From IMG/VR virus record IMGVR_UViG_3300028027_000181, positions 1 through 28,361 of that record: a DNA stretch of 28,361 nt. One strand, written 5' to 3'. Origin of the DNA: a virus. How positions within the stretch are numbered: the first letter of the stretch is position 1; the number at the start of each line of letters is the position of its first letter. Position numbers and translations under genes: made by a program. The notes beneath the pieces are model-generated. The model was not told where the DNA came from. It ran no database searches and worked only from the letters and a program-made list of their open reading frames with translations. Shown piece by piece: positions 1 to 28,361 of the stretch.

Positions 1-1271
1 ACCATAGCCTCTGCGTGTTTTAGTCTGCCCTCGATGATTGGCAAGTATTCCTCTGTCATCTCTATCCCGATGAAGTGAAAGCCCTGCAAGATTGCTGCCT
101 TGCCTGTTGAGCCTGAGCCTGTAAATGGGTCTAGCACTGTGCCGTTAGGTGGCGTGACTAGTTTGATTAGGTACTCCATAAGGCTTGTTGGCTTGACTGT
201 TGGGTGAAAGTTTTTAGCTGGTTGGTTTGGCTTATCGGGTTGAGCACCTATCTTATTTCCGTTGTTTGCAACATTGCCAGCATAAGAACCAGCGAGAGAT
301 TCCTCTAGTTCCTCAAGTCCCTCGTTCCTATCACGCTTTGATGCTTTAGCTACATAAAAGAATCTAGATGCTCCACCTGAGTCATTGTGTGTTCTGTTAG
401 CTCGCCCCTTATAGCTCATCTCAAAACTCGATGACTCATAGCCTTTGTCTAAACCATCTGCTGTGTCTTTTTTGTTTCCTGCTGCGTGTAAGTGACTTGT
501 CTGCTCATCTAGTAGCTCTGCTGTGAGCTCATCAAGTATTAGGTTTGCTGGCCATCTGCCTTGGGTGTTGTTACTCATGTTGCCACTTCGACCAAGTTCT
601 CCGCTAAAAAGCCCACCTTTTGTATTAGGTTGAGGAACACTCTGAATCTCGCCCGCAATCCTGCTTGCATCTATGTTTAGGCCACCTGTCCCATAGGTCA
701 GCACATTGTTTGCGATTGTTCCCTCGACTGGTTTGCGAGCCATAACTATTGGCTCAACTGTGGGCTTTAGTCCTGTGCCCCAACCATCCCATTGTTTAGC
801 TTCATCGGTAGCTGGCTTTGTGATGTCAATCACATTTGTCATTGAGTTTGCGTTCCAGCCTTTATCGGGTTTCATAGCTGTTTCGCTCATGCCATCAGTT
901 CTTTGGCCAATGACTTCTCTTTCAGCTCCGGCAGCCTTGTCTATTGCTTTGCCGATGTTTAGTGACTTAGGAAAGGTCTTGTTGCTTATCCAGCTAATCA
1001 TGTCCCTAATCTCAAAGCCAGCATCCTCGATTGCAACAACCATCCGGTGATAGGTGCGTGAGCCGCTAAAGGCAAGCAAGTGACCGCCTGGCTTTAGGAC
1101 TCTGATGCACTGCTCCCATAATTCGACAGAGTAAGCGATTCCTGTGCTGTCCCACTTTTTACCCATGAAGCCGAGCTCATAAGGTGGGTCTGTGACTATT
1201 GAGTCAACGCTGTTGTCAGGCAGGGTTGGCAAGATTTCCAGGTTGTTGCCATGCAGTATTTTGTAGGTCAT
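1..1271 (-). CDS. DNA methyltransferase (N4/N6, beta-class-like), 3' end outside window
   Basis: An open frame without stops runs from ATG at 1269-1271 to the left edge, giving 423 codons plus two bases, so the C-terminus is missing. It is an S-adenosylmethionine-dependent amino-methyltransferase acting on adenine N6 or cytosine N4. The catalytic motif DPPY lies at residues 28-31 in VTDPPYELGFMGKKWD, and the cofactor-binding motif DPFTGSGSTG lies near the far end. DPPY before FxGxG is the beta-class order, with the target-recognition region between. A purine-rich AGAGAG precedes the ATG, and the gene follows the phosphoesterase by 21 nt. No restriction nuclease is adjacent, so protection of phage DNA from host restriction, or regulation by methylation, is likely (inference). 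The target sequence cannot be read from this. Confidence 0.93.
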   Translation of the reverse strand, partial: MTYKILHGNNLEILPTLPDNSVDSIVTDPPYELGFMGKKWDSTGIAYSVELWEQCIRVLKPGGHLLAFSGSRTYHRMVVAIEDAGFEIRDMISWISNKTFPKSLNIGKAIDKAAGAEREVIGQRTDGMSETAMKPDKGWNANSMTNVIDITKPATDEAKQWDGWGTGLKPTVEPIVMARKPVEGTIANNVLTYGTGGLNIDASRIAGEIQSVPQPNTKGGLFSGELGRSGNMSNNTQGRWPANLILDELTAELLDEQTSHLHAAGNKKDTADGLDKGYESSSFEMSYKGRANRTHNDSGGASRFFYVAKASKRDRNEGLEELEESLAGSYAGNVANNGNKIGAQPDKPNQPAKNFHPTVKPTSLMEYLIKLVTPPNGTVLDPFTGSGSTGKAAILQGFHFIGIEMTEEYLPIIEGRLKHAEAM

Positions 1272-1292
1272 TTCTCTCTTATCGCTTGCAAC

Positions 1293-2447
1293 TTAGAGTT
1301 TATAGATGGTGCCCTGGTAATGCACATCACGCTCTAGCTCAAAGCAAACAATGCCGGTTGTGCTTTCGGTTCCTGCCTTCAACCTGAACCAATCTGAACC
1401 TGAGTCGCTAGTGCTGGCTTGGACCCAATACCTAGACCCACCATTGCTTGCTGGTGCTAATTCCTCAACTCGGACATGATGAAAATGCCCGGACACAAAT
1501 GTAGTAAATGCTGCAATGGGACCTTGAGAGTATGTCTGCTTGATAAGCCAATCAGGTAATGAGTTGGGTCTTGCAGCCTGGTGCCCATGAGCTAAAGCAA
1601 GAATGTGAAAGCCATCCTGAAAGACATCGAAGGCAAGTGATTCATCGTAAGGGTCAGGAATAAGGTAGTTGACATCCATACCCAGCTCGGTGCTTAGTCT
1701 GCGTAGCTGTTGCAGGATAACGATGCCAACATCATCGAGCCCAGGCTTACCTACTGTTTGGCCGTTGACTCTCCACTGGCAGTGGTTAGAGCCGACTGAG
1801 GCATAGGTCACCGGTGCATACTTGTGAGCAAGTTTGATTAGGTCCCATAGTAAAGCAGCGGCAAGGTCCTGTTGCTGGAAAGGCGAGAGGTCGTTCGATT
1901 CAAGCTGAGCCATGCTTGCCTTGTTGGAAACTGACTCAATCATGTCCCCTGCATCAAGGATGATGACCTTCTCGTATTTGCCCTGCTTTAGCTTTTGCTC
2001 AATGCGTTCGTAGCTTGCAAAGACTCTAGCGATAAGGTCCTCGCTGTTTCCCCTACTAGCGACCTTGCCTACTTGATAATCTGCCGGCACAATAACAAAT
2101 GCCTTGCCCTCCTTTGTTTCTTTCCTTGCTGGCAACTTAGTCTTTTTGGCCTGAGCATAAAGTGTTGGCAGGTCAATCTCTAGCTCTGCCTTGGTTCTAA
2201 AGTTGAACCGCCAGCTAACCAGCCAGTCCCCACCCTCTCGCTGTTGCCAGCGTGAAGTTCTAACAGGACCAAAAATCTCTACTCTCTCAGGGTCAAAGCC
2301 TTGGTCTATTAGAAACTGGGTGAAGTCTGGCTGGTTGCCGGTTGTCGGTGGGGTTGTAGCCTGGCCGTTGGTACCGTCAAACTCAACAGCTGGCCGCCAA
2401 TCCTTAGGGGCCGTAATCCTAGGAGTTGGCTCAAGATTTTCTAACAC
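1293..2447 (-). CDS. Calcineurin-like metallophosphoesterase
   Basis: A 384-residue protein starting at GTG 2447, which overlaps the upstream small gene by 17 nt; AAGG lies about 8 nt ahead of the start. Metal-binding motifs appear in the family order: D165-A-G-D168, GSNH at 219-222, a histidine pair near 287-289 and GHFHH at 320-324. These fit the two-metal phosphoesterase fold of Mre11, SbcD and calcineurin. The first 90 residues lack recognisable motifs and include a Pro/Thr/Gly-rich stretch, perhaps a linker or DNA-contact region. Because it lies in the replication and modification module, a nuclease or phosphatase role on nucleic acid is likely, but the substrate cannot be assigned. Confidence 0.8.
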   Translation of the reverse strand: MLENLEPTPRITAPKDWRPAVEFDGTNGQATTPPTTGNQPDFTQFLIDQGFDPERVEIFGPVRTSRWQQREGGDWLVSWRFNFRTKAELEIDLPTLYAQAKKTKLPARKETKEGKAFVIVPADYQVGKVASRGNSEDLIARVFASYERIEQKLKQGKYEKVIILDAGDMIESVSNKASMAQLESNDLSPFQQQDLAAALLWDLIKLAHKYAPVTYASVGSNHCQWRVNGQTVGKPGLDDVGIVILQQLRRLSTELGMDVNYLIPDPYDESLAFDVFQDGFHILALAHGHQAARPNSLPDWLIKQTYSQGPIAAFTTFVSGHFHHVRVEELAPASNGGSRYWVQASTSDSGSDWFRLKAGTESTTGIVCFELERDVHYQGTIYKL

Positions 2448-2658
2448 AGCTGCACCTTCCGATTCTGTGGGTGCGAACTGGTTGCTCGCTGATTGTGATG
2501 CCTCGCTTGTTTAGCTCATGTGTCAGTGTGGAGTGTGGCCACTCTGCATCGGCCAATGCATTTTTTAGTATCTCTTGGTCTTTTGGTTCTAGCGATTCAA
2601 TCACAGACCTAACTTTACAAGCCGGCTGTCTTTTTGGTGGTGTAAGCCCTTCAAGCAT
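2431..2658 (-). CDS. Small helix-turn-helix-like DNA-binding protein
   Basis: A 75-residue protein with a strong AGGGGG ribosome binding site upstream of ATG 2658. The segment from about residue 25 to 68 (LEPKDQEILKNAL, then STLTHELNKRGITISEQPV, then RTHRIGRCSC) reads as three helices with a winged-helix or HTH turn at RGITISEQPV. Similar short proteins occur in actinophage early regions. It directly precedes the phosphoesterase with a 17-nt overlap, so the two are co-translated. It could be a local regulator or an accessory to DNA processing. A terminase small subunit is possible but not favoured this far from the portal. Confidence 0.65.
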   Translation of the reverse strand: MLEGLTPPKRQPACKVRSVIESLEPKDQEILKNALADAEWPHSTLTHELNKRGITISEQPVRTHRIGRCSCVRKS

Positions 2659-2670
2659 TTCTGCCCCCTT

Positions 2671-2781
2671 TTACTTTGTACCTCTAGTTATGTAAGCCCT
2701 GACAAGTCTGCCAAGGTAAAACTCGATGCGGTATCTATACCAGCGTATTACAAAAGGCCAGTTAGTCTTGGCTCTAATCAT
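2671..2781 (-). CDS. Very small basic protein (36 aa), unknown function
   Basis: ATG at 2779-2781 to TAA at 2671-2673 encodes 36 residues beginning MIRAKTNWPFVIRWYRYRIE. It is rich in Arg, Tyr and Trp and strongly basic, with no membrane segment or cysteine motif. It overlaps the end of the upstream gene by 8 nt and is followed 12 nt later by the HTH gene, filling a gap that would otherwise be empty. The colinear overlap and amphipathic basic composition support it. It could bind nucleic acid or sit on the membrane surface; no family is recognised. Confidence 0.5.
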   Translation of the reverse strand: MIRAKTNWPFVIRWYRYRIEFYLGRLVRAYITRGTK

Positions 2782-3013
2782 TCGGTGTTTTGCCAATGTA
2801 TTTCACCGCCTCAACAATCTCTACAACACGCTCAATGGTGTCGGTATCAGCAGTCATGCTCAAAACTGCATCGTTGATAATCTCGTTGACTACCCTGTCT
2901 GTGAAGTAGTCAATGCCGTCAGTGTGACCCTCTTTGTATCCGGCAGCAAAGCCTCGGTACCAGATGTCGTTAGCTCTGCGTTGTAGCCACTCACGCCATG
3001 CAAGCCTAAACAT
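2774..3013 (-). CDS. Small hypothetical protein (79 aa)
   Basis: The ATG at 3013 (MFRLAWREWLQRRANDIWYR) is preferred because AGGA lies 5 nt upstream. ATG 3019, two codons earlier, is an alternative. The N-terminus is basic and aromatic. Residues 20-45 carry GFAAGYKEGHTDGIDYF, which resembles the Gly-x3-Gly/Glu motif of neighbouring small genes. The C-terminal half is acidic and helical (VEIVEAVKYIG). It overlaps the upstream coiled-coil gene by 8 nt and the downstream 36-residue gene by 8 nt. Function unknown; probably one of the early host-interaction or regulatory proteins. Confidence 0.7.
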   Translation of the reverse strand: MFRLAWREWLQRRANDIWYRGFAAGYKEGHTDGIDYFTDRVVNEIINDAVLSMTADTDTIERVVEIVEAVKYIGKTPND

Positions 3014-3125
3014 TGCCATCCTGCAATTCCTGTGCTCGTGCGTCAATCTCTTGCAGAATCTTGGCCAGCTCTTTTAGCTCAATGCTTAGTAGCTCAAGCC
3101 TCATCTCTATCTCTGCCAGGTTCAT
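3006..3125 (-). CDS. Very small coiled-coil protein (39 aa)
   Basis: ATG 3123-3125 overlaps the stop of the preceding gene as ATGA, and the frame ends in TAG at 3006-3008. Almost the whole peptide is one predicted amphipathic helix (MNLAEIEMRLELLSIELKEL and on to residue 32), with Leu/Ile heptads and alternating Glu/Lys/Arg, a typical short coiled coil. No domain is recognised. The 4-nt coupling to the upstream gene and the 8-nt overlap with the downstream gene argue for real translation. It may act as an oligomerisation partner. Confidence 0.6.
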   Translation of the reverse strand: MNLAEIEMRLELLSIELKELAKILQEIDARAQELQDGNV

Positions 3126-3292
3126 TTGTTGCCACTCAACTTGATTCTCATGTCAGAGTTGTATCTGCCCTCTATCTCGGCAGCAATGTCCTCGGCTGTA
3201 GCGTTTGGGTGATAGGCGATGTATTCAAGGATGGCCTCACGCTCATAGCGTTTGCCATTGTTGAAACCTGATGTGTAATCGGTGTCAGTCAT
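3122..3292 (-). CDS. Small hypothetical protein with GxxxGxxxERE motif (56 aa)
   Basis: Start chosen at ATG 3292 (MTDTDYTSGFNNGKRYEREA) because it overlaps the previous stop by only 8 nt; an earlier in-frame start at 3322 would overlap more. The core GFNNGKRYEREAILEYI resembles AFNHGMKAEREHILRVL in the adjacent upstream gene, which suggests tandem duplication and divergence. The rest (PNATAEDIAAEIEGRYNSD) looks helical, with a small helix-turn. No catalytic motif is seen. It is coupled by ATGA to the downstream coiled-coil gene. Confidence 0.7.
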   Translation of the reverse strand: MTDTDYTSGFNNGKRYEREAILEYIAYHPNATAEDIAAEIEGRYNSDMRIKLSGNK

Positions 3293-3482
3293 GGATTTTG
3301 TTCTCGATTCTTGCAATAACAAAGTCCAAGGCGTTCATCCATTCCTCACAGCCATGACAGGTGCAAAGGGTCTGGTCTTTTGTTTCTGCCAGCACTCTAA
3401 GGATGTGCTCACGCTCGGCTTTCATGCCATGATTGAAAGCTTTGATGGAGCTGGTTGCGATGATGTCCTGTAGCTCGCTCAT
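3285..3482 (-). CDS. Small hypothetical protein with CxCxxC cluster (65 aa)
   Basis: ATG 3482 overlaps the preceding stop as ATGA. Residues about 15-32 (AFNHGMKAEREHILRVL) are shared in pattern with neighbouring small proteins. They are followed by TLCTCHGCEEW, whose closely spaced cysteines and histidine could bind a metal, although a full zinc ribbon would need a further pair. The C-terminus is a helix (MNALDFVIARIENKI). No family is recognised. Its place in a run of overlapping small early genes suggests a host-takeover or regulatory role (inference). Confidence 0.7.
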   Translation of the reverse strand: MSELQDIIATSSIKAFNHGMKAEREHILRVLAETKDQTLCTCHGCEEWMNALDFVIARIENKIHD

Positions 3483-3673
3483 GCCTCTACCTTTGGCCTT
3501 CTGTCAATGGTTGCTAGGTAGCCCAAAATCATGTGGCCTGTTGCAATGTCAAGAGTCCGGTCAATCTGCATCGCCTGGATAAGCGACTCAACTGCCTTCT
3601 GCTCATCTCTCCTGCCCTTGATGTAGGCAGCGAGCTTATCTGCTGGAATCTGAGAAACTGCTATTTGTATCAA
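3479..3673 (-). CDS. Small hypothetical protein (64 aa), TTG start
   Basis: The start is TTG 3673, with an AGGGGTG-like ribosome binding site a few bases upstream; the first 38 nt overlap the preceding gene in another frame. The protein is alpha-helical: LAAYIKGRRDEQKAVESLI fits the same spaced Gly/Glu pattern as its neighbours, and a second helix (TGHMILGYLATI) precedes a basic tail. No membrane segment or catalytic motif. Coupled by ATGA to the downstream gene. Confidence 0.65.
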   Translation of the reverse strand: MIQIAVSQIPADKLAAYIKGRRDEQKAVESLIQAMQIDRTLDIATGHMILGYLATIDRRPKVEA

Positions 3674-3878
3674 CTGGCACCCCTTCGATTAGGTCAATGA
3701 TGATTGTGATTGCTTTGGTTGGCTGAGGATAGGCAGCCTTGATAAGTCTTAGGACTTCATCCTTCATAAGTTTTCGGCCCATGTAGATGCCGTCAGACTT
3801 AGCCACACCAAAGTTGTATTGGTTCGGGTTGTAGTCCATGACTGCAAACTCGATTGGTTCAGGGTTATAGTTGGCCAT
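3636..3878 (-). CDS. Small hypothetical protein (80 aa)
   Basis: ATG 3878 follows a GAGAGAAA purine run and overlaps the upstream gene by 14 nt. The N-terminus is rich in Asn, Tyr and Pro with a repeated element (NYNPEPIEFAVMDYNPNQYNF). The middle (GRKLMKDEVLRLIKAAYP) is an amphipathic helix, followed by a hydrophobic strand (AITIIIDLI) and a Ser-rich tail. No domain is recognised. It belongs to the densely overlapped cluster of small early genes. Confidence 0.7.
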   Translation of the reverse strand: MANYNPEPIEFAVMDYNPNQYNFGVAKSDGIYMGRKLMKDEVLRLIKAAYPQPTKAITIIIDLIEGVPVDTNSSFSDSSR

Positions 3879-4050
3879 TTTCTCTCTGTTCTATGTAGGT
3901 GTCGGCGATGTGTTGTAGCAGGGTTAGCCTGGCAAGTTGTTTCTGGATGTGATACTTGTCAGTTTCAGGGTTGCCCCCTTTAGCCTCGTACTCAGCGTTA
4001 GTCCAGAGCCTTGCTTCCTCTAGGACTTGTGCAAGATGTTTCTTATTCAT
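3865..4050 (-). CDS. Small helical hypothetical protein (61 aa)
   Basis: ATG 4050 (MNKKHLAQVLEEARLWTNAE) overlaps the upstream stop as ATGA; a longer in-frame reading back to 4200 is rejected because that stretch belongs to the membrane protein in another frame. The product is charged and largely helical, with EARLWTNAEYEAKGG and QLARLTLLQHIADTYIEQ as likely helices. Function unknown. Translation is probably coupled to the membrane protein whose ribosome binding site appears to be controlled by RNA structure. Confidence 0.7.
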   Translation of the reverse strand: MNKKHLAQVLEEARLWTNAEYEAKGGNPETDKYHIQKQLARLTLLQHIADTYIEQRENGQL

Positions 4051-4208
4051 CTGGCACCCTTGCGAGTAAACCAAAGTGCGATAACTAGGAAGTGAATTGC
4101 AAGTAGCACATAGCCAATCAGGTAGCCAAGTGTGACGCTGTATTCCTGAATGGCAAGTGTCATGCCAAAGGATAGAAACACGCTGACTGTAAGTAGCCAA
4201 CCTTTCAT
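4047..4208 (-). CDS. Small two-span membrane protein (53 aa)
   Basis: ATG 4206-4208 to TGA 4047-4049. A strong TTAGGAG ribosome binding site sits 6 nt upstream. The peptide starts MKGWLLTVSVFLSFGMTLAI and has a second hydrophobic span (GYLIGYVLLAIHFLVIALWF) ending in basic TRKGAR, so two membrane helices with a short loop are likely. This gene is the first after the longest gap in the left half of the early operon, and its ribosome binding site can pair with a perfect 10-nt complement upstream. Superinfection exclusion or membrane remodelling are possible roles; the sequence does not decide. Confidence 0.72.
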   Translation of the reverse strand: MKGWLLTVSVFLSFGMTLAIQEYSVTLGYLIGYVLLAIHFLVIALWFTRKGAR

Positions 4209-4312
4209 TTGAATCTCCTAACCGGCCCCCCTTGGGCCATGCCTAAACTCTATACCCTTTTTTTGAGTTTTTTAGGAGATTTTTGTGTTTTTTTGCCTTT
4301 TTCGGCGTGTCG
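4209..4312 (-). promoter_or_regulatory. Intergenic control region: phased A-tracts, candidate -10, sequestered ribosome binding site
   Basis: This 104-nt gap contains five A-tracts on the minus strand (5-7 A each, at 4258-4264, 4268-4273, 4280-4284, 4288-4294 and 4298-4302) spaced about 9-11 nt, the spacing that bends DNA. Downstream of them lies TATAGA at 4249-4254, a plausible -10, without a good -35. AATCTCCTAA (4272-4281 read on the minus strand) is perfectly complementary to TTAGGAGATT at 4212-4221, which contains the ribosome binding site of the membrane protein. A GGCCC/GGGCC hairpin lies between the arms (4224-4238). Confidence 0.55.
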
Positions 4313-4721
4313 TTATTCTAGGGTTTTGACAGTGATTGTGGCCCCTGGCTCGATGCCTTGGGCGTAGAGCTTTCGGGCTGAAATCCGGGTAATTCGGCTG
4401 TCATCGGTGTAAACCCCTGCAATGGCAAGTGCATCGCCCACAGCTCTAACTAGCTTGTCAAGCCGGTCAGAGGTCGGGGGCTACGGTAGGCAACCCCCGA
4501 CTCACAGATTTACCTCTTGGCATATAAAAGTTGACTAGTAGCTCGCAGGGGCCGTCTATAGGCTCCCAGTCGGCTGGCAAGGTCGCAATGACTTCATTGA
4601 CTATGGCTGTACGCCATGCCTTATGTTTTTTGCTGTTGACCTGAACTATGCGGCCTTGCATTATGGCGTGTGAGCCTTGACTGGCTGGGTCACCGGTAAT
4701 GCTAAAGCTTACCTCTGCCAT
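4313..4721 (-). CDS. rusA: RusA-like Holliday junction resolvase, interrupted by a +1 frame change
   Basis: The first frame (4467-4721, 84 codons) has the RusA N-terminus: SITGDPASQGSHAI, NSKKHKAW and NFYMPRGKSVSRGLPT. It stops at TGA 4467-4469 just where the catalytic segment should begin. The +1 frame continues at once with DRLDKLVRAVGDALAIAG then VYTDDSRITRISARK, ending at TAA 4313-4315. It supplies the conserved Asp, Lys and Asp-Asp residues, so the joined product is about 135 residues, normal for RusA. The junction CTC TGA C has the geometry of the prfB +1 site. Alternatively, removing one C from the C5 run at 4476-4480 also restores the frame. RusA dimers cut four-way junctions made during phage recombination and replication. 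Family assignment is firm; the cause of the break is not. Confidence 0.78.
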
Positions 4722-4869
4722 ACAAGTCCCATGCTCCCATTATGGCAGCGATGCTGTAAAGCAGACCGAGGGCTAGTCCCCAACCCCCAAGAACGCTAGT
4801 CGTGTTCAAGGATAGGTTTATTAGTATGCCGGCGGTGAGGGCAGGGACTAGCCATCGGAGATTTTTCAA
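4702..4869 (-). CDS. Small membrane protein (55 aa), TTG start coupled by TTGA
   Basis: TTG 4867-4869 overlaps the stop of the SSB-like gene as TTGA, and the frame runs to TAG 4702-4704. The peptide begins MKNLRWLVPALTAGILINLS and has a second span (GGWGLALGLLYSIAAIMGAW) followed by DLYGRGKL: two membrane helices with positive ends. It overlaps the start of rusA by 20 nt. No family is recognised. The coupling and clear membrane pattern make it a credible gene although it is short and uses a rare start. Confidence 0.65.
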   Translation of the reverse strand: MKNLRWLVPALTAGILINLSLNTTSVLGGWGLALGLLYSIAAIMGAWDLYGRGKL

Positions 4870-5219
4870 AAAGGGCTTGGTTCGTGGGTCGGCTCAAACA
4901 ACGACTTGATTACCAATGCTGGGTCAGCGGGGGTGATGTAAGGGTTGTTGATGCTCACCTTGATTGACTGCCCAGGCTCACCGTTGCGGTTTAGCTTTGG
5001 AGTGCCATCCTGGTTGGTCCACAGCTCAATCTCAGCTGAGTAAAGACCCTCGACAACTAGCTCATCGCCAATGTCATAAGTGCCCGGTGCCTTTAGCCAG
5101 ACTGTGTATTGCTTTTCAATCGTTTCACCGGACTTGGCTTTGTAAGACTCAGTGACGCTTAGGCCCTTGCCTTCCCAAAATACCTTGGTGACTGTTCCCT
5201 TTACTTTGATGCTTGCCAT
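4866..5219 (-). CDS. OB-fold, single-stranded DNA-binding-like protein
   Basis: A 117-residue protein with ATG 5219 preceded by AAGGA and AGAG. Alternating strands IKVKGTVTKVFWEG, KQYTVWLKAP, DELVVEGLYSAEIELW and QSIKVSINNPYI fit an OB fold of the SSB type, with aromatic residues placed for base stacking. It ends in a short tail closing with EPSPF, reminiscent of the protein-binding tip of bacterial SSB but less acidic. It lies between the helicase/zinc-ribbon genes and RusA, where phages often keep an SSB. It probably coats single-stranded DNA at forks and recombination intermediates. The family is inferred from strand pattern, length and context, not a diagnostic motif. Confidence 0.62.
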   Translation of the reverse strand: MASIKVKGTVTKVFWEGKGLSVTESYKAKSGETIEKQYTVWLKAPGTYDIGDELVVEGLYSAEIELWTNQDGTPKLNRNGEPGQSIKVSINNPYITPADPALVIKSLFEPTHEPSPF

Positions 5220-5254
5220 CTCTTTTTTCCTTATCTCTTGTTGTTTTGCTTACT

Positions 5255-5530
5255 CTAATGGTCACCTATGACATGGTTCGGATTGGTGCAGTCACTGTGT
5301 CCACAAGACCTAATGCCAGGCAAAACTGGCTTGCCATCAAAGAGTGGCACAGACAAGGTTTCCTTGTCAAACTCACCCTGCCAGGGGATGCACTTTTCAG
5401 AGCCGTACTTGATGACCAAGGCTCGGTGCATACGACAAGACTGGCACTTGAGGTCTTTCCTCTTACGCTTATGCGTGTTGACCTTCCAAGTTGCTCCACA
5501 TCGGCAACACAAGGCCACATTGTCATCCAC
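5255..5530 (-). CDS. Small zinc-binding, HNH-like protein
   Basis: A 91-residue protein beginning at GTG 5530. Two zinc-ribbon knuckles, CCRCG (8-12) and KCQSCR (about 28-33), come first. The second half has CIPW and then GIRSCGHSDCTNPNHVIGDH. The C-x4-NPxH ending resembles the last part of HNH nucleases, but a full set of catalytic histidines is not evident. It sits 9 nt downstream of the helicase and in the same transcription unit. It could be a degenerate HNH endonuclease or a DNA- or RNA-binding zinc protein. Confidence 0.6.
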   Translation of the reverse strand: MDDNVALCCRCGATWKVNTHKRKRKDLKCQSCRMHRALVIKYGSEKCIPWQGEFDKETLSVPLFDGKPVLPGIRSCGHSDCTNPNHVIGDH

Positions 5531-5539
5531 GCCATAATC

Positions 5540-6772
5540 TTAGCCCTCGACAACTCTGGATAAGTGACCCTCAAACCTGAGTCCTACTTCTCCAAGTCCA
5601 CCCTGTCGGTTCTTTGCAACCTTCATAATCATCCAAGACTTCTGCCACTCAAACTGGTCCTCGGCGATTGACTCGCGGTGCAACAGGATTACAGCATCTG
5701 CATCCTGCTCGATTCCACCTGAGTCTCTTAGGTCAGCAAGGTCTGGTTTAGAATCTTTGCGTTGCTCTGGGCCTCGGTTCAACTGAGCCAAGGCAATAAG
5801 AGGCACATCTAAGTCTCTAGCGAGGTTCTTGAGCCCGATGGAGATGTCGGTAATCATCTCGTATCGCTTTCGGCCCTTTTCTGTGTCCTGAATCAAGCCA
5901 AGGTAGTCAACAACTATTGCTCTAAGTTTGCCGTTGCCCTTGACGCTGTTTGCTAGGGCTCTAATCTGCATCAGATTCTGGCCTGACTTGTCATGGATGG
6001 CAAGCTGGTGTTTAGTCAGTTCCTCTCTTGCCTTTGCAATCTTGGTCCAGTCAATGTCTTTGAGTGTTCCCTTTTCAATGTTGCCGATGTAAACCTCAGC
6101 TTCCATGCTGATGATTCTGTTGTAGAGCTCTGCCTTGCCCATCTCTAGTGAGTGAAAGCTCACCGGTCCTGTCTTGGAAAGCTCCCAGGCAATCTGCAAG
6201 CCAACAATCGTTTTACCGATGCCAGGTCGGGCACCAATGATGTAAAGGGCACCTGGTCGGAATCCTGCAAGAATTTCATTTAGAGATGGCCAGGGGCTCA
6301 GTGGGTAATCTTTTGGCTTGTCAATCTCATCCAGGTAAGGGATAAGTTCCTGGCTAACATAGCTTGGCTTAGTTGCCTGGTTGCGGTCAATTAGGTTGTC
6401 AATCTCTTGCTTGGCTAGATTCATTGCAGCCGGCAAGTCATCGCTCTGAGCCTTTAGGTTAATCATTGTGCCGGCCTGTGCAAGCTTTCGCCTGGTTGAT
6501 TCCTCAACAACCTTTGTGGCGTAGTAGCCGACACTGACAGCAGTTGGAGTAGCTGTCATACAGTCATGTAGGAAGCTTGCGAATCGAGGCAACTTTGCAG
6601 ACAGAGTGACAACATCTAATGGTTGTCTATCTCGCTTGAGTTCGAGCATGGCCTCGTAGATTTTGGCATGGTTTAGGTCGTAAAAGTCAGCCGGTAAGAG
6701 AGTCAGGTCATCAAGTGCTTTGCCGTTGGTAAGCAGCACTGAGCCAATCACTGACATTTCAAAGTGGCTCAC
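5540..6772 (-). CDS. dnaB: Replicative DNA helicase, DnaB family
   Basis: A 410-residue hexameric helicase that would unwind phage DNA at the fork. The N-terminal helical domain (1-130) is followed by the RecA-like core: Walker A GARPGIGKT at 180-188, HSLEM near 207-211, Walker B IVVDY at 286-290, LIALAQLNRG at 325-334, and DLRDSGGIEQDADAVI at 347-362. Start GTG 6772 overlaps the stop of the initiator gene as GTGA, so initiator and helicase are translationally coupled, like lambda O/P or P22 18/12. Length is slightly short of bacterial DnaB (about 450-470), with a reduced N-terminal domain. Confidence 0.95.
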   Translation of the reverse strand: MSHFEMSVIGSVLLTNGKALDDLTLLPADFYDLNHAKIYEAMLELKRDRQPLDVVTLSAKLPRFASFLHDCMTATPTAVSVGYYATKVVEESTRRKLAQAGTMINLKAQSDDLPAAMNLAKQEIDNLIDRNQATKPSYVSQELIPYLDEIDKPKDYPLSPWPSLNEILAGFRPGALYIIGARPGIGKTIVGLQIAWELSKTGPVSFHSLEMGKAELYNRIISMEAEVYIGNIEKGTLKDIDWTKIAKAREELTKHQLAIHDKSGQNLMQIRALANSVKGNGKLRAIVVDYLGLIQDTEKGRKRYEMITDISIGLKNLARDLDVPLIALAQLNRGPEQRKDSKPDLADLRDSGGIEQDADAVILLHRESIAEDQFEWQKSWMIMKVAKNRQGGLGEVGLRFEGHLSRVVEG

Positions 6773-7431
6773 TTGATTCTCCCAAAGATAGGTTTGCTCG
6801 GTGGTTTAGGTTTGTTGCTTTCGACTGACTCGTAAAGTCCCTTGTTGAGCCAAGAGGCTGGGTAGGGGATATAAGTCATCTCAGGTAGCTTGCTTTCCGA
6901 GTAAGCCTTGGTGAGGCCAATCAACTCATCAGCGGTTTTTGTTTTGAGTGCTTTGTTCCAAGCTTTTAGGGCATCAGCTTTAGCTATCTTTTTTGGATAC
7001 AAATTCCAAAATGTTTCAAACTCATCATTGAGGGTTTTCTTTGATGTTTCTTTGATGGTTCTAATGATGTTTTGCGTGCCAACAGGTGTCACCCCTGATT
7101 TACCTGAGCTGTCACCCCTGCTTACCCAGTCTGTCACCCCTGGTGCTGAATCTGTCACCCCTGAGCTAATCGTTATCCAATAGAGGTTGGTCTTGTATTG
7201 GTGATTTGTCGGTGCACTTTGTAGCTCAACTTTTAGCTCACCCAGCTCCATGAGTTCTTGAATGTCTCGCTTTACAGACCTCTCTGAGGCGTTTGCGTAT
7301 CTTGCCAGAGTTGAAATTGAGGGCCACGCACCCTGGTCACCTAGATGGTTTGCAATACCAAGCAAGACAAGCTTGGCTCTACCGGTTGCTCGTGATTTAT
7401 TTAGAACTAGTGAAACTGCTTCAATGCTCAC
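6769..7431 (-). CDS. Helix-turn-helix replication initiator (lambda O-like organisation)
   Basis: A 220-residue protein starting at GTG 7431 (GTGA overlap with the upstream gene). Residues 1-75 form a winged helix-turn-helix (AKLVLLGIANHL, then PSISTLARYANASERSVKRD). Residues about 90-125 are a low-complexity linker with GVTD/GVTP units encoded by the iteron-like repeats. Residues 140-205 (FWNLYPKKIAKADALKAWNK and YIPYPASWLNKGLYE) are a module common to phage replication-organiser proteins. It probably binds the repeats in its own gene and loads the coupled helicase. The domain layout (DNA-binding N-terminus, linker over the origin, helicase-contact C-terminus) parallels lambda O; direct homology to O is not claimed. 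Confidence 0.85.
   Translation of the reverse strand: MSIEAVSLVLNKSRATGRAKLVLLGIANHLGDQGAWPSISTLARYANASERSVKRDIQELMELGELKVELQSAPTNHQYKTNLYWITISSGVTDSAPGVTDWVSRGDSSGKSGVTPVGTQNIIRTIKETSKKTLNDEFETFWNLYPKKIAKADALKAWNKALKTKTADELIGLTKAYSESKLPEMTYIPYPASWLNKGLYESVESNKPKPPSKPIFGRIK
7087..7163 (-). repeat. Four iteron-like direct repeats inside the initiator gene; candidate replication origin
   Basis: The 11-mer TGTCACCCCTG (plus strand) occurs exactly at 7087-7097, 7110-7120, 7132-7142 and 7153-7163, with start spacings of 23, 22 and 21 nt, about two helical turns. Because 22 and 23 are not multiples of three, one copy is read in a different codon phase (as SRGDS rather than GVT). The DNA sequence, not the peptide, is therefore what is conserved. 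An AT-rich stretch follows at about 6985-7075, downstream in the gene, the same side as in the lambda origin. A near match (TGTCACGCCCT) occurs at 7691-7701. Confidence 0.72.
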
Positions 7432-7625
7432 TTTGCGGCTGCTCTCTCGGCCATCAGCATCATTACTGTTGGGCTGACCTCACGCCTATCATAAGCGTTT
7501 TTGATGAGCATTACCCACTGGCCATCATCAAGGCCCATAGCCTTGTAATCCATCTCGGCCATAAAGATGTTGCCGCCGTAGTATTCAAGAATCTCGGCAA
7601 GTGTTTTATTGTCCCAGTTAAGCAA
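7428..7625 (-). CDS. Small hypothetical protein (65 aa) upstream of the initiator
   Basis: Start placed at TTG 7625 because AGGAAGG, the best ribosome binding site in the area, lies about 7 nt upstream; an in-frame ATG at 7655 would add ten residues but lacks such a site. The product (NWDNKTLAEILEYYGGN, then MDYKAMGLDDGQWVMLIKNA, ending MLMAERAAAK) is helical and acidic in the first half. No family is recognised. It ends in a GTGA overlap with the replication initiator, so it is the first gene of a replication operon starting after the 7626-7760 gap. Confidence 0.7.
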   Translation of the reverse strand: MLNWDNKTLAEILEYYGGNIFMAEMDYKAMGLDDGQWVMLIKNAYDRREVSPTVMMLMAERAAAK

Positions 7626-7760
7626 AATGTGCCTTCCTATAAAAGGTTGGCACACTAGAATTGTAGCGATGCCAACAGGTGATTTGTTGGTGTCACGCCC
7701 TCTAGGAGTTTAGGCTTCTAGGGGGCACTTTTTATTTAGTTATGTTTTTACCTTAGCACT
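7626..7760. other. Non-coding gap between the HNH gene and the replication operon
   Basis: This 135-nt stretch holds no credible gene. On the minus strand it must supply the 5' leader of the replication operon; TACAAT at 7659-7664 is a possible -10 without a convincing -35. On the plus strand it has a small hairpin (CCAACA 7672-7677 with TGTTGG 7685-7690) and then a terminator-type hairpin. The sequence from 7729 to 7760 is AT-rich and otherwise featureless. Confidence 0.5.
7697..7733 (+). terminator. Plus-strand intrinsic terminator-type hairpin
   Basis: GCCCTCTAG (7697-7705) pairs with CTAGGGGGC (7718-7726) with one G-U pair, extendable inward by GAG/CTT, and is followed by ACTTTTTATTT. 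On the minus strand the same stem has a mismatch and no T-run, so the element points to the plus strand even though all neighbouring genes are on the minus strand. It would end a short antisense transcript. Confidence 0.55.
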
Positions 7761-8099
7761 TTAAAAGTATTCAATGTCATGCTGTACGCTGCGTGTGTTG
7801 AAATCATTGTCAAGTAGAAACCAGCCATTGCCCATGTAAACAGGTGTGGACTCAGGCTCTTGCCAGCGTTCCAGCTTCCAGCCAAACTTACGCCCTAGCT
7901 CGGCAAACTTGCTGTTTGACTCAAGTAAACCATTAGCCTCTGAGCAAAGCACAATGATGTTGCTTGCTCTGTCCAGGTCTTTACTGCCACCCATGCCACG
8001 ATTCTTGCGGTGCTGTGGGATAAGTGTGTCATCTGTTGTGCCACAGTGTGAGCAACAAACATCCCTTGCCAGGAACTTGTCAAAAGTCTTTTTATTCAT
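7761..8099 (-). CDS. HNH endonuclease-like protein
   Basis: A 112-residue protein from ATG 8099 (a second ATG one codon upstream, 8102, is possible; GGGG lies 5 nt ahead of 8099). Motifs: CCSHC at 15-19 forming a zinc knuckle, then LIPQHRKNRGMGGSKDLD with H30, then ASNIIVLC with N47 and C52. These match the first His, the Asn and the second zinc knuckle of HNH nucleases, although the usual final histidine is replaced in SEANGLL, so catalysis is uncertain. HNH proteins in phages nick DNA in packaging, recombination or homing. Its early-region position favours a recombination, repair or homing role. It overlaps the upstream small gene by 8 nt. Confidence 0.7.
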   Translation of the reverse strand: MNKKTFDKFLARDVCCSHCGTTDDTLIPQHRKNRGMGGSKDLDRASNIIVLCSEANGLLESNSKFAELGRKFGWKLERWQEPESTPVYMGNGWFLLDNDFNTRSVQHDIEYF

Positions 8100-8313
8100 C
8101 ATCACCCCAAGGGTCATACTCTTTTGCAGGAATGTCTAGGCCTGTGCCTTTGTAATCTGCACTGAATCCAATGGTGCTTGTAGTTTCTATGTCACGCAAG
8201 TCTGGTGCAGCTTCCTGGCAGGTGTGATTTCTACGCCAATCCCGAATCAGCTTTATAGGCTCAGGCTCATCTGTTTTGAACTTGGCTCCACATGAGCAGG
8301 TCTCGGCAATCAC
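8092..8313 (-). CDS. Small cysteine-containing hypothetical protein (73 aa)
   Basis: Start GTG 8313, 16 nt after the upstream stop, with only a weak GG-rich site. TCSCGAKF (residues 5-12) and WRRNHTC (26-32) place three cysteines and a histidine in zinc-finger-like spacing. The C-terminal half is acidic and ends YDPWGDDE. Short zinc-knuckle proteins of this style are frequent in actinophage early operons. Function unknown; possible nucleic-acid binding. It overlaps the HNH gene by 8 nt. Confidence 0.65.
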   Translation of the reverse strand: MIAETCSCGAKFKTDEPEPIKLIRDWRRNHTCQEAAPDLRDIETTSTIGFSADYKGTGLDIPAKEYDPWGDDE

Positions 8314-8329
8314 CCAAGTAGGCTACCAG

Positions 8330-8668
8330 CTAGGCGTGTTTCCACTGTATTTCGACATTTTTGCTGATTACAGCCATGATTGTGGCTTGGTCTGACAGGG
8401 TTTTTAGCTTGGTTCGGACCCTGTTGTATTCAGCTTTGGCTAGGTCAGCCTTTAGCTTTTCCTCTACTGCTTGCAATTTAGCGACAGCTTGGCGGTCTGC
8501 CACAGTCCCAGCGTTGTTGATAAAGGCTAGAGATACTGCCTTGTCATAAGCAGCCTCAGCATCTGCCATCTTGCACTCAGCGTCATAGAGAGCGTTAGCC
8601 CCCTTGTCCATCTCGCTTGTCAGGCGTTGTAGTTCCTGAACTATGTGGCCCGGTGTAATAATCTCCAT
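8330..8668 (-). CDS. Coiled-coil early protein (112 aa), actinophage-type
   Basis: ATG 8668 begins MEIITPGHIVQELQRL. Residues 15-95 form one long predicted coiled coil rich in Ala, Lys, Glu and Asp (CKMADAEAAYDKAVSLAF; AVAKLQAVEEKLKADLAKAE), with a hinge at NNAGTVADRQ. Proteins with this pattern, two long helices with a T/S-V-x-x-R-x-A hinge, recur next to recombination genes in actinobacteriophages. No enzymatic motif. It lies downstream of the exonuclease/annealase pair in the same operon and could assist DNA metabolism (inference). Confidence 0.78.
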   Translation of the reverse strand: MEIITPGHIVQELQRLTSEMDKGANALYDAECKMADAEAAYDKAVSLAFINNAGTVADRQAVAKLQAVEEKLKADLAKAEYNRVRTKLKTLSDQATIMAVISKNVEIQWKHA

Positions 8669-8810
8669 CTCTTAGCCTTTTCGCTTTCTCTCTTTGTAAT
8701 CGCCATAGGTCGGTGAGTATGTCGTACTCGCCTCGGTCATACTGCTCATGCAAACACTCTTGCACTTCAAGGATGGAACTAAGCAGAATCCTTTGTGCCT
8801 GATAATCCAT
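8595..8810 (-). CDS. Small hypothetical protein overlapping both neighbours (71 aa)
   Basis: ATG 8810 begins MDYQAQRILLSSILEVQECL. The first 50 residues look like a genuine helical protein (EQYDRGEYDILTDLWRLQRE). The last 25, DGDYYTGPHSSGTTTPDK onward, overlap the start of the 112-residue gene by 74 nt and look like shadow coding. It also overlaps the annealase end by 32 nt. No clear ribosome binding site is visible. It is probably real because the stretch 8669-8778 would otherwise be empty. Confidence 0.5.
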   Translation of the reverse strand: MDYQAQRILLSSILEVQECLHEQYDRGEYDILTDLWRLQREKAKRLRDGDYYTGPHSSGTTTPDKRDGQGG

Positions 8811-9303
8811 TTGCGATTGCCTTTATCTTGTCTAGCGTTGCTGAATCAGCCCCACCAGTCTTGGCCTCGCTGTATAGCAAGCGTAAACCATCAAGGTCAT
8901 TGCCTAATTCTGCAGACATCGCAAGCCAGTCTTTAGCAGTTGCAGAGCTCTTGACTTGTCGGTTGCGTACTTCCTCAGATGAGGCAATTCCCTTTTTGGT
9001 GTCAACAGCTAGTGCAGCAACCATCGCTCTACCCCAAGCAGCAGTCTCGGCATTTTGCACCTCACTGTCACGAGTAAAGTTTGTCGGTCCTGGGATAGGT
9101 TCCCAAGCTGTGCCGATGCCTGGTCGCTCATCATCGGGTGTGCGGTAAGCAGCTGCTGTGTAAACAATCCAGCTCTTGTTGTTGACCACTACAAACTCAT
9201 ACTTGACTTGTTGCAGTGAGCCTTGTGGAAACTTCTCGCGGAACTCTACTATGCGTGTTGCAACATCTATGTAATCTAGTGGACCTCTGTAGCTTGCTGC
9301 CAT
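8779..9303 (-). CDS. ERF/Rad52-like single-strand annealing protein (candidate)
   Basis: Start taken as ATG 9303 (MAASYRGPLDYIDVATRI), with AAGGGAAAG upstream; this gives 174 residues. The pattern YIDVATRIVEFREKFPQGS, KYEFVVVNNKSWIVYTAAAY, GTAWEP and finally EVQNAETAAWGRAMVAAL matches the ERF/Rad52-like recombinase core, in which a strand-rich middle is closed by the E-x2-ET-A-x-GRA-hx-AL helix. It would anneal complementary single strands at resected ends. It sits directly after the YqaJ exonuclease and one small gene, the usual exonuclease-annealase pairing (lambda Exo/Bet). Family membership rests on the motif pattern and context. Confidence 0.68.
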   Translation of the reverse strand: MAASYRGPLDYIDVATRIVEFREKFPQGSLQQVKYEFVVVNNKSWIVYTAAAYRTPDDERPGIGTAWEPIPGPTNFTRDSEVQNAETAAWGRAMVAALAVDTKKGIASSEEVRNRQVKSSATAKDWLAMSAELGNDLDGLRLLYSEAKTGGADSATLDKIKAIANGLSGTKDSA

Positions 9304-9455
9304 TCGATTTCTTTCCCTTCTGTAATGTCTTGACAACCAAGCTCAATCATGTCTTTGATTAGCCCCATGCTCATGCCCTCGTAGCCGTCAGCTTGCATAG
9401 TCTTAAACAAGTGAATTAGCTCTTTTGTTGAGTAAAGCGGTTCTTTGCCCTTCAT
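9276..9455 (-). CDS. Small hypothetical protein (59 aa) between exonuclease and annealase
   Basis: ATG 9453-9455 overlaps the exonuclease stop as TAATG and the frame ends at TAG 9276-9278. The sequence starts MKGKEPLYSTKELIHLFKTM and continues with a Met-rich helix (GYEGMSMGLIKDMIELG) and one cysteine. It overlaps the start of the annealase by 28 nt. No family is known to me. Tight coupling on both sides indicates co-expression with the recombination pair, where it could modulate one of them. Confidence 0.68.
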   Translation of the reverse strand: MKGKEPLYSTKELIHLFKTMQADGYEGMSMGLIKDMIELGCQDITEGKEIEWQQATEVH

Positions 9456-10345
9456 TATTTTCCCTTCTCGTGATGCAGGTAAGGTGCCCCACCTGCTCTT
9501 GACCTGAGACTAACCATGTGGTCCCCATAAATCAAGCCTCTTTTGTTTCCTGCCATTGCTTTGATAACCCTAGCCTTTAGGTCGGTCATTAGCTTGTTAG
9601 CCTTCTCCGCGTCATTTACAGCGTTGAAATAATGCACCCCAAGCTCATCTAGGTCGGCCTCGCCATCCTGAATGTCAGGGCTAAGTGCTCTGATTGTTTC
9701 CAGGGTTGAGTTAGAGCCATCCCAGTCCGGCATCTTTAGGTCTAGGCAAGCTTGTCGGAATCTTAGAGCTGCATCCCAAAGTGTGTTGGCCTCAAACTCA
9801 TCCCACTCAATGTCAAACTCCATAAAGCTTGAGCCAGCAAGTGCAACAACTTTTGCTTGTCTGATTCCAAAGACTTTCATGTACCAGAGAACTTGTGCTC
9901 GGTAAGACTGAGGCACAGCACTCCAGTAATCTCTGCTGAACTTGACCTCGATAATTCCCCAGTTGCCGTCAGCATCTTTGTAAAGTCCGTCAAGGTTTGC
10001 TCTGGCCCAAGGGTAAGTTTTGTTTGCCCAGGTTCCTGTTTCAAAAATCTCTAACTCAGGGTGCTCATCTGCAAACAATTCCAAGATGGGTGCCTCAAGT
10101 TTTGTGCCAAGCTTCATGCTCATGTTTGGCTCGACTGCATCTGGAATCTGTCCAGTCTTTTTTGCCCACTTAGTTATTGCTGATTCCCAAGTGCTTAGTC
10201 CGGCGATGGCGGCGATGTCTGAGCCACCTACTGCACCTGGCTCGTTGCGTAGCTCATGCCACTCATCTGAACCGTTGGCAAAGTTGCCAAGCAAGATTGC
10301 GTCATGCAACTCATTTATGTCGGTTGGTAGTTTGGATACTGGCAA
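9455..10345 (-). CDS. YqaJ-family phage recombination exonuclease
   Basis: A 296-residue exonuclease of the PD-(D/E)xK superfamily, which resects double-stranded ends to leave 3' tails for the annealase. Motifs: NFANGSDEWHELRNEPGAVG then GGSDIAAIAGLS (40-51), LGTKLEAPILELF near 79-91, the catalytic D119 in ANLDGLY, and E133-V-K135 in GIIEVKFSRDYW. A helix YRAQVLWYMKVFG follows, as in lambda Exo relatives. Start is TTG 10345 after AGAGGGA. It is the first gene of the early minus-strand operon, just downstream of a promoter and a 5' hairpin. Confidence 0.9.
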   Translation of the reverse strand: MPVSKLPTDINELHDAILLGNFANGSDEWHELRNEPGAVGGSDIAAIAGLSTWESAITKWAKKTGQIPDAVEPNMSMKLGTKLEAPILELFADEHPELEIFETGTWANKTYPWARANLDGLYKDADGNWGIIEVKFSRDYWSAVPQSYRAQVLWYMKVFGIRQAKVVALAGSSFMEFDIEWDEFEANTLWDAALRFRQACLDLKMPDWDGSNSTLETIRALSPDIQDGEADLDELGVHYFNAVNDAEKANKLMTDLKARVIKAMAGNKRGLIYGDHMVSLRSRAGGAPYLHHEKGK

Positions 10346-10367
10346 GGTTCCCTCTCTTTCCTTGTCG

Positions 10368-10402
10368 GCAAGCCCACGCTAACTCTCTCGGCGTGGGTTT
10401 GC
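10368..10402 (-). promoter_or_regulatory. 5' leader hairpin of the early operon
   Basis: Read on the minus strand, GCAAACCCACGC pairs with GCGTGGGCTTGC across an 11-nt loop, a 12-bp stem with one imperfect pair. It begins about 5 nt after the inferred transcription start and ends about 22 nt before the TTG start of the exonuclease. There is no T-run on either strand, so it is more likely an mRNA-stabilising or protein-binding leader than a terminator. Confidence 0.55.
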
Positions 10403-10413
10403 TATTTCTGTTG

Positions 10414-10441
10414 ACATTACTCTAATCTGACCCTATGACAA
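10414..10441 (-). promoter_or_regulatory. Early minus-strand promoter (candidate)
   Basis: TTGTCA (10436-10441) and TAATGT (10414-10419), both read on the minus strand, are separated by 16 nt, a good match to sigma-70-type -35/-10 spacing. It would start transcription near 10407, ahead of the exonuclease gene. The -35 lies inside the first codons of the divergent whiB-like gene. Confidence 0.55.
10423..10428 (+). promoter_or_regulatory. -10 element of a leaderless whiB-like promoter (candidate)
   Basis: TAATCT fits the actinobacterial TANNNT -10 and ends 6 nt before the ATG at 10435, which puts transcription start at or next to the A of the start codon. No ribosome binding site precedes the ATG. 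TTGACA at 10411-10416 is too close to serve as its -35; it is 17 nt from TATGAC at 10434-10439, which would put the start inside the gene. Confidence 0.5.
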
Positions 10442-10701
10442 GACAGCTCGAAAGAAAATACATTGAACTGCAACACGCCATAACTGAAAATGGGGGTGTT
10501 CAATGTAGCCAGTTGCCTGAGTGCTTTTTCCCAGAGGATGAGCCAGATGTGTACCTGCGTAAAAAGCTGATTGCGGTAGCCAAGGAAGTCTGCAACGACT
10601 GCCCCGTCAGGCTAAGGTGCTTTGACTATGCCCTATCAGCAGGGATGGTAGGCATTTGGGGTGGCACTACTGCCGAGGAACGCTCGAAGCTGAGGTCTTA
10701 G
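10435..10701 (+). CDS. WhiB-family iron-sulfur transcription regulator
   Basis: An 88-residue protein and the only plus-strand gene in the window. C24, C53, C56 and C62 form the WhiB [4Fe-4S] ligand set (C, then CNDCPVRLRC, i.e. C-x2-C-x5-C), followed by GIWGG at 73-77 and the basic TTAEERSK tail that contacts DNA. C30 (PECFFPED) is an extra cysteine one residue before the FFPE motif. WhiB proteins bind the primary sigma factor and steer host promoters; phage versions such as TM4 WhiBTM4 interfere with host WhiB2. The family occurs only in Actinobacteria and their phages, which fixes the host group. Transcription is probably leaderless, divergent from the early operon. It converges with the 80-residue gene, overlapping 4 nt. 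Confidence 0.93.
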   Translation: MTRQLERKYIELQHAITENGGVQCSQLPECFFPEDEPDVYLRKKLIAVAKEVCNDCPVRLRCFDYALSAGMVGIWGGTTAEERSKLRS

Positions 10702-10940
10702 GGCTTTTTATTAGTCTTGTCGGCAATCTTGCCAAAAGACTTGTTGATTTCATCAGCGTCAATCTCGCCATCGGCAAGGTATGAGCGAGACAATTCCTGA
10801 GCCACATCTATGATGCCAGCGAAAGCTGCCATTGCAACTGCCTGAATAACCTCAAGCCCAATGACTGCTCCACCGACAAATATACCGGTGACCTTGAGAA
10901 TGATTACTGCCAGGGTGCGTCTTGCGATGTCTAACCACAT
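10698..10940 (-). CDS. Small membrane protein with EF-hand-like C-terminus (80 aa)
   Basis: ATG 10940, with AAAGGA upstream, 3 nt after the preceding stop. Hydrophobic segments TLAVIILKVTGIFVGGAVIG and EVIQAVAMAAFAGIIDVAQE suggest one or two membrane helices. The tail YLADGEIDADEINKSFGKI has the acidic spacing of a degenerate EF-hand loop ending in a Lys-rich stretch. Two coupled small membrane genes near the endolysin suggest a holin or holin partner, but no family signature proves it. A related layout, membrane helix plus DG-x-I-x-x-DEI motif, is common in actinophage lysis regions (recollection, not a search). Confidence 0.7.
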   Translation of the reverse strand: MWLDIARRTLAVIILKVTGIFVGGAVIGLEVIQAVAMAAFAGIIDVAQELSRSYLADGEIDADEINKSFGKIADKTNKKP

Positions 10941-10943
10941 AGG

Positions 10944-11102
10944 TCAGTCCTTTCGTAGGGGGTAAGTTGCTGCCCAAAGTGCGATGGTGATGAGGATTGC
11001 CCAACCTGCAAAGTCTTTAGCGGTGCCCTCTAGTACGACCCAAGCGATGCTCAGGCCGACAATGGTCCAAGCCTGGTCTAGTTGGTCTTTGAGAAATTTC
11101 AA
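10944..11102 (-). CDS. Small holin-like membrane protein (52 aa), TTG start
   Basis: TTG 11100-11102 overlaps the previous stop as TTGA and has GTAGGAAACC just upstream; the stop is TGA 10944-10946. The sequence starts MKFLKDQLDQAWTIVGLSIA and continues with WVVLEGTAKDFAGWAILITI then ALWAATYPLRKD: two hydrophobic helices joined by a short polar turn with a basic C-terminus, the class II holin layout. Together with the adjacent 80-residue membrane protein it forms a plausible holin pair downstream of the peptidase. Function is inferred from topology and position. Confidence 0.68.
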   Translation of the reverse strand: MKFLKDQLDQAWTIVGLSIAWVVLEGTAKDFAGWAILITIALWAATYPLRKD

Positions 11103-11764
11103 GGTTTCCTACCTGCTAATGCAACTTGGGTGACGATTACAGACGCAACAATTACTTGCTGTGCCTGTTCTCGTACTTCTGGACTGAGGTCCGACCCGAT
11201 TGAGCGTAGGTTATTTACAAGTTTACCGACAGCTTCTAACGCTAGTTCCATGCTCACTGTTTCCTCTGGCAAAACAGGCTCAGGGCTAGACTCACTTGGA
11301 ATTTGAGGCTCTGTAGGGCTCGTAGGAGGCTCAGTAGGCTCTGGGCTAGGTGTTATGACCTCTGGGGCCTTTGTCGGCTCTACAGGCCTTACAGGGCTTT
11401 CTGGAGTAGGTTCTGGTGTAGGAGTTGGTTCTGGGGTAGGCTCAGGGGTTGGCTCTGGGGCTATGGGAGCCACCGGAACCACTGGCTCAGGCTCTCTGAC
11501 AACTTCCTCAGTGCGAGCCACATCCTCTGTGCGTTCAACTGTTTCGGTGCGTTCAACATCATCTGACCTTACTGTCGTTTCAGTTTCTTGTACAGTTTCA
11601 GGGCTAGGAGTGGGACTGACAGGACTAGGACCAATGTAGCCAGGATGGAAAAGCAAAGCAGAATCCAGCTCAGAGCCGTCACTAGATACAACACCAACAA
11701 AAATGGTGAGCTGGCCAGCCCAGCCACCCTCGCAAAAGTGTTGGGCAATGTTGCCTTTATCCAT
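11099..11764 (-). CDS. Proline-rich protein, annotatable part of a longer interrupted secreted protein
   Basis: From the first in-frame ATG (11764) it encodes 221 residues: a Gly/Ser-rich N-terminal part with HFCEGGWAGQ, then from about residue 45 a long Pro/Glu/Thr linker (repeats of EPTP, and VERTE/VARTE units), then a helical C-terminal domain (SMELALEAVGKLVNNL to VALAGRKP). The same frame stays open upstream to a TGA at 11843-11845 and encodes TITCADSTGNQQSYATGWNN, which looks like the start of the mature domain. Beyond the TGA lies a signal peptide. The protein is probably meant to be secreted or wall-spanning. It is coupled by TTGA to the holin-like gene. Confidence 0.65.
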   Translation of the reverse strand: MDKGNIAQHFCEGGWAGQLTIFVGVVSSDGSELDSALLFHPGYIGPSPVSPTPSPETVQETETTVRSDDVERTETVERTEDVARTEEVVREPEPVVPVAPIAPEPTPEPTPEPTPTPEPTPESPVRPVEPTKAPEVITPSPEPTEPPTSPTEPQIPSESSPEPVLPEETVSMELALEAVGKLVNNLRSIGSDLSPEVREQAQQVIVASVIVTQVALAGRKP

Positions 11765-11842
11765 GAAGTAGTTGTTTTCATTGTTCCATCCTGTCGCATA
11801 GCTTTGTTGATTGCCAGTTGAGTCGGCACAGGTAATTGTGGC

Positions 11843-11950
11843 TCAGGCTTGTGCAGCATAGGCCGGCTGAGGTTGCCAGGCCATAAAGAAAAGAAAAAAG
11901 CCCACAAGCAGGACTCGTAGGCTTTTGTCTTTGGCTAATCTATTTAGCAA
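11843..11950 (-). pseudogene. Signal-peptide-encoding 5' part of the proline-rich gene, ended by in-frame TGA
   Basis: From TTG 11948-11950 the frame of the proline-rich protein encodes 35 residues: a basic start (NRLAKDKSLR), a hydrophobic core (VLLVGFFLFFMAW) and a small-residue end (QPQPAYAAQA). This is a textbook signal peptide. It is followed directly by TGA (11843-11845) and then, in the same frame, by ATITCADSTG. The stop lies exactly at the expected cleavage junction. Either a point mutation or sequencing error broke one gene, or the stop is read through. It overlaps the M23 peptidase end by 11 nt. Confidence 0.5.
11891..11926 (-). terminator. Possible intrinsic terminator after the M23 peptidase
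   Basis: On the minus strand AAAGCCTAC (11917-11925) pairs with GTGGGCTTT (11897-11905) across an 11-nt loop, and the strand continues TTTTTTCTTTTC. It lies 14 nt beyond the peptidase stop. The same bases encode the hydrophobic core of the signal peptide described here, so the T-run may be coding rather than regulatory. Confidence 0.45.
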
Positions 11951-12563
11951 GTTTGGGTTTCACCACTGGTGGCTTAGGAGCCTTGGGCTTTGGCTCTGGC
12001 TCGTGGACCGGTGCAGGTAGAACCTCACCTGTGTCTGGAGTAGCCAGGTTTACCTCTGCATCTAGTTCCCACTTAGCAATAGTTGCCTTGACAAACTTTA
12101 GAGGGTCAACATAGCCCTTGCCGTCTGAGGTCCACTTTAGGTATTTACCCTTGCAAATCTCAAAGTGTAGGTGTCGGCCAGCAGATGCACCGGTGTTGCC
12201 CATAATACCTAAGCGAGTTCCGGCCTTTACCTTTTCACCCTTGACAACAGTCAGAGAGTTCTCAACCATGTGTGCATAGCGTGTTGTGTACCACTCGCCG
12301 TTTATCTTTGAGCGAATGTCAACATAGTAGCCAACGCCACCTAGTGAGCCATCTGGGTTCTTAAGCTTTGAAGTGCCGGCAGCAACTACAGTGCCGTCAT
12401 GCCAAGCCTCGTTCCAAATCTTTGCTTTAGGACCCCAAAGGTCAACACCGTTATGGTGCTTTTTGTATTTCTCGATGGGATGGATTCTCCAACCGAATGG
12501 GCTGGTGACTTTCCAGTCTTTTCCAAACTTGCCGTCAAGGGGCATCTGTGGTCTTGATTTCAT
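11940..12563 (-). CDS. M23-family peptidase, phage endolysin
   Basis: A 207-residue zinc metallopeptidase of the lysostaphin/LytM type that would cut peptidoglycan cross-bridges. Metal ligands are visible: H37 and D41 in HHNGVDLWG, H98 in TRYAHMVEN, and H131/H133 in GRHLHFEIC. The catalytic domain covers residues 15-155. A Pro/Lys/Glu-rich tail (from about 175) without a known wall-binding domain follows. No signal peptide is present, consistent with holin-dependent release. ATG 12563 overlaps the upstream membrane gene as ATGA. Virion-associated wall digestion is an alternative given the adjacent fibre genes. Confidence 0.88.
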   Translation of the reverse strand: MKSRPQMPLDGKFGKDWKVTSPFGWRIHPIEKYKKHHNGVDLWGPKAKIWNEAWHDGTVVAAGTSKLKNPDGSLGGVGYYVDIRSKINGEWYTTRYAHMVENSLTVVKGEKVKAGTRLGIMGNTGASAGRHLHFEICKGKYLKWTSDGKGYVDPLKFVKATIAKWELDAEVNLATPDTGEVLPAPVHEPEPKPKAPKPPVVKPKLAK

Positions 12564-12805
12564 CTGTTTACCAATCCAATAATTAGTCCAATAAGGGATA
12601 CAACTGAGGCTGTTAGGCCGGTGTAGGCAATCTTTTCAATCCAGGCAAGGCGAGCGAGAGTGAGCTCTACCTCTCTCAAGCGAGCAGGAACCTCATCTAG
12701 GTGGTCTAGCTTCTCAAGAATCTTGACCAAGGTTTCCCCATGCTCAAGTTGCTTAGCGTAAATTGCTTGCTGGGTAATGCGTACCCCAGTTGTTTCCTCA
12801 GCCAT
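12560..12805 (-). CDS. XhlA/holin-like coiled-coil membrane protein (81 aa)
   Basis: ATG 12805 is chosen because it overlaps the preceding stop as TAATG; a longer in-frame reading to 12895 would run through the upstream gene. Residues 10-52 form a coiled coil (QLEHGETLVKILEKLDHLDE then LREVELTLARLAWIEKI). The C-terminus is one membrane span (AYTGLTASVVSLIGLIIGLV) ending NR. This helix-plus-terminal-anchor layout matches XhlA-type lysis proteins, which act with a holin and endolysin. It is coupled by ATGA to the M23 peptidase, supporting a lysis role. Confidence 0.75.
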   Translation of the reverse strand: MAEETTGVRITQQAIYAKQLEHGETLVKILEKLDHLDEVPARLREVELTLARLAWIEKIAYTGLTASVVSLIGLIIGLVNR

Positions 12806-13149
12806 TATTCGTAAGTGTCCCAAGCTAAGGTTTCTTCGTTCCAGCGGTGATTGAAGCCTTGACTTGGGTATGGTGTTGGAGCTTCCCACTGGCAAGTTTC
12901 TTCTACGAGTTGCCAGCTAGGGAATGGCTTTGGTGGAACAAAGGCATCACGCTCTGGGTCGTAGGTAAATCCGATACCAGCGTAGTTTTTGCGGATGTTT
13001 CCGTTGTAGCTTGTTCTTTTACAAACTTGACCTCTAAAGTTGCCATACCAAGTTTCAGTATCTAAACCTTCAATTAGTTCGGTTTCTTCAATGCCAGGTA
13101 TTACTTCTGTCACTACATTGTTTGAGTCTAAAAATGCGTAATGTGCCAT
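12805..13149 (-). CDS. Conserved aquatic-phage protein (MAHYAFLDSNN type, 114 aa)
   Basis: ATG 13149 overlaps the adhesin stop as TAATG. The sequence has the layout of a small protein seen repeatedly in cyanophages and other aquatic phages (recollection, not a search): MAHYAFLDSNNVVTEVIPG, then CKRTSYNGNIRKNYAGIGFT, YDPERDAFVPPKPFPSW, and repeated W-x-x-P blocks at the end. It lies among fibre genes in all such phages I recall, and is probably a small virion or tail-tip component. Its biochemical function is unknown. Its presence is the main hint of an aquatic host. Confidence 0.8.
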   Translation of the reverse strand: MAHYAFLDSNNVVTEVIPGIEETELIEGLDTETWYGNFRGQVCKRTSYNGNIRKNYAGIGFTYDPERDAFVPPKPFPSWQLVEETCQWEAPTPYPSQGFNHRWNEETLAWDTYE

Positions 13150-13934
13150 TATGCCCAGCTCACATTTCCTGTGCCGTTAGTAATAGTTGTCACTTTATTT
13201 GCTCCTACTGTTGCTGTTGTACCTGTAAGTCCAGCACCGATTGTAATTGTAAGAGTTGAAGCGTATTTCAGGAAAACAACACCTGAGCCACCAGTTCTGT
13301 TTACTCCGCTAAACGGTGGTGGAGCCGCACTAGCACCGTTTCCAGTATTAGCAGCACCATTACCACCAGAGCCCGCCTGACCATTATCCATACCACTACC
13401 ACCGACTGCTCTTGTGATTGCGGAACCTGTGACGCTGCTAGAAACACCAGAGCCACCACCAGTACCACCATCTGAACCTGCTGAGCCAGCTCCACCACCA
13501 CCAGCGGAAAAACCATTATTACCATCACGATTTCCACCACGGTATCCCTGATTGGTAGTACCTGCTCCACCGTTGTAAGTTCCTCCTACACCAGCACCAC
13601 CACCAGAACCACCCGAAGTACCATTGGAGAAATAACCACCTACACCTCCACCGACAGAAGTTATTGTGGAGAATGATGAATTGACGCCAGAACTTGAACC
13701 ACCAGCTCCAACGGTGACAGTGTAATTTGTACCAGCAGCAGCAGTAAAAGCGCTTTCGGCAGAACCTCCGCCACCTGATGATTCACCAACAATAGATGAG
13801 CGATAACCACCAGCTCCACCTCCACCGTGGGCGTTAGGAGCACCAGCTCCACCAGCGATGACTAGATACTCAACGGAAAATCCTCCGCCACCAGCCCCAG
13901 CAGCACTAAAAATACCTAACGCTGAAACAGACAT
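13149..13934 (-). CDS. Glycine-rich tail adhesin / receptor-binding fibre
   Basis: A 261-residue protein starting at ATG 13934 (TGATG overlap). After EYLVIAGGAGAPNAHGGGG come many glycine-rich turns (GGGG, GGSGGGAG, AGGGGAGS) closed by the hallmark GGSGVVFLKYA, then a separate C-terminal beta domain (TLTITIGAGLTGTTATVG to NVSWA). The polyglycine pattern resembles receptor-binding adhesins that fold as polyglycine-II sandwiches, as in T-even-like gp38 of phage S16. It lies at the distal end of the tail module, as expected for host recognition. The variable Gly-rich loops would set receptor specificity (inference). Confidence 0.78.
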   Translation of the reverse strand: MSVSALGIFSAAGAGGGGFSVEYLVIAGGAGAPNAHGGGGAGGYRSSIVGESSGGGGSAESAFTAAAGTNYTVTVGAGGSSSGVNSSFSTITSVGGGVGGYFSNGTSGGSGGGAGVGGTYNGGAGTTNQGYRGGNRDGNNGFSAGGGGAGSAGSDGGTGGGSGVSSSVTGSAITRAVGGSGMDNGQAGSGGNGAANTGNGASAAPPPFSGVNRTGGSGVVFLKYASTLTITIGAGLTGTTATVGANKVTTITNGTGNVSWA

Positions 13935-14323
13935 CAGACGGCAGTCGCGTTCCCGATGATTCTGTAAGAATTTGCGGCAACACAGATAACAGACACAGCG
14001 TCATAACGCTGACCAATTTTGTAAGCGGTTCCCGCTGTGCCTCGACCTGCAAGGCTTGTGGCTGTGCCATCTCTGGTAATTGTGACAGTTCCGGCACCAT
14101 CCATAAGGATGTCAACACGCTCGCCAGCTTGAAAAGCTGTGGCTGTACCGATGGTGACTGTGACTGCTGAGCCAGAATCAAACTCTAGAATCTTGTAGCG
14201 GTCAGAGGTTTGAACTGTGTAAGTAGTAGCAGTAGAGACGGTAAGTGTGGTCTCATTTGAAAGATAGGTATTGACATCTGAGGCCGCCAAAATTTCTCCG
14301 GCTGTAAATGTTTTTCTCGGCAT
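13934..14323 (-). CDS. Small tail fibre / tip protein (129 aa)
   Basis: ATG 14323 with AAGGA upstream. The N-terminus MPRKTFTAGEILAASDVNTY is a recurrent opening of phage fibre proteins, thought to attach to the tail tip. It is followed by a beta-rich domain with TYTVQTSDRYKILEFDSGSA, VTVTIGTATAFQAGERVDIL and VTITRDGTATS repeats typical of fibre knobs. It is directly coupled to the glycine-rich adhesin, so the two probably assemble together, this one as connector or knob. Confidence 0.75.
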   Translation of the reverse strand: MPRKTFTAGEILAASDVNTYLSNETTLTVSTATTYTVQTSDRYKILEFDSGSAVTVTIGTATAFQAGERVDILMDGAGTVTITRDGTATSLAGRGTAGTAYKIGQRYDAVSVICVAANSYRIIGNATAV

Positions 14324-14352
14324 AGGGTTCCTTTGTTGTTGTTTTTAGTTTA

Positions 14353-15600
14353 CTACTCGTAGGCAAGGCGGTCATTGTCCAGCTCGCCGAGCACAGGGTC
14401 GTTCAGGATAAAGATGGCAAAGTCAAGGCGTTCTAGGGCAAAGCTTATATTCTTACTGGCTGGGTTCCAGTCATGGTTGATACCGATAATGCGGCAATAC
14501 TGCTCAATAGCTGGTGGGATGTCAGAGGGCTCAAACCGGACCAGCACAATGTCACCAATTTCAAGCTCTAGGACTGCATCCTGGTTGGCCTCGGAAAGTG
14601 TGTCCATTACAACAGTGACGGTTTCAAAGCGATACTGGGGCTCTTTGTACCTAGCAAGCAGGAAGTCTGCTAAGAACTGTAGCTGAGCTGGGTCCTGAAT
14701 CAGCAGTCCAGTCTGGCTAAGAGCTCTTGGCCCAAATACTGCCTGTGAATCTGCATCCTCGGCAAAGGCTTGCTCAGCGATTATGTCAGCGTTCTCAAGG
14801 GTGATTCGGTTGTAAAGGTTTTCAGAGCCGTAAACAATGTTGACATCGGCAAACTGGATGCCTGTGTAAACCCCTGCAACAACCTCATCACTGAATACAA
14901 GGTTTGGGGTGTTAGGCACAGCGTTTCGCTCACGGAAGGTAATCTTTCCGTCTTTTGCCAGGAACAAAGTGCCAAACTCAGAATCAGAAACAAGCTGTAG
15001 ATACTCAAGGGTCCCAGTGCCCTCAGCCACATCTGTGTCAAGCATGACTGAGTTGCCAGGGTCAATCTCTCTTTGGTCTGCTGGCCAGTTGACTTCTGGC
15101 CTGTCGAGGACTGTGTTGATTCGAGCACCGGACAGCTCTGAGTCTGGGGTAAATTCCTCAAGCCCTGAGTTAGCCAATACAGAGAAGGCATCCGATACCT
15201 GTATCTGAACTACCGACTGTTTGCCAGGCTCATACTGAATGTCGAAGTCATCTATAAAGCCTCTAAACACAGGGGCATCATTAGCAGACACCCTTACTGA
15301 GCGTCTAGGAATTAGCTGTCCAAAGTAAGGTCCATTTGGGTACAGAGGGTCAAACTCTCTATCCGAGTTGTCAACGGTGATGGTTGTAATACCAGCGTCA
15401 ATACGGTCAAGAGCGTTGTTCTTGCCTCGGCGTACTGTGGCGGTCACAAGTCTGTCAGTGATGTCAAAGAAACGCTCGCCACCAAGAGTAAACTCTGTGC
15501 CATCTAGGACACCCCTGGTCGCACTGTCTAGCTGAAAAGAAAAGGGGTCGCTCTGGCCAAGGTTTAGACCCAGCTCAATCTTTACTGCTGGGGCTGCCAC
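14353..15600 (-). CDS. Minor tail protein (tail-tip / hub component)
   Basis: A 415-residue protein starting at GTG 15600, overlapping the tape-measure stop as TAGTG. The sequence FDITDRLVTATVRRGKNNAL, then TTITVDNSDREFDPLYPNGP and LIPRRSVRVSANDAPVFRGF, is the familiar beginning of actinophage minor tail proteins downstream of the tape measure. The region IQVSDAFSVLANSGLEEF onwards resembles tail-associated hub proteins. It probably forms part of the baseplate-like tip that holds the fibres encoded downstream. Gene order (tape measure, tip, fibre, adhesin) supports this. Confidence 0.85.
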   Translation of the reverse strand: MAAPAVKIELGLNLGQSDPFSFQLDSATRGVLDGTEFTLGGERFFDITDRLVTATVRRGKNNALDRIDAGITTITVDNSDREFDPLYPNGPYFGQLIPRRSVRVSANDAPVFRGFIDDFDIQYEPGKQSVVQIQVSDAFSVLANSGLEEFTPDSELSGARINTVLDRPEVNWPADQREIDPGNSVMLDTDVAEGTGTLEYLQLVSDSEFGTLFLAKDGKITFRERNAVPNTPNLVFSDEVVAGVYTGIQFADVNIVYGSENLYNRITLENADIIAEQAFAEDADSQAVFGPRALSQTGLLIQDPAQLQFLADFLLARYKEPQYRFETVTVVMDTLSEANQDAVLELEIGDIVLVRFEPSDIPPAIEQYCRIIGINHDWNPASKNISFALERLDFAIFILNDPVLGELDNDRLAYE

Positions 15601-17816
15601 TATGCACCCTGCCAGACAGCACCAGAGGTACGCTCGTAGGCCTTGATAGCGTCAACGATTGCTTTACCGATAGTTGAGCCTGAGCCAACTCCACCGTCAA
15701 CATTTATGTTGTAAACAGTCTGCTGTGCCTCTCTGTTGAAAAGACTGTTTGTACCTGTTGTAGCAATCTGACCAGCCAAGCTACCAAACTCTGAGTATCC
15801 GGCGTTGATGGCAGCAAGACCCTCAGCACCACCCATAACAAGTGCCTCAGCTAGTCGAGCTCCGCCCATAGGTCCTGCAGAGATGACCTGCTGTAGCAAA
15901 GCAGAATTGAGGCCTAGGCCTGAAAGCTTGGCAACATTGGTAGCAAAAGACCTTAGCTTGACAAGCATCTTGTCCATGTTGCGAGTGATTGAGTTTGTAG
16001 AGCCACCGAGCTCAGTCAGGTCAAATGCTCCAAGGATTGAGTCTTTGATTGAGCCAAAGGTATTCTTGACTGCATCTGCAAATGAGGCGTAGGCTCGCTC
16101 TTTAGCTGCTAGAGCATCCTCAACAGAGGTGTCCTTGATTGGTTCCTCAGCAGTAGTGACTGCCTCGACTGCTGCATCTGCAACAACCTTGAGGTTCTTT
16201 TCCATCTTGCGTAGGTTCTTAGTCAGGTTGCCGTTATTTTTAGCAATCGCCTTTAGAGCTGTGTTAGCTCGCTTTACTGGCTTGGCACCAGAAGTTAGTC
16301 GAGCAGCTAAACCTTCGCTAACACCAGCCCCAATAAGAGCAGCCTGTTTCTTTACAACAGTTGCCTCACGCTTTAGGGTTTCGCCCAGCGACATTGTTTG
16401 ACTTCCGCCTGTTTTACCAGTGGCACCATTGGCAGCAGCAAGGGCGGCAGCCAGGGCAGCAGCGGCATCGGCATTAGGGTCAACTACTGTTTTTGGAATA
16501 CCCGACAGGTCGAGCCCTCGGCCCCCACCAACATCTGGGATGCTGATTTTGCCGATTGTGGGCATTGAGCTAACTGCTGCACTAAAGTCCTTGACTGCAT
16601 CCTTGGCTAGGCCATACTTCCCAGCCGCCCACTCTGCATCGTGTCCAGTCTTTAGCATTTCCTCGCCAAAGCTTGTGACAACCGGTGTAGTAGTTCGGTA
16701 AGAGCTGTCTGCCTCGGTCATGCCAGCAACAACAAGTGCTAGTCCTGCTGCTGCGATTCCCCAGGGCAACAACAGCATGGCGGTTCTTAGCAAGCCAGCG
16801 GCAATAGTTGTAGCTGTCATGCCAGCAGCAACCTTAGCCATCGCCCATTTGTATAAGTCGGCTGCAACTGTGGCAAGACCAGAGACAACAGTGAATAACT
16901 TAAACGCGGTGTTTAGGGCAAACATTGCAGTGACTACCTGGATAATTGTGCCAGCGTTCTGAGTAAAGAATGTGGCCAAGTCAACTATTGTTTTGGTCAG
17001 TGCTTTCCAGTCAACAGACTCAATAGCACTCTTTAGCTGTGAGCCAAGTTGTCTAGCCATCTCTTTGATTTGTGGCAACGCCTCAGTGATTGCTGGGATA
17101 AGCATGAGGCCGATGTCTTTAGTTAGGTTGTCAAACTCGGTGCTGATTGTCTTTAGTTGGTTGCCAAGAGTGTCCTGGTACTTTACAAAGTCACCCTGTT
17201 GCAATGTGGTCTGACCCAAAATTGCGTTGTAGGCAGCCATCATCTTTTGCTGAGTGCTTAGGGTGCCCTCGACCTTTTCGCCAGTTGCCTCAAAGAGTGC
17301 ATTTTTGAGAGTGGCATCATCAAGGAAAACACCAAACTTTCTAAGCGGCTCTGCCTGTCCCATAAGACCCGACTGAATAGCAGCAAGTGCCTCAGCGGTT
17401 GGCACATCGTTGAAGGAACCTAGGTCACCGGCAAGTTGGACCATTGTGGTTGAGAACTTGGCAGCCTCTTGTACCCCAAGCCCAGCACCTGTTGCAAACA
17501 GTCCAAAGGTCTTAGATGCTTGAAGGGCCTCGGTAGAGCTTAGACCGGCTGACTGTGCAGCTTGCTCGGCAAACCTTTGTACGCTTTTGGCAGCGTCTCC
17601 AAAGACCTGGTTGACACCCTCAAATTCGGCCTCAAAGTTTGATGCAGACTGAACTGCTTTACCCAGTATGGCCGTACCAGCAACTATGGCACCACCAGCT
17701 ATAGCAAAGTTTCTACCAAGAGAGCTGACCGATGTTTGCAGTTTCGCGAAACTAGCATTAGCTTGTCTTAGGCCTTTAGGGTCAAAGCTTGTGAGGATGG
17801 GGATTCTAATTGCCAT
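15600..17816 (-). CDS. Tail tape measure protein
   Basis: A 738-residue protein whose length sets tail length. The N-terminal part (FDPKGLRQANASFAKLQTSV, AESASNF-like FEAEFEGVNQVFGDAA, SAGLSSTEALQASKTFGLFA) is the TP901/PhageMin tape-measure core. Central hydrophobic segments (VVTAMFALNTAFKLFTVVSG and MLLLPWGIAAAGLALVVAG) are the membrane-active stretches common in this family. Ala-rich and coiled-coil regions follow. Start ATG 17816 overlaps the upstream stop as TAATG. At about 1.5 Angstrom per residue the tail would be roughly 110 nm, a siphovirus value (inference). Confidence 0.95.
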   Translation of the reverse strand: MAIRIPILTSFDPKGLRQANASFAKLQTSVSSLGRNFAIAGGAIVAGTAILGKAVQSASNFEAEFEGVNQVFGDAAKSVQRFAEQAAQSAGLSSTEALQASKTFGLFATGAGLGVQEAAKFSTTMVQLAGDLGSFNDVPTAEALAAIQSGLMGQAEPLRKFGVFLDDATLKNALFEATGEKVEGTLSTQQKMMAAYNAILGQTTLQQGDFVKYQDTLGNQLKTISTEFDNLTKDIGLMLIPAITEALPQIKEMARQLGSQLKSAIESVDWKALTKTIVDLATFFTQNAGTIIQVVTAMFALNTAFKLFTVVSGLATVAADLYKWAMAKVAAGMTATTIAAGLLRTAMLLLPWGIAAAGLALVVAGMTEADSSYRTTTPVVTSFGEEMLKTGHDAEWAAGKYGLAKDAVKDFSAAVSSMPTIGKISIPDVGGGRGLDLSGIPKTVVDPNADAAAALAAALAAANGATGKTGGSQTMSLGETLKREATVVKKQAALIGAGVSEGLAARLTSGAKPVKRANTALKAIAKNNGNLTKNLRKMEKNLKVVADAAVEAVTTAEEPIKDTSVEDALAAKERAYASFADAVKNTFGSIKDSILGAFDLTELGGSTNSITRNMDKMLVKLRSFATNVAKLSGLGLNSALLQQVISAGPMGGARLAEALVMGGAEGLAAINAGYSEFGSLAGQIATTGTNSLFNREAQQTVYNINVDGGVGSGSTIGKAIVDAIKAYERTSGAVWQGA

Positions 17817-18454
17817 TAGCGAACCTTAAGTTTTTGGTTGATTTTTTCCACATAGGTGTCAAGCGTTTTTATCATGTCATCGCGGATTGAGTAAAGCTTG
17901 TTTTCAACTGGTGGGTAGACATACCGAGATGGTATGCCCTTGAGCTTCTCAATCATGGCCTTGCCCTGGCCGTTGATTCTATAAGAAAATTCCTTAGAGT
18001 TTCCACGCCTAACAACCGGCCTTGACTTGGTTGGGTTTTGCCGACCTGAGCCACCAATGCGGCCTCGACCTTTGTATTGGTAAGGCAAGTTGGGGCCCTG
18101 CTTTAGTGTCCGTCTACCTGCCATGTCAGCAATCTCAAAACCTGCCGAGTTAGGTGCTGCAACAACCTCAATGCGAATAAGGGGGCTAGAGCCTCTGTAT
18201 TTTGACTGAGATGTAATCAGTGTGGATTTAACTTGCGGCCTCTCAAAGCGAGTGCGACCATAATGTGCCATTCCCGACAATGGGGCCGATGCTGGGACAT
18301 TGGCCTTGATAGCGGTCAGGCTGGGTTCAATGATTGTCTTGATGTCTTTGCGTAGTTCTTTGATTGAGCCTGGCTCGACAGCGTCAAGCAATCTCAGGGT
18401 TTCTTTTATGCCCTCAATCTGTGCAGTCAAACCTGACTTGCGTATTGCGTTCAA
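17816..18454 (-). CDS. Basic tail protein between chaperone and tape measure (212 aa)
   Basis: TTG 18454 is used as start, with AGGAG 7 nt upstream. The protein is strongly basic. The N-terminal helix (GIKETLRLLDAVEPGSIKEL) is followed by strand-rich VKSTLITSQSKYRGSSPLIR and a Gly/Arg-rich middle (YKGRGRIGGSGRQNPTKSRP). The C-terminal helix KTLDTYVEKINQKLKVR closes it. The helix-plus-basic-barrel order recalls HK97 gp10-like tail-completion proteins, but that gene normally lies upstream of the tail tube. Here it sits between the chaperone terminator and the tape measure, an unusual place. Assigned only as a tail-module protein. Confidence 0.7.
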   Translation of the reverse strand: MNAIRKSGLTAQIEGIKETLRLLDAVEPGSIKELRKDIKTIIEPSLTAIKANVPASAPLSGMAHYGRTRFERPQVKSTLITSQSKYRGSSPLIRIEVVAAPNSAGFEIADMAGRRTLKQGPNLPYQYKGRGRIGGSGRQNPTKSRPVVRRGNSKEFSYRINGQGKAMIEKLKGIPSRYVYPPVENKLYSIRDDMIKTLDTYVEKINQKLKVR

Positions 18455-18493
18455 AAAAGACTCCTAGATTGGATTACTTATCTAATTCTACCC

Positions 18494-18518
18494 AAAAGAA
18501 AAACCCCCTTTTGGGGGG
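18494..18518 (-). terminator. Intrinsic terminator after the tail chaperone
   Basis: On the minus strand CCCCC-AAAA-GGGGG (18504-18518, one more C available on the 5' arm) is followed by TTTTTCTTTT. The hairpin begins just after the stop of the frameshifted chaperone product and lies 40 nt before the TTG of the next tail gene. It would lower expression of the tape measure relative to the tail tube. Confidence 0.72.
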
Positions 18519-18519
18519 C

Positions 18520-18932
18520 TTATCTTTTTGAACCTTGCTGGTTTTTGAAAATCAAATACCGGCTAATTGTCCAGAGCATCCGTTCATCAAGTTCTAACAA
18601 CTCTCTAGGGCTTATGCCAGTTTCGACTGCCAGAGATGCTATAAACCAATGAGCTGATTGGTCACCTAGACCCTTTATGCTTTTGGGTCATCAGATGCCG
18701 ATACGGATACTACTCCGTCAATCCACTCATCAAATGTTTTAGCAGTTGCCTTGGTGCGTGTTTCACTTGCCCAAGCTAGGAAAAGCAGGTGTGTTATTTT
18801 GAGGTCTTTGTCTAGGTTTGCAATGGAGATGTTGAAATTGCTTTCAAACTTCACCATGTCAGATGCTAGGCAGGTGACCTCTTTAGGTTCACCAGGCTTG
18901 TCGTTGAACTCTACTTGTAGGTTTATTTTCAT
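18520..18932 (-). CDS. Tail assembly chaperone, -1 frameshift fusion product (G-T type, 137 aa)
   Basis: Ribosomes that slip back one base at C CCA AAA (18681-18687) leave the short frame after codon 84 and add 53 residues ending at TAA 18520-18522. The added part contains HWFIASLAVETGISPRELLE and LDERMLWTISRYLIFKN, the conserved second-domain motif (W-x-x-A...p-x-x-L-L-E-L-D) of siphovirus chaperones. Such G-T proteins bind the tape measure and tail-tube subunits during assembly and are absent from the virion. Position immediately upstream of the tail-tube-to-tape-measure boundary and the one-codon distance from the zero-frame stop match lambda G/GT and most actinophages. No separate start codon is needed for the second frame. 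Confidence 0.88.
18675..18932 (-). CDS. Tail assembly chaperone, unshifted form (G type, 85 aa)
   Basis: ATG 18932 with AAGG about 9 nt upstream. The 85-residue product begins MKINLQVEFNDKPGEPKEVT and continues with MVKFESNFNISIANLDKDLK and a helix LLFLAWASETRTKATAKTFD, typical of the G-like domain following the tail-tube gene. It ends two codons after the slippery heptamer. Made in excess over the fusion, it coats the tape measure during tail assembly. Overlaps the fusion product fully. Confidence 0.88.
   Translation of the reverse strand: MKINLQVEFNDKPGEPKEVTCLASDMVKFESNFNISIANLDKDLKITHLLFLAWASETRTKATAKTFDEWIDGVVSVSASDDPKA
18681..18687 (-). promoter_or_regulatory. Programmed -1 ribosomal frameshift site CCCAAAA
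   Basis: The heptamer is in the X XXY YYZ form in the zero frame (C CCA AAA), with stop GCA-TAA directly after. Re-pairing of the P-site from CCA to CCC and the A-site from AAA to AAA keeps good anticodon contacts. The -1 frame is open for 53 codons and encodes the expected chaperone domain. Confidence 0.88.
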
Positions 18933-18949
18933 GCTTTTACCTTATCAGC

Positions 18950-19366
18950 TTATGCAGCTGGGGCGGTTCCACGCTCAACTTCGCCTGATACAGGCCAAGT
19001 CACAGACAGGGTAGCAAGGTCTCCAACAGCACCGGCGAATGGCTGGTACTGGGTGACTAGAGCAGTGAAGCGGTACTCAGGGTTGGTTGCGGTGACTGTG
19101 CCTGATGTAGGTGCAATCTTTACAGCAACGGTTGAGCCCATAAGCGGGAATAGTAGAGCGTCAACAGAACCTGCTCCAAAGTCCTGGTGGAAGTCTAGGG
19201 ATACAGATGCATCCTTTAGTCCACCGATTCTTGTGCGGTATGTTGAGCCAAAAGCGGTTGTCTCTACCTCATCGGTAGTGATGTCAAGAGTCACAGAAGC
19301 GATTGAAGTGCTTAGTACGGTTGTACCTACTGTGACCTTGTAGTCTTGTGCGTAAAACTTTGCCAT
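18950..19366 (-). CDS. Major tail tube protein
   Basis: A 138-residue beta-rich protein with ATG 19366 and a strong AGGAG site. YKVTVGTTVLSTSIASVTLD, then ITTDEVETTAFGSTYRTRIG, GLKDASVSLDFHQDFG and LFPLMGSTVAVKI match the phage tail-tube fold: TTDEVETTAFG followed by K-D-x-S-x-x-x-x-x-D is the characteristic stretch in siphovirus tubes of this kind. Stacked hexameric rings form the tail conduit. Gene position between tail completion and chaperone is as expected. Confidence 0.92.
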   Translation of the reverse strand: MAKFYAQDYKVTVGTTVLSTSIASVTLDITTDEVETTAFGSTYRTRIGGLKDASVSLDFHQDFGAGSVDALLFPLMGSTVAVKIAPTSGTVTATNPEYRFTALVTQYQPFAGAVGDLATLSVTWPVSGEVERGTAPAA

Positions 19367-19376
19367 GTTGTTTCTC

Positions 19377-19778
19377 CTAGTTTGCTATGACTGTGACCGA
19401 GAAGTCAGCAGCCAGGTATGTGGTATCGCTTATTGTCACAGACCCAACTGAGTCCATTGACACTACTCGGCAGTCGTAGGCATTTCCGCCGAGAGTCTTA
19501 TCTGATTCTACTGCATACTTGACACTACTATCCCCTGTCGAAATGTAGGAGTCGAGCCGTCTTTGTGCCTCACGCTCTGCAGCTCTGCCGACAATAACTG
19601 TGATTGTAAACAAGTAGCTGGTCATGCCGTTTGCATAGGCTCTGTCGTAGTTCACAGAGTTTAGAGAGACAACAGCAATAGGTGGGTTTGGAAGGTCAGG
19701 CACCTCAGCTGCTGTTCTTAGCCCAGGGATGGTTCCAAGGTTCTTAGCTAGGCCCTGCCTAATAAGGCTGATGCTCAT
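19377..19778 (-). CDS. Tail completion / tail terminator-like protein
   Basis: A 133-residue protein, ATG 19778 overlapping the connector stop as TAATG. IRQGLAKNLGTIPGLRTAAE, PNPPIAVV, then YLFTITVIVGRAAEREAQRR and LDSYIS follow the pattern of the tail-terminator (lambda U / gp17-like) family: an N-terminal helix, a P-x-P-x-x strand, then a strand-helix with basic residues. It caps the tail tube and joins it to the head. Context between connector and tube supports this. Confidence 0.8.
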   Translation of the reverse strand: MSISLIRQGLAKNLGTIPGLRTAAEVPDLPNPPIAVVSLNSVNYDRAYANGMTSYLFTITVIVGRAAEREAQRRLDSYISTGDSSVKYAVESDKTLGGNAYDCRVVSMDSVGSVTISDTTYLAADFSVTVIAN

Positions 19779-20377
19779 TAGCCGAAGTTTCTCATGATTC
19801 GGTAAGGCATCACTAGCTGCTCAACATCTGGGTCAAGGTAGCGGCTTACTCTGATTTGACCCATGTCACCCATGCCAAGAACGCCGAGGGGCGAGTCGAG
19901 TCTTTTGAAAAGTCTTGATGCCTGGATTATGGTTGCTTGCTTGACAGCAGTCGGCACAGATGCCCAGCCCCAGGTCGCGGTAATTCTTACAAGTGCCTGG
20001 TAGTCAACTACTGGCCAAGAGTAAGTGTTTACAGCTCGGATGCCGGTGTAAGGGTAGTAGAGGCCGTCAACTCTGCCGTTGACTGGCTCAAGCTGGTAGT
20101 CGGTTGCTGTCCACTCTGTGTAGGTGTCACCAATCTCATCGGTTGACTCAACCTTTGTCACAGTGATTGCGTCATCTATGATTAGGTTGATTGCATCCGT
20201 AGCAGCAAAGTTTCTGACAGCAGTGCCGGCGTTTGAAAAGGTGCGAGCTGTAAAGCCGTCAATCATTCTTGATGCTGACTCAATAGCTGTCTCAAGTAGT
20301 GTGTCATCTATGCTGTCGGTTATCCGAAGTGCAGCTTTGACATCTGAAAGTGTGGCATAGCCATTTGTGATTGCCAT
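19778..20377 (-). CDS. Head-tail connector (gp6/Ad1-like)
   Basis: A 199-residue protein with ATG 20377 and AGGAG just upstream. The opening YATLSDVKAALRITDSIDDT, LLETAIESASRMIDGFTART is the signature of the HK97 gp6/SPP1 gp15 connector family, whose helices dock beneath the portal as a 12-mer. The middle is strand-rich (TKVESTDEIGDTYTEWTATD, YSWPVVDYQALVRITATWGW), then another helix (VKQATIIQASRLFKRLDSPL). It starts the connector/tail part after the glycosylation cassette. Confidence 0.88.
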   Translation of the reverse strand: MAITNGYATLSDVKAALRITDSIDDTLLETAIESASRMIDGFTARTFSNAGTAVRNFAATDAINLIIDDAITVTKVESTDEIGDTYTEWTATDYQLEPVNGRVDGLYYPYTGIRAVNTYSWPVVDYQALVRITATWGWASVPTAVKQATIIQASRLFKRLDSPLGVLGMGDMGQIRVSRYLDPDVEQLVMPYRIMRNFG

Positions 20378-20389
20378 AATTCTCCTAGT

Positions 20390-20812
20390 CTAACGCCTAA
20401 AAAGCATACGCTCTTTGATGGCTGTTGAGCTGATGCCTTGAGTGTATGGGATGTAGATTAGGGCTATTTGTCTCTCATCAAGCCAGTCCTGGTCGAACTG
20501 CATCTGAGCGTGGTAGTCACGCCTAGCCCAGTCAGTTCCAATGGCGATGATGTCGGGCCATACTTGCTCGATGGTTGGCTTGCTGTCTGGTCCACCTAGG
20601 TTGGGCACTACCTTGTCAACATAACGACAAGATAACAGCACAGCCTCGCGGTCTGAGTAGCTTAGGACTGGTGGCTTGCCCTTGTATTCCTCAATAAACT
20701 CATCGGTGTTTAGGGATACGACAACAGGACCGAGCTCTGCACACCGTTGCAGGAACTTAGCGTGACCTGCGTGAAAAAGGTCAAAAGTGCCCCCTGTATA
20801 AACTAGCCCCAT
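20390..20812 (-). CDS. Nucleotidyltransferase, TagD/cytidylyltransferase-like
   Basis: A 140-residue enzyme that would form an activated CDP- or NDP-linked precursor from a phosphorylated alcohol or sugar. The nucleotide-binding motif GGTFDLFHAGH (7-17) is complete with the HxGH-type histidines H14 and H17. The C-terminal ISSTAIKER matches the I-S-S-T-x-I-x-x-R signature of TagD and RfaE-C enzymes. RDYHAQ and a conserved GTDWARRDY stretch lie between. It overlaps the GT2 gene by 10 nt, so its product probably feeds the two glycosyltransferases. Glycerol-3-phosphate cytidylyltransferase is the closest match by motif; the substrate is not proven. Confidence 0.87.
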   Translation of the reverse strand: MGLVYTGGTFDLFHAGHAKFLQRCAELGPVVVSLNTDEFIEEYKGKPPVLSYSDREAVLLSCRYVDKVVPNLGGPDSKPTIEQVWPDIIAIGTDWARRDYHAQMQFDQDWLDERQIALIYIPYTQGISSTAIKERMLFRR

Positions 20813-21450
20813 GAGTTTTCACGCCTTATCTTTAGGCTCCAGTTGCCCTCGCTGTAATCGTTGTTGACAACCTTAGAGTCAAACAAAGCGTTATTGTTTC
20901 TGTAGCTCACAGCGTTCTTGTGCTCATAGCCGGACTTTAGCGTTGAGCTGTTTTCATGGTGGACTATTGCCTCTATCCTTCTAACCGGCAACCCAGCGTT
21001 TCTGATTCGGCGTTCATAGTCATTGTCATCAAAGTAGAGGGGGTAAAGTCTCTCATCGTAAAGCCCCACTTCCTCAACTACCTTTTGGCCCAAAACAATG
21101 CAGGACCAGTCAGGCACAATGTGCGGAAAGCTCAAAGCATTTGCATCTGCATCCTCACAGATAATCTCCAAGGCACCCTCAGCAAACCAGGCATCATCAT
21201 TTACCAGTACCCAGTAAGGGGCATAGGGCGTTGACTTTACAATCAGGTTCCAAGCACCGACAAGGCCAAGGCCAAATGGCACTCTAATAAGCCAGAGGTT
21301 TTTTACCTTGTCTGGCTTTGTAGGGTTCCAGGTCTGAGTCCCAGAATTGTCAACAATCACCAGGTGCTCTACCGGGTAGTCAATGCTCTCAAGTAGTCTC
21401 TGGGCTAGGTCAAACCTTTTGAGGGTTGCAAAGCCTAGGACAGGAATCAC
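20803..21450 (-). CDS. Family 2-type glycosyltransferase
   Basis: Start placed at GTG 21450 because it overlaps the upstream stop as GTGA and the fold begins right there (VIPVLGFATLKRFDLAQRLL); ATG 21492 would add 14 residues within the previous gene. GT-A features: HLVIVDNSGTQTW, the acidic metal motif WVLVNDDAWF, the insertion FPHIVPDWSCIVLGQ, and YPLYFDDNDYERRIRNAGLP with the ED-like acidic catalytic region. About 215 residues, no membrane anchor. It probably transfers a sugar to a virion protein or a glycan precursor with the neighbouring GT4 and nucleotidyltransferase. Confidence 0.85.
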   Translation of the reverse strand: MIPVLGFATLKRFDLAQRLLESIDYPVEHLVIVDNSGTQTWNPTKPDKVKNLWLIRVPFGLGLVGAWNLIVKSTPYAPYWVLVNDDAWFAEGALEIICEDADANALSFPHIVPDWSCIVLGQKVVEEVGLYDERLYPLYFDDNDYERRIRNAGLPVRRIEAIVHHENSSTLKSGYEHKNAVSYRNNNALFDSKVVNNDYSEGNWSLKIRRENSWG

Positions 21451-22628
21451 TTGAGCAGTTTCTTTAGTACCGGCATCCAGTTTTCTTGCCAAACCTTTTC
21501 ATGGTCAAAGGCTTTAGCAAACTCAACAGCCTTAGCAGACTTGTTTTTGCCCTTGGCGTAAGCCTGTTCTAAAGCCTCTACTATCTCTGGTACAGAAGGG
21601 ATGTTCCAGAATGAGTGCTGTGCTGGGTCATAAAGGGGCTGGCCAGATACTGCCCAACCATCTCCAACTAGCTCAGGTGAGGCAGCAAACTTGCTCACAA
21701 TTACTGGCACACCACAGGCCTGAGCCTCGATTGTCGGAATACCAAACCCTTCGCCATAGCTGGTTGCAAGCATGACATCCCAGCTTGAGTAGATTCCAGC
21801 CAAGGTAGATTGCGGCATCCCATAGCGGTAAGCCAGTGGGTCTGGGAAAGTCATGTTATCTACTGGGATACCTAGCAACTGACCAAGAGCCATTAGGTTC
21901 CAGCCATGAGGTGAGCTTGGGTCTGCATGAATGTAAAGCATTGCATCTGGGTGCTTACGAGCAAACATTGCAAAAGCCATCATGTTCTCTGAGTAAGCCT
22001 TGCGGTGCAAGATGCCCGATGACTTGTTAGCAGCGTTCATGCCGACTACAAAGCGGCCATCCTCAAAGCCCATGTATTCATCAACTGCCAGGCCGTCAAT
22101 CTTGTCTGTCTGCTTGAATACCTTGGTGTCAATGCTGTGGGGGATGTAATGGCCCTCAACACCTGCCTTGTTTATCTGCTCTAGGCCAAACTTGCTCATG
22201 GCAAGAGGCGTGACATTTTCTTTTTGTAGCCATTTCAATACTGCTGGTGGAATTGGGTTGTGGTCAATCGGTGTCCAGCTTGCAATCGGGATTGTGTCAA
22301 AGCCCTTGGAGTTTAGAACCCAGACGTCGTAAAGAGTGATTAGCAGGTCTGGTTGGTCAGGGTTGAGTGCTTTCCAGTGCTTGTGGTGAGCTGGTGTGAC
22401 ATCGTTTGAGTACGACTCAGAGCCTCTGGCATAAATTGGAATCTCGCCATACTCGGTGTGATAAATGGTGTTGATGCCCTCATGCCCATAGTTAGACAGA
22501 GCTGCGACATTGGCACCATCACGCTTTAGCAGTTTGACCAAGGCTTCTGTGGCTTGGCCGTATCCTGTTGGCTGTCCTGGTGAGTTGCTAAAGACAGATA
22601 CAGTGCCTTTTAGTTTTTTCTTGCTCAT
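21447..22628 (-). CDS. Family 4-type glycosyltransferase
   Basis: A 393-residue retaining glycosyltransferase with GT-B fold; ATG 22628 with GAGAGAAAGAA upstream. The N-terminal half shows SNSPGQPTGYGQATEALVKL (the G-x-G-Y-G loop) and PIASWTPIDHNPIPP. The C-terminal donor site shows RFVVGMNAANKSSG and TSYGEGFGIPTIEAQACGVP, including the E-x7-E motif of GT4. It follows the terminator after the capsid gene and begins a three-gene glycosylation operon. Donor and acceptor unknown; capsid or tail glycosylation is the likely purpose, as described in some mycobacteriophages. Confidence 0.9.
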   Translation of the reverse strand: MSKKKLKGTVSVFSNSPGQPTGYGQATEALVKLLKRDGANVAALSNYGHEGINTIYHTEYGEIPIYARGSESYSNDVTPAHHKHWKALNPDQPDLLITLYDVWVLNSKGFDTIPIASWTPIDHNPIPPAVLKWLQKENVTPLAMSKFGLEQINKAGVEGHYIPHSIDTKVFKQTDKIDGLAVDEYMGFEDGRFVVGMNAANKSSGILHRKAYSENMMAFAMFARKHPDAMLYIHADPSSPHGWNLMALGQLLGIPVDNMTFPDPLAYRYGMPQSTLAGIYSSWDVMLATSYGEGFGIPTIEAQACGVPVIVSKFAASPELVGDGWAVSGQPLYDPAQHSFWNIPSVPEIVEALEQAYAKGKNKSAKAVEFAKAFDHEKVWQENWMPVLKKLLK

Positions 22629-22660
22629 GTAGGTTCTTTCTCTCTTGCGATAATCCTAGC

Positions 22661-22701
22661 AAAAGACAAGCCCCAAGCGAACCTACACGCTTGGGGCTTG
22701 T
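22661..22701 (-). terminator. Strong intrinsic terminator after the major capsid gene
   Basis: On the minus strand ACAAGCCCCAAGCG (22688-22701) and CGCTTGGGGCTTGT (22666-22679) form a perfect 14-bp stem with an 8-nt loop, followed by CTTTTGC. It lies 20 nt after the capsid stop. Confidence 0.85.
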
Positions 22702-22720
22702 CAGCTTTTGTGCTAAGGGT

Positions 22721-23869
22721 TTAGCTTGCTCCACCCTTGAAGTAGCCAATGTGGGTTGCGTGGGTTAGTCCACCGTCAACACGCATTAGGCCTCGGTAGG
22801 TCACAGTGTCAGTGTTGAAAGCGAAGTCAGCTGACTGGTCAACTCTCATACCACCTGCAACGCGAACCTTGAATGATGGCAAGTGTCCGAACAATACTGA
22901 CTTAGCAGCAGTTCCAACAGCAGCAACATTTGGGTTCTCGTAGACATTGTAGCCAAGCAAGGTTGCTGGCTGTCCTGGGACTGCAGAGTTGGTCCAGATG
23001 TAGTTTCCTGCACCATCCTTTAGCTTGCGAGCTGCTGCGATACCTGTCTTGCTCATCATGAAACCAAGACCTGGCAGTACGCGAGCACCGTCAGCGATTC
23101 CGTAAACAAGGTCAATTAGGTTCTCGTATGAAGCTGCACCAGAAACTCCGGTTCCACCAGTCACTACTGAACCAGCAGCGGTTGATAGCTTTGTGGTTAG
23201 AACATCGTTAACCTTTAGACCAAGTGAGGTTCCAAGCTGCTGTGCAATGTAGCTGGTGATGTCGAATCCAGCGTCAGAAACAAGTTCCTGAGCTACCTGA
23301 ACTAGAGCACCGTACTTCTCAGCACCAAGAGTGATGGATGAGAATGTTGGGTTTGACTCAGAGATGGTTCCTGCTGCTGCAACTGAACCAGAGGTTGAAG
23401 TCGCTGTGACAGTCGGGATGACCAAATTTTCTCCGCTGGTGGTGTTGAATACCTCAGAGGTAGTTAGCATTGGGCCAACTAGCTGTGCGATAGCAAATAC
23501 CTGGTCGTAGAAGCTCTGACCAACAGTGTTAGCAGATGGGACTAGTGTGCGTAGTTCACGAGTAAATTCGTGTCCACGAGTTTCACCCATAGCGATTGAG
23601 CGAAGGATGTCAGCGTCAGTGTTTACTGCTGCTGTTGATGGTGCAAATGAAGCGGCTGCCTCAGCTGCACGAGCCTCACGCTCAGAGATTGAGCGAGCGG
23701 TTGAGATAGCTGTGTCGGCTGAGTCAATGTCAGCCTCGATACGAGCAATCTTTTGGTTTTCTTCTGCTGATAGACCACGCTTTTCAGCCTCTGCGAAGTC
23801 TAGGACTTCTCTTGCCTGAGCAATGAGGTTGTTGCGAGCGTCAATCTGTGACTTGATAAAGTCTGACAT
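22721..23869 (-). CDS. Major capsid protein, HK97 fold
   Basis: Start is ATG 23869 (MSDFIKSQIDARNNLIAQAR) with AGGAG 5 nt before it; a longer in-frame reading to a GTG at 23941 covers the direct repeats and is not used. The 382-residue product has an N-terminal coiled-coil delta/scaffolding segment (residues 1-75, EARAAEAAA at the end), then the HK97 core: VGQSFYDQVFAIAQ, SENLVIPTVTATS-like ENLVIPTVTATS, TLGAEKYGALVQVAQELVSD, DITSYIAQQLG, LLGYNVYENPNV and the C-terminal VRVAGGMRVDQSADFAFNTD. It forms the icosahedral shell. The coiled coil would be removed by the upstream protease. Terminators on both sides make it probably monocistronic. Confidence 0.95.
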   Translation of the reverse strand: MSDFIKSQIDARNNLIAQAREVLDFAEAEKRGLSAEENQKIARIEADIDSADTAISTARSISEREARAAEAAASFAPSTAAVNTDADILRSIAMGETRGHEFTRELRTLVPSANTVGQSFYDQVFAIAQLVGPMLTTSEVFNTTSGENLVIPTVTATSTSGSVAAAGTISESNPTFSSITLGAEKYGALVQVAQELVSDAGFDITSYIAQQLGTSLGLKVNDVLTTKLSTAAGSVVTGGTGVSGAASYENLIDLVYGIADGARVLPGLGFMMSKTGIAAARKLKDGAGNYIWTNSAVPGQPATLLGYNVYENPNVAAVGTAAKSVLFGHLPSFKVRVAGGMRVDQSADFAFNTDTVTYRGLMRVDGGLTHATHIGYFKGGAS

Positions 23870-23903
23870 GATTCTCCTGTAATTTGATTGAATGAGGGGT
23901 TCT

Positions 23904-23946
23904 GCGGTGCTGACACTCAACAGATACAGCGGTGCTGACACTCAAC
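23904..23946 (-). repeat. Two 18-bp direct repeats upstream of the capsid gene
   Basis: On the minus strand GTTGAGTGTCAGCACCGC occurs twice, at 23929-23946 and 23904-23921, 25 bp apart, between the upstream terminator and the capsid ribosome binding site. No good -10/-35 pair is visible among them. Because transcription should stop at the terminator, the repeats are candidate binding sites for a late activator or part of a non-canonical promoter. Confidence 0.6.
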
Positions 23947-23970
23947 TGCTACTCATAAGTTTATAGGCAC

Positions 23971-24008
23971 AAAAAAACCCCAGCTCAGGAAGGGGAACCG
24001 AGCTGGGG
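23971..24008 (-). terminator. Intrinsic terminator upstream of the major capsid gene
   Basis: On the minus strand CCCCAGCTC (24000-24008) and GAGCTGGGG (23978-23986) form a perfect 9-bp stem with a 13-nt loop, followed by TTTTTTT (23971-23977). It lies 13 nt after the 58-residue gene and separates the portal-protease transcript from the capsid gene. Confidence 0.85.
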
Positions 24009-24021
24009 CGAAAGAAACTAG

Positions 24022-24198
24022 TTAGCGAGTTTCTTTACTGTCAACAATCCTAACCTCTTTGGCTGGGTTGACTGAGTTTTTGTTGTCTAGCTCCCAGACT
24101 GCCTGAGCAAAGTCATCTGCTAGGTCTTTGATGATGCCTGTTGATGGGTTGCCAGCTGCCTTTAGTAGAGCTGCTTTGATTTCATCTTTGGTTGCCAT
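24022..24198 (-). CDS. Small acidic hypothetical protein (58 aa) between protease and capsid
   Basis: ATG 24196-24198, 2 nt after the protease stop, to TAA 24022-24024. The product starts MATKDEIKAALLKAAGNPST and continues with a helix (GIIKDLADDFAQAVWEL) and a charged tail (NSVNPAKEVRIVDSKETR). Short proteins of this kind are frequent between protease and capsid genes in actinophages. It could be a small scaffold or decoration factor. The ribosome binding site is weak, suggesting coupling to the protease gene. Confidence 0.72.
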   Translation of the reverse strand: MATKDEIKAALLKAAGNPSTGIIKDLADDFAQAVWELDNKNSVNPAKEVRIVDSKETR

Positions 24199-24200
24199 TT

Positions 24201-25766
24201 TTAGATTCCTTTGAGTAATAGGTCGAATTGCTTTTTCTTTAGGTCTAGCAAGTCAAGGCCGTTGTCAATAACTTCCTCAACCTCTGGGTTGGACTTGAGC
24301 TTATTTACAACACCAGTGATTAGCTCTGCACTTGCCTCATCTAGTTCCTCACCGGACTCAAGCTTTAGCAAAGCCTCAGCTAGGTCATCGGCGTTGATGG
24401 TTGGGGGTGCAGACCTCACTGATGCAGTTGTAGCCTTGTATGCTCCAAAACTTACAATACTTGCCTCGAAAAGTCTTACTGATTCTAGGGTTCTTGTCTG
24501 ACCGTCTCGTGACCATGAGTCTTTGATGACATTGAAGCCAAAAGACATTTCATTTATTACATTGGTCCTCAAAAGCTCTGCGACATCGCGGCCTCTGGTT
24601 GTGTTAGGTAGCTTTGCTGTGACCTTTAGGCCAATCTCATCCTCAACAAGTTGCATGGTGCCACCTCTTAGAGATGCAAGTGGCTCACCTGCGTCATGGT
24701 TCCAAAGGAGCTTTACTTCATTGCGTGACTGTAGGGAACGCTTGAAGGCACCTGGTGCAACATACTCAATAAACCCACCAAGGTCCTCGGATGGAGAGTT
24801 GAAAACGGATGCATAACCAGTAAAGCTCATGCCATCACCCTCAGCTCTTACTTCAAACTGAGTGCTGTTGACTCTTACCTCTGGCTCTCTTGATTCTGGC
24901 TGAACGCCGTCAATCTTTAGGGCAATAGCTCTTGCCACATCTAGCCACTTATTTTCTGTATTCATCCTGTTGGTTTCCTCTGCTCTGATTCTAGCAACCA
25001 CTGAGTCAGCGTAGTCTTTTGTGCGTTGTGCGGCTCGCTTTGTTGGCCCTGAACCCCAAAGCAAATGTGCAACAACACCGGCTGATGGGTAGTTATCTGA
25101 TTCTGGGTTTGCATCCGGGGCATCTAGGTCAACAAGATGGCGAGCAATCCAGGCAGCAATCCTGACCCATTTGTCATCGCTGACTGTGCCCTCTGCCATC
25201 GCTCTAGCTTCGCGAATAGTGCCAGGTGTGACACCATCTCCAGCTAGACCTTGCTCGTAATACTCAAGTCCTCGGCGAGCTGCTGCCCTCATGTAGGCAG
25301 GGGCCTCTTGGTTGATGGCTCGCTCGTTTGGTTCCTCTAATGCAACTGGCTCATCCTCAACATAGTTTGGGTCAGTTTCCTCATCCAGCTCAACCTCAAC
25401 AGCAATCATCTTTGGGGTTGGTATCTTTTCCAGCTGGAATACATTTATGACCATCAGCTTGTCGGTTGGCTCAAAAATGCCATCCTCGTACTCAAAAAGC
25501 TTGACTACTGCATAGTCATTTTGAACCTCTACAACCTGTGCTGCAACTCTAGGGTCTAAGGGGGCCCAAGAAACAAAGTCTCCAACTTGGAGTAAACCAA
25601 TGGCTGCTCGCTCGCCTAGAAACTCTGTCTTTTCAGCAAGGCTGATAGCTACTGCCTGGTCAATCGCTGACTCTTTAGAATCGTGACAAGCAATTAGCTC
25701 GCCATTTTCCTTCTCAACAGCCCAATTTGGGCACTCTGAGTTTTCCTGCGTAATGTAATAGGGCAT
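24201..25766 (-). CDS. Capsid maturation protease with large N-terminal extension (521 aa)
   Basis: Start set at ATG 25766, which overlaps the upstream stop as TAATG; an in-frame start at 25796 would add ten residues inside the previous gene. Three parts are visible: residues 1-115 (MPYYITQENSECPNWAVEKE, then an SH3-like strand set QVGDFVSW); 150-265, a helical domain found in other phage structural proteins (YMRAAARRGLEYYEQG, TIREARAMAEG, GVVAHLLWGSGPTKRA); and 310-450, an S78 prohead protease with FTGYASVFN, H357 in LLWNHDAG and S408 in INEMSFGF. A helical acidic tail follows. It processes the capsid scaffold during head maturation. The family's usual length is about 200 residues. Confidence 0.87.
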   Translation of the reverse strand: MPYYITQENSECPNWAVEKENGELIACHDSKESAIDQAVAISLAEKTEFLGERAAIGLLQVGDFVSWAPLDPRVAAQVVEVQNDYAVVKLFEYEDGIFEPTDKLMVINVFQLEKIPTPKMIAVEVELDEETDPNYVEDEPVALEEPNERAINQEAPAYMRAAARRGLEYYEQGLAGDGVTPGTIREARAMAEGTVSDDKWVRIAAWIARHLVDLDAPDANPESDNYPSAGVVAHLLWGSGPTKRAAQRTKDYADSVVARIRAEETNRMNTENKWLDVARAIALKIDGVQPESREPEVRVNSTQFEVRAEGDGMSFTGYASVFNSPSEDLGGFIEYVAPGAFKRSLQSRNEVKLLWNHDAGEPLASLRGGTMQLVEDEIGLKVTAKLPNTTRGRDVAELLRTNVINEMSFGFNVIKDSWSRDGQTRTLESVRLFEASIVSFGAYKATTASVRSAPPTINADDLAEALLKLESGEELDEASAELITGVVNKLKSNPEVEEVIDNGLDLLDLKKKQFDLLLKGI

Positions 25767-26031
25767 TATTTGACCACCAGTATTCTTAGATTGCAATCTT
25801 GATTTGCGATTGCATACAGTTCATCCATTGGAAGTAGCTGCACAGTTCCAGTTGCAGTTGCGACAGCGTGCATACCATTAGTCAAAGTGACATCTGGGCC
25901 ACCAACAAAAATCTCATGATTCTGATTGTGCTCGTGGTTGTGAATACAGACGTGCTGCACCCCAACACTTGCTGGAACTACTAAAGTCCTAACATTGGCT
26001 AAAAGGTTATAGCCATAAGTTTGCACTGTCA

Positions 26032-26032
<1 letters not shown>
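25766..26032 (-). CDS. Small beta-rich head-module protein (88 aa)
   Basis: ATG 26032 overlaps the collagen-like gene stop as TAATG. Strand-rich sequence LANVRTLVVPASVGVQHVCI, HNHEHNQNHEIFVGGPDVTL and GTVQLLPMDELYAIAN ends in LRILVVK. The His/Asn cluster HNHEHNQNHE is distinctive and may bind metal or form a trimer axis. Such small proteins often act as decoration or fibre-base subunits. The place between the collagen-like fibre and protease suggests a virion role. No named family. Confidence 0.7.
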
Positions 26033-26852
<820 letters not shown>

Positions 26853-26856
<4 letters not shown>

Positions 26857-27197
26857 CTTGTGACATTGCCTGTCACTACAAATGAGCCCTCAAGCAATCT
26901 AGTCACCACTCCACCTGAGCTGATTTCTAAGTCATAAGAGTAAGCACCAGCAGCTACAGCAGATGAGGCACTGCTTGAGATAACAACGCCGATAGTTCCG
27001 GCAGTTCCGCCAAGAGTGATGCCAGTTCCGTTAGTCAAGCTGATTAGAGCTGTGCTTGCATCGTAAGACTCTCGGACCTGCATTGCAGCGGTGTAGCTGG
27101 TTAGGTTTAGAGGTGCGTTGTTGACATTTATAGTAAAGGTGCGGTCAAAGGTTGCACCCTGTGGGCAAACAATGTTGTAAGTGCCTGGGTTTATCAT
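26853..27197 (-). CDS. Ig-like/BppU-N-type structural protein (114 aa)
   Basis: ATG 27197 overlaps the portal stop as [45 protein letters not shown] and [20 protein letters not shown] then [20 protein letters not shown] form a beta-sandwich pattern like the BppU N-terminal or phage Ig-like structural domains (D-x-T-F, strand, A-x-x-x-R, A-G-x-Y-x-Y-D-L). It is coupled to the collagen-like gene and probably forms its base or docking partner on the virion. Confidence 0.75.
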
Positions 27198-28361
27198 TAC
27201 TCAGCTCCATAAACAGTCTGTGGTGCCTCTGGGTCAATCTGAGCAACAGGCTGTAGCTGTGTGCTTGGCAATCCAGTGTGGCTAATGTCTGCAAGGCCAA
27301 CAGCTGTTAGTGCCTCGCTAGGTGTAAAGCCTGAGATGACCAACTGCTGAACCATCTTGACACGCTTCTCAAGTGTGATGACCTCAGTGTCTGCCAGAGC
27401 GATGTTAGCTAGTGGCACTCGGTACTGGTCACCTTGCTCAACTGGCTCCATGTCCTCAAGTCTGCGGATGTCGTTTGTTGAGTAGAAACCTGCCTGAGTT
27501 CCAACTGAGTAAGACTGCACTCTTGAGGCTAGGTCTGCTCTTAGTAGGTCATTGAACTGAAACTTGATGAAGGCATCGCCTGGCAATAGGCGAGAGAACG
27601 CTGCCTCAACCTTTTCAGCTAGGGGTCTTAGGGTCATGGAAATAAACTGCAAGTTATTCTGCTCAACAGATGCATAGCTTGCTGTACCTGGTATGCCTAG
27701 CAGGTGCAGTGGCACATTGAAAGCTCTTGCAATTTCCTCAACAGCAAACTTGCGTGACTCTAGTGCTTGGCTTGCCTCTGGGTCTGTCTGGGTTGCAACA
27801 AACTTAGCCCCACCAGATAGGACACCAGTCTTGTGTGCTCTGCGTGAGCCGTTGCGGTGTCTGGCATCAAAACCATCAGCAAGTTGTTTTGCTTGCTCGC
27901 TTGTTAGGTTGCCTGGGAACTCGATAACACCAGATGCACTTGCACCGGTTCCAAAGAATCTTGCAGCGTAATCGCTAAGGGCAATGTTTAGTCCCAGTGC
28001 TTGCTTTAGTGTTTCCACCCTTGACAAACCTTTTAGCTGTCCAGGCAAGATTAGGTCAACAATGTGGATGACCTCATCGTTGTTTAGGATGCGGCCTTCG
28101 CCCTCAATCTTGTAAACCTTGCGGCCAATCTGAGAACGCTCAACCTCTACCTTTTCAGGGTCAAGGTTTACTAGGTTTACAACCTGACCTTGTGCATCTC
28201 TAAAGACACGAGTGTAAGAATTGCCATGCACCAGCAAAGCTGAAAAGACCTGCTGAAAGAACGCTGCTCTTGTGCTTAGGTCTACATCTGGCTGGTCCAA
28301 CCAAACTGGTCGGGGGTTCAAAGGTCGGCGAGTTGCACCAATCCTGAGATAAGCCCCACAT
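27197..28361 (-). CDS. Portal protein, HK97 family, 5' end outside window
   Basis: The frame is open to the right edge, running on upstream of TTG 28321 with codons for AYLRIGATRRPLNPRP, so the N-terminus is missing. The 374 residues from 28321 plus 13 further codons include HGNSYTRVFRDAQGQVVNL, NLDPEKVEVERSQIGRKVYK, NDEVIHIVDLILPGQLKGLS, and AFNVPLHLLGIPGTASYASV with EQNNLQFISMTLRPLAEKVE, which are the conserved portal-clip and stem motifs. A dodecamer forms the DNA entry vertex. Terminase is expected just upstream, beyond the window. Confidence 0.95.
   Translation of the reverse strand, partial: CGAYLRIGATRRPLNPRPVWLDQPDVDLSTRAAFFQQVFSALLVHGNSYTRVFRDAQGQVVNLVNLDPEKVEVERSQIGRKVYKIEGEGRILNNDEVIHIVDLILPGQLKGLSRVETLKQALGLNIALSDYAARFFGTGASASGVIEFPGNLTSEQAKQLADGFDARHRNGSRRAHKTGVLSGGAKFVATQTDPEASQALESRKFAVEEIARAFNVPLHLLGIPGTASYASVEQNNLQFISMTLRPLAEKVEAAFSRLLPGDAFIKFQFNDLLRADLASRVQSYSVGTQAGFYSTNDIRRLEDMEPVEQGDQYRVPLANIALADTEVITLEKRVKMVQQLVISGFTPSEALTAVGLADISHTGLPSTQLQPVAQIDPEAPQTVYGAE

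Follow-up and report, generated by a model that had tools for sequence, protein, structure and literature searches.

A candidate iteron origin of replication within the initiator gene of a phage with an HTH_36 winged-helix initiator

Why an 11-nucleotide word should recur four times, letter for letter, in the middle of a phage replication initiator gene is the question that this locus raises. The word, CAGGGGTGACA in gene sense and TGTCACCCCTG on the plus strand, occurs exactly four times in the window, that is, the whole 28,361-base stretch of viral DNA analysed here, and no further exact copy is present. Few actinophage origins seem to have been mapped, and here a candidate origin, its word and the predicted binding domain are placed to the base (Table 1). 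From sequence comparisons we consider it highly probable that the winged-helix N-terminal domain of the initiator binds the four 11-mers as iterons within its own gene, and that these and the AT-rich DNA beside them constitute the replication origin of the phage.

Table 1. Features of the candidate origin region, in window coordinates.
Feature	Position	Strand	Basis or content
Replication initiator gene, 220 aa, GTG start	6769..7431	-	PF13730, PHROG matches, AlphaFold2 model
N-terminal winged-helix DNA-binding domain, residues 1-88	7168..7431	-	AlphaFold2, Pfam HTH_36
Iteron 1 (first in gene sense)	7153..7163	-	CAGGGGTGACA
Iteron 2	7132..7142	-	CAGGGGTGACA
Iteron 3	7110..7120	-	CAGGGGTGACA, frame differs: RGD encoded instead of GVT
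Iteron 4	7087..7097	-	CAGGGGTGACA
Disordered linker, residues 91-132	7036..7161	-	AlphaFold2 pLDDT <50
Most AT-rich stretch beside the array, candidate DNA-unwinding element	6979..7038	-	72% A+T
Helical C-terminal FWxxYPxK domain, residues 131-202	6826..7041	-	AlphaFold2 helices 131-202
DnaB-type replicative helicase, 410 aa	5540..6772	-	PF03796 E 9.8e-73; PF00772 E 1.1e-15; phrog_19 E 1.9e-87

The array, its gene and its surroundings

An earlier note on this DNA had described four exact 11-mers at 21-23-nt spacing in the linker region of a helix-turn-helix initiator, one of them in another reading phase. This description proved accurate: the array spans 7087-7163 with start-to-start distances of 23, 22 and 21 nt, and three copies are read as (S/P)GVT while the third in gene order is read as SRGD from identical DNA. 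When the initiator gene was shuffled among synonymous codons, which preserves both its protein and its codon usage, the 11-mer was absent from 18,878 of 20,000 shuffles, present once in 1,103 and twice in 19; three or four copies never arose. An iteron caller that looks for 10-mers with one mismatch at a spacing of 17-27, and that is conservative in that the real lambda ori scores only 20, fires at the initiator array alone (score 40) when tiled across the whole window. In about 598 random control segments from related loci, no genuine segment scored 30. Three segments scored at least 27: L147 and L150, which are the initiator in duplicate loci (the contigs of L063 and L065) and were removed, and L153, with a score of 27.

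The protein encoded by this gene comprises a winged-helix HTH_36 DNA-binding domain, a disordered linker and a helical C-terminal domain. Pfam identifies HTH_36 (PF13730) at residues 17-64 (E 2.8e-9) and no other domain above the cutoff, and among PHROG profiles the protein matches phrog_270 (E 2e-32) and phrog_8540, 'replication initiation O-like' (E 1.8e-22). Having both an N-terminal HTH_36 winged helix and an initiator profile match, it belongs to the HTH_36 phage initiators. A sequence search of solved structures returned no match, and a fold search of the PDB returned generic winged helices only, all with E > 0.05 (e.g. 4pql and 5kbj). In the AlphaFold2 model, built on a 38-sequence alignment, residues 1-88 adopt an H-H-H-H-E-E fold with a pLDDT of mostly about 80-91, dipping to 64 at residues 71-80, and the recognition helix corresponds to approximately residues 49-63. 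The DNA that encodes the linker carries the repeats and the beginning of the AT-rich region, residues 90-115 being encoded by the iterons. Because the linker is predicted to be disordered, its coding DNA would be free to hold binding sites; judging from the model, the iterons sit where the protein is unconstrained.

The other two elements of the earlier description, AT-rich DNA after the repeats and coupling of the repeat-bearing initiator to a DnaB helicase, are likewise present. By composition, the 100 nt directly past the array in gene sense (6987-7086) are 66% A+T, and across the record only 0.07% of 60-nt windows reach the 72% A+T of the candidate unwinding element. With respect to the array, the AT-rich DNA is on the side where lambda ori, in gene O, also has its AT-rich region, and AT-rich DNA follows the array in most lineages, including high-GC phages when measured relative to their own genes, L181 being an exception. 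The start of dnaB and the end of the initiator gene overlap by 4 bp. An inflection of the GC skew near position 7100, suggested at the time as a check, did not appear: the skew of the window has no switch near 7.1 kb and its minimum is at 14.1 kb, but skew is uninformative in a fragment whose genes lie almost all on the same strand.

In-gene tandem repeats of constant sequence and helical spacing, selection at the DNA level and adjacent AT-rich DNA, as judged by composition, characterise an embedded iteron origin, and all of these are found here. We infer that binding, melting, helicase loading and initiation occur at the array of the window, along the following lines. Several initiator molecules would bind the iterons, which should lie on one face of the DNA because they are about two helical turns apart. 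The resulting nucleoprotein complex would distort or unwind the neighbouring AT-rich stretch, the C-terminal FWxxYPxK domain, the putative helicase-recruiting part, would bring in the DnaB helicase that the phage expresses along with it, and the replisome would be completed by enzymes of the host.

Plasmid iteron arrays often serve control roles. It is thus conceivable, albeit improbable, that the repeats bind the initiator but function chiefly in lowering expression of the initiator-dnaB operon, as an operator or handcuffing site, with the origin residing elsewhere. However, the array is located about 270 nt into the initiator gene, rather than at a promoter, AT-rich DNA comes after it and the helicase gene adjoins. 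Moreover, the iteron caller detected no further array anywhere in the 28 kb, and the same layout is an origin in pSK41 (PMC5703833).

The host is probably actinobacterial, since the window encodes a WhiB-family transcription factor, the nearest named relatives are Arthrobacter phages and the genome matches are mostly actinobacterial. The WhiB-family gene (10435-10701, plus strand), typical of actinobacteriophages, is apparently among the few plus-strand genes. On the minus strand, a RusA-like resolvase ORF (4467-4721) encodes 84 aa as opposed to 138 aa in its relative in L065, and may be truncated or contain a sequencing error. Two small Cys/His-rich, HNH-like ORFs (5255-5530 and 7761-8117, minus strand) flank the initiator-dnaB pair; the latter has no Pfam match, and similar small ORFs also occur near the initiator in relatives. 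The apparent structural region holds cytidylyltransferase-like and group-1 glycosyltransferase genes (20390-22628) and a gene for a collagen-like triple-helix repeat protein of 274 aa (26032-26856), all on the minus strand.

The repeat word in relatives

Repeat number and sequence were compared in related genomes, as the earlier note had proposed, and dozens of relatives have the identical word. In 79 of 80 IMG/VR relatives it is at most one substitution away from that of the window, and the copies number 3, 4 or 5, always in whole units; the 80th, L070, carries three copies of CAGGGGGTTCA at the same place instead. None of the relatives examined has lost the 11-mer while retaining the peptide, a pattern that the earlier note had named as one that would speak against its reading. 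The opposite pattern was found, the DNA word being retained while reading frame and peptide change.

Changes of the word throughout an array were found together with substitutions in the recognition helix. L063 carries CAGGGGTGTCA at all four sites and L070 its variant at all three, both with R51S. L148 carries CAGGGGGGACA at all four sites along with K54R and Q58R, while its relatives L259-L265 retain CAGGGGTGACA. In the L058/L131 group, CAGAGGTGACA occupies three or four of five sites, with E50P in the L058 group. The word is unchanged with K54Q and E50V when neither E50P nor R51S is present (L268, L275 and L078), and L241 has two words in two copies each, with residues 50, 51 and 54 unchanged. 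From this co-variation it can be predicted, though on few independent events and short of proof, that the N-terminal domain reads the word. Such natural pairs of initiator and site could serve to decipher a recognition code of winged helices.

The word also travels with the domain. In L061-L080 the first ~128 residues, including the iterons, are up to 83% identical to those of the window, while the C-terminal domain is different in most, and the exchange point lies directly downstream of the array. A small helicase-loader-like gene follows the DnaT-like class of C-terminal domains in 13 of 14 cases, dnaB follows the FWxxYPxK class in 48, and neither gene lies within 2.5 kb in 28 more members of the FWxxYPxK class, mostly from more distant groups. 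Such an exchange of C-terminal domain and partner gene behind the array is expected if domain and array recognise the origin and the C-terminal domain recruits the helicase. Within L061-L080, domains have thus been exchanged naturally right after the candidate origin, for example at L065:5001-5991; in L064 the new domain matches DnaT weakly and below the cutoff. Neither Pfam nor PHROG gives a match for the loader-like gene found in this class. A homologue in Arthrobacter phage AbbyDaisy carries the annotation 'helicase loader', and a loader role is only a lead.

These observations bear on the possibility that the repeats bind another protein, such as a host DnaA-like factor, a partition protein, a methyltransferase or a nuclease, and reside in the initiator gene by chance. 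We regard this as very unlikely, since changes in the word accompany changes in the HTH_36 recognition helix, since the word remains with that domain where the other parts of the gene have been exchanged, and since it varies between lineages, which would be unexpected for a conserved host factor.

The conclusion of the earlier note that selection is on DNA rather than on peptide is supported by the copies in mixed frames and by the behaviour of synonymous sites. Among 41 distinct close-family sequences, picked by homology and not by having repeats (nucleotide difference 16.5% in the median, 23.5% at most), none of the 11 fourfold-degenerate sites inside the iterons is variable, compared with 27 of 29 outside (Fisher p 3e-8), and variation affects 1 of 44 iteron columns versus 54% of the remaining linker columns. 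There is next to no chance that the repeats merely reflect a repetitive linker peptide of GVT units without a function of the DNA: three copies do give the same GVT peptide, but the remaining one gives RGD from the same DNA, the repeats of L085 and L086 rotate through all three frames at exactly 22 nt, and synonymous shuffles never rebuild the array, so that a peptide-only explanation is excluded by the change of frames together with the conserved fourfold sites.

Known origins within initiator genes

The principle of an origin inside the initiator gene is already known from lambda O, SPP1 gene 38, RepA_N plasmids and the HTH_36 plasmid pPR9. The lambda ori within gene O has four annotated iterons and an AT-rich region, and the locus in the window is laid out in the same manner: four direct repeats at 20-24 nt lie mid-gene, between an N-terminal DNA-binding and a C-terminal partner-binding part, and are followed by AT-rich DNA. 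However, the lambda iterons are 18 bp long and have dyad symmetry, whereas the 11-mer of the window is not palindromic and lacks dyad symmetry. Furthermore, lambda O is followed by the loader gene P and host DnaB is used, whereas the initiator of the window is followed by the phage's own dnaB. An initiator gene directly before a DnaB-type helicase gene is also found in the P22-type module (L327 and L328), from which the window differs in having HTH_36 rather than Phage_rep_O as DNA-binding domain. The lambda ori/O architecture claimed in the earlier note thus holds for the layout, the AT-rich flank, the helicase coupling and the comparative evidence, while the combination of initiator and phage DnaB is more P22-like than lambda O/P. 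A lambda/P22-like iteron origin inside the initiator gene appears to be the best reading.

To call the initiator seemingly unrelated to that of lambda, as was done before, appears too strong. It is true that Phage_rep_O (PF04492), which lambda O itself matches at 5.7e-36, gives no match in the window protein, and that hhalign finds a weak profile-profile similarity between the two proteins (probability 27%, E 7e-4, residues 16-72). Yet phrog_678 matches the window protein and lambda O over overlapping parts, and phrog_391 matches the N-terminal part of the former and the C-terminal part of the latter. These bridging profiles and the winged-helix fold suggest that a remote homology is possible. 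By analogy, the initiator would work like lambda O from outside that Pfam family.

In phage SPP1, oriL inside gene 38 consists of direct repeats and an AT-rich unwinding element and is bound by gp38 (PMC6316719). The window shares with it the direct repeats and AT-rich DNA in the initiator gene, but SPP1 possesses another origin as well as gp39, a separate loader, while the window has no second array. In the pSK41 RepA_N origin, Rep boxes lie in coding DNA for the dispensable linker of the rep gene, between a winged-helix N-terminal domain and a DnaG-binding C-terminal domain (PMC5703833). The closest experimental precedent is plasmid pPR9, whose N-terminal domain is pfam13730 (HTH_36), resembles a phage replication protein and was swapped, along with the origin, in one piece of ~500 bp; a pPR9 mini-replicon is functional (PMC5703833). 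Repeats in linker coding DNA and a winged-helix N-terminal domain are common to these plasmids and the window, and HTH_36 is common to pPR9 and the window; unlike them, the window is not a plasmid context and its protein has no match to RepA_N (PF06970). In the mycobacteriophage RepA prophage replicons (Miko, Rachaly and Jeeves), the initiator also has an N-terminal HTH, and an origin either within repA or upstream of it was suspected by the authors (PMC7157519). No repeated motifs were found in the regions examined in that 2020 study (PMC7157519), whereas the initiator gene of the window contains an explicit array.

Breadth among HTH_36 initiators

How far the arrangement extends was assessed in 42 clusters of HTH_36-type initiators, defined at 75% identity over the N-terminal part and sampled non-randomly, with relatives of the window from several searches as seeds. 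An array of at least three copies lies just after the wing, at the same place, in 31 of them, and in 29 of these 31 arrays the copies occupy at least two reading frames. To the iteron caller, the other 11 lack a three-copy array, ten having a two-copy match only and one nothing. The repeat word differs by lineage: it is GGGGTGAAC in Arthrobacter phages Galaxy and Renna12, at exactly 22 nt and rotating through all three frames, and there are four copies each of AACGGGGTGCAA in Pseudomonas phage vB_Pae_CF183a, of ACGGGGGGAA in Nocardioides pini and of CACGTCACCC in Curtobacterium phage Root. Among relatives that share the C-terminal domain without HTH_36, by contrast, arrays (score of at least 24) occur in 5 of 26 clusters. 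Since arrays are mostly missing when only the C-terminal domain is shared, it is the HTH_36 domain that the repeats accompany.

It is appealing to propose, and we lean towards this view, that the HTH_36 initiators of phages constitute a single broad system spanning actinobacterial, proteobacterial and other phages, in which the origin would lie in the linker coding DNA, domain and iterons would move as a cassette between differing C-terminal domains that recruit the helicase, and the word would change with recognition-helix residues 50, 51, 54 and 58. If true, the origins of many phages for which none has been established could be read directly from their sequence, and the pattern seen in 31 of the 42 lineages would provide a testable rule for locating them. 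Perhaps such loci could also furnish small self-contained replicons for actinobacterial laboratory vectors. In the literature covered by our searches, embedded iteron origins do not seem to have been described at this breadth for HTH_36 and actinophage initiators.

The rule was also put to Arthrobacter phages Persistence and AbbyDaisy, which have a loader-like gene similar to the one in L065. The N-terminus of their initiators is a different one, and the linker shows only a short-period run around GGGGAACA; since their linkers lack an array, the rule does not reach that N-terminus.

Arrays, mostly with a characteristic spacing of 19 + 23/24 nt, were found in L152-L159 and L175, which are actinobacterial genome contigs, mostly of Microbacteriaceae, together with the 15-kb Curtobacterium phage Root; some of them carry the word in opposite orientation (GGGGTGTCGC or CACGTCACCC). 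In L318 (~339-563), AAAACAACCAC occurs four times, at 22-23 nt and in two frames, within an initiator-like ORF that lacks the HTH_36 N-terminus; here an origin within an initiator gene may have arisen independently.
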